Made by a program: the position numbers and the translations under genes. A model generated the notes under the pieces. It was not told the origin of the DNA. It searched no databases and saw only the letters and a program-made list of their open reading frames with translations. 64,000 nucleotides of DNA from Pezicula radicicola. Taxonomy: Eukaryota > Ascomycota > Leotiomycetes > Helotiales > Dermateaceae. Below, one piece after another: positions 1-64,000 of the stretch. The stretch is taken from positions 997,290 through 1,061,289 of the forward strand of contig PDUO01000015.1 in assembly GCA_003008705.1 (NCBI GenBank), written 5' to 3'. The stretch's first letter is position 1, and the number at the start of each line of letters is the position of its first letter.

Positions 1-676
1 TGACGACAAGTCGTCTAATACGTAACCTCCTTACTTTATTTACAAAAACCTACCTATTCGTATAGGAAAAATAGCTTTTTCTGTTAATTAAACAGCCTAA
101 AGTATACCTAGGTTTTGTCCCGAAATAAAAGGAGTGTTTTTGGCCTACTTCGTATATACCTACCTAAATCCCCTGCTCTTAGTCAGAGCTCGATGATCTC
201 CCGAATGCTTAATTGAGAGGGTGCTAATGCCTGTGAAAATTGGCGTTTGTTACACTAGGGGATAGAACGAGGCATATAGAAGGGTAGCCAAAGGCACAAT
301 TGAAACATTTCGTACTTTCCAGACACTTTCGGGTTTACGAATACGACTAGCTGAACCAAAAGCGTCGTCGATACTTAAAACTATTACAAACACACTTGTG
401 GCTAGCTAATATTCATGTCTCTAGACTTATGCCGCATGAGTAGCAATGGGAGAGGTTAGACACATGTCAAGTAGCTGAGGGACAGACAAAATTATAAATG
501 AAAAGGCTTTTTTATTGACCAATCTAGTAGCCTTATTTAAACTGGGATACAACAAAGAATGACTTTTCCTCGCAGAGGAATTTCAAGAAGTGAACTCTAT
601 ACACAGCCGCTAAGATTTTCAACTCAAAGGATATCTACAGGCCGCGGAAACCCTTGACTGGGTAACTGTTTTCTTA
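1..676. other. Intergenic, no gene seen
   Basis: AT-rich sequence with no convincing open frame, splice pattern or repeat that I can support. It lies downstream of the ABM-like gene encoded on the minus strand. Confidence 0.5.
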
Positions 677-1377
677 TTAGTAACTGAACCAGAGATGCAG
701 GAAGAGAAGTACGAACCGGAAGTTGACGTGGTGAACCTCCTTCTCACCGTCAATGTTAAGGTTCGTCTGGGCAGCTTGGCTTGCCTCTAGGGATTCCCAT
801 CCAATGGCGCCAACAAAGACCGTGTGTCCTTCCCACTGGTTGACGGAGAAACCGCTGCTGGCACCAGTGCATCCTGCGCTGCTAGTGATTGCTTGAACTG
901 CCTCCTTAGCAGCTGCCTCGTTGCTCACACCCTTGGGGAAGGTGAGCATCTGGACGAAAGGTGCATCAATGACCTCCTTTGGTGCGTATGGCTTGAACTC
1001 CATGAAGTAGACAGTGGGCTTGCCGGTCATGAGTGGCTTCAAACCTGCCATGACCTTCTCGAAGTCGGGGCTAGCTTCGAACTTCTTCTGAGCCTCGACG
1101 CTCTCCCAGCCTGCGTGTTTATCAGAAATTGAACCGAAGCTTCGTGTAACAGGGATGTCTTACCGACCAAGAACTCGAGCAGGTCGACGTTCTCGCTGTG
1201 GGGGCCCCATCGTGTACGGATGTCTGTGATTATTATTTAGCGGAGGCGATGATGGAAATGGAAATCCGAAGACATACAGCCTTCTTGAAGCTTAAGAGTC
1301 TGGAGGAGAGTCTTGACTTGCTCCTTCCAGTCAACACCAGATTGGACGGGAAGGATGAGTCTTTCGGTGACAGTCAT
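677..1377 (-). CDS. ABM-like dimeric alpha/beta-barrel protein (hypothetical)
   Basis: Three exons give an intact 197-aa frame: 1377-1278, 1223-1164 and 1110-677 (100+60+434 nt). Introns start GTATGT and GTAAGA and end CAG and GCAG. The protein has two related halves of roughly 100 residues. The first begins MTVTERLILPV and the second contains PTVYFMEFKPYAPK, followed by a glycine-rich turn (GCTGASSGFS) and a WEGHTVFVGAIGW motif. This beta-strand, Trp-rich pattern is like antibiotic-biosynthesis-monooxygenase (ABM/EthD) folds, where short proteins act on small aromatic or reactive substrates or are non-enzymatic. No signal peptide or membrane segment is seen, so a cytosolic protein is inferred. 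The fold assignment is by pattern only and the substrate is unknown. It is convergent in no operon sense with its neighbours and is separated by about 0.9 kb from xanthine dehydrogenase. Confidence 0.7.
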
Positions 1378-2261
1378 TTTGAAGGTGATTTGGTTTTTGG
1401 GGCTGTTAAAAGCTTTGAAAAGGATGAATTGGTATGATTGTAATGTGAATGTTGAGAGTGAAGTGCTGAGTGAAGAATGGATTTGAAAAAGGGCAACAGC
1501 TTGCCTTTTTATCTTCCCAGAAGCTTGGGAAGTTCACTTTTCCGGACTCGGTGGCCTCGCAAGACCGGTCGTGGAAGTTCCCAGGTCTCCAAGTCACTGC
1601 ATGGCATCGAGTCTGAAGTTGAAGCTTCGTCAAGCTTCGTGGAGATCAGAAATAAGAAATACGATATCACCAATATGGTCGTGCTCAAACAGTGCGGTAC
1701 CTGTGCGGTGGCCCGAGATACGCTCAAGATCATGGGTGTGCCTGCCTGTCAGCCGCGATGCATTGTTTCATCAGCAGTTTCCACCCAATTACCGTCCATG
1801 TCATCTCGCTCGCATCGCAATATGATGACTTACTTGATGTCAATTCTTCCTGCCACGTCCATCACATGCTTCTGCGCTTTCGTATGATGGCGCCATGCGA
1901 TGCGATGCGACTAATACTAATCGGCCTCATTCCACCTTACAGTAGTAACATCCGTCTTCCATTCTAACCTCCCGCAGCACTTGGCGATCGGGAGGCTCCG
2001 CAAACGTTAGAGAAGAATCCGTATCCTTTGCGTGATAGGTCAAAAAGCTGCTAGAAGCTCATTGACAAAACCACAATGAGACGGAAAACAAAGGGATTGG
2101 TAGATCCGGCTGTGTTGGCTGCGAGCTTCTAAGTTCAAAGCAAGAGGTACCCGCAAGGACACAGGGAAGAAGCTACAATGAAAACTATGCGTCATCGCCA
2201 TAGCTTCATCTTTTTTGAAATTTGCATATAGAGTCAATTTACATCGACTAGCCGCTACCTA
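1378..2261. other. Intergenic between ABM-like gene and xanthine dehydrogenase
   Basis: About 0.9 kb that holds the promoter of the ABM-like gene and the 3' flank of xanthine dehydrogenase. Overlapping short frames exist here on both strands, but none shows splice support, domain signal or a good start, so I call no gene. Confidence 0.5.
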
Positions 2262-5200
2262 CTATATTGAAATAAAGAAGCTCTTTTCGCCTTCTTGTGG
2301 CTTCACCATAGCTCGCTTAATAATGGGATCTGCACAAGACATGCGTATCCTCTCTGGAGTTGCAGGACTCTCCAACCTCAGAAGACCGTCGTCTTTATCA
2401 TTTTTACCCAATGGAGCTTCTACGCCGTATTGCTTTCTCGCAGCTTTCAGAGCGTCACGGATCGCGAAGAAGACGACGCTGCCCATGAAAAGCGGCGGCT
2501 CGCCTACTCCTCTGCTTCGCTGCACTGTTCGCAGATTTTCCCAGGTCACGCCTTTCAACAGTGATACGTTGAATTCCTGCGGAATGTCACGGAATCCCGG
2601 AATCTTGTATGCACCGGGGCCGCGAGTAGCCAATTGACCTGCCATAGGCCCCCCACGGAACCAGAGACTCTCCTCGGTGGTAAAGAGGCCCATACCTTGG
2701 ACAAAAGCCCCTTCGATTTGCCCGTAGTCAATGGACGGATTGATTGAACGGCCGACGTCCATCTTGACATCAGCGCGCAAGCAGGTCCAGTCACCCGTCA
2801 GTGTATCAATTTCGACTTCGGCGGCAGAAACGCCCTGGGTAAAATAGAAGAACATCTGGCCAGTATTTGGACCCCATGTGTATCCTTCACAATTCCTAAG
2901 TTAGCATGGATTTTCAAAGAGTGGTGTTGCAGTGCTAGAGAATATTTTAGGGTCGCCAGGAAATTCGTAGGATACCCAAAACAGTACGGAAGAGAAGACT
3001 AAAATTTGTAGGAGAGAATCTACTTACCAATGTCAGGTGTCTTGTAAAAGCCATTCGCCGAAAGGTTGACACGATCGAAATAAGCAGCGCTGGCCAGTTT
3101 TGACATTGGGGCATCTTTACCTATCTTCTCCCGATATGGCGCGAGGCGTTGGTTGAGCTGCTCGCAAGCATTCCAAATAGCATAACCGTTCAAATCCGAA
3201 GATGCCGAAGCAGCAGTCGATGAAGTATTTGCGACGGTGTTAGTAGCAGTCTCAGAGATGAAAACGCTATCAAGAGGCACATTCAAAGCTTCCGCAGCGA
3301 TCATCGTCATTTTCGTATGCAATCCTTGTCCCATCTCCGTCCCACCGTGAGCAACAAGAACAGAGCCGTCATGGTAGATATGGACAAGAGCGCCGGCTTG
3401 GTTGAGAAAGAGGGCAGTGAAAGATATACCGAATTTGGTTGGAATCAAAGCAAGACCGCGCTTCTTCCACTTATGGGTAGCATTAAATTTGGTTACTGCC
3501 TCACGCCGTGCCGCATAATTCGTTTCCTCCTGGACCTGCTTGTACATGAGTGGTACGTGCCAGTCCTTGAGAGCCTGGTTGAAGTGAGTTTCTTCATCGG
3601 CTTTGTAGAAGTTGATCTCGCGAAGTTTCTCCACTGTTTTATTTTATTAGGAGGCTTGAAGGCATAAAGGAAGTGCAAGAAGTGGACTTACCAGCAAAGC
3701 CAAGACGATCTGCTATTTCTGACATGAATTGCTCAGCGACAAATATTCCCTGGGGGCCACCAAAGCCACGGAATGCAGTGTTAGACACTGTGTTAGTCCT
3801 AGCGCAACGGCCTCGAACGTGTACATTGGGGATGAGATAGCACCCATCAATATGCGACAACCCTCTATCCACAACGGCAGCACTGAGATCTTGCGACCAA
3901 CCTGCGTTGCAGAAAACATCTGCATCCAATGCTTGAAGTTTACCGTCCTTGTTTACTCCAACCTTCCAATGCGTCAAGAAAGGATGTCGTTGTCCAGAAG
4001 TGACCATGTCCTCATCCCTGTTCAGCATACACCGTACTGGGCGGCCTGTTTTCTTTGCGGCAAGGGCAACAATACCAGTTAGCTGAATCGAGCGAGTCTC
4101 TTTCCCTCCAAAACCACCTCCAAGACGTTTAACCTTAGAGACAATCTTATTTGCAGCAACACCGGTGACTTGGGCGACATAAGTCTGTGTTTCTGTTGGA
4201 TTCTGTGTGCTGGCATAAATCTCCATCTCGCCATCCTCTGGCTTTGGTACAGCTACACATGCATTCGTTTCCAAGTAGAAATGCTCTTGGCCACCCATGC
4301 GCACGACGCCAGAGAATACGTGGTCTGAATTTGCAAAAGCTGCCTTCATTTTACCATCTTTTACAGCCTCGCCCTTTTTGATGTATCTGAAGTGATCGAA
4401 GAAGTTTTCTTTTTCGATCGCCTCTTCAATGGTAAATATCGCAGGGAGCTCTTCGTAGTCTACCTTAACAGCTCGGGCTCCAGCTTCTGCATGCTTTTGG
4501 CTATCTGCGAGAATGATCCCGATGGGCTGTCCAGCAGTAAATACTTCGCCTACAGCAAAGAAAACCTCATCGCAGACAGGAGCTCCCCACCAGTTAGCTT
4601 CAGGTGTGGGCATATCTGTATGATCAACCCATTCCACTACGCCCGGAAGGTCCATGGCTGGTGAGTAGTCGACAGATGTAAGTTTTGCATGTGCCTTGGT
4701 AGAAAGAACAAGACATCCGTACAGCTCATTCTTCGCCGAGGGGATGTCATCGGTATATTGTGCTTCTCCAGTGGTCTGTTTCAAGGCTGCCACATGAGGG
4801 TGCTCTTTTCCAAGGATCTTCTTTTCGTATGCAACCGAAGATTCGTGATCCTCCTTACCATGTGAGATCATTCGTTCGATTTCTGGTACAACTTCTGCAT
4901 CAACATAAGTTGCCTTAACATTGAGTTCAGAGAGAACTTCGTGATAGAACCGATAGAAGAACCCAAGAGCTAAAGACTTTCTGTATGTAGCCATGCCTCC
5001 CGGCACCCCAAATCTAAGGTCGAAATCCTGCTCCAACGCATTCATGGCCCCTTCTAATGTTTCGGGAGCTGTAAATTTCTTACCCACAAGGTAGGCATTT
5101 GCCTTCTTGGCTGCTATTGTCGTGGGTGCCATACCACCATAAACGAGGTCGGCACTTTTGACAACATGTGAAGGACTGAGAGAAACTCGAAGTGCTCCAT

Positions 5201-6781
5201 TAACAATGGCAATATCATCATCTTTCCTCTTCGACTGTTTATATGCCTTAAAATGCTCCCCATTCTCAGCAGTGACTGGAATTCGAATGCTTGCTATAAT
5301 TGCATCGGGAGGCAACGCAGTAGTCCGATAGCCCTTGAAGAATTGCGACATTGGAATTTCTGTCACTTTGTCTAGTGATTTGGCTACCAAAATTGCGTTG
5401 GATGCCACAAATACGGGGTTTAAATCTGATATGGGGGAAGCTGTTGCGAGGTTGCCCTATTGCCAGAAACTCAGTATTAGTTTACTAGTTCTAGATATAT
5501 CGAGAGTAACTCAAATATGGTCAAAAGCAATGAGCAAATTGAACCCAGAAGGAACAAATTTGCTCCGAGGACTTGACTTACAGCCGGGGTGCCGACGTTT
5601 CTTATTTGACGGCCTGCAAAATACTTGAGTTGCTTTAGTATGGCGGCAAAAACCTGGCCTCTTACTGGACCATAGTGCTGAATTGCTTGCTTCGCGATCG
5701 CTTCCAGATCCGTGAGAATAACATTACCACCAATCTCTAGATGATCCTGTTTGAAAGAGAACTGTCGGAGCTCTGGAATATCCCCAACAAAAACGCTACA
5801 TGTGTACTGCATTGCCTTAAATTTGATCTCGATTTGAGTTTCCGTGCTGCCCCCAATAATCTTCGCTGACGGGTAAACACTCTTAATTTCTAGAAGTTGT
5901 TCCATTGTAATTGGGCGGTACCATCGTTTCCTCTTGTTGCCAAATGCTAATGGCCTGAACTCATGTTTTCTTAGGGGAGGTGGGAAGATGAGCTCGGTAT
6001 CTGGATTATAAGCAATAAACCCAGGGGGTGTGAATCGCTTGATAGGTTGATCGTCCTTGAATCCATTACCCTTACAACACCCTCCAGCAGCTTCTCCATT
6101 CTCTTTATCCATACAACATCCACTACCGCCGTTTGTTTTAGATTTTCCACAAGATCGCTCAGCACTGAAGCTCTGAGCGGCGTCAAGGATTGGTCGATAA
6201 CCAGTGCATCGACATAAATTTCCGTCAAATGCTTCTTCAACATCATGTTCTGAGGGGCTGGAATCGTTTCGTAAAAGGGCATAGAGACTCATAACTACCC
6301 ATGGGTTTAGAGCTATGACTTATTTACCAGAGAGGAGACACCTACCAATACCTGGGGTACAGAATCCACACTGGCTGCCATTGCCCTTGGCGATTCTCTC
6401 TTGCGCAGGGTGAGGTCTCTTCACATTTCCAATGCCCTCAATGGTTATCACATGCTTGCCATCCACACTGATCAGTGGCGCCAAACACGCATTGACACTG
6501 GCATGATATATCTTTTTTGTGGTGGGGTTGAACTGTGAAATGACCACAGTACATGCTCCACAACCGCCTTCTGCACATCCTAACTTTGTCCCTGTAAGGC
6601 CTATTCCACGCAGATATTCCAGCAATGTTACCTCTGGGTCCACGTCATCGATTACGACCCGAGTGCCGTTGAGGTAAAAGCGGAGGGTATCATCGTAGGT
6701 TGTCGTTACAGAGGACAGGGAGTTAGTGGCAGACTGTGCGACTGTGGGCTTTGGCTTTGGGGAGACAGCGATAGGTGCCAT
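2262..6781 (-). CDS. hxA: Xanthine dehydrogenase (molybdenum hydroxylase)
   Basis: Five exons (6781-6346, 6294-5582, 5456-3692, 3633-3028, 2884-2262) sum to 4143 nt, giving a 1380-aa protein, the normal length for fungal XDH. It oxidises hypoxanthine to xanthine and urate with NAD+ in cytosolic purine catabolism. Visible domains in order: plant-type 2Fe-2S cluster with Cys69, 74, 77 and 99 (CAEGGCGAC); second 2Fe-2S helical domain with CGFC at 138-141 and CRC at 173-175; FAD domain with [13 protein letters not shown] near 290-302; molybdopterin domain with [10 protein letters not shown] (~772), [21 protein letters not shown] and the C-terminal RGVGEPPLF carrying the catalytic Glu. All Moco-pocket residues known from bovine XDH (Gln, Glu, Arg, Glu) have counterparts, so an active enzyme is expected. 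A Cys-rich insert ([10 protein letters not shown] and CCKGNG, about 196-220) lies between the iron-sulfur and FAD domains and is unusual. A purine-hydroxylase paralogue (hxnS type) is the main alternative identity. Confidence 0.95.
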
Positions 6782-7615
6782 GGTGAACAGTCTTCGACAG
6801 TTTTAAGCATAAAGAGAACTAAAATAAGCAGCCCATAGAGCTCTACGTGTCGTCAAGGTTTGTCGTGTGCCCGCTATCGCTCCTTGGTCAGTATTCAATC
6901 TTCAACAGATTTCCAGCTAGGAAGTAAGTTGAGGCGTAAATGAAGTTGGTGACGATGGAGCCTGGAAGATGTACGAGTATCAAGATGAGATGAGATAGAG
7001 AAAAGAAGTAAACTCGTCCTTTCCTTTACGAAGTATCAAGATCCCTCCCTTTCTTATCGGCCGTCTCCAAACTCCGATAGGCTCTGATGGTAGTGGGGGA
7101 AGATGAGATCGCAGGCTGAGGCTGGCCAGTCACAGTTACTCAAGAGCTGTGGCTTTGCGCGCCGCTATTTGGTAATAAATGTGAAATCCAGATTAGGATC
7201 GTTCTGATAGGAAGAGGCTGATTACCACTACCAAAACAGTGGATATCTTTGCTCGCTATGCCCCTCCTTTGACGGGCGGCTCCGGAGTCACGCTAGTGAT
7301 TGGTGATGGAGTCATGTGATATAGCCGAACGACAGACGAGCCTGTCAAAGCAGCGAGCAGTAAAATAATAGACAATGTACCTTTTTCCGGCTCAAGAAGT
7401 CATATAATATGCTGCTTGTAAGTAAGTAAGATTTTTTTATCCCTTTATTTTTCTTGAAGTTTCCAAGAACCAATTACCAGCGCTTAAGTTATCCCAAACC
7501 CTGGTTTCAATGAGTCACTTAGTTAGATTCTACAAAAATAAGTGTGGTGGTGACCCACCAAGGGCTTGTTAATAACACAAAGTACAGCATTATTTCTCAA
7601 CAAACAAAGCAACCA
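6782..7615. other. Xanthine dehydrogenase upstream region
   Basis: About 0.8 kb between the XDH start and the tRNA gene, with no ORF of note. It contains several GATA-type hexamers, listed separately. Confidence 0.5.
6874..7210. promoter_or_regulatory. Cluster of AreA-type GATA sites upstream of xanthine dehydrogenase
   Basis: Five HGATAR matches lie within about 430 bp of the XDH start codon: CTATCG (reverse) at 6874-6879, AGATAG at 6993-6998, CTTATC (reverse) at 7053-7058, CGATAG at 7075-7080 and TGATAG at 7205-7210. In Aspergillus, purine-use genes need the GATA factor AreA and the pathway activator UaY. TCGG (7057-7060) and CCGA (7074-7077) half-sites are present, but they are 13 bp apart rather than the 6 bp of the UaY consensus, so I do not call a UaY site. 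GATA hexamers are short and some will occur by chance. Confidence 0.3.
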
Positions 7616-7770
7616 GGTGGTGTGGTGTAATGGTAGGTAAGTTATCAACCATCAAATTCCACTTCCATTGAATTTGTTCTAACAACATCGCAGCACGTGA
7701 CGTTGTGGTGATCCTCTCAGGATAATCATGCTGACCCGTTTCAATCTGGGTTCGATTCCCAGCACCGCCA
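7616..7770 (+). tRNA. tRNA-His(GTG) with a canonical 37/38 intron and an extra GT-AG insert in the D-arm
   Basis: The acceptor strands GGTGGTG (7616-7622) and CACCGCC (7763-7769) pair over 7 bp, followed by discriminator A at 7770. An A box TGGTGTAATGG (7623-7633) and B box GGTTCGATTCC (7749-7759) match Pol III consensus. The T-arm is CTGGG/CCCAG around TTCGATT. The D-arm closes as GTGT-AATGGTA-GCAC only if 7637-7693 is removed. That 57-nt insert begins GTAAGT, has CTAAC at 7679-7683 and ends CAG. The anticodon loop TTGTGGC (7703-7708 plus 7736) matches the tRNA-His loop of yeast and needs removal of a second, 27-nt intron (7709-7735) at the standard 37/38 position. The anticodon stem is then TGACG/CGTTT with one T-T mismatch and one G-T. 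The mature length is 71 nt, with canonical A14, G18 and G19. It could be a decaying copy, but every other helix is intact. Confidence 0.7.
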
Positions 7771-7820
7771 AGTAAAATTGGCATTGAAAATGCAAGTGGT
7801 TAGATCCCACTGTGTAATCC

Positions 7821-7827
7821 TTTTTTT
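7821..7827 (+). terminator. Pol III terminator (T7)
   Basis: A run of seven T lies 50 bp after the tRNA discriminator base and is the first run of more than four T downstream of the gene. This is a normal RNA polymerase III stop signal, although the 3' trailer would be long. Confidence 0.55.
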
Positions 7828-8746
7828 GGCCATTTTCTTTTGGAATTGGAACTGTTGTGGAGTACTCGAGTACTTTGTGGAGCTGGGTTTAACTCAGCTT
7901 TTCAAGCCAGAATGACTTTGGATTTTACTGTGAGAACGATGCCCACCTCAACCTAACTACTATTCTTTGAACATCCTGTAGTTTGAATCTAAGAAGAAGT
8001 CTAGCATGGACATTACTTTTCCTTACTTTTCTCCTTTTCGTTTTTGAAATTCGAGTGCAAACAGGTGACTCAGTACAAAAGAAGGAAAAAAGAAGAAGAA
8101 GATATGTGAAATAATCCATATGAATCCCGCTGTTGGGGTGCTTTTGATAATAGTCTTTCATATTTGCATCAACAATTAAGTTGATTTAGATTACTCACTT
8201 AGTTTGGTAAACTCACTCGGCTTCAACAACTCCCCGGACTTTATCAAATTCAAAGTATCTTCTGTACCTCGCTTTTACGCATGATAGTCAGCTCGAAAGG
8301 CCGAATCAATCCCATAGTCTATCAAATATAACTTTTAGCATCCTTCAGACATATCTTGACCTCTTAATAATCCACTATCTCGCTTAGCAAAAAGGGGCAT
8401 TCACACGTGATCAAAATACGTTCCCGGCCCTCGTTGAAAGTCAATTACCAGCACACTACTCTTATCTCGGTCTTGAATTCATATATCGAGAATGAGGAGA
8501 AGGTTACAAAGTAGACAAATAAATATTAAACGACGTACCTCCTCATATCATCTAAACCAATCATCATACATATATTACATCACTCTCCTTTAGCCTTCAC
8601 CACTTCAAGCCACCAGGTGGAAAACAACAGTATAAGAACAAGCAGTAAGTCTTTTCAAAAACTCCAGAATGACCAAATTAAGAATTCCTAGAGTTTTTGT
8701 TTATAATATATCTCGATCACGTATTGTCTATTCACAATATATAACT
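7828..8746. other. Intergenic, no gene seen
   Basis: AT-rich interval between the tRNA gene and the decayed dehydrogenase. A minus-strand frame of about 78 codons near 7925-8161 has no recognisable features and I do not call it. Confidence 0.5.
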
Positions 8747-9791
8747 ATGGAGACTATTAAGACGACCATTGCTGAGAACTTTGGTGGCTTAAGGTAGAAA
8801 ACTCTGTATCTTTCGAGGTTCATTATATTGATAAAATCTAGCCATGGTCTCGCACAAAAAGAGAACCAGTTCACCCTTGAAGAAGTACCCGATCTTTCAA
8901 GAAAAGGAGGTATTGTAACGGGCGGCTCCTAAGAAATCGGTTATGGCTGCACACACACCCTACTCAACCACAACATCTCCAAACTCTTCATAATTTCCGA
9001 ATCAAAGAAGTAGAAGGAGCCCTCGGCTCAATCAAATCCGAGATGGGCGCCGAGGCAGCTTCCAAAGTACAATGGCTACACTGCGATCTCTCCTATTGGA
9101 ATGCCGTAACCGAAACAATAAAGAAGATCAAATCCAGCATGGATAGACTCGATATCTTGATTAATAATGCAGCAATAGAAATTATGACAGCGCAATTAAC
9201 TCCGTATAGCGTGGATGAGCATATTGCCATCAATCATATCGGCCGCGTTGTTTTGACCTCGCATCTGCTTCCTCTCCTCAAGAAGACGGCTTCGGATGGT
9301 AATACAGTACGAATCGTCAATCTCGGTTCCAACGCCCACCAAGGAGCACCGTCAGACAGCAAGTTTGCCAGCTTAGAAGAGCTCAACAAAGGTCTGGGAC
9401 CCAACGGACAGTACGGACGCAGTAAACTGGCAACATTGTTTAGAGTATCCAAAAATCTTTGCCAATAGTGTCCATTCAGGTTTCGTAGATACGAAGGCGA
9501 GCACGACCGATATCCACGAAGCATACCCATTGGGAGGGTATGCGATGAGTGTTGCCATGAAGCCGTTCCAGAAGGATCAGTTCATGGGGTGTGTGAGTGC
9601 CATGTTTGCGGCCACTAAGACAGAAGAGTGGACAGTACATTTGCTCACCTGCAAAGCCTGAGGGAACAGAGTTGGCGAGGAGTGATGAGCTTGTCGAGCA
9701 GTTGATGGCGTTAACGACCGACCTTGTCAAGGAGAAGACAGAGGCAGTTCAGCAGGGCTGTCCACTGAAGTTTATTAGTGGTGAGTTATAA
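8747..9791 (+). pseudogene. Short-chain dehydrogenase/reductase pseudogene
   Basis: The reading starts METIKTTIAENFGGL (ATG 8747), with an apparent intron at 8794-8841. It continues with HGLAQKENQFTLEEVPDL and the Rossmann motif VTGGS, then hits a TAA stop (8930-8932) just before EIGYG. A second stop (TAG 9011-9013) is followed by a shift to the frame open at 9043-9468, which carries the SDR landmarks DRLDILINNAAIE and the YGRSKLA active-site motif. After SKLATL there is a deletion and another shift to SGFVDTKAS, then another shift into GTELARSDELVEQ before the end at 9791. At least two stops and three frame changes rule out a working oxidoreductase. The family is the fungal retinol-dehydrogenase/WWOX-like SDRs. 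Decay has been recent enough for most of the protein to remain readable. Confidence 0.85.
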
Positions 9792-10059
9792 CATTTGAAG
9801 CTACTTCATGTGGAAAGTGGAAACGCCGTATTTGGGTCAAGAGTGCTCACCGTGAAGCTAAAAGTTGTACTAGAAAATACATTAATTCAGTTATCGTAGA
9901 TCCACTACAAGTTTGACTGTAACCATGTAATCGTGTGAATCTAGTTCCTTCCTATCCATACCTATTCCCTACAGCCACCGAAGCCCTAAAACCTTTATTT
10001 TATACAAACGCCGTACGCCATGCTTCCGTCATGAGTACTTCATCCCAAGGGCTCATAAT

Positions 10060-12312
10060 CTATTTGATCTTGCTCATAATCGTTTCAGGACCCCTCACAA
10101 CATCAATCTGAGCTGCCCTAGTCTTGACAGAATTCAACAAACTTCTATCAAAATCATCCCTCGCCCTGAGCACCGCCTCCACCCAGCTAAGTTGTAGATC
10201 CCAATACTCCATCTTGAATCCTGCGAAGACTTCAGGAACCATAGCCTTATCAGCCATAACCAGCTGCAGGAATAGCTCTGTAACCTTCCACTTTTCTTTG
10301 ATCAGATCTGTAGTTTCTGGATTCGGGCTTTTGTCAAAAAATTCAAAGGCCGTCGCGACATCGTTGAATAATTTGTCCTGGAAGGGATCTTGGCGTTTGA
10401 TTTTCGCACCTTTATTGCGGACGCAGGAGAGGTAACGGATGAGAAGCTCGTCTGCGAGTTCTTCAATGAAGATGTCGAGAAGAGACTGGTTCAGGACTTG
10501 TCTATAATCGCCGATATATTCCTCAAAGGTGTTTGCGAATTGCTTCATAGCTGTGCCGGTGTACCATCTAGGAGTGAAGAAATCTGGCAGCACAGTCCTG
10601 AAGTCTACGATAAAGATAAGTTGGGCAAATTTCGATATACAGTGCGTACTAAGGTCGACATAGCCATCGCGGAGGTTTGAAATCTCGAGCTCCGCCCGTT
10701 CCATATATTGCGGTGTGACCAGAGGCTCGAATTTCTGCTTGAAACTCGAGAGATAGGCGTATCGACCCTCTTCCTCATTGTCGTCAATACAAGCAATTTG
10801 GTCGTTTGCCGTAGCAATCAGCCAATCTTGTAGACCTTGGAAACCATCGAGATCAACCTCCTTCCCAGAATATTTCGCCGCTTCGTCATCAAGCATCTTC
10901 TGCCATGACTGTTGTCGTGTCCGAAGTCTAAGGATCATTGCATCAATAACACCCTCGGTAACATCTTGTCGTTGAGAGTTCCCAGCGGCGTCAATCTGTT
11001 CTCGCAGCATTCGCCATAAATCTACCAGATTCTTCGTCCTGAAAGCGCCATACTCGTCTTGATCCAAATTAGATCCATCAACTGTTCTCTCTGCAAAATC
11101 CTTTTGTTCCGTTGCAAAAATTCGGTCAATCCATTGATCAAGAAACCTGATAATGAGTTGCCGGAATTCGCGGACCAACTCTACTTCTCGGCCATCGATG
11201 ACTTGTGGCGTAAGATCATCTTGACTGAATCCTAGCTTTGCCATCTTCTGATAATACTTTTCCGGCCAATTTAGAATGGAAAGCATGTTCGCCGAACTCG
11301 TATCTGGATCGTTGATCATACCAACAAGAAAGTCATGCATGAGCTGATGGTATATTTTACCATAGGTCTGCAAGATCTTCCACTTCTTGGGCATCAAAGG
11401 TACCATACCTTGCTTCACAGCATTCAGATCATTGAAGAACCATTTCAGCTTCTTGTCCAGTTTCGAAGGGTCCTCAAGAAATGCCTGTTTCGACTCCATT
11501 ATTTGCTCTTCCGCATGGACTTGAATGGCCTGCAAGAACTTCTCTTTGTATCCTCTAACCTCCTTCGCTCCATCTGTAATGCTCTTGAACCTGGCAGCCA
11601 TCTCTTTATGATCCTTTAAGGCTTCCTGTAACGCCTTCACCCGCTTGTCACTTTTCTCCTCTGCCTCAATGATAACTGCCAATCGCACTACCAAGCCATT
11701 GTTCCCGTTAATCAGCACATTGATCAAATTCAAAGCAATTGTCCCAATATGCTCGTCAAACCAGTCAATCGTTTCATCCAACCTCGAGAAATAATCTTCC
11801 AGGGTACTCTGCAAACTCGAGTCGTCCGCTCGTTGTATTTGCTCCATGGCATCATCCCGGATATTTCGCAACTGTGTCAACTCGTAATGTACCGCCAACA
11901 AATTCGGCATATTCTCTGGGTCTTGGTCGTCTGTCCGCAACATGGCCTCCACCTGGCTGACTCGATCATTAAATGTGTCCAAGTTCTTCCGCATAGTCTC
12001 CACGGCACTGAAATTTCGATGAGTTTGAGACACCAGGTTGATATTGGGGAAATCGCGGATCATGTTCTGCGCCTCGGCGCATAACTTGTCGATCTTCATC
12101 ATTTCTTCCTTGATGAGCTGTACCGTCCTTTGCCCATCGGTAATTCCACTCATTCCAGACTGTGTGACTTCCAATTGCTCCTTTAGGCCACTGCGAAGCT
12201 GCGAGTCAACCGCTGCCTTCTTCCGTGTATACTCAAGCTTCATCGCTGGAATCTTGTCTAGATCATCCGGGTGCCGGAGCAGCTCGGCGAGCTTGATCGT
12301 CGAGCTGTCCAT
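10060..12312 (-). CDS. SEC6: Exocyst complex subunit Sec6
   Basis: A single exon encodes 750 aa from MDSSTIKLAELLRHPDDLDK to the stop at 10060. Sec6 is a core rod subunit of the exocyst, which tethers secretory vesicles to the plasma membrane at growing tips and septa before SNARE fusion. The recognisable N-terminal coiled-coil region includes QLEVTQSGMSGITDGQRTV and KLCAEAQNMIRDFPNINLV. The middle has KWFFNDLNAVKQGMVPLMPKKW, and the C-terminal helical bundle follows. Length matches the fungal family (about 750). The frame stays open 83 codons further upstream to 12561, but that stretch is hydrophobic and unlike Sec6, and it contains TTTTGCAG just before the chosen ATG, so I read it as 5' UTR or an upstream intron. 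ATG 12318 is an equally close in-frame alternative. The gene is divergent from the mitochondrial L30 gene with about 275 bp between starts. Confidence 0.9.
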   Translation of the reverse strand: MDSSTIKLAELLRHPDDLDKIPAMKLEYTRKKAAVDSQLRSGLKEQLEVTQSGMSGITDGQRTVQLIKEEMMKIDKLCAEAQNMIRDFPNINLVSQTHRNFSAVETMRKNLDTFNDRVSQVEAMLRTDDQDPENMPNLLAVHYELTQLRNIRDDAMEQIQRADDSSLQSTLEDYFSRLDETIDWFDEHIGTIALNLINVLINGNNGLVVRLAVIIEAEEKSDKRVKALQEALKDHKEMAARFKSITDGAKEVRGYKEKFLQAIQVHAEEQIMESKQAFLEDPSKLDKKLKWFFNDLNAVKQGMVPLMPKKWKILQTYGKIYHQLMHDFLVGMINDPDTSSANMLSILNWPEKYYQKMAKLGFSQDDLTPQVIDGREVELVREFRQLIIRFLDQWIDRIFATEQKDFAERTVDGSNLDQDEYGAFRTKNLVDLWRMLREQIDAAGNSQRQDVTEGVIDAMILRLRTRQQSWQKMLDDEAAKYSGKEVDLDGFQGLQDWLIATANDQIACIDDNEEEGRYAYLSSFKQKFEPLVTPQYMERAELEISNLRDGYVDLSTHCISKFAQLIFIVDFRTVLPDFFTPRWYTGTAMKQFANTFEEYIGDYRQVLNQSLLDIFIEELADELLIRYLSCVRNKGAKIKRQDPFQDKLFNDVATAFEFFDKSPNPETTDLIKEKWKVTELFLQLVMADKAMVPEVFAGFKMEYWDLQLSWVEAVLRARDDFDRSLLNSVKTRAAQIDVVRGPETIMSKIK

Positions 12313-12587
12313 GGTCATGATAAAAGCAGCTGCAAAAGATGTAAATGCCAGTATTTCAAGCCATGCTTGGAAAATATGAAGTGAAGACGAGACGTTGTGC
12401 TGTCGGAGCTTTGGCTTGACAGGGATGCTATCGCTAGTGGCCCCTGGGACAATGGACGACATAATTTCACGCGACATCAAGAAAGTTCGATTCGGGACTC
12501 TACAAACAACTCGTTGCAGCCAAAGGTATGCATAGAACTCTTCTTTACTGTCAAGTAACATAATTTAATACTCGATAGCACATCAAA

Positions 12588-12848
12588 ATGTCCTACTTTC
12601 GAATAACCCTCATGCGCTCAGGTATCGGCCTTCCAAAACGAACTCAGGGAGTTCTCAAAGCCCTTGGCCTCCGACACCGAATGAAGACCGTATTCTACCC
12701 CGTCACACCCGAAGTCGCTGGTCAGATCATGAGAGTTAAGGAGCTGATTGCTGTGGAGGAGGTGGACAAGCCTCTGACGAAGGAGGAGCTTAGGGAAGAA
12801 CGGAGACCGGAAGCTGGATACTATATTGAGAGTGCTGTACCTCGGTGA
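12588..12848 (+). CDS. MRPL33: Mitochondrial large-subunit ribosomal protein uL30m
   Basis: A single exon of 86 aa, starting [20 protein letters not shown]. The L30 fold signature is visible: an RITLxRSxIGxP strand-turn, then [21 protein letters not shown] and a C-terminal half rich in charged residues ([18 protein letters not shown]). Yeast MRPL33 is also about 86 aa. The protein belongs to the mitochondrial 54S ribosomal subunit. The basic amphipathic N-terminus is consistent with import without a long cleaved presequence. It shares a short bidirectional promoter with SEC6. Confidence 0.9.
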
Positions 12849-14029
12849 CGGAAGCTCTAGATTAGAGGGCATTGGTGGGGAAACGCACTGGATTTATTAT
12901 ACTATGCCGCGATGCTTAAGTCTATGACTAGTTAGGAATGGGGTTGTTGGTTACGCCAGAGCTGTTCTCATTAGGCACCAAACTCGACATCTTCCGACAC
13001 GCTCGACTCACTGTATCACTGCCACGGAGAAGATTAGGGAGTCTCGGCCTCTGGGTTGTCTGTAATATATGGGAATTGAGGGATCTTGTCACGAATAGAG
13101 CACATCTGCTGAGTTTAAGACACAAACAAGATAGCACTGTAAAATCAAGATTTGAATGGGAGGTTACATTCAAATTTCCTTCTGAGAAATGTCACTCAAC
13201 CGGTCAAGGCTTTGCAGTCTATGAAACTTTTGGAAACGTGAGAAACCAAATATGTTTGCTGCCAATATTTGTGACTATCAATGACACTATGTCTTTCTGC
13301 TACACAATCAATTGTAGTGCTACCGACCACAGACAACAGCATTAAATCTCGACATTAGAAAGAGGCGGATGAAACTGGTATGGGATTCAAGACCGGTCAC
13401 CAAATATGAAAGCCGAAGATGTATAGTCAAATCATTGGGGGTGCTCATAGAAACTCTGTGACATTATGCAGTAGTACGAATCTACGTGTATCTAAGATAT
13501 CAGTCTTGGGGATTACGTCGTCTTCTCGAGACTTTTCAAAGTTAGCTTAAACTGCCATATCAAACGAGGCATAACTCTTGACCTTTAGGCTTCCCCATTC
13601 TCGTGTTTGTGTATGTAGCACTCCTCATTTACATGACACCAAGATGCGTGCCAGATGTTGTCAGCTCTTATACCAAAGAGTCAAACAGTCAGACAGTCAA
13701 GCTTTAAATAAGGGACAATCTTAATAAAAAAAACACGTTCATACCAGGCAACTATACCGCATAGGATTGGGTTCCCATCTCGTTTCTGTGATGGTTGAAG
13801 GCCTGCAATAATCGTAGTGATAAACAGACTCATGTTCTACCTAAGAGCCAGCAATGATATAGAGCCACCGATGGTCTAATATACAGGGCCCGTAATTTGA
13901 TAGAAGCCCTTTCCGTGATGTGGCCAACCCGCATAGTACAATGATCCTTAGTCTCCAGGTACATTTGTAAGGAAATTGAACGCCGTTCTCCTTCCCATGC
14001 CTATCGTACCACGGTCCGCATATGCATTT
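12849..14029. other. Intergenic, no gene supported
   Basis: About 1.2 kb between the convergent 3' ends of uL30m and Eaf3. A plus-strand frame at 12938-13345 (135 codons) shows no domain, no splice context and unremarkable composition, so I leave it uncalled. Confidence 0.45.
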
Positions 14030-15513
14030 TTACACAGCACGAGCCTTCTCAACATAGTCCTGTGTTGGGGTCTCATACTCCTTCACAAAGTACTTCTCAA
14101 GCCTATCCAACTTGCCAAGCCAATTGGTCATCTTTGAAAGCTCTTCGCGAAGACGGTTCACAGATTGTTGGTCCATATTGGTTTGGGCAATTAGTTCTGG
14201 AAGAGAAACTACGATATCGTTAGTATTTTGAATCATGTCAATAGCAATGGGACTAACCCAGGAGACGACATAAATGCTCAGCACCATATGTATCTCCAGC
14301 ACCCTTTCCGGCCCATTCTCCCTCCCCCTTCGTCCACAAGTCGCGCACCTCAAGATACTGGTTACGTTCGAATCTGCGACATGGAACGTTAGTTGCAGTA
14401 TTGCAGACATATTGCGGGAAAAGATCTTACCTGTAGAGTAAGATACGGCCCAAGCACTTCTCAAAGTACTCCTTCAACCCAGCGACAACCTCTTCCAAGA
14501 TATCTGCCTGAGCGCTACCCGGTTGTCTCTTCGGCATCTCATAATCCAGATAATCATTTAGAATCTTGTTTACAGGGTGCGCGCTAGGAACGGGGACCAA
14601 CGTTTGGTTCTTGGTGACATTCTCCCAGTCGTCCACGAGGAGTGCCTTGATATGGTCAGGGATGAGAAGCTTGATAGATGGTCTGGAGTGGAAGCCTTCT
14701 TCCTGAGTTTTAAAAAACGTTAGCCACTCTCGAGTGAAAGCCCTCTCCGCGCGGTTCTGCAAAGAACGTTTCTTTGACTTCATATTCTGGAGAGCTGGCT
14801 CCTCTATGTCTGATTTTGTGTCATGGAGAGCTCGACAAAGTCTGGTTTTGTACACAGCTTCTTCTCCGACTGCTCTGACTTCTCTGACTACAGAGTCCTT
14901 GACAATTAAACGCTCGTTACGAATGATCCCACCAAAAGGTAGAACTAGATCATGCGGCATGTCCTTGTAGTATAGCTCCCGGACTGGTGTGGCAGTTCCG
15001 TTCTTAATATGGGCTGCTAGCTTGGGATGAGGTTCTGGCTGGGACTTCTGAGTATGATATTTGTATGGGTTCTTGAGTTTCCCGTTGGCGTCAATGTACT
15101 CAAAGTTCTTGGGCGGCATCTTCAACAGTGGGTCGGGGGAGAGGCATTCGTCTGAACAGAGTACCCTGAGGGTATCAAACTTGCCGCTCTTGGGATCAGA
15201 CCAACCATTGGAGTCACGACACAGTCGAGCTGATTTGCGAGGTGCAGTGCCATAGCCTTCGTCGAATGGGATGCTGGCCACAGGAGGCCTGGCACTTCGG
15301 CGTGTAGGCTTTGGTATATCTGCATCGAAATCATTGTACGTACGCTTGGTACCTTGCTTCAATGATTCCGGACGTTGTCGCTATATCATGTGAGCACAAG
15401 AATGATAGGGAAGAGGGAGTACAACTTACTGGACCATGTGATTGAGATGCTTTGATCTGAGTGATGATTTGCTCACGCTCCGCCGCGGAGACCTTTCCTC
15501 TCGTAGCTGGCAT
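14030..15513 (-). CDS. Alternative Eaf3-locus product: novel N-terminus joined to MRG domain
   Basis: Inside Eaf3 intron 2 an ATG at 15513 opens a 28-codon exon (15513-15430: [15 protein letters not shown]...). A 49-nt GT-AG intron joins it to 15380, from which the frame runs without a stop through 14703 straight into the MRG-domain exon. With the shared last exons, the total is 1329 nt, giving 442 aa. The extra 265 or so residues contain basic stretches ([20 protein letters not shown]), [20 protein letters not shown], and an Arg/Lys helix [19 protein letters not shown] just before EEGFHSRP. I recognise no family for them. The open frame over more than 600 nt of 'intron', in phase with both splice sites, argues for real coding sequence. 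It could be an alternative-promoter isoform that keeps MRG function without the chromodomain, or an inserted gene that captured the downstream exons. Confidence 0.6.
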
Positions 15514-16475
15514 TGGCAGTTATTGGGACGAGAGAAGATTTTACTGCTTTTAAGCTGGCATGGCAAGCGCTATCCGGCCAGGTGAGCTGATGAGGTCCAG
15601 AGTCTGGAGGTGTTGATGTTACCTTTGAGAGGTTGCGGATGCGGCGAAGCGAAGGCGTCCAGCCCAAACCGAAACCTTTTGAAAGGTAGTGCCGGAATGG
15701 CACGCAGCACAGTCGATGAAATGCCCTCGGAGAACAAAGATGGCCAAGAAAATAAAGTAGAAATATAGACGGAAAGAAAATATCGAAACTCACCTGTTCC
15801 AAATCATAGTCTCGATTTCTTCTTGGTCCACCTCTGCCAGGTGCTGCCGCAGAAGCATGTCGCTCTTCGCTACCACGAGAACTGCCAATTTCAGAGCCAC
15901 CATTTGCTTTACTTCCTTTGCCACCTTTCGAACCTTTTGGCCCCTTCTGCAACTGCTTCATCTGCTGATGCAGTTGTGCGGCCAGCTCTTTGTTCTCATC
16001 GGTGAACTTCCTTACTCTGTCATGCGGAACCCAGTCGTCCCAGGTATTCTGTGTCACGGGGTTAGGAGGCTTTTCAGAACTGTTGTCCTTGAGTCGAGCA
16101 AAGATACCGCCACGGGAGATTACGAAATAATGGTTAAAATTGGAGTTCTTGGGGGAGTTCTTGGGGGATGCCTTGTAATGTTGTGAAGTGAAGTGTAGAG
16201 GGCCTCAAAGTGGGAATTGGGACTACCCAGATGCTATCCATTTCTACCTAGTTTGAGAAGGGTCTCCACAAACACTGTTGCACTGTAAACGCCGCCAAAG
16301 ATGAACTCACCTTCCATCCTTTGTAATGGATCTTGTATTGCCAAGATGTTTCGTCCTCCGTCGGTCTTGTATCCAGCACTTTTGCTTCATACAACATTTC
16401 GTGATGGAAGCACAGGACTCGCTCATCCTTGGTGTACGGTGGTGCCGCAGCCTGAGCAGCTTTTGAGGGCGCCAT
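14030..16475 (-). CDS. EAF3: Eaf3/MRG15 chromodomain-MRG protein
   Basis: Exons 16475-16311, 16048-15794, 14702-14431, 14373-14258 and 14208-14030 sum to 987 nt, giving 328 aa, the family length. Eaf3 serves both the NuA4 acetyltransferase and the Rpd3S deacetylase, reading H3K36 methylation. The chromodomain spans about 12-80 ([20 protein letters not shown], then HYKGWK-NTWDDWV across intron 1). A Lys/Gly-rich linker and RNRDYDLEQ follow, and the MRG domain covers 143-328 ([17 protein letters not shown] through [19 protein letters not shown]). Introns 1, 3 and 4 are short. Intron 2 (15793-14703) is about 1.1 kb and contains the alternative coding exons listed as a separate entry. The gene is head-to-head with Cnl2, with 383 bp between starts. 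Identity is firm; the chosen start gives the conserved MAPSK N-terminus. Confidence 0.93.
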
Positions 16476-16858
16476 TTTTGGTATCGGGATGGTGCTGAAG
16501 GTTTGAAAGATCGAGAGAAGAGAATGTGGTAAGTTTATCCAAGAAGGACTGGAGTCGTTGTTGATAGGAGTGGATATGCAGAGACCTGGGTCGCAAATCG
16601 GAGGAAATTCCACTTCGCGTAGGCGCGTTCAGTTGTCGCGTCAACTTCCCCAACTTCTACAAACCACCAGACATATCTAAAAAGACCTCACTCTTAAGCT
16701 TAGTTCAAAGCTCCCGATTCACCTACATTATATGGTACATAATAACGCCAGGCTCTCCTTCAACGGTTTACCACATTCTAGAATCTGCATCAGACCGCCC
16801 CACCTAAGGGCCAGACATTCTACGAGTCCTGTGTTGCTTGTAGCGAACAATAGCCACC

Positions 16859-17475
16859 ATGGCCCCTACTGAAGCAACAATTCTATCAACTTTCCTCCTC
16901 CCCCCTGCACCTCTTCCCGCCATAATCACGCTCAAAGCCTTCACAGAGTACTTCCCCAAAGCACAGCAGTCCTCACCTGCCATTCGCCTTCTATACCGCG
17001 ATCTACAGCATCAACGCGCTAAAATCACCGATGCTGTCGCAAGAAATATAGCTGCTGAAATAAAGCGGGGGATCGCGCAGCGAAGAGCCGTAGTTCAAGC
17101 AAGGAGGGCTGCAGAGAGGGAGGAGGCCGATGACGAGATTGATATTGAGACTGCTGTAAGAAGTGTTGTTGACTTCTAAAATCATGTTTAAAGTACTGAT
17201 ATTCTTTGGACCAGCTGTTTGGGGCTACGACCAATCTACCATTCTCCAAACCGCATACTTTAAAGAGCATATTGCCAGAGCTTGAGAGTGCTGTCGAAGA
17301 TGTGGAGGACGAGATCAGGAGGCTCGAAGAAGAGTCCGATGCACTACTTGAAGAGATGAATGCTACCGTCGGGGGCCTGAGCGATTTGCGGTATGGTCGA
17401 TTGGCAAATCCACAGCTGCGAGAACAAGTCCTGGATGGTCTGGGCCGTTTGGAAGAAGCTTGCGACAAGAGATAA
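16859..17475 (+). CDS. Cnl2/NKP2-family kinetochore protein
   Basis: Two exons, 16859-17155 and 17215-17475, give 185 aa. The intron begins GTAAGA and ends CCAG. The protein starts MAPTEATILSTFLLPPAPLP, continues with KAFTEYFPKAQQSSPAIRLLYRDLQHQR in pieces typical of Cnl2/NKP2, and has a second-half coiled coil (ELESAVEDVEDEIRRLEEES) ending in LREQVLDGLGRLEEACDKR. Members are peripheral subunits of the inner-kinetochore CCAN (COMA-associated Nkp1-Nkp2 pair in yeast; Cnl2 in fission yeast). Length matches the family. It is transcribed away from EAF3, with which it shares an intergenic promoter. Confidence 0.85.
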
Positions 17476-17633
17476 CACGAAGAAATTTCACGAAGCCACG
17501 AGGAGCACGAGTTTGATACCCAATGGCATTATAATATGGACGCTACATAATTTTCCAACCCATACAAAGTCCATCCTCAAGCACCAGAATATCCCGTCGT
17601 AAAGCTGTTTACTGCGCGAAAATCAGTAAATGC

Positions 17634-18530
17634 TCAATATTTAATGCCATCTCCAGGTGGAGCTCCTACACGTCCGCCTGCAGCAGCTGGAGCTGCGGCG
17701 CCAGGTCTTCTGCCGCCTTGTGGAGGGGCCATTCTGTTGCCCCTTTGTATTCTCATTAGTATCAGGACATTATTATGTGGGATAGAAACTTACATGATAG
17801 TTCTGCTAAGGAAGGAAATGCCAATCATGAACATCCAGGAAGGGACGATGGCGAAGACCCAGAAGACGTAGCCTAACGGAACGGCGACACCGTACTGGGC
17901 AAGGGGACCATTGAATGGGTGGAAATATCCCTCGTGGAGTGGCTTTTCCTTCCAGGTCTGGAGCGCGTGGAGATCCGTGAAAGTTTTTACGGAGGTGGTG
18001 GTTGTGTTCAACCCGACGATGTGAATATCAACAGGAGCAGGTGCAGTTGTAGCCTCAACAACCCACACTGCCGGCGGACCAGCGCCCCAAGAATTGCAGA
18101 GTACGGGTTGGTTATCGCAATTGAGATAACCCAGGTGTGGTGCGGTAGGGTTGGCAGCGAACAAGAGCGCGGATTCGTTGAATGCAGTCTCGATGCCGGC
18201 GCATTGTCCAAAACATGTCTTGTTGCCTCCAGTGACTAGGATGAACCACTCTTGAGGCGTTGAGCTCTCTGGCTTTACACTGGAGCGGATGGTATCTTCC
18301 CAGTCGTTGAGAGTTAAGACATGGAGTGTCTTCCCTCCAGCTTGCGATACAGCAGCATGCGCCGCATCTACTGGGTGTTGCTTGTTTGGGTTGGGGAGAT
18401 TGGGGAGGTAAGACTGGATCTTCTCGAGGTAATACTCAAATTGAGCCTTGGCCTGGTCGATAGGAGATTCCTGTTGTGTGGCAGCCGCAAGAAGCGGCAG
18501 AGCGAGGAGGGAAGCAGTAGAGAAGCGCAT
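17634..18530 (-). CDS. ER-type membrane protein with thioredoxin-like lumenal domain
   Basis: Exons 18530-17794 and 17742-17634 give 281 aa. A signal peptide is clear (MRFSTASLLALPLLAAATQQ). The lumenal part has alternating beta/alpha character with EWFILVTGGNKTCFGQCAGI, where a CxxxC pair sits at the place of the thioredoxin active site. Two more cysteines follow in LNCDNQPVLCNSWGAGPPAVW, and the GPPAVW turn resembles the cis-Pro loop of thioredoxin folds. N-glycosylation sequons (NKT, NES, NTT) fit a secretory location. A single membrane span (VPLGYVFWVFAIVPSWMFMI) is followed by a Pro/Gly/Ala-rich cytosolic tail encoded mostly by exon 2. It is not Ost3/Ost6, which has four spans. The function is unknown; an ER redox or chaperone role is inference. 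It is divergent from RRP12. Confidence 0.8.
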
Positions 18531-19035
18531 GTTGCCGATGAATTTGGAATCGGAGGAAGATGCGGAAGGTAGATTAAATAAATAGGTCGTGTATATAGGC
18601 TGCAGACCAACTTAATGACGCAGACCTGATAAGGCTAGGATAGCTGTCGAATAAATATATTCGAGAAAGGTGAAAGAAAGCGGATGGATAGTGATGTGTG
18701 GGACAGTAACGAATTACGATGGATGTGAATTCGCAATAATAGTTTGTCTTCCAGAGAAGAGAAGAGGACAACGGAACACAGAAGAATCAAGATATCCAGG
18801 GTCCCGAATTTGCGGAGATCAACTCGGCGTTGGTCCACCAACGTCAGCCAGGCTCAGGCGATGCTGACACGTGGGGGGCTGCCCACTACCTAGGAGAAAT
18901 AGTTATTCCTAGCTTAACAAAAATAGTGGGCCTCCCTAATCACCGATAAGCAAAAATATTTCGAGGGACAAGACGACTTTCCGAAAATCTGAAGGTACGA
19001 AAGCTACCGGCGCCAGAGTTCATATATCCTTCACC
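18531..19035. promoter_or_regulatory. Shared divergent promoter region of the ER membrane protein and RRP12
   Basis: A 505-bp interval between the two start codons, read in opposite directions. No long ORF is present. I could not identify a specific site with confidence. Confidence 0.4.
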
Positions 19036-22000
19036 ATGTCTCTGGAAGAGAAACTCGACAAGATCCGCTCGCCGAAGCTGCAAGGTCAACAGCGGGTGAG
19101 TTATTACTGTCACGTTTTGCGAATTAAGCTGACCCAATATTTAGAATGGAGTTGTATTGGCCGCAGTCGAAGATACCTTTCGCGAACAGAAACAAGAGCC
19201 CTCGCCGACAGAGTATTTTGCCGCACTCCTCGCACTGCTTAAGAAGTCCATATCTACCACAGGCGAAGTGAATAAAGAACTTGCAACCTCCGTCGTTTAC
19301 CTTCTCGATGTCGTTACACCATATACCCCACAGCCTCTCCTCCGAAAGGAATTCTCTCAAATCCTTACAACGCTCGCCCCGGCATTGACCTTAGCAGAGG
19401 CGGATGCACCTCTACTCAGACCATCTATCGGATGCCTTGAGTCATTGCTAGTCGCACAGAACTCAGCAGCATGGGAACTTTCAGCAACACAAATTGGACC
19501 ACGTCGTGCCATTGCGGGACTCTTAAATCTAGCTGTAGATCACAGGCCAAAGATTAGGAAGCGCGCCCAAGAAGCAATTACCAGAGTACTCAAAACGCCA
19601 CCTCCTAGCCCATCAGCCGATCATCCTGCAGCGGATATGTGCGCCGAAACTGCCATGAAGAGTTTGAGTGAGCTCGCGAAACAATCTAATCTTGCAAAAA
19701 AGCAGAGGAAGAGCGGAACATCAGAGAATGAGCCTGGATTGATACACGCATTGCAACTTGTGAAGACAGTGGCTGCTGCGTCTGGGGGCTGGCCCAGCAA
19801 AAAGATTGAAGCACTGTGTGAGATCCTGCTCAATATTTCCAGATCCAGCAATGAATACATGACGATGGCCGCTTTCGAAGTGTTTGAAATCATATTTGAG
19901 GGCATGGCACAAGATGAGATTGCTTCCACAAAACTTCCTCGCCTTCTAGAGGTCATATCGGAATTAAGGCCCTCACAGAATGACTCCCAACTTCTGCCTC
20001 CTTGGATCGCCGTTCTGTCTCGAGGCTATGATGTCTCAGCTCAATTAGAACCAGACGAGACTTTCCAGAAGCTGCCGGAGTTATTCACAATGATTTCTGC
20101 ATTCTTAGCATCTTCATCTCATAATATTCGCGTTTCTGCTTCAGAATGCCTAATCTCATTCATGGCAAATTGCGTACCAGACTCTGTACTTTTGGAACCA
20201 TCAGTCTATGACGAGAAGGTTTTGGAGAAACTAGCTAAATCCGCAGTCGATCTCTTGAGTGTAAAATACCAAGCTGCATGGATGGAAACATTCAATGTTA
20301 TAGGTGCTATGTTCGATGGCTTGCGCTGGCGAGCTGATCCAATTTTGATAGACGCTCTAAGAACCATTGGCGAGCTTCGCGGAAATGATTCTTTCGCTGG
20401 TAAGAAAGAAGCGGATGAGATTATTGGAAAGGCTGTGCGGGCGATGGGACCTGAATGTGTCCTGAAGATCCTCCCTCTCAACCTGGCTAAACCTCAAGCT
20501 GGCCAACCAGGCAGGGCGTGGATGCTTCCAATACTCCGCGACTATGTCAGCAACACGAACTTAAAGCACTTCAAGACCGAATTCGTACCCCTGAGCGAGC
20601 TAATGTTCCAGAAAGTCATTGATAATGGGAAGGCTGAGAAGACCATGGAGATCAAAATATTCGAGACTCTGGTTCAGCAAACCTGGGCGTTATTACCTGG
20701 GTACTGCGACTTGCCCTTGGATCTAACAGTTGCGTTTGATCAAGGATTCGCAGAACAGGCGTCCAACTTATTATATCAACAAATAGAATTGCGCTCTGAT
20801 ATCTGCAAAGCACTCCAAACCTTGGTCGATTCCAATAAAGCCATAGTGGCAATTGAGGGCGATGACGATCTCGTTCTTCAGAGTAGGGTCCCAAAAGCTA
20901 CTGCCCAAAAGAACCTCGATCATCTATCAGGATTTGCTAGCAATATGCTTTCGGTTCTCTTCAATGTCTATGCCGAGACATTACCACAATATCGTGGATA
21001 TATTCTGCGGTGTATCAACGCTTTTCTGAGCGTTGCCGCTCCTAAGGATTTGATGGATACCTTTGAGAATGCCACGACATTGCTTGAACAGTCACTTGTC
21101 GAAGCAGGCTCTCAAACACAGGCACAAAAGCAAAAACAAAAACAGCAGAATGCGGCAGACAAGATGCCGCCTATGAGCCACACTCTCATGGATTTGGTCA
21201 TAACCATATCTATTTATCTCCCACGAGAAAGTTTTAGTACACTCTTCAATATCTCTTCCCTCATCATTGTTAAGGATGATGATCCGCAACTACAAAAGAA
21301 AGCATACAAGCTCATCCCACGACTTGCTGAGTCGCCAATAGGAAAACTAGCCCTGCAGGAGCGAAGCGCGGAGCTTCAGCAACTACTTCTCAGTAGTGCA
21401 GACAAAGTGTCTGCTCCAGCCAAGAGAGACCGTCTCTCTGCAATTTCGACACTAGTTCCCTTCCTTCCCAATGATTCGCTTCACTTTATCCCAGCCGTCC
21501 TCTCCGAAGTTGTTATATCTTGCAAGGAAGTCAATGAGCGGGCACGAACTGCGGCATTTGATCTCTTGATCTTAATGGGCGAGAAGATTGTCTCTGCTTC
21601 TGGCTCAATTATTGAGAATAGCAAGGTTTCCCATATGCCTGATGATGCTGCAGCCGTCACTGCGAATCTAGAAGAATATTTCACTATGGTCAGCGCCGGT
21701 CTTGCAGGAAGCACACCACACATGGTATCCGCCTCAATTACCGCCCTGACACGAATCCTCTACCACTTCCGCGAATCTCTAAGTTCAGAAACACTCACCG
21801 ATCTTGTGCAAACCATGGATCTGTTTCTCACGTCCAACAATCGTGAAATCGTGCGTAGCGTCCTTGGGTTTGTCAAAGTCTGTGTAATTAGTCTTCCAAC
21901 TGCACTCATGCTTCCCCGCTTAGAGACCTTGATACCTAATCTGATGGTCTGGAGCCACGAACACAAAGCTCACTTCAAGGCGAAGGTCAAGCACATCTTG

Positions 22001-22855
22001 GAGCGCATGATACGGCGATTTAGCGTCGACGTTGTTAACAAGTATTGCCCCGAAGATGACCGGAAATTGATCGCCAATATCCGCAAAACAAAAGAACGCA
22101 ATAAGAGAAACAAGGAAGCAGCGAAGGTCGCTGGTGCCGAGGACAGCGATGAGGAGGGCGAAGAGACGAGAGGAGGAAAGAGGAAAGGCCGTTTCGAGAG
22201 CGAATATGATGAAGCTCTTCATGGTAGTGACGATGAATCAGATGGCACTGACGTCTCAGACAACGAAGTCCTCGGGAAGAGTAAGAAAGGTGTCAAGAAG
22301 GGAGGGAAAACTTACATTGTTGAAGATGAGCAAGAACCTCTTGACTTGCTTGACCGCAGAGCACTTGCAAATATCTCCTCTACGAAACCGCTCAAACAGC
22401 GTGAGATTCGCAAGTCGAAGGTCAAGATGGACCTGGATGGCAAACTGCTGCTTGGTGATAGTGACGACGAAGACAAGATGGTTGTCGATACGCCTGCAGA
22501 GCCCGAGAACGATATGGGTGGTGTTGATGCATATGTCAGTGCCATCAAAGGCAGAGATGCGGTGCAAAGGGGTAGAGGTGGAAGACTAAAGTTCTCAAAT
22601 AAGCGAGGCAAGGAGGATGATGAGGAGATGGATGTTGATGAGGACGACATCAAAGCTATGAAGAAGCAGATTGATGGTGAGGCTCGAGGTGCATTTAGAG
22701 GAGGCAGAGGCAGAGGGAGTGGCAATTCAAGTGGAAGAGGTGGGATTGCTAATGGCCGAAGGGGTCTAGGTGAGGGGAAGAGGCATGATAGTGCTCATGG
22801 TGGAGGTAGGGTCATGAAATCACCTCGTGGGAGAGGAAGAGGTATTCGCAGGTAA
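19036..22855 (+). CDS. RRP12: Rrp12-like ribosome biogenesis/nuclear export HEAT-repeat protein
   Basis: Exon 1 is 19036-19095 (MSLEEKLDKIRSPKLQGQQR) and exon 2 is 19145-22855, giving 1256 aa, typical for Rrp12. Rrp12 is a karyopherin-like HEAT-repeat protein required for maturation and export of pre-40S and pre-60S particles. The NUC173-type region is visible around 330-560 (PSKKIEALCEILLNISRSSN, WKARADPILIDALRTIGE-like helices). Alpha-helical repeats continue to about residue 1000 (RNKRNKEAAKV). The C-terminus is acidic then basic: DSDEEGEETRGGKRKG, GSDDESDGTDVSD and a final RGG-type tail (RGGRGRGSGNSSGRGG) fitting RNA binding and nucleolar location. The first intron is 49 nt with GTGAGT and TTTAG. 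The frame is intact throughout. Confidence 0.9.
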
Positions 22856-24764
22856 TCTCATAGACATCAACACAGGGACAGCTGGAGTACTGGAAAATTC
22901 ATTGCAAACATTTTCACTATGGAAACATTCAGAGTCCTTTCACCTGTACCTTGCCATGCAGCTTTGAACCACGCAGCAATGAAGTTCCCGTCACTATAAA
23001 TGGCTGGTCGACCTCCTCAGCCATTTATAGTGACGAAGTTTCAAGATATGGAAACAGTTCTTTTTGGAGAACTTGGAATCCGACGGGACATTGATGCAAT
23101 TGATCACTCCCAACTCTTGGAGGGTTTCAGGGGGGCAGGTGAACGGTCGCTTGTAATTAGCACGTCGCTTAGAACTTTCACTTTCCCTCCTGGCGCCTTA
23201 GCCTACGAAGTACCTAGCTCGGGGATATGTCGGGCTCCATCGCTCGGACGGCCGTGAGAGTGAGTGAGACCTCGTATCCCAACACCTCACGCTACATCTT
23301 TCCTTCAACCATCGACACCATCGACGCCATTACATTCAGACCGACTTATCAGATCCACGATAAACATTTAATTCCTCGTAGTATATAAATTTAGGTTCAA
23401 CCCTCAGCGGCATGCCTGCGACCACATCTCCCTGCTTGGGTGCTTAGGTGTTCCCGATAGGAAGGTTTCTGATGAAACGCGTGGGCAAGGAGAGCGACAA
23501 GAACTGAGTGGTCTTCAAAATCAGATGGAATGGGCTGTGCAACGCAGGATGAGATTTCAAGAGCTTCATAATACCTTGCAGGCCTTCTCACGCTTCTCCG
23601 CCCACAATAACGCCCGTGCCGATATTCACCCCTCTTGTTAGCCAGCTGGTCAAGGACTCATGGTCAAGAAATAGAATCCTACAAACTCATTGGGGTCATC
23701 TGAAGACTTTTAGCCCTCTTGCCACTTGCCCTATGGTCTCTAGTATGACGGCTGCAAGGGTCTCAAGTGCTCCAGTTGGCCACAAGTGTGAAGTCAGAGC
23801 TCTTTGTCGAATTGTCCGGCCAGGGCCTGTAGCCCTGCCACTTCCTTTGTTTCCAACACCCGATGATTCAAGCAGATTTTAGTATATCTTGTTGTTTACC
23901 ATTGCATTTGTCAGTCTTTACCGGTAGATGCCTTGTCTCTGAGTAGTATCTACTAGCACTCCCTTGAGCCCTGAGCAGTGAAGCAATTTTGGGTAAATCC
24001 TGTCTTTTAACTAGTTCGTTTCGTAAAGTTACTACTTTGTATGTATTAGAAAATCGTGCCACTATCTAATCTGTTCCAAGGGACTAGGTCGCCTCTCTGA
24101 TCTTGGCTAACGTTAAGATTTCATCTGATGGGACGGCCCTTTCAAACAATAAGAAAGCTTCTATAGTAGGAACTAACTACTTGAGGAAGGAGTTATGGAC
24201 CTAAGGAGATCAGAAACAAAACATGCCCAGTGGAATCAAAGCTTTCCTAGGTACCAAGCTGTTGTTTGGTTCGACGGCGTATGAGGGGATCTGTATGGCG
24301 ACAAGATAACCCTTGGGATCTGCCCTGTTGAGGCTTATCTCCCCTAATTCTCCACATTCCGGACGCTATGCTTCCGGGGCCGTAGTTCTCAGATCAGCGA
24401 CTCATGGAGTCATGGTTTCCAAATACAGACATTTCATGCATGGCCAATTTATCTTTATATCGAACCAAAGCGTTGCTTCACCCATGTGTCTTACCAAGCG
24501 GAGGTTTATCTACATCCCGTCCTATTCCTAGCTTATATGAGAAAAATAGAGACACAGAATTAGGATGAAACCAATTTGTAGAAGGACCGACTCTCCGAAG
24601 GCGATTGCTCTATCGAAGATATAATGAGGTCGTGCCTTAAATATGCCAATCCTTCTTTTTCATTAGCAGGCACTCAATCATCGACATATTCCACTTGTTT
24701 ATTACACACTTCCTCGCCCTTACTACTACTTTCCTCTTCCTCCTAATCAATCCTAAGTGCGGCC
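22856..24764. other. Long intergenic region
   Basis: About 1.9 kb between RRP12 and the sulfate permease. It contains a strong 17-bp inverted repeat (separate entry). The rest holds only short broken frames; some stretches near 23500-23900 look like decayed coding sequence, but I cannot assign a family. Confidence 0.45.
22989..23035. repeat. Perfect 17-bp inverted repeat with 13-nt loop
   Basis: CGTCACTATAAATGGCT (22989-23005) and its exact reverse complement AGCCATTTATAGTGACG (23019-23035) flank a 13-nt spacer. It lies about 130 bp after the RRP12 stop. Transcribed RNA would form a stable hairpin. It could be a 3'-UTR element, a palindromic mobile-element remnant or a cruciform site; there is no T-run, and eukaryotic Pol II would not need one. 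Confidence 0.85.
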
Positions 24765-27076
24765 ATGGGGCTTGCAAGTGGCCTATCTGGAGTCGAAGAG
24801 GGTTTTAAATCCGACCCAAATCTCAATCGAGCACGCAGAGCTGCTGTAAATGGTGCTAGGGCTCTCCCTTCCGCTACTAGCAGATACCTTCTCGAAAAGG
24901 TTCCTATCTTTCAATGGCTACCCAATTATTCTCCCCAATGGCTTCTTAACGATATTATCGCCGGCTTGACTGTTGGTGTCCTACTCGTCCCACAAGCACT
25001 AGCATATGCAAAGATCGCAACCATTCCTCTTCAGGATGGTCTCTTAGCTAGTTGGCTCCCCTCAGCACTTTACTTTTTCATGGGAACTTGCAAAGGTATG
25101 TAACTCGCATGTCCTCATTGCATAGATATTAACACAATCTATAGATATCAGCACTGGTCCTACTTCTATCATTGGTCTATTGACCGCTCAAATTGTCAAA
25201 GATGTCTCCGCTGAAGGCTTTACTGCATCAGCAATCGCTACAGCCATAGCGTTCAGTGTCGGAATTTACTCTTTGGTCATGGGACTTTTCAAACTTGGAT
25301 TTCTGCTTGATTTCATCTCACTTCCTGTCCTTACTGGCTTCGTTGGGGCTGCTGGTTTAACAATTTTAATCGGTCAGATACCTGCCATATTTGGAGTGAC
25401 TGTGGGCACCGGTATGTTTCGATCCTTAGTCATTTTAGTCTTTGCCAATGTACTTCCATATGTACTTAAAATCGCTTCGATGCTAACTAATAGCCAGGTG
25501 TCAAAAACCAGATCCACGATATCATAGTCAAACTCCCCCAAACAAAACCCCTCACATTCGTCATGGGTGCTTCCGCTATTGTTATGTTGTTCGCAATGCA
25601 ACACATTGCTAAGAGATGGGGCAAGAAGAACAAAGCCATCTGGGTAATGGGCATCGGCCGCAATGCAATCGTTCTGGTTCTCTTCACTGGAATCAGTTAC
25701 GGAGTCAACAAGGACCTCAAGAAACCGCTTTTCGATCTTACTAGCAAGGTTCCCTCAGGGCTCGTTGCGCCAGTGGTCCCAGACACCTCATTAGTAGCGA
25801 AAGTGTTTTCAAGCAGCGTTGCTGTCTTCATCGCAGCTGCACTTGAGCATATTGCTATTGCCAAGTCCTTTGCTCGCAGGAACGGATACGTAATTGATGA
25901 GAGTCAAGAAGTAAGACCTTACATCCTTTCTTACTATAATCCACGACCGGTACTAACAGAACTCCTTTACAGCTCACCTTCCTCGGTACAACCAACCTTC
26001 TAAACAGTATCTTCGGTGGCATGGCCGTAGGCGGAGCCTTCTCCCGTACAGCCGTGAACTCTGAATCCGGGGTCAAATCACCCCTCTCTGGTCTCTTTAC
26101 CACAGGTACCGTCATCGCATCCCTCTACTTCCTAACCGGAGCCCTCTTCTGGATCCCCAAAGCCACACTCTCAGCAGTAATCATAGCAGCAGTCTGGCAA
26201 ATTCTGGTCCCTGTTTCCGTCTTCTACAAATACTGGAAGACTTCACTAGCAGACTTCACAGCGTCACAAATCGCATTCTGGGTAACCTTGTTCGTATCAG
26301 CGGAAACCGGTATCGAAGGTGCAGCAGCATTCATGATAGTAATAACACTCCTACGTAATGTCTTCGGAAAAGTAGCACCGGTATCCCCAAAACAATACGA
26401 GGCTCTCCACCCAACCCCAACATCTCTCACTCAACCAAAGCTCCCAGCAGGCGTGGCTCTAATCAAATATAAACAAGCTGTCACCTACCTGAACGCCTAC
26501 TCCACCAAAGCCGCCATCCTAGGCGAAATCCAAACCAACAATCTAGGAGCACCGCGTCCTAAAGTCGCTGATTCCGAACGTCTCTGGTCCGATCAAAGCG
26601 CCGCACTAATAACCTTCCTTCGCCAACGAGCTGGGATCTCCAGTTCCACACTGCCACACTTACGCATGGCAATCCTCGATTTCAGCTCAGCTGCTTACAT
26701 CGACACAACAGGAATCCAATCCGTAATAGACCTCAAAGCCGAACTCGTAACTTACGGAGGTCCAACAGTAGAACTACGATTCGCTTGTGTATCCGATGAT
26801 GTAGCAGCAGCTTTCGAAAGAGCAGGTTGGTTATTAGCGAGAGAAGGAGGTGGTGTATATGCTTCTGTGATAGAAGCTGTGAATACACCAGTTATGACTA
26901 AAGTTGTTGTGGATGGTGAGAATGACATGATGAGGAGAGACGGCAATGGAGAGAAGGGATTTGAAGAGATGGACCATGACTATGCCGATGATGCGGAGAC
27001 AGTCGTGGTGTATAGGAATCGGTATACGGTTTCGAATTACCCCGACAGTGAACGTGGTGGTGGTGGGAAGATCTAG
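24765..27076 (+). CDS. Sulfate permease, SulP family (SLC26-like)
   Basis: Exons 24765-25095, 25145-25411, 25498-25910 and 25973-27076 total 2115 nt, giving 704 aa. SulP proteins import sulfate across the plasma membrane for cysteine and methionine synthesis. The N-terminal cytosolic stretch leads into PIFQWLPNYSPQWLLNDIIAGLT, then the SulP signature GLTVGVLLVPQALAYAKIA and 10-14 membrane segments (DISTGPTSIIGLLTAQIV; FTGISYGVN; GGMAVGGAFSRTAVNSESG). A C-terminal STAS domain covers about 490-650, with LRMAILDFSSAAYIDTTGIQ. All introns are 49-86 nt with consensus ends. In Neurospora and Aspergillus orthologues (cys-13/14, sB/sutA) expression rises under sulfur limitation; I saw no sure CYS3/MetR site. 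Other anions cannot be excluded. Confidence 0.92.
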
Positions 27077-27916
27077 GTCGACTGATGGTTACGAAAGCCA
27101 GATGGACGCAGTACTTAAAGGCAGTCAGTGCTTTATCTGATTGATCGGATCTACTTCGACAACGTCTGGGGTTGGGGGGGAGGGGAGTTCGCCAAGAAAA
27201 ACAAGCGAGGTCGATCAGGGGGGGAGGATCGCACCGAATGGCGCATATCCCGACATGGAGATTTCTTTCATTTTCCGACTGGGTCCGATTTACAATTTTC
27301 CAATTTTTGAAAGAGCTCCAACTACATCGGCTCGGGAGTTGGGAAGGTGGGAGGGTACATTCATTGGTCGGAAATGATTGTTCGGTTTTGGGTTTTTTGC
27401 GTTTCGTTTTTGTTGTCTCGGTGGGGGGCCAAGGGACGCCTTGTTTCCCCCCTTCCCTTTTTTTTTTGGATACCTGTTTTGTCGGTCGTGGCTGGCATCG
27501 GGCTCTTTTGCTCTTTGTCCTCTGGTTCTCCGGTGCCGGTCACTGCACAGAACAGTTCCACGCTCTTTCCTTACTGATGAAATATATGAAAAATGAAATG
27601 ATTGAGGGCCCCATCAGACTTTATGTTTCTCCAGAACGACCTTCGTTCTCAACCTGAGTGATTATGATTTGTGTATGTGTATACATATCTGAAAAGCTCG
27701 GCGCTTGAAAGTAAAGCCATAATAAAACGCACAAATTCCTCAACCGAGGCCTGCCCATATGGAAGTTCCTGTATAGCCCGTAGGCGATGAAAAACAGCCT
27801 GCCTTAAGATCAGCTTGAGCCTTAGGTATGTCACCACCCGCTTCCAAAACCCCCAAAACGCCTGGCCTCCATTCCACAATAACAAATTTTCCCAGCCTAA
27901 CCCGCTAAAGCCCTGC
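27077..27916. other. Intergenic between convergent genes, G/T-rich
   Basis: The 3' flanks of the sulfate permease (plus) and bHLH gene (minus). The plus strand is strongly G- and T-rich, including clustered G-runs at 27168-27224. Frames seen here follow this composition bias and are not called genes. Confidence 0.5.
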
Positions 27917-29371
27917 CTACCTACCACGCTCCAAATCTGTCAACTGCCTCTTCAAAGCTTCATTATCTCTAAGTACTTCATCTAACCACGTCGCTGCCAT
28001 CTCGAGCACCGCACTTTTACTGAATCCTCCACCTCTCAGGCCAGGAACTAGCTCGCCTAGGTCGTCAAAGCCTTCGCGTATCAACGTCCTTCGCTTCTGC
28101 TCGCTCTTGATATGATTTTCTCGTTTCTGGTCTTCGGTGAGATTCTCTCGAGCAGCTTTCGCAGCGGCTGCCGTGGCTGCTGCCGTGGACTTTTTGCGTT
28201 TACCATTACTTTCAGTAGTTACTGCAGGTGAAGAGGCCTTGCCGACTGATTTTCGTTTCTTAACAGTTGGTCGACTCGTTGCTGCGGTGGGGGGCTCATC
28301 TTCGTCTTCGTCTTCCTCGGTATATTTACTCTTTCTTCGTTTGCGAGACCGGGCATCTTCATCATCGGCTTTCGTCTTGCTGAGAGTTTTTTTGCGATGT
28401 GGACTTGAAGGGCGGGTATCGTCATTACTACTAACCATATCTGCTGTATAAATTGGTGTGATGGCATTTTTCATCTTTCGCAGGTGGTTTCTCTCAAGTT
28501 CTTCCGTTGTTTCCTGATCTGGGGGAGGTACGAAGGCTTGTTCATTCCCAAACCCTGAATCCGAGCCCCATCGTATATCCACATTACTTGCCTTTTTTGG
28601 CTGCAGTATATCATCTGCCGCTGCGATATTTGCTGGTGCGTTTTCTCCAAAAACAAGATCAGCATAGTATGTGTCGCGTACGTAATTATCATGGGATTGA
28701 GGTCTGATTCCTGGTACTGATCCCGACTGAGGTGATGGGAAGATTGACGGGTGCAGATTGTGGCCATTTATTGTTCCCATGTGGTTATCTCTGTTCATGT
28801 TGAACATTGAGTCGCTGGCCATATTATGTGATCGTCCATTTTGCCCGTTATTTATTAGAGTTGCAGCTGCAGCAACGACATCTGGTGACGTCGTGGAGGG
28901 TAATCCATTCCCCATGCCCATATGTCCATTCATATCATTAAAACTTATGTCGTGCGCCTTATAGCTCATATCATGTGCACCGTAGTTCATGTCTTGGGTA
29001 CTCGATGTGACAGGAGGCTGTTGTTGAGGCTGAGATTGAGTAGACTGGTGGCCGTAGGACGACCTTACGCCCATGTAGGTAGGTGGGAGTTCGTGCCATC
29101 CTGGATTTAAGAAGGCTTCCTGCGTACTCGTGAAAAAATCGTAGTTCAAGTCATCGGAGCCCACACCATCAAAAAATCTTGTGAGATAGTTGTTTTCATC
29201 TTCACCAAGTAGCGGTGGCCCTGAGGCAGGTGCTGTCGGCGAGGGGAATTCGAAGTTGGTATCAGTTCCGAAGGAGTCTACCCCAAGAAATCAGCATCAG
29301 ATCAGTCAAGCGCCGAAGGCAGACGTACAGCCAAAAGGCATCTCCAGGTCTGGTGGCTTTGACGAACCCAT
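27917..29371 (-). CDS. bHLH transcription factor
   Basis: Exons 29371-29329 and 29277-27917 give 467 aa (476 if the in-frame ATG at 29398 is used). The long N-terminal region is Asn/Ser/Gly/Met-rich and probably disordered (MSYKAHDISFNDMNG; HPSIFPSPQSGSVPG). A basic, acidic low-complexity part follows with likely nuclear localisation signals (SRKRRKSK, VKKRKSVGK) and an Ala run (TAAATAAAAKAA). The bHLH lies at the C-terminus: the basic region HIKSEQKRR has the H-x3-E-x2-RR pattern that specifies E-box (CANNTG) binding, then helix REGFDDLGELVPGL, loop RGGGF and helix KSAVLEMAATWLDEVLRDNE ending in a short coiled coil. The arrangement is like INO4-class and SREBP-unrelated fungal bHLH regulators. 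The target pathway cannot be inferred from the sequence. The long 5' flank is usual for regulators. Confidence 0.85.
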
Positions 29372-29398
29372 GCCGTTGCTACGTTGAACCGCAAGCAT

Positions 29399-31449
29399 GA
29401 GGGCAGTGGGGTACCGTGAAACCCTTTTCTGGCTCTTCTAACGCGGATCTTGAGGGTTTGTTTAATTCTGGATAGCAACAGCGCAGTCCAAGCCAAGGTG
29501 ATGCCTCTATTAAGCTCTGGACCCGGGCTGGCAGAAGCAACGACTTCAGTCGGGAGATGCGGCAGCACGGGCGCAGATAAGAGGCATGGGTAGCTCTCTC
29601 AGCGTCGTGGGATGATTGTGTAACAATATACAGAGGGCGGAGTGGTGCAGCAGGGACGTTGGGGGGAATGGCGGGGTCGTGATGTCGCGAAAAGGTATGT
29701 GAATGTTGATTTGGATTCTGGTGGGATTCGATGAGCTATGCGGGAGGGAGGCCGAGTCGAGTTTGCGCGCGGAGGTGGATGACGCTTTCAGGTGGAAAAG
29801 AGGATTTGCGCAGCGAGCGAGGACAGGCAAGAAAGTGGTCAGTCGTGGGAATAACAGCAAGAATGAGTGTAGAATGCAGAAGTTCAGAGAGAGATCAGAC
29901 GTCGCCAGCTGGGGTGTATTTGATGTTTGTACCTGAACATCCGCATCCCTCCACAAATACCCTTTTGGGGGTGTCTTTTTTTGCGGTGGTCGGTCTGTCT
30001 ATGTGGTCTGGGGGGGGGTGTCAAGCAGCGAGGTCATGGGCTTGCTTCTGCTGTGCTGCAAAAGGCATGTGAAAAAGCCACTCAGAGTAGTGCCGGAAAT
30101 TGTGCCAGTATCACCAAAGTCACTGGTCGAACATATTCCTTGGCGCAGAGTCTCACCAGGTCACGAGCGAAGTTCAATTCGAGGGCTGACATTGGATGGA
30201 CGGCCATACGGAGAATATCCAGCAGATGGCCAACGCCGCAATCTAGCCATCAGGCGCGTTGATTTAGTGACGCGTGCTGCTCCTAACCAAAAAACCTAGT
30301 CCACCGCTTTCTCCACCATCCCTTCACCCATCACTCACGACTAGCAGCTTGCAGCATGCAACTGCAAGTCTCACGATTCTGCAAAGCCCTTATCCAAAAG
30401 TACCAAAGTCACGCATTATACACAATTGCAATCTGTGCTTCTCTGTTTTCGAGACTTGTATACATACAGTCAAGTACTGTGGTATGTACTATACCTGTAC
30501 CTGTACCTATCCACCCCCTCCCCCAAACTATTGATCCTCGTCCTTCCCTTTTCAACTGCTCACAAAAACCCTTGCAGTGAAGGAGAGGGAAGGTAGTAGT
30601 ACTGCTAATACGATACCTCGAAACAGAGCAACGTTTTTGCATTGCTCTTGATTGCCATTTTATGCAATAGCTGTTCTCGATCTATCTTCCTGCTCTGTCG
30701 GGCATAGTAGAAACCATTTTACGGCCGTTCCATACTTCAAGGCAGCAACTAAGCCACTCTCGCTCTCCAACCTGATATAGCTGGCTCCGGGTCAAACCGA
30801 CGTGAATCTCAGATCTCATTTCTCATACGCCAGCGTGCAGCGTTGTCCCGCAGCAGTCCCCAGGTCAGGCGTCGTTGAGCCGCCCTTTTCATTTCCGGGC
30901 CCTCCCCCACACACGCTTTACCTTGACGCTATTTTCTTCAAGAGTCCTTCTGTAACAACCTCCCGTCCAGAACATTTCTTCTTTCTGCCTGATCACCCGC
31001 CATCGTGGAACCAGCTCTGGTACTGCACTGTACTGCCTTCCCCCTTTGTCACAAGCAAGGGTAAATCTCTTCGCCTATCAGTCACCGCCGTGCAGCACAG
31101 CGCTTAGCCTTTCCCTTCCCCATACCCCGGGGCAGCATTTCCCAATTAAGGAGATCTTCCAGGTACGACTACCTCTTAACCTCGGCCTGCAGGCCATACG
31201 CATATGGTATGTGCAGCCCAAGGGACAAAACAACTTCAACACACGATAATAAAACGCGGATAATTTATTCTGCAAACAATCTGCAGCCTTTTTTGAAAAG
31301 AGATCTACCCCCGTCTTCCATCCCTTCTACATATCCCCATATGGCCTTGTTTAGTCGTCATTCCTGTACTGCTGACCTTTACTGTGCTGATCTTCCCCAG
31401 GTCCTGCGAATCAGAGGGATCTACAATTTCGTCCCGGGGAACATCAACA
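29399..31449. other. Long divergent intergenic region
   Basis: About 2 kb upstream of both the bHLH gene (minus) and the TMEM135-like gene (plus). Many overlapping short frames exist, but none has splice or domain support. Long pyrimidine-rich tracts around 30290-30560 and 30895-31180 look like promoter/5' UTR sequence of fungal genes. Confidence 0.45.
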
Positions 31450-33283
31450 ATGGTCACAATCGCACTCAAGTCCAGGACGTTCCCGAATAGCCGAGCCATT
31501 GAATCCGCGATCCCAGAAATTATCCGGCCCCTCGTTAGAGCATATATTCTAGGATATGCTTCTTCCACAGCCCCGAGGTTACTCACCCTTCTGCTCACCC
31601 ATCTGAGTAGGAGAAGGAAGAATATCGATGTACTTCCCGAAGACTGCTTCTTCCCGAGTCTAACAAGAATACTGAGGGGCGGTTTAGAATGGCAGAGGTT
31701 CCCGACCTTTTGTACTGCTTTGGTAGGCGGAACTAGTTTTCTCGAGGTGCGTAACAGCTAGTCTCTTTGTGCTGCTTAGTTGAGAAAACTATAGCTAACT
31801 GCCTGCAGATACCTCTGACAAGACTATTTGCACGTCTAGCAAAGGACTTGACACAATCTTCTCGGTCAAGGTAAGCTGTTTTAGGGTTTGGTCACTTTTC
31901 GGGCCTTTCCACCAGTTCGGTACTTTTGAGTGCTGGACTGCATTTGGCAATGCTAGTCAGACTCGGATGTCAAGGCCTGATCGGTACTCACTCGCAATAT
32001 ACGTGATATACAAGTACCTTTCTTTTCGGGCCGGTTATATGCCTTTGATTTATGTCCTTTGATTTTCAGTCGTCACTAACAAGGACCTGTCTAACGTCTT
32101 CCTAGATCCGCGCTAACCTACATGATTATAGACTTACAAGATGGGTATCGACGTTCATTGCAGCTTGGTTCAGTCTGCAAATTCTCCAATCAAAAGAGAG
32201 CGATGCATATATCGATCGCGTCCCACCGAACACCTGTTCCTCCGATGGGGTTGCTCTCAAATCAGTGCGATTCGCAGGGCGAACCATGGACCTCACGCTC
32301 TTTGCTTTAACACGAGCAATGGATGTGATTGTTGGTGAACTATGGTCTCAACGGAAAGCTCGTCGTACAGCTACACAGAAATGGACTCGAGTACGCGCTT
32401 TTCTTTTGATTGGAGTAATGGTACTAACGATATGCAGACCGAGGCCGCCATATCAAAGATGGCTGATACGTCCATATTTGCCAGTTCTTGTGCGTTGATA
32501 ATGTGGGCTTTTATCTACATGCCCTCCCGTCTACCTCGCAATTACAACAAGTGGATCATGTCGGCTGCTCAAGTTGATCGGCGATTACTTGTCACCCTTC
32601 GAAAAGTTAGATTTGGCGAGATCAAGTATGGCGTGGAGACCGGAGAAGCTCACGTTCTTCAACCCATGTGCGAAGACTATGGATGGCCTCTTTCATACGG
32701 AGATCCGGTACAGAGTATTCCCTTTCCCTGCGAACTGGTACACATGGGAACAGGGAAGAATTGTGAGTATCATATGTTGAGTAGATGGGTGAGAAGTTTT
32801 AATTGGGCCTTCCTAACTTACCTTCCGCTCAACCTCACACTCACGTTACGAAGCCCAAGCAAGAAGGCTTTGCTAGTAGCACTGAAATCATCCATCCGTT
32901 CATCCTCCTTCCTCGCAACGTTCATTGCTCTATACTACTATGGCATCTGCCTGGCACGCACTCGTCTCGGTCCTAAAATCTTCGGGACCACCACGCCAGC
33001 ACGCCAGAGAATAGATTCGGGCCTATGTATAGCAAACGGCTGCGCAATGTGTGGCTGGTCGATCTTACTTGAAAATGCGTCCCGAAGGAAGGACATTGCA
33101 CTTTTCGTGGCACCCCGGGCTCTAGCAACGCTGTTCCCTCGAAGGTATCCGTGGAACCAGCAGTGGAGGGAGACGATGGTCTTTGCTATGAGCACAGCTG
33201 TTGTTTTCACATGTGCTAGAGAGAACCCACAGAGAGTTAGGGGGGTGTTGGGGAGGGTTCTTGCGCGGGTATTTAATGAGTAG
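31450..33283 (+). CDS. TMEM135-like integral membrane protein
   Basis: Exons 31450-31746, 31809-31870, 32132-32390 and 32438-33283 give 487 aa in an intact frame from MVTIALKSRTFPNSRAIESA. Exon 2 is only 62 nt and intron 2 (261 nt) is long for this window. The protein carries several hydrophobic segments (SSFLATFIALYYYGICLA; CALIMWAFIYMPSRLP; FNWAFLTYLPLNLTL). A conserved GKNCEYHMLSRW segment with Cys and His resembles the TMEM135/PMP52 N-terminal region found in peroxisomal and lipid-droplet-associated membrane proteins. Members are linked to peroxisome and mitochondrial dynamics in animals, while the fungal role is little studied. The location in peroxisomes is inference. The start codon could lie further upstream in an unseen exon. 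Confidence 0.75.
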
Positions 33284-33742
33284 TTGGGTAGTCTTAAAGT
33301 GTATGTAACGTGTGTAGTAGGATGTACTGTAGATGACTGATAAAAGTAGCACGAAATCTCTGAAGAATTTTCAAGGCGCCAAAAATAGTATAATCTCATA
33401 CATAGGCTATAACTAGCTTCCTAGCAGTCTCAGAAGATCATTACAAAAAATATTAAACTTGAAAAGGTTGTCAACAAGAAATGTTGCGAGTGGCTAAACC
33501 GTACATTACTTCTAAGAGCGTGGTTCCCTACACTCTTCCCCTGTTCCCCTGTCTTTAGTCTCTCCGCGTTCGGAGGAGGGAGCGCCAAGTCGAAGCGAGC
33601 GGTGAGCAGCGAGCCGGCCTTCTTGGCCTTCTCACCGATCTCAAACACCAGAAATCAAAACACCTTTACCATTCATTACATATTATACCAACTCATTAAA
33701 ACCACATCAAATTTCAGACCCACTTACTCACAAAAGCAAAAG
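33284..33742. other. Intergenic before the Cu-ATPase
   Basis: About 460 bp containing the 3' end of the TMEM135-like gene and the ATPase promoter. No gene is seen and I could not assign a copper-responsive element with confidence. Confidence 0.45.
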
Positions 33743-36700
33743 ATGTCTACAAGTGCTCAACTCAACGCAGATACCGCAACTGGCTTGCGTCAACGATCTT
33801 GCAAGAGAATCGCTTGTAGCACCACCAAGGTGGGGGGGACAAGTGAACCAGGAAAACCAGTGAAATGCTGTGATGGTATGTCACTCGCAAAGCTCTCATT
33901 TCAAACATATACTCCTCATCTCATCTCTCAATCCATCAAATCTAACTTGGTTCCAAAACAAAGAAAACTGTCTCGTTGAAGTTGCACGTCGTGAATGCGA
34001 TACCAATTGCAACGACAATCACAACAATCATGACCAAAAGTCTACTGATAAGGACAAAACAACGGAGAAAGCAAAATCGGCTCCTTGTGCTAATCATTAT
34101 GAGAAGACTAAAGAGAAGTATGGTACCATGTTGGAGAATCTGGGGTGTATCTGTAAGATTCTGTTGAGTTTGAATATTGAGAGTTGTTGTGTTATTCCTT
34201 CGCATGCTTCTTCTGTTAGGTCTGGTGGGTCGATTAGATCCATTAGGTCTAGCAAGTCTGGAAGATCTGGTATCTTCTCGACACAAGAGGTTGGGAAAGA
34301 GGTGGGTGTGAAGGGGGATGGTTGCGGTGGGGACTGTTGTGGTGATGAGTCTGTGGATTCACTTGATATTGGGGTTCCTGGAGGGACTTCGGAGGAGATT
34401 GATGATTGTTCGAAGAAGGACTGTTGCAGCAAGCCTGGTAAAGATCCCTTGCCAGCGACTAGGTTAGCCGCGGCAAAGGCTGAGGACTGTTCCAAGAAGA
34501 GCTGCTGCTCTGATGGATCTTCCAGCGTCCTCGCTCATGAGGTTCCTAAGGCAAGACCAGTGGAGGTTGGCGATTGCTCTAAGCAGAGTTGTTGCAGTGG
34601 TGAAAAGAAACTGCTAGTAACCCCGTTGGGTATAGAAAAGGTTGAGGACTGTTCCAAGAAAGGCTGCTGCTCTAGTGGATCTTCCAGCGTCCTCACTCAC
34701 GAAGTTCCTGGGGTAGGACTAGTGGAGGTTGATGACTGCTCTAAGCAGAGTTGTTGCAGTGATGAGACGACACTGCTAGCAACTCCGACTACGGCTAAGG
34801 TCGAAGGCTGTTCTAAGAAAGGCTGCTGCTCTGGTGGATCTTCTAGCGTCCTTAAGCAAGCAGTTGATAGACCAGGGCCAGTAGAGGTTGATGACTGTTC
34901 CAAGCAAAGCTGTTGCAGTGGTCAGAAAGCAAAATCAGCAACTCCGTTGACTATGGAAAAGGTTGAAGACTGTTCTAAGGAAAGTTGCTGTACCGATGCG
35001 ACATTGGCAGTCCCGTTGAATACAGCCAAAGCAGCGTGCTGCTCTAAAAAGAAGAGTTTCTGTACTTCTGAGATTCCAAAGCCTGCATCTCGACCAAACA
35101 CAGCCAAGGCAGGGTGCTGTTCCAAGAAGAGTCAGTGCAAGAAAGAACCTGTAAAGCCTGCCAAAGGAAACTCCATGAAGAGGAAAGACGACTGCTGCGG
35201 GAAGGATAACGACGCAGAGAGCGACTCGTGTTCTGGAAATGAGTCTAATTCTTTGAAAAAAGAAGATTGCTCAAAGAGTGCTTGTTGCACTACTAAGGCC
35301 TTGACCACCCCAAATTATTTTACAGAGAAAAGTACTTCATGGAAACCAGCCGCTGTGGATAAAATTACACCATCTCCGATAGCCACTGGAATCGACATCG
35401 AGAAAGGCTTGTTTGAAGTAGAGCATATTGTCTTAAGTGTTCATGGCATGACTTGCACTGGTTGCGAGAAGAAGCTCTATCGGTCACTAGATTCACTTCC
35501 AACGATCTCGAACATCAAAACCAGTCTCGTCTTAGCTCAAGCCGAATTCGATCTCACTGGACCTGCCATCATTGATGGCGTCGTTATAATTAAGACGATT
35601 GAGAAAATGACAGGCTTCAACTGCACAAAAATGTCACAGTCTGGAGAAGAGTTGGATATTTTTGTGGATGGCAATGTGCAGGAGTTTGCTAACAGAGATG
35701 GTCTGCCCCTTGGAGTTACCAACCTCGCGGTCGTCAACAAAAACACGATTCGAATCACCTACTATCCAAAAGTCATTGGTGCGAGAGAACTGCTTTCGGA
35801 TCCATTCTTTCGACAGGCAAGGCTCGCTCCTCATGCAGCTCGTCCCTTAATCGCTTCAGGCAGAGCTCATGTTCGTACGACTTTCTTGATGACTCTTCTT
35901 TCAGCTGTGTTGACGATCCCTGTCCTGGTTCTAGCATGGGCCCAACTCCCACCGCATGAAATTCTTTATGGAGCAATATCATTAGGACTGGCCACAATCG
36001 TACAAACTGTTATCGCTGGTCCTTTCTATATCGGTGCACTCAAAGCACTCATTTTCTCCCGGATGATAGAGATGGATCTTCTAATTGTTATAAGCACCAC
36101 TACGGCATATATTTACTCAGTGATCGCATATGCTTACCTCGTAGCTGGAAAGCCCTTATCGACAGGAGAGTTCTTCGAGACTAGCACTTTACTTGTCACC
36201 CTGATTATGCTTGGACGCGCTGTGAGCGCTTTTGCTCGACAAAGAGCAGTTGAGTCAATTTCCATTGAATCGTTGCAGACACCTACTGCACTTCTGGTAG
36301 ATCCTAAGAATCATCAAGAGCAAGAGATCGATGCACGCCTACTACAATACCAAGATTTGTTCAAAGTTCTGCCAGACACTTCCATTGCCACCGATGGCAT
36401 TGTTCTTACGGGAGAGACCGAAGTTGATGAGTCGATGGTTACCGGTGAAGCCATGCTCGTAACCAAAAAGCCAGGAGCATCAGTCATAGCCGGCTCAATT
36501 AACCACTCAGGTACTTTACTCGTCCGACTCACACGTTTACCAGGTGAAAATACGATAAAAACAATTGGAAGTATGGTCGATCAAGCCAAGTCAACCAAGC
36601 CAAAGATTCAGGAACTCGCCGATCGCATAGCTGGGTACTTCGTACCCACGATTTTGGGAATCACTATGCTAGTATTTGTGATCTGGGTTGCAATTGGGAA

Positions 36701-37835
36701 AACAGTACGAAAGCAAAGTACAACCACTACTTGTATTGATGCAATGACCTTCGCCATCTCAGCTTTAATTGTCTCTTGTCCTTGTGCGATTGGTCTCGCC
36801 GTTCCAATGGTAGTCGTTATCGCAGGCGGCGTCGCAGCAAAGAATGGCTTGATATTCAAAACTGCGGAAACAATCCAAATTGCAAGAAATGTGTCTCACG
36901 TCATCTTTGACAAGACGGGCACCCTTACCCAAGGCAACCTTTCCGTCGTTGCAGAGAAGTATCCAACGAAAGCGACGAACATGGCTTTAGGTCCAATGAT
37001 CCTGGGGTTAACGACAAACAGCAAACATCCGGTATCCACAGCTATAGCTACTCACTTGAAGAACCTTCAGGTTCCAGCCTCGAAACTTGAGAATGTTGTG
37101 TCGATAGCTGGATGTGGTATTGAAGCAACCTTTAACGGAAAGGTGATTCAGGCTGGAAATCCATACTGGCTAGGCTTTCAAGAATCACCCGAGGTCAGCG
37201 AAATCCTCTCACTTGGCCTCACTGTTTTCTGTGTCTCTATTGGCAGCGAACTCGTCGCGGTATATGGACTCAACGATCTTCTCCGTTCCGACGCCATCGA
37301 AGCCATAAGCCAACTCAAGAAGCGATCAGTTGAAATCTCCATCGTCAGCGGCGACAACAAAGAAGCCGTCAATTCTATTGCCAGACAACTCAATATTCCA
37401 GAAACCCACATTCGTTCTCGATGCAGTCCAGCCGACAAACAAGTCTACGTAAAACAAATGCTCAAGCCTACCAAAAGCGTTGTTCTATTCTGCGGAGACG
37501 GCACAAACGACGCCGTAGCACTCGCTCAAGCAACCATAGGATTACACATGAACGAAGGCACAGACATAGCTCAAAGTGCAGCAGATGCAGTTCTCATGCG
37601 ACCATCTCTTCAAGGAATACTCATCCTGATGGATCTCTCTCAAGCTTTCTATCGACGTGTGGTTTTCAATTTCGTCTGGTCTTTTATTTATAATGTTTTT
37701 GCTATTTTACTTGCTGCTGGAGCTTTTCCGAATGCGAGGATTCCACCTCAATATGCTGGGTTGGGGGAGATTGTTAGTGTTGTGCCGGTTATTGCTGTTG
37801 CTATGCAGTTGAAGTGGGCTAGGTTCCAGAAGTGA
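33743..37835 (+). CDS. P1B-type heavy-metal (Cu-type) ATPase with Cys-rich N-terminus
   Basis: Exons 33743-33875 and 33964-37835 give 1334 aa. The catalytic core is complete: HMA domain with VHGMTCTGCEKK near 535; actuator MVTGEA near 870; transmembrane metal motif SCPCAIGLA near 983 (CPC, the Cu/Ag or Cd/Zn class signature); phosphorylation site DKTGTLT near 1027; NSKHPVSTA (HP motif); and hinge GDGTNDAVALAQATI near 1222. It should export metal from the cytosol using ATP. The N-terminal half (about 188-487) is an array of DCSKxxCC repeats resembling metallothionein. The architecture matches fungal CrpA/PcaA-like detoxification pumps, so plasma-membrane copper (or cadmium) resistance is the likely role. 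The last recognisable span is followed by IVSVVPVIAVAMQLKW and the end. The exact metal cannot be told from sequence alone. Confidence 0.92.
34391..35302 (+). repeat. Tandem Cys-rich metal-binding repeats within the ATPase gene
   Basis: Nine good copies of a C-S-K-x-x-C-C unit (variants DCSKKDCC, DCSKKSCC, DCSKQSCC, DCSKKGCC, GCSKKGCC, DCSKESCC, DCSKSACC), plus degenerate CCSKKKSFC and CCSKKSQC units, are spaced about 25-40 residues apart. Alternate units fall into two types (KK and KQ) separated by related spacers (GSSSVLxHEVP and TPLxxEKVE), pointing to growth by duplication of a two-unit block of about 190 bp. Confidence 0.85.
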
Positions 37836-39136
37836 TGAGGTTTCAGAGTTAATTTCTCGAAGAGTAGATTAGAACACAAAGTCAGGGCTTGCTTCTGCAG
37901 ACCTAGGATTTTAACTTCTGTTCTATTAGCGGAGAATCACCACTAAACTATAGCATAGAAACGATCAACGATTCTGTAGTTAAAAGTAAACTGGCGATAT
38001 ATATTAAATTCAAAATGTCGAGCAGAGTTTATAGGACTAAATGATCCAGCATCGAACTTCTGTCTATATATATATACCAAGAGATGTCTCCGCAGTGACG
38101 ATGCTCGCTTGGCATACCCGGTCCCCCAAATCGAATTAGCGACACGACCGTTGTAAGCCACCAGATAATCAATATAGCTAGAAAACACTATACACCTAGT
38201 TTAAAACATCATCGAACCATCTTTTTCATACGTTCTGGCATGTCAAGTCCTATTCTCCTCTAATTCAAATATTCCACTCAGCATCTGACTCGAATTCTCC
38301 AGGGATTACACTATACGAGTTATTGCCGAGGAACCAGTTAATGAGGACCCATTCAGAACAGATCCTTTGTAGAACCTAGAAGCGCACAAGACAAAAATTC
38401 AGGCGTGGTTTAAACTCTTAGAACACTAAATCCAATAACCCTCGAGGACTTTCGTCAAGCATATAGCCGTTCCGACATGCGTCGACCATATAAAACATAC
38501 TGCAATAGATAGCATTGCAAAGGAGATCTAACTGTCAGAACACCGAGGAGGTGAAGCCAAACACGAGACTTCCTATAGCGACACAATGATATAGATGTCA
38601 AAGGGTTTGTCACGAAATAGTCGTCTGTAAGGCACGTGCCACTGAACTCGTCGGAGATCGGTCTGTTTTACCTGAATTGCGAGCTCAATTATCATCAGCG
38701 TGGCGGCTCCAGATACCAAATGTGACGATATAGGCATGTTAAATCGATGAAGTCGATAATATGGGGTTAAAATGGGGTATTAATTAAGTTGCTAATTATA
38801 AGAAGACGAAATCAAGTATAGAAACTACCTAAGCTAGGCTACGTGACTATGGCACGTGCATTACAGGCGACCATTTCGTGGCATGGTTGCTGGGATGTTT
38901 AGATGGGTGAAATGCGAAGATGGTCCTTGTGTCTGAGCAGGGAGCTAAAGTCGTCACTGCCGTATCCTAAAGACGTCGCAAGGGAGTTGTCGGCTATCTA
39001 TATACCACGAGGGAAGCGTCGGAACTTCATATGATGAGTAAATCAAAGCAACATCTTTATTTGAGTAAGTCTAATCTCTCTATACCGAGAATCTTTCTAG
39101 ATGAATATGAACTTCACATGTCTCGACCACTCTCTG
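37836..39136. other. AT-rich intergenic region
   Basis: About 1.3 kb between the convergent 3' ends of the ATPase and the HAD phosphatase. Includes a TA microsatellite-like tract near 38065-38078. No gene is seen. It may contain degraded mobile sequence, but no ends could be defined. Confidence 0.45.
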
Positions 39137-40025
39137 CTACGAGATAGCCTTGATGCCATAACGTTCGTAGGGGAAATTTTCAAGACTAGGGAGATACTCA
39201 GCCCATCCATCGTCTACCTCTCCAAGCTGCCACTCATCACCAATCTCAACCAGACCAATCCTGCCTGCCAGAACATCCCTTTCTCTCCCCTTATACTCCT
39301 GCAGTAATCCAACATGTGGAACCCATACAACTCTCATTTTAGCTCTCCTTCCTGCCTCGACACCAGGGACAGAATCCTCAAAGACCAAGCACTCTTCTGG
39401 TGTGACTTCCTTTTCTCCTGGCTCAAGACTTGAATTGATCGTTTGTAGCGCCATCAAGAAGATATCAGGTGCTGGCTTTCCCCTTCCTTTCTGTACCCTG
39501 GGATCATCTCCTAAAACGCGTCTATTCTCATCAAAGACACTGAATGTCTGCTTTGTTTCCGGACGCGAAGTCTTCATTTCGAAATTATACTTCTCACTGC
39601 TAGACGCAAGTGCTATATGAACCTTATTCCCCTTAACATCATGGGCAGTTTTGAGATGCTGGAGAAGCTGCTCAACACCAGGTAGAGGTTTGCAGTCCGG
39701 AAAATGGATGTGTTGCTGCTCCCGCAGTTCAATTTTGAACTGTTCGCGTGATATAGGTAATTGAGCCCATGCGTGAAACACTTCACCAGTTGACGAGCCT
39801 GGCACTCCCATGAGCTTTGCTTTCACTGACCATGGCAAATGTGGGCAGCCGTACTTTTCGAGGACGTGATTTGCGCAGAGTGTATACATGTCCTCAGTGT
39901 TTATGAGGAGTCCGTCCATATCAAAAATGCATGCCCTCACTGGAGGAAAGCTATCGAAGATTAGAAAAGAACTTCTCTTTTTCTCATTGGGATCGAACTT
40001 ACTCGGATTTGGTCGTTGAACCCAT
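39137..40025 (-). CDS. HAD-superfamily phosphatase (pseudouridine-5'-phosphatase/GPP1-like)
   Basis: Exon 1 is 23 nt (40025-40003, MGSTTKS), and exon 2 is 39950-39137; the frame is intact for 278 aa. HAD motif I is FDMDGLLINTED, with both aspartates of DxDGL; motif II is IALASSS; motif III/IV is GRGKPAPDIFLMAL and CLVFEDSVPGVEAGRRAKM. The cap domain (LMGVPGSSTGEVF, LPISREQFKIEL) is the small C1 helical type of the DOG/GPP/HDHD1 group, which dephosphorylates sugar phosphates, glycerol-3-phosphate or pseudouridine-5'-phosphate. Fungal proteins of this length are usually annotated as HDHD1-like. A Mg2+-dependent cytosolic phosphatase is well supported; the substrate is not. The intron is 52 nt (GTAAGT to ATAG). 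Confidence 0.88.
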
Positions 40026-40489
40026 CTTAGGTGGTATGAAGTTATTCAGCACGTGATAGACGGAGAATCCCCTTTTCCAAGCGAGGAGGATATTTCAAGG
40101 TGCGGGTAGAATTAAGCTTAAATGTCCGAGCTGACTGAGAGAAGGAGAAAGCTGCAAATGACTGGGGAGCTGCCTAGGGACGTACGTGCTGGTTCTGGGG
40201 TGTCTCAAAAGGTGGAGGAGGGTTTGGACAAAAACAGCGGTGTGAAAGTGGGAAGAAGTAGGAAGGGGTCGTCGGTCAAACGCTAGTGGAAAAATTCCAG
40301 GCCGGCAGCCCGATTCTCGGCAAAGTGAGCATCTTAGCTTCTTTTTCAGTACTTAGCTAATAAGTCTAAGACCAGCAGCAATTCTGCAGGTACTGAATAG
40401 AATACGCTCTACTGCCATGGTTTCGGGGTCTTCCCACGTGTACCTTATTTCCTTAATGAGAGCATGTTGGACAGATTTCGGAAACTTCT
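40026..40489. other. Intergenic
   Basis: Promoter of the HAD gene and 3' flank of the broken incompatibility-type gene. Nothing else is seen. Confidence 0.5.
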
Positions 40490-42156
40490 TTAGATCTCGA
40501 CGAGTAAGATTTGACGGGGGCCAACGAGTATAGTATCACTAAGCAATTCGTCCTTATAGATTGGAGGTGGTGATTTTGAGGAGCTGCTACTTGGTTGACT
40601 CTCTCGTGGAGACATATTGGGTCTTACTGGGGTAAGAGTATTAACATCGGAGGTAGACTCAACTTCACGTTCACAAGAGGAGGATGTTCTGTCTTTATTG
40701 CCAAGAGCTTGTCTTTCCTGACTAGCAGAGGCCGTTCGGTCGACATTTTCTTTTAATATCCAGGAGACTAGATCTCTCTCCAACGTTCTCCCTCTACCAG
40801 TCAGCCATACCTGCTCGACCCAGTTTGCGACGTCCCGATGAAGGACGAAGTGTGTCTTTGGTGATCCATTTTTATCAAGTGCAAACTCGTCTGCTGCACT
40901 TAGCAGAAGAGATGGATGGTTATGGTTCGATAAGTTATCCATACCATTAGAACTCAAATTAGCGACATCTACTAACTCGAACCACATGTTAGGGCGTGCA
41001 CCTAGGAGAAACTCTTCGTCCAGAACATCTTCAATCTGCACCGGCAGTGGCCACCTTTGAGTCCTTGGAGGTATTCTGGTATCACCTTCCAGTCGGCGTG
41101 GGTGATCTCTTGTTTCGGCGCTTTCTCTAAAAGGAATCCCTGACTGATAGGACCAAGCCAACATGGATTCCTGCTCTTCACAAGCAACATGTTGGTTGTA
41201 CGGCAGACTGGGTAGATGTACTCTTGGAGCTGGACTGTGATCAGAGGTGTCGACTTCCGGTGGGTCGGACGAGGAACAACTCGTTACGTATGCAACGGGA
41301 ACAAGCAGAGTGTGGAGTGTAAGGATCTTGTGATTCAATCAAGCCCTCTGAGAACTGAGGGTCACTTGATTCGTCCTCTAGAGAAGACTTCTCTGTGTGT
41401 TCGTGCTCGGTACGTTCAAAGTCTCCTGTCGATGACTCCTCATCTGTAACCTCTTCTTGCTGATCAAAAACGCCCCGCTCACCAAGCTCCTGTATATAAG
41501 ACTTGATAAGCAGTTTGTGTTTCCGCAGGGCGGTGCCTAGGAAGCCTTCCCTGACCAGTTCACCACGCAAGCCTCTCCAGAAGGCCATGTCATCGTTCGT
41601 ATATGAAGTCCATACACTCCCCTCCTGATTCTTAGTCGGCATCTTTGCAGCTATCCAGTTGACAGATCCTCGTATCCCTTTCAAATATCCATCTCGGGAG
41701 CCGAGTTGTACCTCAACTCGACCTAATGACCCTAAAGACATGAGATTCAAGCTCATAGTAATAGCGGAAGTATACGCTGCAATTTTCAGCCTTATGTCTG
41801 CCAAGTCTTTCATTTCCCCATGTTCCGAACTGGATCTTCTGCCATAGTCGCTTCCCTTTCCTTCTATCATCTCCCAAAGCATTGTATTTCGTTAGAACGG
41901 TATCCATCACCTTTAGTATTCTTCCGCAATCCGCAACTTTCTCGTCCAACTCTTGTCTCCGACCCTCATCTGCGCGGTTGAGGAGGGAGTCGGGTCGCCC
42001 AGCTTCAGCTCGAAGACGCTTAAGCGCTCTGTGCAAGCTACCGACCTCTCTAGTCAAATCGTCGTGTTCGCCGCAGGCTTCTCTGGTGTTATTGAGTGTT
42101 TTCTATGCTAGCTGCACAAGCAAGATACCATCGCCCACGGAGAACCCAAAACTCAT
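40490..42156 (-). pseudogene. Broken fungal STAND/incompatibility-type N-terminal domain gene
   Basis: From ATG 42156 the reading is MSFGFSVGDGILLVQLA, then TAG where a Trp codon (TGG) is expected, followed by KTLNNTREACGEHDDLTREV and SLHRALKRLRAEAGRP. This is the common N-terminal helical module placed before NACHT, ankyrin or other repeats in fungal NLR-like and heterokaryon-incompatibility proteins. Around 41855 the frame shifts: KIQFGTWGNER in one frame, HGEMKDLADIRLK in the next, where the family has FGNGEMKDLAD. The second frame is open to 41241 (YTSAITMSLNLMSLGSLGRV) and a third to 40490 (PLPVQIEDVLDEEFLLGA; WFELVDVANLSSNG), so another change occurs near 41290. The G-to-A nonsense change would fit a C:G to T:A mutation process such as RIP. 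A spliced rescue of the TAG is not excluded, but I saw none. Confidence 0.75.
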
Positions 42157-43070
42157 GATGGCTGGCTATTGTCCAGGGCTTCCGAATAACTGAGGACACC
42201 AGTAGATTTTGCATTATACTCAGCTCAGTATAGTAGTCCCGACATAGATATATCGACGGCGGATTAGAACTGATGTTATCCATGATCTATCATCATCACA
42301 GCCTTGGGATGCAGTGTGACTCCAGTGCTTGCGGGCTGCAAAGGCCATTGGCAGGATGTATAACAAGGAAAACTCACCAAACCTACGCAACCGTCTCTTG
42401 TCGTGAAGTGTCGTCTTTTCAGATTAATAACTCGCCCCGATATCGATACTAATAGATGTAACTGAAGAAATACTTGTACAGCTCCTGAGCTCGAAGTGCC
42501 GCAATCAATGTAAATTGATGATTGGAGGATACTGAAAATGTCTGGCCCCCAAACATCAAGTTGACCGAAGCAACTTAGGACAAAGGTGGGCAGGATACAT
42601 TTCGGAAATTTGCCATATGAACTTGAAGCTTAGAGAGCATCTCAAAGTAGAAAACATGCTACTGATTCATGACACAGTATGGTTGTGTAGTCGGGGAGCT
42701 GACATAGCTGGATGTTGAAGTAAACTTTGAGGATTATGTAATCACAGCTGGGATACCCTGGATTTGAACTTCGACAGACAACATGAAACTCATAAATACT
42801 TGAAACACTTTTCGGCCTAACTCACATTATTTAAATGTCTCAACGCGTCTATCTCATTTCAGCATCAAGTGATAATTTTCTTCTAATAATTATTTGAGTA
42901 CAGAAGAACAAGTATCATGATATCGTCACAGCCCCATATCTTATCTCACAACTCACTCCTTCCCATCATCCACTCACAAAACATCACCAACCATCTTAAA
43001 CCAAATCCCCCACAAGAAGACAACCTCTTCCCCAAAAACAAGCCCCATCACATTAAAAAATAAAAATAAA
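42157..43070. other. Intergenic, no gene seen
   Basis: AT-rich interval of about 0.9 kb between the broken gene and the small plus-strand ORF. No domain or repeat was recognised. Confidence 0.45.
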
Positions 43071-43406
43071 ATGCCCCGCACCCTCCCCCCAACATCACTT
43101 AAAATCCTCTCGCTCTCACCACCAACACCAAACAACCCCTCCACACTCTCCGTAACCCTCCGACCAGAAAACGCATCCACGTTCGACCCTTCAATGAGTC
43201 TCTCATTCTGTTTCAAGAATCAAGGTCATGAGATCTTCATTGAACGGATTACCTTTCGAGAGTTACAGATGAATGGGGATGGGAGTGTAGGTGTTACGCT
43301 TACTGAGGTACCGAGAAGGAAGGATGAGAGTACGGTTATGGAGGTTGTGATGCATGTTTGGCAGGGAGAGAAGTGGTTGGGTGATTGGGTGGTGGGAAGG
43401 TATTGA
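43071..43406 (+). CDS. Small hypothetical protein (111 aa)
   Basis: A single open frame starting MPRTLPPTSLKILSLSPPTP, with an AATAAAATG start context. The C-terminal half is mixed polar with regular beta-like alternation (FCFKNQGHEIFIERITFREL; VVMHVWQGEKWLGDWVVGRY). I recognise no family. A compact beta protein is possible. The unusual base composition (C-rich first third, then G-rich) and nearby assembly gap reduce confidence, but the frame has good amino-acid balance. Confidence 0.45.
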   Translation: MPRTLPPTSLKILSLSPPTPNNPSTLSVTLRPENASTFDPSMSLSFCFKNQGHEIFIERITFRELQMNGDGSVGVTLTEVPRRKDESTVMEVVMHVWQGEKWLGDWVVGRY

Positions 43407-43413
43407 TTTTGGG

Positions 43414-43423
43414 NNNNNNNNNN
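43414..43423. other. Assembly gap (10 N)
   Basis: Ten ambiguous bases flanked by GGG and GGGGGGG. This is a scaffold join or unresolved G-tract, so the true distance here is uncertain. Confidence 0.98.
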
Positions 43424-43752
43424 GGGGGGGTTGACGGTGTTTGAGAATTTTGGATGATGTGATGAGTGATAGGCTTGGAGGAGAAAGCAGTTCGGTTGGA
43501 GGAAATCAGCTGGTTGTGAACACTTGGGGATGCTTATGAAAAGAGATTCTTGGATGTGGTCAAAATCCGGTAATGAAAGAGTTAAGTTATGTACGAGAAG
43601 TAAGGAACCATAAGCATATTTACAGTATGTGTTTCCCCCCAGGACTTTCCAACGTCCATTATACTCTCAAGATTTCTTCGGTGTCAGATTTTCCATCACA
43701 TATTGCTCACTGTCTCCACCAAATTTCGTGTTTTCTTTCTAGTCCACCGGAA
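43424..43752. other. Intergenic after gap
   Basis: About 330 bp between the gap and the 3' end of the glucoamylase gene. Nothing recognised. Confidence 0.45.
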
Positions 43753-45861
<2,109 letters not shown>

Positions 45862-48010
45862 GGTGCAGGCGAGAGTAGTGGTATTGAAGGTGTTAGGAGA
45901 GATGAGGGATGTAGAAAGAAGGATGTTTAAGGCCATCTTATATGTTTATTATTTTTGCCTCCTAGGTAGACTTGTCACCAGAGTTGCGATCCACAATTCA
46001 CACCCACCACCAGTAGTGAGTGGCTCAAGAGTATGGCCGAAGGTCGCCGTTGCTATTTCTTACAAGCCTATGAGTAGGTGCATCAGAAAGTTACAATCTC
46101 CGTTGTGACTGCATGGGAGGGACAAAGAGACAGCCGTATAGGGCAGTCCGTCCGTCTAAACTTTGGAAGCTTTGCTGCAAGGTACAGAAGGGAAGGAGGG
46201 ATTGAGTACTGTACGCCCCCCGGCGCAGCGTGCCCTTTTGTGTGCAAGTGCTAGAATGTCAAGGGCGGGAGTTGTGTCGCAAACGGTAGCCCAGTCCCGA
46301 ATGAAAGCTGGTGAAGCCTGTGAAATGGAACCATTGTCGGCACTGCATGCTGGGGCTGGCTCGGTTAGGAATGGCGGGGTTATGCGGGGTCAGGGCTTCC
46401 AGACTTTCTTCCACCAGAGCTACTGTACCCATATCATCTTGCAGATATACTGGCCCTATTACTGCAACGGATGCAACGGAGGAAATTTCAATGTGTGTCT
46501 CCTATCGGTCCGTCCCTCCTCAGTACTCGAGGCAACCAGTACTTCCTCGAGTGATGTAACATCTGTTTTCACCAGCTAGCCATGCTCCATCTAGACTCAC
46601 TAGACCGAGGTTTGAAGCCCAGGAACATTCAACCTAACTACCTACTGTACAGCACCACATAGTTTTTATCCATGTGAAGGAGGGGTTGCTCCTGTTTTAA
46701 CCATACTTCCCAGCTTGTTTTCTCTCGAAAACCAAGTGAAAAGCCTGATGCAGGACTAAAGTTCCACCGAGAATCACGCCGTTTATTACTCTAACTGATG
46801 CTTTTGCAATCTTCAACGCTTCTCCTGATCTTACAGAACACGTGTATCCCCATAGACTAATCTAGGGAATCCTTGTATGTCATCTGAACATGTGCAGTAG
46901 ATGCCGCTTCTACTTTTACAATGGCGCAAATCACGTCATGTCAAAATGCAGGTAGTATATTGTGACACGACTGGGAACATCTTGCTGATTGCTGATGTAC
47001 ATCAGTACACAAAGATGATATCGAAATAGAATATACGGGGGAGTGGCATCACCATTGAGAGCCTTGAATGGAGGGCATCGTGCTCTTCACCTGTGTAGTG
47101 CAACCGCCAGCCTTGAGCATGCCTACTTCTCAGCGACAGATAGCATAACTGGAAATGCAATCCATGAAACTCCAGGGTTGCTTGTGGTCATTATGCTGAG
47201 TATGACGGAGAACAGTGGAGCTGACAGTCCGCCCAAGAAAACAAACACACAGGCATATCACATCGGTCCGGCTTTCGAAAATATTAAATGATATTCAAAG
47301 TGTACATGGAATCAGAAGCTTATGGCTGGCAGGATCCATGCCATTACCATGGTACTAACCACGGCTGCATGTTACCACATCCATGAAGTCTCCCATCCCT
47401 TCTCCCATCTGTGTGCTCGTATGTCCCCATGTATGTCTTCGCAATCGATCTCCTCCCCGACGGTCATGCCCGCGATAGTGCCGTCGAAAATTTGCAATTG
47501 GCCTCGAATAGCCCCCCCCCCACCCCAAACTGTAAAACGTGGATGTAGACAGCCATGGCGGTATCTCGGAAAACCTCATTAGCCAACGGCCAGTAGGTCA
47601 AGAGTTGGAATATGGCGCCTTCAGTGCACTCCTCCACCGAGCTCAGCCTTTGACAGCGAGCTCAGGTTTCGGAACTGATTCGTCTTAGATCTGTCGATAG
47701 GATAACACCACATTTTACCTGTAGAGGCTGATGGCTCCATATGGGATCGAGCTGCTCAACACTCAACCTCACAACGAAGCCGCAAGCGGCAGTTGGAGGG
47801 AGCGTTGGGCACAAATCTGTGTTTGTAGAAGAGAAGGAAAAGAAAAGGCTGAGCGCAAAATAAATCTTTTAAGCCGCGATATTCGCTTAATGGGCGCTAG
47901 TCGCGGCTAGTGTTAGCGTTCTTTCCGCGCAGTTTGACCATATTGAGCCTCAACGCCACGACGACTTTTCACCTCAAAGCAGTCGACTGTATTTCGATAA
48001 GTATTACAAC
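45862..48010. other. Long divergent intergenic region
   Basis: About 2.1 kb between the divergent glucoamylase and Snu66 genes. Scattered short frames (for example 46163-46579 and 47043-47291) have no supporting features. A C-tract lies near 47512-47525. Glucoamylase regulation (AmyR/CreA) may act here, but I did not find an unambiguous site. Confidence 0.45.
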
Positions 48011-50053
48011 ATGACAGACGCAATCTCAATCGAAGAGACCAACCGCATGCGCGCGGCTCTGGGCTTAAAACCTCTACCGGTCCCAGGCGCGAGCGGTCCA
48101 GTCTTCAAAGAAGCACCAACCGGCCCCCCAGAAGAAGTAGCCAGCACGATCGAAACACGAGAAGCTGAGAGTTATGGCAACTATCGAAAGGCTCAAGAAG
48201 CGGAAGAGGCGAAGAAGAAGCGTGAAGCAAGAGCTACGGCCACGAGAAAGGCTATCGATGCTGCAAAACGCTTTGCAAAGCTCGAAGGCCAGGGACTTGG
48301 AGCTGCCGACGATGATGAGGACCTAGATGCCCGTGAGTGGCTGAAGAAACAAAAGAAGAGACAAAGGGATATTGAGAAGGCACGAAAGCTAGAAGAGGAA
48401 CTGGCAGACGCCGAGGCGGCTGCCGAGTATACTGCGAAAGACCTAGCTGGTGTTAAGGTCGGCCATGAGTTTGATACATTTGAGGAAGGAGAGGAGCAGG
48501 TTCTAACGCTGAAGGATACAACCATTGATGAGAATGAGGAGGAAGGTGATGAGCTTGAAAACTTGAACCTGCGCGAAAAAGAGAAATTAGCGGAGAAGCT
48601 AGAACTGAAGAAGAAAAAGCCAGTATACAATCCCAACGACGCTGAAGAGGGAGGCGCCATATTAGCACACTACGATGAAGATATAGAAGGCAAGAAAGGC
48701 GCGCGATTCACACTTGATGGCAAGGGGAGCACAACAGAGGCTAGTCTGGCGGTAGATGGAATTAAGCCAAAGCCCAAGGCTATCGCCTTCAGCCTTGATA
48801 TTCTAAGTGAGCGTTTCCTCTCCCTTGCGATTTCGAAAAATTTTATGCAAGGACTAACTTATTGTCCAGATGATGTACCTAAATCCGATTACTACGATCT
48901 CTCAGAGATCAAAGTGAAGAAGCCCAAGAAAAAAAAGGCAAAATCCACCCGTCAGAAAGCAGTTGATGAGGATGACATATTTCCAGTAGTTGAAGCTGCG
49001 GCTCCTGAAGAAACAGCTGGAGCAATGGATGTCGATCAACCAGCCGAGCCTACTAAAAAGCGAACCTTTAACGACATGTCCTTTGTCGATGATGATGATC
49101 TCCAGGCTTCTCTAGCGGCGCAGCGGAGGAACGCATTAAAGAAACGCCAGAAGCTCCGGCCAGAAGAGCTTGCCCAGAGATTGCGGGAAGAAGCATCAGC
49201 TACACCGGCTGCCGAAAACGAAACAGAGGAAGAAGAATCAGGTCTTGTCATTGATGAGACCTCTGAGTTCGTATCAAACTTGCAGAAGCCGTCGGCTCCG
49301 GAACGCAAAGCGAGATCAGCTTCGCGACCGACGGAAGGAGTCACAGCTATGGGTGCGGACTCCGATGATGAGGGCGATGTCAATATGGACCGATCATATG
49401 CCAATGTTGAAGATGAAGAAGACCTCAAAGCCAGACTTGAGCGCCAGGAGTCTGCCGAGGTCGACATAACTAATAATGGTTTGGAGGAGGAGGCCACTTT
49501 AGACCGAGGTCTTGGCTCCACTCTGAAGTTGTTGAAGGAGCGAGGCATCATACAGAAAGATGATTCTACTGATAAAAACGAGATATTTAGAAGGAAACAG
49601 CTATTCCTTGCTGAGAAACAACGTCGCGAAGCCGAAGCAGAACGAAAGGCCCGTATGCAGAGAGAGCGGGATCGCGCAACAGGGCGTCTTGACCGAATGT
49701 CTGCTCGTGAGAAGGAAGAATATGCCCGGTCACAGAACACGTATCGGGACCAGCAAGAATCTCGCCAACTTGCCGAGCACTTTAATAAAGACTACAAACC
49801 AAATGTCGAGCTTAAGTACATCGACGAGCATGGCCGAAGCATGAACCAAAAAGAAGCCTTCAAGCATCTTTCGCATCAGTTCCACGGTAAAGGAAGCGGG
49901 AAACAGAAGACCGAGAAGATGCTGAAGAAGATCGAGGACGAAAAGCGCAGGGAAGCTCAGAGTTCTCTCGATGGGAGCCAAATGGGTGGCATGTCTAGTG
50001 CAACGGCGCAACAACTGAAGAAGCAAAAGCAGGCCGGTGTGCGACTGGCTTAA
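48011..50053 (+). CDS. SNU66: SART-1/Snu66 family tri-snRNP protein
   Basis: Exons 48011-48806 and 48870-50053 give 659 aa. The start MTDAISIEETNRMRAALGLK is characteristic: Snu66/SART1 begins with a SIEETNKIRxxLGLKPL motif that contacts the U4/U6.U5 tri-snRNP. A long charged helical region follows (EAKKKREARATATRKA; KQKKRQRDIEKARKLEE), with VGHEFDTFEEGEEQVLTLKD (the conserved DLAGVKVGH motif). The C-terminus carries DRGLGSTLKLLKERGI and DEHGRSMNQKEAFKHLSHQF, both highly conserved in the family. The 63-nt intron (GTGAGC to CCAG, CTAAC branch) is a multiple of three and free of stops. The protein functions in pre-mRNA splicing in the nucleus. Its start lies about 2.1 kb from the divergent glucoamylase start. 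Confidence 0.93.
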   Translation: MTDAISIEETNRMRAALGLKPLPVPGASGPVFKEAPTGPPEEVASTIETREAESYGNYRKAQEAEEAKKKREARATATRKAIDAAKRFAKLEGQGLGAADDDEDLDAREWLKKQKKRQRDIEKARKLEEELADAEAAAEYTAKDLAGVKVGHEFDTFEEGEEQVLTLKDTTIDENEEEGDELENLNLREKEKLAEKLELKKKKPVYNPNDAEEGGAILAHYDEDIEGKKGARFTLDGKGSTTEASLAVDGIKPKPKAIAFSLDILSERFLSLAISKNFMQGLTYCPDDVPKSDYYDLSEIKVKKPKKKKAKSTRQKAVDEDDIFPVVEAAAPEETAGAMDVDQPAEPTKKRTFNDMSFVDDDDLQASLAAQRRNALKKRQKLRPEELAQRLREEASATPAAENETEEEESGLVIDETSEFVSNLQKPSAPERKARSASRPTEGVTAMGADSDDEGDVNMDRSYANVEDEEDLKARLERQESAEVDITNNGLEEEATLDRGLGSTLKLLKERGIIQKDDSTDKNEIFRRKQLFLAEKQRREAEAERKARMQRERDRATGRLDRMSAREKEEYARSQNTYRDQQESRQLAEHFNKDYKPNVELKYIDEHGRSMNQKEAFKHLSHQFHGKGSGKQKTEKMLKKIEDEKRREAQSSLDGSQMGGMSSATAQQLKKQKQAGVRLA

Positions 50054-50937
50054 TGAAGTTCGATACGAGCGTTTTAGTCGAGTAATAAGCAGATATTGGG
50101 CAGAAAAGGTGCAACCTCCTTACACAGTACTTAGACTTATTCAACGCTGACAAAATACTGAAGAGCACGATGCCTGGCATGGTTATTTGCCATTCTTGAT
50201 ACAAGGTATTTATACAGCTTCCCGTGCTAACATAGGCCTTCTCCATTCGTGTCATTCCCTACTATAATTGTAGACACGCCGTCTTATTTGGGTCTGATAG
50301 TGGTCATGGACCCCTTGGCACTTACCAGCAAATCTCATGTTACAGGAGCGGTTGCAGCAAGGCCGTTGCCGCTCCCACTAGCATTTTCAATGTCCTATCT
50401 ACATGGCAATGCAAATTCTTGCCAGCTGCACCAAACAAACCCTTGTAATGTACAAAATGATTAACTCACCGTCGGCTTTGCCCAAGTTAAATCCGGTCGG
50501 CAATAAGGAGCACTAGGAATGAGGACGAAATTGTTAGGGCTAGGTTTCCACATAAGTAGTCATATCACTCATTAAACTCTTCGAAATATGCAAGTAGCTT
50601 TATTGTCTTCCTTTCCAGCCTATGTAATTATTAGTGTGCCAATATTGTAAAACATCGAGTTTTAAGAACAACTACCTGACCCCATTCCCACAAGGTTGCT
50701 CCCATGGACTCCAAATAGAGGCCGAAGTCAACCGTCACTGTCTAAAGCTTGCCAAGGCGTGCACCTGAGAAGCTTTCATGGCACGTCCATCTTCCAGTCG
50801 CTTACAATATAAGCGTTTCGCTTTCTGAGTCGAAGCATTTACTTCATCTTCACAGCAGACTCATCAACTTCCTCCGCATTTATTTTGCGCAGCCAGTGTA
50901 TGACCCACCAGATGCCCCGTATGTCCAGATTCAGTCT
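50054..50937. other. Intergenic
   Basis: About 0.9 kb between the convergent 3' ends of SNU66 and the SprT-like gene. No gene is supported. Confidence 0.45.
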
Positions 50938-51790
50938 TTAGAGTTCAGAAGTGACGGGCATCTTCCCTCCTGCTTGTATCTCTTCTACCATGCTCAGATG
51001 TCTGTCTAGATTCACGTCAAAGCTTAGGCATTGGGGCGACTCAGCTTCAAGGGCAATGCAATTTGCGATCTCTTGCCACACGAGGCCGTGGCCGTTTGTT
51101 AAATCGTCGTGGCAGTAGAGATCAAGGAAAGCATGAATCATTTCGTGCAGTAAACTTGAAATGTGTTGGTAGATACGGTCGCTGTACTTGCCGACTTGCG
51201 CATATATAGTAATCACACAGCTTCAATTCAGAGTCAGTACTGTCTTATGTATTACGTCGTTGAAGGAAATAGTACTTTCTGTAAAGGCAGGCGGAGTCTT
51301 TATAGAGGAAACATGACAGAGATTTTGTATGAAAGTGTGTAACGAGCCAATATACATACAATGGTCTTCCAGCTCTGCACCGTGGGTGTCGGTCCAAAAA
51401 GAAATCTTGAGGTCCATATTGACAACATAAAGCTAGGGCATGTATAGCGCGTCCGGCACTCTGAGTACCCCACTCCAATTGACAATTTCTCTCAAGAACT
51501 CCGTTGAAAAAGATACCGTCGAATATTTCGAACCACTTCTTCAAGTCGGCGAAGTTCTCTGTGTCTGAGAGGCTCCAAGAGCCTTCTGACTTGAAACGAG
51601 CGAGACCGTCCTTCTGCGTCTGTGTCCTTTGTTCATCGCGTCTGCGGATAAGGGTGCAAGGAGCCTTTGATAGTTGAGGTCCCGAGTATCCAAAGAAATC
51701 TAGTTGCCCTTCTAAAAGATTTTCTAATGCCCAATGATCTGGAACCTCGCATGAACCGTGGGTTCTTTCTTGCCAAGGCCGTAAATCCAT
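50938..51790 (-). CDS. SprT-like zinc metalloprotease-domain protein
   Basis: Exons 51790-51360 and 51220-50938 (139-nt intron, GTATGT to AAG) give 237 aa. The N-terminal part is charged (DLRPWQERTHGS; LIRRRDEQRTQTQKDGLARF). The SprT region begins around LKKWFEIFDGIFFNGVLERN and CQLEWGTQSAGRA. Exon 2 has the zinc-protease motif LLHEMIHAFLDLY (HExxH) and a following NGHGLVWQEIAN, where the third metal ligand is expected. SprT/Spartan-like proteins digest DNA-protein crosslinks or act in unknown fungal processes; this one lacks the long C-terminal zinc-finger and PCNA parts of Spartan, so it belongs to the shorter fungal SprT-like group. The joint QDFFLDRHPRCRAGRP-FCVITIYA is my inference and the less certain part of the model. 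Confidence 0.75.
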
Positions 51791-52725
51791 TATCTTGGAA
51801 GCTGAGGGTGGGATCTTCTATTGAGCTAGATCTTGTTAGCTAGAAATGATGTTGAGGAGCTTTCGAAGGTAAGTTGCTGGATGATGGGTTACTTTTGAGG
51901 TTTCAAGAGATAGGGAAGGATGTTGAGTGTGTAATTTATATTCAGCTATTAACCAGCACCAATAGTGAATCAGACTAGCTATCAATCAATAGTACGCATT
52001 CACCAACAATTATCTTTTGATTCACATTTCCTGTCTGCTAGGTAGGGATTCAAATAATGAAGACTTCCTAAAACCATTTTTCATTCTCATCAAGCTTAAC
52101 TCCAGTACGAATTGCTTTATAAGAGATCATTTCAATTACGGCAACTGAGTTGCCTAGGTCAGCTTAGTTACCGAAATCAAGTGAGTTACCCAAATCAAGT
52201 GAGTTACTCAACTCCATCTCCTATGTCTGAATAGATAACTATTCAAAATGATCTCTTATAACCCAATTAGTACGGTATTAGAAGGTCCTGTTCATCAAAT
52301 ACTTCTAAGTCACATGGGACTGATAAAGCCATCGCTATTTGAGGGTGCTATTTATAACTTTGCGTAAGTGTATATGGAATTAAACCCTTTTTCTTCTTCG
52401 AGGCAGCTGTTAAAGTACTACAACCTAAAGTACATAACCTCGTTCGTCATTGTGCAGTAATGCATCATTATCAATCAACACAGTAAAAGGCTAATATACT
52501 TTTACAGAGACAACATCAAACATTTATCATGTAATTCTTTTATAAAAAAAGACTAATCGCAATTTGTACATGTCCACAAATAATTTCTTTCAATCATCGA
52601 CACTCAAAACAAAGATATAGAACAAAGAAAATAACGCCATGTCCTAAATCCGAGGCCAGCTCAGATCACATACTTACCTACTCGCAAATCGAGACCTTAC
52701 CTCGAAACCCAGCCTATGGTTTTTC
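51791..52725. other. Intergenic with a MITE-like element
   Basis: About 0.9 kb, AT-rich, holding the terminal-inverted-repeat element at 52105-52273 and otherwise no gene. Confidence 0.5.
52105..52273. mobile_element. MITE-like element, 169 bp, with 28-bp imperfect terminal inverted repeats
   Basis: The left end (52105-52132) and the reverse complement of the right end (52246-52273) agree at 25 of 28 bases, with an uninterrupted 16-bp core TTATAAGAGATCATTT. The interior carries two 18-bp tandem copies of AAATCAAGTGAGTTACYC plus related GTTACC units. There is no coding capacity, which is typical of a non-autonomous DNA transposon. I could not define a target-site duplication by eye. A second copy lies at 53803-53928. 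Confidence 0.75.
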
Positions 52726-53421
52726 TCAACGTGAAGAAGCAGCCACTCCCTCAGCTAGAACGCTATGCATAAAAGAGAAAGGAGCATCACCCTCAGGAAT
52801 AGCAATGAAAACCGGTGCCACAATGGGTGCCACAATCTCCACAGCCTCCAAAACACCATCAATCTGAGGTCGAGGGAACCAAGGCATCAACCAGCTCAGG
52901 GTATTAAACACTACGAATCCCAAAACTGTTAAAAATCCTCCCCAGAAAACGGTGTAAGACATAAGACCCGCCAAGGCGCTGAGCAGCCAAAGCAGAATTG
53001 ATACACCTCTAATTTGAGTACAAAAGAATTGCTTCAGGAGACCGAATATTGTTTGGAGTACTTTTAGTAGGGGTGTTGGGATTGGTAGTAATGGTTCGCC
53101 TGATTCGTGGGCATAGGGATCGTGGAATACGACTTTTGGGTTTTCTTTCTCGTTTGTTGACTTCCCAGTGGTTGAGGTTGAACTCGATGGAGATGAATTC
53201 GATGTAGTCGAGTTCGGTGTACTTGAGTTCGATGTAGCTGAATTTGATGCAGTTGGGCTCGATGTATTTGAACTCGAGGTTTTCGGATCTTCAACGAGTT
53301 TTTTACTATAGAATTTTGCTTGTTCACTATAGAAAGATGTGGGTGCTTCGCGAGGTGGGAGGATTGGCCAGCGCCGCATGTGGGTGATGCAACGGCACCC
53401 GGGAGGACATGGTTGAATCAT
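52726..53421 (-). CDS. Hypothetical membrane protein with Ser/Thr/Asn repeat
   Basis: A single exon of 231 aa starting MIQPCPPGCRCITHMRRWPI. A Cys-rich start is followed by a low-complexity Ser/Asn/Thr tract (about 47-88; units such as SNSSTPNSTT) encoded by imperfect 18-bp repeats at about 53160-53280. Then come two or three hydrophobic segments (LLKVLQTIFGLLKQFF; SILLWLLSALAGLMSYTVFW; FLTVLGFVVFNTLSWLMPWF). The end is APIVAPVFIAIPEGDAPFSF. I recognise no family. It sits in an AT-rich region with other orphan membrane proteins and mobile-element ends, so lineage-restricted origin is likely. Confidence 0.65.
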   Translation of the reverse strand: MIQPCPPGCRCITHMRRWPILPPREAPTSFYSEQAKFYSKKLVEDPKTSSSNTSSPTASNSATSNSSTPNSTTSNSSPSSSTSTTGKSTNEKENPKVVFHDPYAHESGEPLLPIPTPLLKVLQTIFGLLKQFFCTQIRGVSILLWLLSALAGLMSYTVFWGGFLTVLGFVVFNTLSWLMPWFPRPQIDGVLEAVEIVAPIVAPVFIAIPEGDAPFSFMHSVLAEGVAASSR

Positions 53422-54423
53422 GTTTGCTAATTGTTTTGTTGTAATATATGTGTTATAAGAAGAAGCACAAGAAAAGGACCTGCCTTGTGTATGTGGTATT
53501 AGTTTGGGTTTGTTGTCTATTGTTTTTCTGGTCGGGGTTGCTTCTGCTATTTATCTACAGGACACGCTCTTTCATCACTTTATAGGGCTTAATAAATGAT
53601 TCTCTTTGATCATAAAATCATTGTATTCCGTAAATAGATTCTACAGGCTTGTATTTCTATAAAAAGATCCTTTACAAAAGAACATAAGGAAAAGATCTAA
53701 AATGGGATTCTCTTTGTCTGCTGGCATCTCGGCATCGTTTGCGTCGCTTAGGCAAACCACTTCATCCCAAAGTCTGCAAGACATCTTTGTTCACTTAGTA
53801 CAGTACCTCGGTAATTGCTTTGCAGGATATAGTTTTTTTTAACAACGATCTATCTAAATAACTCACCTGATTTAAGTTACTTAGTATATAGCCCCAATTA
53901 AAATGATGTCTTATAAAGCAATTTGCACAGTAACCTAATCGCCAGTTTGTTTTCCACAACCTCACAATTCAAAAGAAACAGAGCTCGCCGGTCTTGTGCT
54001 CTTTCTACCACTTTTCCTCTCCCCCAGAAACGGTTCATATTTAGAACACGGGATATGAATATCAAGAAAAATCGCCACACCGGATTGAAGTTTCGGGGGG
54101 TTTTGTTAGAAGACATTTTAGAAGATAAGAGTAAATTGATATGTTTCAAGACGTTGTCATAAAATTTTCAATTGTCAGATAGGAATATTGAGTTTTGTAT
54201 TTGTCCCATATATGCTTGCTACAATCTAGTTCAGCACAGATTATCTTTCTCCACATGACCATCTACATATACTTCTTCCACACCTTCATCCATCTCTGAA
54301 ATAAGTATATATCTCCTGTCCCACCTCATCTCATCATCGTCATCAACCCATCCCGCATGCTACAGCGCTCTTCGCCTCCTTAATTCTTCGACAGAAAAAC
54401 ATGCGTACCCTCTCACAACCACT
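53422..54423. other. Intergenic with second MITE copy
   Basis: About 1 kb, AT-rich. It holds the MITE-like copy at 53803-53928. Frames near 53898-54162 on both strands are not supported as genes. Confidence 0.5.
53803..53928. mobile_element. Second, degenerate MITE-like copy
   Basis: The right end 53901-53928, read on the minus strand, matches the left terminal repeat of the 52105-52273 element at 25 of 28 bases. The left end (from GTAC at 53803, with AATTGCTTT) is more diverged. The interior shares an AGTTACTTAG/AACTCACCTG pattern but is about 40 bp shorter. Confidence 0.6.
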
Positions 54424-54669
54424 TTAAAGATAGTACCAAGTTCTACCCTGCAAGAGTGGCAAGTTGTCCTCATCCTTTTGCGTCAAACCATTGGTCAACC
54501 TCCTTCCTAAATCTTTCGCTTTCTCCTTCAAATTCCTCAGCCATTTCCGCAATCTCTCGAACTTCCCTGGTTGCTTTTGTGGTTTTATCGTGCCATCCTT
54601 GTGTGATTTATGGAGCTTGTTAGGGGTATGTTTAGGGGTGCTTTTTGGGTGTTCTTCGTAATTGGTCAT
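54424..54669 (-). CDS. Small basic hypothetical protein (81 aa)
   Basis: A single frame, starting MTNYEEHPKSTPKHTPNKLH, very rich in Lys/Arg (KFERLRKWLRNLKEKAKDLG could form an amphipathic helix), ending QKDEDNLPLLQGRTWYYL. No family is recognised. Short and without splice evidence; the biased composition and even helix make it plausible, but it could be chance. Confidence 0.35.
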   Translation of the reverse strand: MTNYEEHPKSTPKHTPNKLHKSHKDGTIKPQKQPGKFERLRKWLRNLKEKAKDLGRRLTNGLTQKDEDNLPLLQGRTWYYL

Positions 54670-55262
54670 TATGTTGTCTTCGTTAGGGATTGGTATGAAA
54701 ACTGGCGAGGTAATGTAAGTGATAGTGTAGTAAAATCTTGCAATTTCGTCCCTCGTTATATCTCATCATTTTTAAGTTATATTAAATTTTGATTTCCTGG
54801 GTCTCTTCTGTTGTCTTGCAATTGTGCCAGTTGTCTCTTACTTCCAAATTCTGATCTCTTTATTGAGAATAACAAAGGCCTCAGTGAGACCAAGAGTTCA
54901 TTCTTTTGTATTATTGCTTTCCCATGTCTTTCAACACACACCAATGCTCATCCCCAAACTCTATGAGACATAGAATCCTTTCTTCCTTTGTTCTCAAATT
55001 AGCCACCTGAAACCAGAACAAACAACTGACTGAAAGTTGCACCAAAACCTGTGGTGAAGCGAGCGACTGCTTTTCGTCGGTCAGTTTCGCCGTCCTAGCA
55101 ACCAAGAATGGTTAAAGAAAGAAACATAACGCAGACCAACAAAGAATTTTGTGAAGAACAATACCTCTGTCTACATCTCAAAAGGTGCCTATGCCGCCAG
55201 ATCAACTTTACCCAACTAAACACGCTCTACACGAAAGTCAAGACCACAAAATATCCATCAAA
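54670..55262. other. Intergenic
   Basis: About 0.6 kb, no gene seen. Confidence 0.45.
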
Positions 55263-55550
55263 ATGCCTACAACACGCTCAGAAAAGTCCCCCTCCACAAC
55301 AGCAGGTGCGGAGGAGAAGTCAGCCTCAGACCAAGAACCAACATCACCCAAGCCCAAAGAACCCAAACTTCCAGAGGCAATAATCTACAAGATTCCTAGT
55401 CTTTATCGACTTGGCACCTTTCGCTACGAGCTGGTATTCTACACTTGGGGAGAAAATGAAGGAGAAATCTACGAACATCGTACAGATGTTGATGATGCAA
55501 AATTGAAAGAACTGAAAGAGGATGGAATCAAGGTTAGGAGACGGAGGTAA
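55263..55550 (+). CDS. Small hypothetical protein (95 aa)
   Basis: A single frame starting MPTTRSEKSPSTTAGAEEKS; an in-frame ATG at 55191 is an alternative. A Pro/Lys-rich disordered N-terminus is followed by a compact end (IIYKIPSLYRLGTFRYELVF, then YTWGENEGEIYEHRTDVDDA) and a basic tail RVRRRR-like. The Tyr/Phe spacing suggests a small beta-hairpin domain. No family is recognised. Nearby AT-rich and repeat content suggests an accessory setting. Confidence 0.45.
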   Translation: MPTTRSEKSPSTTAGAEEKSASDQEPTSPKPKEPKLPEAIIYKIPSLYRLGTFRYELVFYTWGENEGEIYEHRTDVDDAKLKELKEDGIKVRRRR

Positions 55551-55954
55551 ATCCCCTTTTCTCGTTTTGTATCAATAATGGTGTTTTCAATCAAGAATCG
55601 AAAGCTTTAAGATCTGTAGATGAGTAAGAGAATTTCGCCCTTACAAATGACCAAGGTGATATCGCAGTATGGTGATTAGCAAGAACATATATGTATCAAA
55701 GTTACTCAACAACAACATAAGAATGCCAAGTCATGTACAGTAAAGTCAGTTACCCAAATCAACACAACTAGTTACCTAGCAAGTTTAAGTGAGACGCCTG
55801 AGTGAATTATTACGCTCATCGATAACTTCTACGGCAGGCACTTAGATATAGCCATGTGGCTGTGACAACATTACAAGGAACATATCATGATACCTATAGA
55901 TCTTCCCAGTACCCTCTCCGCAATAGCATTGAGAACATCCTCTTCTGGACCCGT
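55551..55954. other. Intergenic with MITE-internal-like sequence
   Basis: About 400 bp. The 15-mer AGTTACCCAAATCAA (near 55748) matches the interior repeat of the element at 52105-52273, and other AGTTAC units occur nearby. No terminal repeats were found, so this is at most a fragment. Confidence 0.4.
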
Positions 55955-56655
55955 TTAACGAGAAGTAGAAGTTTCGCAGCTGCTTTCAGGCGTATTCACA
56001 TTCCCATTACTTCCTCCCTCCGTCTCCTCATCTTCTTCCAGATCATAAACAGTCTCTTCTGGAACCATCTCCCCTTCTTCCATCTCAAAATTTTCATGAT
56101 CCTTGACCTTTGCATCCTCATAGTATGAATCGTACCAGAGCGCCAACATCATGGAAGCCATAAGAAAAGAAATCTGTGGAAGAAAAGTAGACCAGTGGGC
56201 TTCGTATACAAAGATCATCACAAGATTGTAGAAAATTGAATATGTTGTTGTTGATATAGCCCAAAGAGCCCAAAGATTTCCCATTTCGCTAATCTTGTCG
56301 TCAGTATATGCTACGCGGTATGGGGGATGAATAAAAGCGAAGGGAAAGTAAGGGTAAGGGTAGTGGGCGTGAGGCGACATACTCTGAGTTGATCTTAGAA
56401 TACTTGTTCATAGAATAGTTATGCCAACAGTATCCGAGAATGATATGCGGGGTTTGGGCCAAGATATGTAGTATGTAGTTGATGCCTGCAACATCATAAT
56501 GTTGGAATACTAGGAAGTTGAGTGAGAAGTTGGCAATGACTGTGGCACGCCACACTATCCAGACTGGCGCATTGTAGTCTCGGTTGAGGAGGAATCTATA
56601 CTTTTATTAATAAGATAATTGAATGTGACACATAAAATACCTACGGGAAGAACAT
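55955..56655 (-). CDS. Hypothetical multi-span membrane protein
   Basis: Three exons, 56655-56645 (an 11-nt start exon, MFFP), 56595-56383 and 56288-55955, give 185 aa in an unbroken frame. Hydrophobic segments: APVWIVWRATVIANFSLNFL, GINYILHILAQTPHIILGYC, LWALWAISTTTYSIFYNLVM and STFLPQISFLMASMMLALWY, so about four spans. The C-terminus is acidic and Glu-rich (DLEEDEETEGGSNGNVNTPE). No family is recognised. All introns have good ends (GTAGGT/TATAG and GTATGT/GATTAG). The tiny first exon is the least certain part; the rest is well supported by splice agreement. Confidence 0.6.
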
Positions 56656-57977
56656 GTTGTGGTTATGCTATGGAGGTGAAAAAGAAAATGGAAAATGATG
56701 AGCGTAGCAATGGGTTGGAAGGGGACACGGAAAGTACATATAGACTAACACGAAATAACTTTTCCACTAGAAGCTATCACCTAGTGCTCATTTTGTGGTC
56801 CGGTCTCTACAGCTTAAAGGATGTATTTCTTTAGTTAAGTAGAGAGTTCTAAGTCTATGTTCTCGGGAAAACCCACTCTAACTTAACATTAAATCTTTCT
56901 AGTATAGCGGTACTATAAGTAACAAATCGCTACCGGAGCATTCTCTAGTACTTTAGAACTATCTATCAACGAATGTGTTTTTCTAAGGATTTGGAAGTTT
57001 ATAGGTTAGATGGAAGGGCTTTGGTATTGTACAGGCATCACTTTGTAGGCTAAATTGTAGAGCTAGCTACTAGCAAGTAGAGACTTTGCTAGAGACTATT
57101 ACCTAGCTGTGGGAACTTGAGGACAGATTTCCAGGGTTAGTAATTGAGTGATTTTTGACTAGTTTTACTATTAAATGCACTAGGAAACTAGTAGGAAAAT
57201 TATGTATATAAGCAGCCAGTCCCCGTAGATTAATTCAGCAGCTTTTACGCTCCTAGGACGTTTAACTGAACTCAAGTTCTATACCTAGGGTATTTTTTAA
57301 AGTTCAAACCATAGCCAAAAGAGGTTCTTAACCCCAAGATCTCTGACGTCTAGCTGCCTATAAAGTTCGCAGTGAGTTCCACTATATCCATAATGACGAA
57401 ACTCGTTGGCGAGAGCCATAGCACGTAACTTTTCTTCTGAAAACTAACAATCGATGAGAATTTCCGTCGTAGTGCTAATGCAAATTAGTTGACCATAATA
57501 TGCCCGTCATATCCTTGCTGTAGAGTTTGGATTGGTTATTCTTGACTTTAGGTTCTGGATTTTTAAGCTGGACTATTTTTATACTTCGTAGATAGCCGAG
57601 TAGAAACTATTGTACTGACTTGAATGAATTAAATCATGGAGAAGAGATCATTCATGTAGTAGCATCGAATATTCGAGAAATTACCATACTCCTTCAACCA
57701 GCCCTATGATTCGAATGCCAACCGAAGTCACACTAATGTTCCCAGAGTTCAATCGAATAACGAGGAACAAAGACAATACGTTTCCCTGTCTTTGATCGCT
57801 GCATGCAGAGTGTGTATAATGAACCATATTCAGGGTCATTTCTTTGTACTCGTTGCATTCATCAGAAAAAAATATTCTTTGTCTCTCAAACCTCCTCTTC
57901 TTAAAACCCCCACCAAGCTCACAAGATCCATTTTCCTCACCAACTTACAACCTAACTCCACAACTCAAAACACCAAT
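56656..57977. other. AT-rich region without genes
   Basis: About 1.3 kb, dense in stop codons in all frames and rich in CTAGTA/TTAGTA-like words, such as would be left by mutated mobile sequence. No terminal repeats or protein relics could be identified by reading. Confidence 0.45.
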
Positions 57978-58853
57978 ATGTGGTTCAACCCGACGACATC
58001 TCCGGTTTATACCGCCCCTATCTTCACACAAAACTCAACACGAATAGCACCAGCACCTTCAGCAACTCTCGCAACAGCAAGCAAAACACCGCAGCCTATC
58101 CCAACTGCAATACCAAATCTAAATGATGGTGGCATTCAGGTCATAAAATCTTTCTTGTTCTTTTGTACCTTGTTGGTTCTTGCAAAGTTTGCCTCCTGGA
58201 TTGGATATGGCATTGTGAACTGGTTCTTCTCTCTGTTTACCTTAGAAACTAAGCAAAGCGAGGCAACCGACAATAGAGAAACTACTGTACTCTTGGAAAC
58301 TAAGCAAAATTACACGACTGACAACAAAGAACTCATTGAGCCTTTGAAAATCACTAACGCGGCACCAACTGTCAAGAAAAGCACCACCTCTAAAATCTCG
58401 AGCACGTTGCTCTTCATCCTCCGCGCCACAATCATCACTAGTATTTTGTTGTGTTTGATTAGACACTCCCTCACTGTCCCTACGAAAATAATAGACGATC
58501 TGTTGGATATGAATGGTAAAGTGGAAGTAGTACGAAACCTTTGCAAAAATGCTTGGAAAGGCGAACTCTGCCAAGACATAAATACAATGAGATCTAATGG
58601 TTTAAAGTGGTTCATTCAGGGCCCAAAGCATTGCACAGCATTACGAGAATGCCAGGCCATGCCTACATGGAAGCTAGGTAGAATTCGAGCCTTTTTGGAA
58701 GATTTTGATATCAGCTTGGGACAGATTGCCCTTTTTTTGAGTATGGCTTTAGGCATCTTGTTTGCAGGAACCCGGGGTGAGGGGAAAGGAAAGGTGGCTA
58801 GCAAGCCGTGTAAGCCGTGCAAGACAAAAAAGTCTGTTACTTTCGAGAATTAG
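57978..58853 (+). CDS. Hypothetical membrane protein (291 aa)
   Basis: A single exon starting MWFNPTTSPVYTAPIFTQNS. It has a Thr/Pro/Ala-rich N-terminal stretch and about three membrane segments: IKSFLFFCTLLVLAKFASWI (~55), STLLFILRATIITSILLCLI (~150) and LGQIALFLSMALGILFAGTR (~260). Between spans 2 and 3 lies a soluble part with cysteines (NLCKNAWKGELCQDINTM; KHCTALRECQAMPTWKLG) that could form disulfides. The end is basic with KPCKPCKTKKSVTFEN. I recognise no family. The frame extends 62 codons upstream to 57792, but the chosen ATG gives the better start. Orphan status in an AT-rich block suggests a fast-evolving or lineage-specific gene. Confidence 0.6.
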   Translation: MWFNPTTSPVYTAPIFTQNSTRIAPAPSATLATASKTPQPIPTAIPNLNDGGIQVIKSFLFFCTLLVLAKFASWIGYGIVNWFFSLFTLETKQSEATDNRETTVLLETKQNYTTDNKELIEPLKITNAAPTVKKSTTSKISSTLLFILRATIITSILLCLIRHSLTVPTKIIDDLLDMNGKVEVVRNLCKNAWKGELCQDINTMRSNGLKWFIQGPKHCTALRECQAMPTWKLGRIRAFLEDFDISLGQIALFLSMALGILFAGTRGEGKGKVASKPCKPCKTKKSVTFEN

Positions 58854-59105
58854 GACTGAGGTTGCGAGGCTACTAGGGATGCAATGCTATTAGGGATGCA
58901 ATAAAGAAATATCTGGGATGAAATTCTCAGGTTGTAAAATAGAAAATGGCTTTAATTTCCAGACAAAGACCCCAGCTCCATGCTTGCTCGAATGCTTATG
59001 AGATATTTCCAACCCGCAAAAATGCTACAAGGAAGAACTCCTGTGAAATACTCCCAGCTATTAAATGAGTCTGTATGCTCCCCATAGTCGAATGCCCTCT
59101 GCTAT

Positions 59106-62100
59106 TTAGTATGTTTCTCCCCCAACATTTGGTGATGTATCTTCTTTGTTTGCCTCATCACTTTTCTCAGCGAGCTCACTCGTTGAGACGATCGGCCTTA
59201 GGCCCAAGTCTACACCAGATCCAAGAGCCTTTTCCAAACTTGCCAATTTTCTCAGTCTCGTGTGATAGGCACTGAGGTTGTTCAAGCCCTCGAGGTTTCC
59301 CCAGCCCCGCTGTATCTCATCCAGTAACGGCCAAAAGGCAAAATCAACTATGCTTATGCTATCCCCGGCGATGAATTCCGATTCGCAGGACCAAGTGTCC
59401 CAGATGAGGAGTTCATTGCGGAAGGGTTTGACCACAAATGGCTTGGCGTGCCATTTATCTAGGATTGCAGTGACAGCGAAAAAGCGATTTATAGTTCGTG
59501 CAAGCGATGTTGCATTCGAAAGTTTCGTGCCATATACAGTAGAGAGGTAGAGAAGAACAGCTAAGTCGCCCTCAATGCTAGATCTGCTTAGGTCATTTTC
59601 GATGAATTTTACGGGCATTGATTGTGGAACGTCTGGCACGCCTTCATTTCCGCTCTTCAAATTGAATGCGGGTGAGAGACTTCCTTCTGACCAGTCGATG
59701 CCAAGCTCAGCCAATATGAACTTCACACGAACGTCGCTAATGAAGTCGCCAGAGAGGAAAAGCTTTCGGCTATGCGAGATGTGGAGAACGTCGAAGCCAG
59801 GCCCGTATGATGCTTTCCAGTCAAATTGGCTAGAATGGTTCTCTTTTCCGAATGCAATCAACATTTCCTCAGCCGCCGGGGTTTTGCCGTTGACAACCGG
59901 GTTTGCAGAGTCTTTGGCCTTGGAGACAGCCCCTTGACCCCATATCTTGGTTTGGCCTTTGTCTAGAAATGTCCCAATCATTCTAAATGTCAATGATATT
60001 CGCCCGCCTGCATATGCGAGCTCTGCGGCGGACTTCTCTTTCGCTAGTCGTTTATCTGGTCGGATCCCATGCAACCAACGCATGTTTGTTAGTAGACCCA
60101 TCTTACACATGGAATTGTGTGGCAATGGAGCCCGGCAAGATTCGCGCTGTGCAGGCTGCCCATCCTTTTCATTGGTTGCGGATTGCTTCTTGGTTCTAAA
60201 CACCATTGTTCTCTGAGCTCCTAGGCTGATGTTTGCAATATAGGTGTCAGGAACAATGTCCAAAGTCTTGTCACTGTGCTCTGTTATGTGATCAGACCCA
60301 TCACGATAGAACTGGATTAAGACATGATTGAGCGAGTGCCCCAATGTCTTCTCCACCTGTTTTTTAATCTCGAAGATTGTTGGGGAAAATGGCACTAGAG
60401 GAATAGACTCGTCTGCCGGGTGGCGATATATTGGCATGCTTCCATCCTCCGCGACCTCTCCTTGAACTGATACAAGACGTGGAACCTCGCCGCCTTGATG
60501 AGACATTCGTTGCCACCGAACCTCGTCCCTAACTTTCTCAAAAATCCCCTCTACTAGCTCACCAGTTAGGACGTCATAGATGACTTCTGTGTCGCCTTCA
60601 CACAGAGTGGGCGCGGCGGTTTCAACTGTAGACTGCTTCTCACTCGATGTTACAGTGTCTTGAGATACTGGTATTGTGGTATCAGACTTTGTCGTGGACG
60701 CTTTTTGGTCGTCGGCTTCCAGTGAGACTTTTGCAGCATCAATCGGTGCTAGTTCCGTCTCTTCGCTATTTTTCAACGACATCTTTGCTAGAGCATCCGA
60801 AGCTTCTTCAAGAGTAGAGGTTGTTGCTGATTTGCTTGTGGGCTCTGAACCAGAAGGATCTACGCTAGCCTCGCTCTGTTTCGATGTTGGCCTAGATGCA
60901 TTTGAATGGCGTCGCCGTGTCTTTATCTTTGCCTTTACTCTTTCCCTCTTTTGCGGTTCGGGTCTAGGAGGTAGGACCATGTCTTGCGTTGACTCATCGT
61001 CAAACGAGTCACGGATATTCCCGTGAGAAGCAGCTGATGGTGGCATCGCTAACTCTGATCGTTTTGTCAGTGATGGGGATTGTGATCGTGCTGATCTCGC
61101 AGAGTCTTCTGCTTTTACTGGCTCTACCTTCTTCGTTGACGATCCGCCAAGCTGTAGTTTTCGCATCATCTGCTCTAGGGCTGAATTATCCTTTCTGTCT
61201 GTTCGTGGTCGTGCCTCCCTCTTTAGTGCAGATCTACGCTCTCTCTCGCGTGCCCTTGCCTTCTCTTTCCGTTTGAGCTCCTCAATGAGCTCCGCGCTGC
61301 TAATAATATCACAGCCCGTGTAGTCTGTTAACTGTCTTAAAGCCTCGTCATGTCTCGCCTTACTTCTATAACCAAGACAGTCCTCAACGAGCGTGATTGC
61401 TAGGCCGTGCCGTGCTGCGTCCATAGCTGTTGCAAAAACACTGATGTTTGTAAGGGATCCACAGATGAATAATTCGGTCACAAATTTCCCTCGCAGCGTT
61501 TGTATCAAGTGCTCATCTTTGAAGGCCGAGTAGTGAGATTTTTGGAAAATAAGGTCTTTATTATCATCCAGCCCTTTGACCACCTCAAGGGCGAGGTCCG
61601 CTCCAGGAGACTCAGGTAGCGCTATAAGTGACCTTCGACCTGGCCCCGGGGTCAGAAAAGCTTCGCTGGGTTCCTTGCCTCGATTTTCACACTCAGGAAC
61701 ATCTTCTTCCTCGTCCTCGAGCTCATTTGCAAGAAGTCCTGCAACCTTCCCAGCTAGCCTACTATTTTTCTGAAGAAGCTTCGAGGACAGCCTGGACGTT
61801 ACTCCAGCATTTGGGTCCGCTTTATCGGAGTGTTTTGCCTGGAGAAGTTGGTCGTCCGTTATAATAAGCTCGCTATCTGGGTTTGTTTTGTCGTTTATCG
61901 CACGCGAGGTGCTGAATTGACTCCGAACCCATATTACATCTCCTGTATTCCGGAATTGGGAAGCCAAATCGGTACTATTCTTGATGAGGTTTACGGGGTT
62001 CTCGACAGGTAGTAAGCAGTCTTTTGCTAAAAAGTCGTTCTGAAGGTCGAGTAGCAACAAGGCCTGGCGTGTGCGAACGAAAGGCAGGTCTCCCTCCGCG

Positions 62101-62120
62101 ATTTCGAATATGGGAGGCAT
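59106..62120 (-). CDS. Isochorismatase-like / AlkB-like / GST-C-like fusion protein
   Basis: A single exon of 1004 aa from MPPIFEIAEGDLPFVRTRQA (ATG 62120); the upstream ATG 62183 follows ...CTAAC...TTTCTGCAG and is probably before an intron. Residues 1-285 are isochorismatase-like: LLLDLQNDF (Asp), FQKSHYSAF (Lys) and ICGSLTNISVFATAMDAARH, where the usual catalytic Cys of the TNxCV motif is Ser. A charged, disordered linker (285-500) follows. Residues 530-740 are AlkB-like 2-oxoglutarate/Fe(II) dioxygenase: LGHSLNHVLIQFYRDGSDHI, EHSDKTL (HxD metal ligands near 613), MRWLHGIRPDKR (second His) and RISLTFR. The C-terminal part (800-960) is GST-C-like helical (FIAGDSISIVDFAFWPLLDE). The AlkB part may repair or demethylate nucleic acids; the first domain is probably non-catalytic. 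Confidence 0.85.
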   Translation of the reverse strand: MPPIFEIAEGDLPFVRTRQALLLLDLQNDFLAKDCLLPVENPVNLIKNSTDLASQFRNTGDVIWVRSQFSTSRAINDKTNPDSELIITDDQLLQAKHSDKADPNAGVTSRLSSKLLQKNSRLAGKVAGLLANELEDEEEDVPECENRGKEPSEAFLTPGPGRRSLIALPESPGADLALEVVKGLDDNKDLIFQKSHYSAFKDEHLIQTLRGKFVTELFICGSLTNISVFATAMDAARHGLAITLVEDCLGYRSKARHDEALRQLTDYTGCDIISSAELIEELKRKEKARARERERRSALKREARPRTDRKDNSALEQMMRKLQLGGSSTKKVEPVKAEDSARSARSQSPSLTKRSELAMPPSAASHGNIRDSFDDESTQDMVLPPRPEPQKRERVKAKIKTRRRHSNASRPTSKQSEASVDPSGSEPTSKSATTSTLEEASDALAKMSLKNSEETELAPIDAAKVSLEADDQKASTTKSDTTIPVSQDTVTSSEKQSTVETAAPTLCEGDTEVIYDVLTGELVEGIFEKVRDEVRWQRMSHQGGEVPRLVSVQGEVAEDGSMPIYRHPADESIPLVPFSPTIFEIKKQVEKTLGHSLNHVLIQFYRDGSDHITEHSDKTLDIVPDTYIANISLGAQRTMVFRTKKQSATNEKDGQPAQRESCRAPLPHNSMCKMGLLTNMRWLHGIRPDKRLAKEKSAAELAYAGGRISLTFRMIGTFLDKGQTKIWGQGAVSKAKDSANPVVNGKTPAAEEMLIAFGKENHSSQFDWKASYGPGFDVLHISHSRKLFLSGDFISDVRVKFILAELGIDWSEGSLSPAFNLKSGNEGVPDVPQSMPVKFIENDLSRSSIEGDLAVLLYLSTVYGTKLSNATSLARTINRFFAVTAILDKWHAKPFVVKPFRNELLIWDTWSCESEFIAGDSISIVDFAFWPLLDEIQRGWGNLEGLNNLSAYHTRLRKLASLEKALGSGVDLGLRPIVSTSELAEKSDEANKEDTSPNVGGETY

Positions 62121-64000
62121 CCTGCCTGCAGAAATGTTAGTGACTGAGCATGTCAGAGATGCCCTTGGGATCGAAACGCGCATGAGGACTCTTCAGGCTG
62201 AGAAATGGCTGGCTTGTGGTGAGGGTTGTGTAAAGAGATCTCGACATACCGTGGAACAAGACTCACAACAGACGAGACAGACTAATAATGATCAATTGTC
62301 ATTGTGTATCGAAGCTTGAAGTGGGGAGCGAGATGCAGTCGCAACACCACTGCATGCCGCCTGAGGGATTGAGTGGTCTCAGCGAATTGCTCGCTATCTT
62401 GGGCTACAGTTCATGCTGGGTGTGTAGAGTACCGTACCGCAAAAACACCCACTGCACAGCCAACATGTTGTGGGCGACATGATAGCCGCCAGGGCTTGAT
62501 CAGAGTGGTACGAGAGGAGCCGGATTTGGCTGTGATTTGCAGAGCGACAAGCCGGATCTCAGGGACGGAGATGCCGGTTGAAAAGACCGCAAAAGTGACG
62601 AATGATCATGGCGAGAACATCCACTAATTAACCACCTTATCTCGATAGCTGAATTTGTGCACCACTCCACCTGTGCAGAATAACCGTTAGGGCAGAAGCG
62701 TATTTTAAATAGCTTCATGCGACTCACTTTTTATTCCGGGCGGACGATCATCGCTCTTTGTTCTCCATTGCCGGCTTACAAGCCTCGCTGCTATTGCTCA
62801 AGCTGCCAGCCTTCTGATAATAAACCGGCAAGACCGTCGGTGTAGGCGCAACAATACAAGAAGATCTTAAAGATTTTACCTATTATTATTATTTGCTCAA
62901 ACCCCAACGACTTCACTCGACTCAGGAGATCTGGTGATCTGAGCATCAGCAAATTTGAAATGTCTCGCTGGTACCGAAGAGTATACTATCCACGACTTCT
63001 TCCTGGAGGAGGCGCATCTCACAGATCTTTCCCCCTTCACCGCATCATGTGTGTCGAAGATACTCTATGGGGAAAGGAGCAACACTCTGTAGGTTGTATT
63101 TAAGTGGAACCCGTAGTGTGAGGCCTCAGTTTGTACTGATGAGCATGTTTGTTTTCGTATCCCAACATAGTCCGATTTTCTGCAAAGTTCGAAGATCTAG
63201 TTACCAAACAAGTGAAGCAAGAAAAGCCACTTTCCTCGATTTGACAGCACACGTGGTGACGAGGTCCTTGATTTGACTTACTTCAACTGCAGTGCTTCTA
63301 GGAATCAAGCTTGCTAGCATCCAAGGTTCATGACTCCGAGCTATAGGGGTTTTCGATAGATCTTCTCGCGCTCTTCCGCAGAAGGAGCAGTTAGAGTTAT
63401 TGGTTAATTTTCATTTAAATTTGAGGACCCCTGACGATCTACGCCCGGCATCCTCAGTGATATGCGCTTAGTTAGCACTCCGTTCCCCGTACGTATTTTG
63501 TACTCTGTACTATTCCTGTGAGCGTGGTTGACAAATTCATAAAGGTACTTCGTAGTACAACGTACTCATTCACTTCGAAGATTCACAGAGGAAGAACCTA
63601 GGCAGTCAACTTCCAGTTTGCTAAACTATCTTGATACTACCGAGTAATAGAGACACAATTGTGGATTGCCTCTCTGTATCACTTTGCCTTTCAACTGCAA
63701 AGCTGGTTTTCTGGGACAGTTAGTCACTTAGTAAAGCCACATGAGAAATTTTGATCAGATGGATGTCATGTGCTTCTGGTGGTTGTCTCCTTTTATTATG
63801 ACTAAGCAAGAATTAACATGCCTCGGCATCTTACCCCAGATTTCATCGGACGTTACCCGAGCCAGGTCCTCTCGACACCTTCTGAATTCAAAGTCACTTT
63901 TATTAATCATAAATTCATCATTAGAATTACCTACCAAACCTGTGACTGAAACCTAGAGACCACAATCCGTTTCCAGCTTACACGACCGCCCATCATGGCT
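62121..64000. other. Intergenic, window end
   Basis: About 1.9 kb upstream of the fusion gene. No supported gene. Frames such as 63741-63956 have no features and no splice evidence. Confidence 0.45.

Follow-up and report, generated by a model that had tools for sequence, protein, structure and literature searches.

A tRNA-His(GTG) gene of Pezicula radicicola with a GT-AG intron in the D-arm beside a 37/38 intron, and related tRNA genes with putative spliceosomal introns

The tRNA-His(GTG) gene at positions 7616 to 7770 of the window, the whole stretch of 64,000 nucleotides of Pezicula radicicola DNA that was analyzed, is split by an intron in the D-arm as well as by one at position 37/38, and this organization is confirmed. 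Judging from sequence, it is very probably a working nuclear gene and one of a small set, made up of three of the four tRNA-His(GTG) genes and both tRNA-Val(TAC) genes found, in which a U2-type spliceosomal intron would lie outside the anticodon loop in addition to a normal 37/38 intron.

The window gene consists of three exons, amounting to 71 nt once joined, and two intervening segments, all on the plus strand. Exon 1 (7616 to 7636, 21 nt) runs to tRNA position 22 and contains the 5' strand of the acceptor stem, the 5' strand of the D-stem and the D-loop; it is unchanged in all four tRNA-His genes. The spliceosomal-type intron (7637 to 7693, 57 nt) sits at 22/23 and has the form GTAAGT...CTAAC...CAG, the branch-point-like CTAAC lying at 7679 to 7683 with its branch A 11 nt upstream of the intron end. 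Exon 2 (7694 to 7708) covers positions 23 to 37, including the anticodon GTG, and is followed by a 27-nt 37/38 intron of the ordinary tRNA kind (7709 to 7735). Exon 3 (7736 to 7770) extends from position 38 through the discriminator A73. These exon and intron boundaries, together with the splice motifs, had been proposed in a first-pass annotation of the window, and all were found in place.

That annotation also held that a 71-nt tRNA-His assembles only after two removals. ARAGORN agreed, since without its intron option it gave a 71-nt tRNA-His(gtg) only once both segments had been removed. On the unspliced gene the program called nothing without introns allowed and a tRNA-Glu(ctc) with introns allowed. 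Deletion of the D-arm segment with introns allowed yielded tRNA-His(gtg) with a 27-nt intron, and the same single deletion was sufficient under the intron option in all three interrupted tRNA-His genes. Deleting the 37/38 intron alone was not sufficient in any of the three, even with the intron option, and gave nothing for the window gene. The Rfam tRNA model scored 32.9 bits against 7616 to 7770 (gathering score, 29), with two large inserts, one in the D-arm and one in the anticodon loop; the gene was missed in whole-window runs of ARAGORN and of Rfam at the gathering threshold.

The D-arm intron had further been described as having exactly the form and length of the mRNA introns of the window. 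The comparison with 11 ab initio candidate mRNA introns, a set made without a protein check, bore out a similar form and not an exact match: the candidates measure 47 to 94 nt (median, 62), with the branch A at a median of 13 nt from the 3' end, but only 1 of the 11 starts with GTAAGT and 3 of the 11 end in AAG.

We then searched the genome (61,044,626 bases on 152 contigs) with the whole gene as a query and found four tRNA-His loci. Three of them carry the D-arm intron, namely, the window copy on C47 (57 nt), C3:1246612-1246767 (58 nt) and C98:1082009-1082175 (64 nt), while the gene at C14:268090-268187 lacks it and retains the 37/38 intron. The count of other tRNA-His(GTG) genes, which the first-pass annotation had suggested as a check, thus came to three, one of them without the D-arm intron. 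In the C14 gene TGGTAG is joined directly to CACGTG, which makes it an exact empty site. The four genes agree at every one of the 71 exon bases, compared as three exon strings. The D-arm introns differ pairwise at 19/57, 20/57 and 20/58 aligned positions versus 0/71 exon positions for each pair (Fisher p 3e-8, 1e-8 and 1e-8, respectively), and the 37/38 introns of the three interrupted genes show 2, 4 and 5 differences per 27 aligned positions. Past the trailer, the His loci can be aligned only with many gaps (71-81% of aligned columns). A chance origin of the D-arm insert is excluded, because the C14 gene provides the exact empty site and the other copies keep the splice motifs despite their diverged interiors. 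We also observed that each of the three D-arm introns begins with the same 13 bases, GTAAGTTATCAAC (7637 to 7649 in the window gene); this identity runs past the splice-site consensus, as TATCAAC after GTAAGT is also common to all three.

A second interrupted family was found for tRNA-Val(TAC). The gene at C113:28764-28916 has a 26-nt 37/38 intron and a 54-nt GTAAGT intron at 47/48, in the variable loop; the gene at C3:1002804-1002960 has a 25-nt 37/38 intron and a 59-nt GTAAGT intron at the same site. The 47/48 introns start with GTAAGT and end with TAG or CAG. The two genes show no difference among their 73 exon bases, and the 47/48 introns differ at 8/51 positions of a gapped alignment (p 6e-4). 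After removal of both introns ARAGORN returned tRNA-Val(tac), and with introns allowed and only the GT-AG intron removed it returned tRNA-Val(tac) with an anticodon-loop intron. An uninterrupted tRNA-Val(TAC) copy was not found in the 61-Mb genome, where the spliced-sequence query matched only the first exon of the two known genes. Both Val(TAC) genes found are therefore interrupted, and an exact empty site is known for His only. A pattern consisting of GTAAGT, 25 to 55 bases, YAG, 0 to 25 bases and a B box matched only the two Val genes genome-wide (the reversed-pattern control gave 1 match). Since one His gene is free of the D-arm intron, His decoding need not depend on removal of that intron, and the strongest case for a need for splicing thus rests on Val(TAC). 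The absence of another Val(TAC) gene presumes a complete assembly and a search that missed no diverged copy.

The interrupted genes might instead be tRNA pseudogenes hit by an intron, with the C14 gene making all tRNA-His. The existence of that intact gene fits this account, and so does the supposition, in an excerpt of a 2014 review, that where a eukaryote has many synonymous tRNA genes, an unusual insertion in one of them indicates a pseudogene (PMC4090602). However, the exons are identical in all copies found although the introns have diverged, the splice signals are retained in all five introns, the A box, the B box and the terminator are all intact, and no uninterrupted Val(TAC) gene was found in the genome. 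The pseudogene reading, which we judge quite improbable, was set aside because identical exons and preserved splice signals are not expected of dead copies. The first-pass annotation had named several intact tRNA-His genes elsewhere, or a decayed insert, as marks of a pseudogene; a single intact gene was found, and the insert is non-decayed in three genes. It had also weighed processing by the spliceosome against a tRNA copy hit by an insertion. The arrangement recurs in three His genes that have diverged and in both Val(TAC) genes found, with identical exons and preserved splice signals, and spliceosomal processing is now much the better supported of the two.

The five introns outside the anticodon loop (called ectopic here) share their signals. 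All five start with GTAAGT, end with CAG or TAG, measure 54 to 64 nt and contain a branch motif [CT]TAA[CT] with the branch A 11 to 13 nt from the intron end. The motif is CTAAC or CTAAT in four of them and TTAAT, a weaker branch motif, in the Val gene on C3; the three D-arm introns have CTAAC or CTAAT, the branch A 11 to 12 nt from the end and a terminal CAG. The features of U2-type introns, i.e., GT-AG ends, a 5' site near GTAAGT and a branch near CTRAY, are thus present in 5/5, and for His the uninterrupted homologue on C14 defines the exact boundaries. Canonical introns cut by the Sen endonuclease lie at 37/38, whereas the ectopic introns occupy 22/23 (His) or 47/48 (Val) in genes that have separate 37/38 introns. 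A cloverleaf with the correct anticodon was obtained with ARAGORN without the intron option in all five interrupted genes only after both introns had been removed. Both spliced tRNAs (His and Val) contain a T27-T43 mismatch, and their minimum free energy folds are not cloverleaves, whereas ARAGORN gives a cloverleaf; such non-cloverleaf folds are often obtained for tRNA that lacks its modifications.

Ectopic tRNA introns of the archaeal or red-algal type, cut by the tRNA endonuclease at a bulge-helix-bulge (BHB), had to be considered as well. Passages of the 2014 review place archaeal tRNA introns at 22/23 and 45/46 among other sites and mention noncanonical ones in Cyanidioschyzon and nucleomorphs (PMC4090602). 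At the ectopic junctions, however, the central helix of a BHB was absent in 5/5 introns (0 to 1 of 4 pairs, all three registers having been tried at the His junctions), in a test whose positive control was weak (at 37/38, 3 of 4 pairs for His and 1 to 2 of 4 for Val). Moreover, the features that are conserved, GT-AG ends and branch motifs, are needless for BHB cutting. The tRNA endonuclease is thus unlikely as the agent for the ectopic introns, because the central helix is missing in all five, the 37/38 control being only partly positive, and BHB cutting of the archaeal or red-algal type is accordingly given very little probability as an explanation.

We next turn to the transcription signals, for which the A and B boxes were assigned by their consensus sequences. 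In the window gene the A box TGGTGTAATGG (7623 to 7633) is undisturbed by the D-arm intron and the B box GGTTCGATTCC lies at 7749 to 7759, so that 115 nt separate the end of the former from the start of the latter, compared to 58 nt in the C14 gene, which lacks the D-arm intron. Both boxes are intact in all five interrupted genes, with the ectopic intron between them and a spacing of 113 to 127 nt. The first run of four or more T residues past the start of the window gene is a T7 terminator at 7821 to 7827. The boxes and the T7 stop had been noted in the first-pass annotation and are all present; as a refinement, a hairpin precedes the T7 run, which begins 50 nt downstream of the last tRNA base. 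None of the five genes contains a run of four or more T residues; a T5 to T7 run follows 7 to 13 nt past the Val genes and 50 to 56 nt past the His genes. A box, B box, T-run terminator and a cloverleaf with the expected anticodon, which characterize nuclear tRNA genes, are therefore found in 5/5. The absence of TTTT from the five introns was matched by 0.17 of shuffles and is not significant alone; the value was 0.048 when two introns of a U6 locus (see below) were added.

The hairpin of the trailer (7786 to 7819) is common to the four tRNA-His loci; it has the loop UUAGAUC and is located just ahead of the T-run downstream of all four genes. Used as a genome query, the window trailer matched three of the four His loci and nothing else, and its decamer GGTTAGATCC occurs in no other locus among those compared. 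The hairpin fits all four sequences, with 43/43 cells paired, a value that is not above the shuffle control (79/500), and its changes among loci comprise one compensatory pair and four one-sided ones. The hairpin of the window trailer alone did not fold better than shuffles (z 0.34). By eye, it resembles a T-arm.

A U6 match was found at C3:394362-394523 on the minus strand (49.2 bits), with an insert of about 57 nt within the conserved core. We read this locus as containing two GT-AG introns, the boundaries of which were placed by eye: one of 63 nt after the 5' stem (GTGAGT...CTAAT...TAG), the first exon being outside the Rfam match, and one of 53 nt in the core (GTGGGT...TTAAC...TAG). Rfam aligned the 5' stem differently from this reading. 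With both introns removed, 82 of 102 aligned positions equal the Rfam consensus and the core is unbroken. The 63-nt intron holds the A-box-like TGGTCTAGTGG, which suggests a promoter element carried by the intron. A second U6-like gene (C146:17702-17803, 76.9 bits) is diverged and intronless, has a TATA-like element upstream and may be a variant, a pseudogene or foreign DNA.

The U6 locus bears on the possibility that the spliceosome removes the tRNA introns from Pol II read-through transcripts and not from Pol III precursors. Spliceosomes normally act on Pol II transcripts, which fits this possibility. Against it, the internal Pol III boxes are intact, a T-run stop is present, runs of four or more T residues are absent inside 5/5 genes, and a locus of U6, which Pol III usually transcribes, seems to contain introns of a similar kind in this genome. 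We therefore consider a Pol II origin of the spliced transcripts unlikely and favor Pol III precursors.

No intron was seen in 47/47 scored 5S copies (of 2522 candidates), all of which are 120 nt long, and none was seen in the SRP RNA, whose match of 283 nt on a 293-position model leaves no large insert. Thus, most of the Pol III genes looked at are uninterrupted. SRP RNA introns were dropped as a precedent, as an extract of a Cryptococcus paper argues against introns there (PMC4605306). For RNase MRP RNA there was one match, at C1:1121031-1121509 (minus strand), which is 479 nt long although the model has 266 positions; the additional length may be an expansion or an intron. At C109:672923-673077 (minus strand) lies a tRNA-Gly(TCC)-like gene whose 37/38 site holds an 82-nt insert; with its complementary ends AAGTCGTTCTGA...TCAGAACGACTT, this insert is unlike the other 37/38 introns compared. 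Elsewhere in the window, a homologue of the Aspergillus fumigatus sRNA Afu_309 (126 bits) was found at 47541 to 47835 on the minus strand, next to a SNU66-like gene at 48011. For the RRP12 protein of the window, the named proteins that match best come from Phlyctema vagabunda (87% identity) and Coleophoma cylindrospora (86% identity), both members of the Helotiales.

A mobile, introner-like intron family that inserted recently into tRNA genes among many other sites was considered too. Introner-like families are known in fungi, and the ectopic introns are preceded by AG or GT, which fits this reading. However, whole-gene queries including the intron matched only the His loci or only the Val loci in 61 Mb, and neither query matched the other family, so that we hold such a recent insertion to be highly improbable. 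A mobile intron or SINE-like repeat was likewise rejected, since there were no further copies and only tRNA loci matched. In the scan with the intron-tRNA pattern, viral contigs gave no matches and prokaryote contigs gave two, in bacterial records, which were taken as chance. In the Rfam tRNA census, 63 of 2516 candidates were scored and 57 were given, including both Val(TAC) genes and none of the four His genes. Further interrupted tRNA genes may therefore exist.

We propose the following route for the interrupted genes. Pol III would transcribe them from the intact A and B boxes as far as the T-run. In the nucleus, GTAAGT, YTAAY and YAG would be recognized by the spliceosome, leading to removal of the intron from the D-arm or variable loop. 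This removal would let the cloverleaf fold, and the 37/38 intron would afterwards be excised by the Sen endonuclease and tRNA ligase. We infer that Pol III transcribes these genes, that the spliceosome takes out the ectopic introns and that the two steps follow this order; the spliceosome is placed first because Sen54 reportedly contacts the D-arm of the pre-tRNA, according to an excerpt of the 2014 review (PMC4090602), and because of the ARAGORN results. It is likely that in this fungal lineage part of the tRNA supply relies on two splicing systems that are unrelated and act in a set sequence: the spliceosome would first take the D-arm or variable-loop intron out of the Pol III precursor, which allows the tRNA to fold, and only then would the endonuclease cut at 37/38. 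As both tRNA-Val(UAC) genes found need removal of the GT-AG intron, this tRNA would depend on the spliceosome. The layout of the C14 His gene is that of a half-processed intermediate, with the spliceosomal step done and the Sen step not; the gene may represent either the ancestral state or the product of such an intermediate.

If this is true, a tRNA that needs the spliceosome unites both RNA-splicing systems in one molecule, the spliceosome acts on a Pol III product besides U6, and the genes offer a natural test of whether a Pol II transcript is required for splicing. The annotation of tRNA genes could overlook or misname such cases: with introns allowed, ARAGORN named four of the five unspliced genes Glu or SeC and did not call the fifth. 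In the open-licence PMC literature, among the matches listed, no earlier description of a tRNA gene with a spliceosomal intron was found. The finding would thus be a known kind of intron in a gene class for which these matches offer no report of it.

Nuclear tRNA genes of eukaryotes are otherwise described as having one intron at most, cut by the tRNA splicing endonuclease; an excerpt of a 2021 paper, based on a scan that included 432 fungal genomes, states this limit of one intron (PMC8450103). Like these canonical genes, each of the four His genes and two Val genes found has a 37/38 intron; unlike them, five have an extra intron elsewhere, with GT-AG and branch signals and without a BHB. For the extra tRNA introns of archaea, Cyanidioschyzon and nucleomorphs, passages of the 2014 review invoke BHB recognition or call the mechanism unknown (PMC4090602). 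The introns described here resemble those of archaea, Cyanidioschyzon merolae and nucleomorphs in lying outside the anticodon loop, sometimes alongside a 37/38 intron. They differ from those of archaea and C. merolae, for which the same passages describe BHB recognition by the tRNA endonuclease, in having spliceosomal signals and, by a weakly controlled test, no BHB.

Other structured RNAs offer parallels as well. Excerpts of the respective papers describe the U6 intron of fission yeast as spliced by the spliceosome and as thought to come from reverse splicing near catalytic nucleotides (PMC10484740), name U3 and U6, as of 2017, as the only structured small RNAs for which frequent interruption by an intron is known (PMC5832005), and report that spliceosomal introns are removed from rRNA made by Pol I, both in lichens and in engineered yeast (PMC8527467). 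These cases show that the spliceosome is not confined to mRNA. The lichen introns are likewise spliceosomal, one of them measures 57 bp, and they interrupt a structured RNA that is not made by Pol II (PMC8527467); there the host is a Pol I rRNA and here a tRNA. The present introns are also similar to those of fungal U3 snoRNA, spliceosomal introns within a structured small RNA, but here the RNA is a tRNA and a second splicing system is involved. Fungal U6 introns are reportedly the subject of Canzler et al. (2016). As in the U6 snRNA genes of Schizosaccharomyces pombe and other fungi, short spliceosomal introns would interrupt a gene transcribed by Pol III. U6, however, belongs as an snRNA to the spliceosome, whereas tRNAs are not parts of it and have a splicing enzyme of their own.
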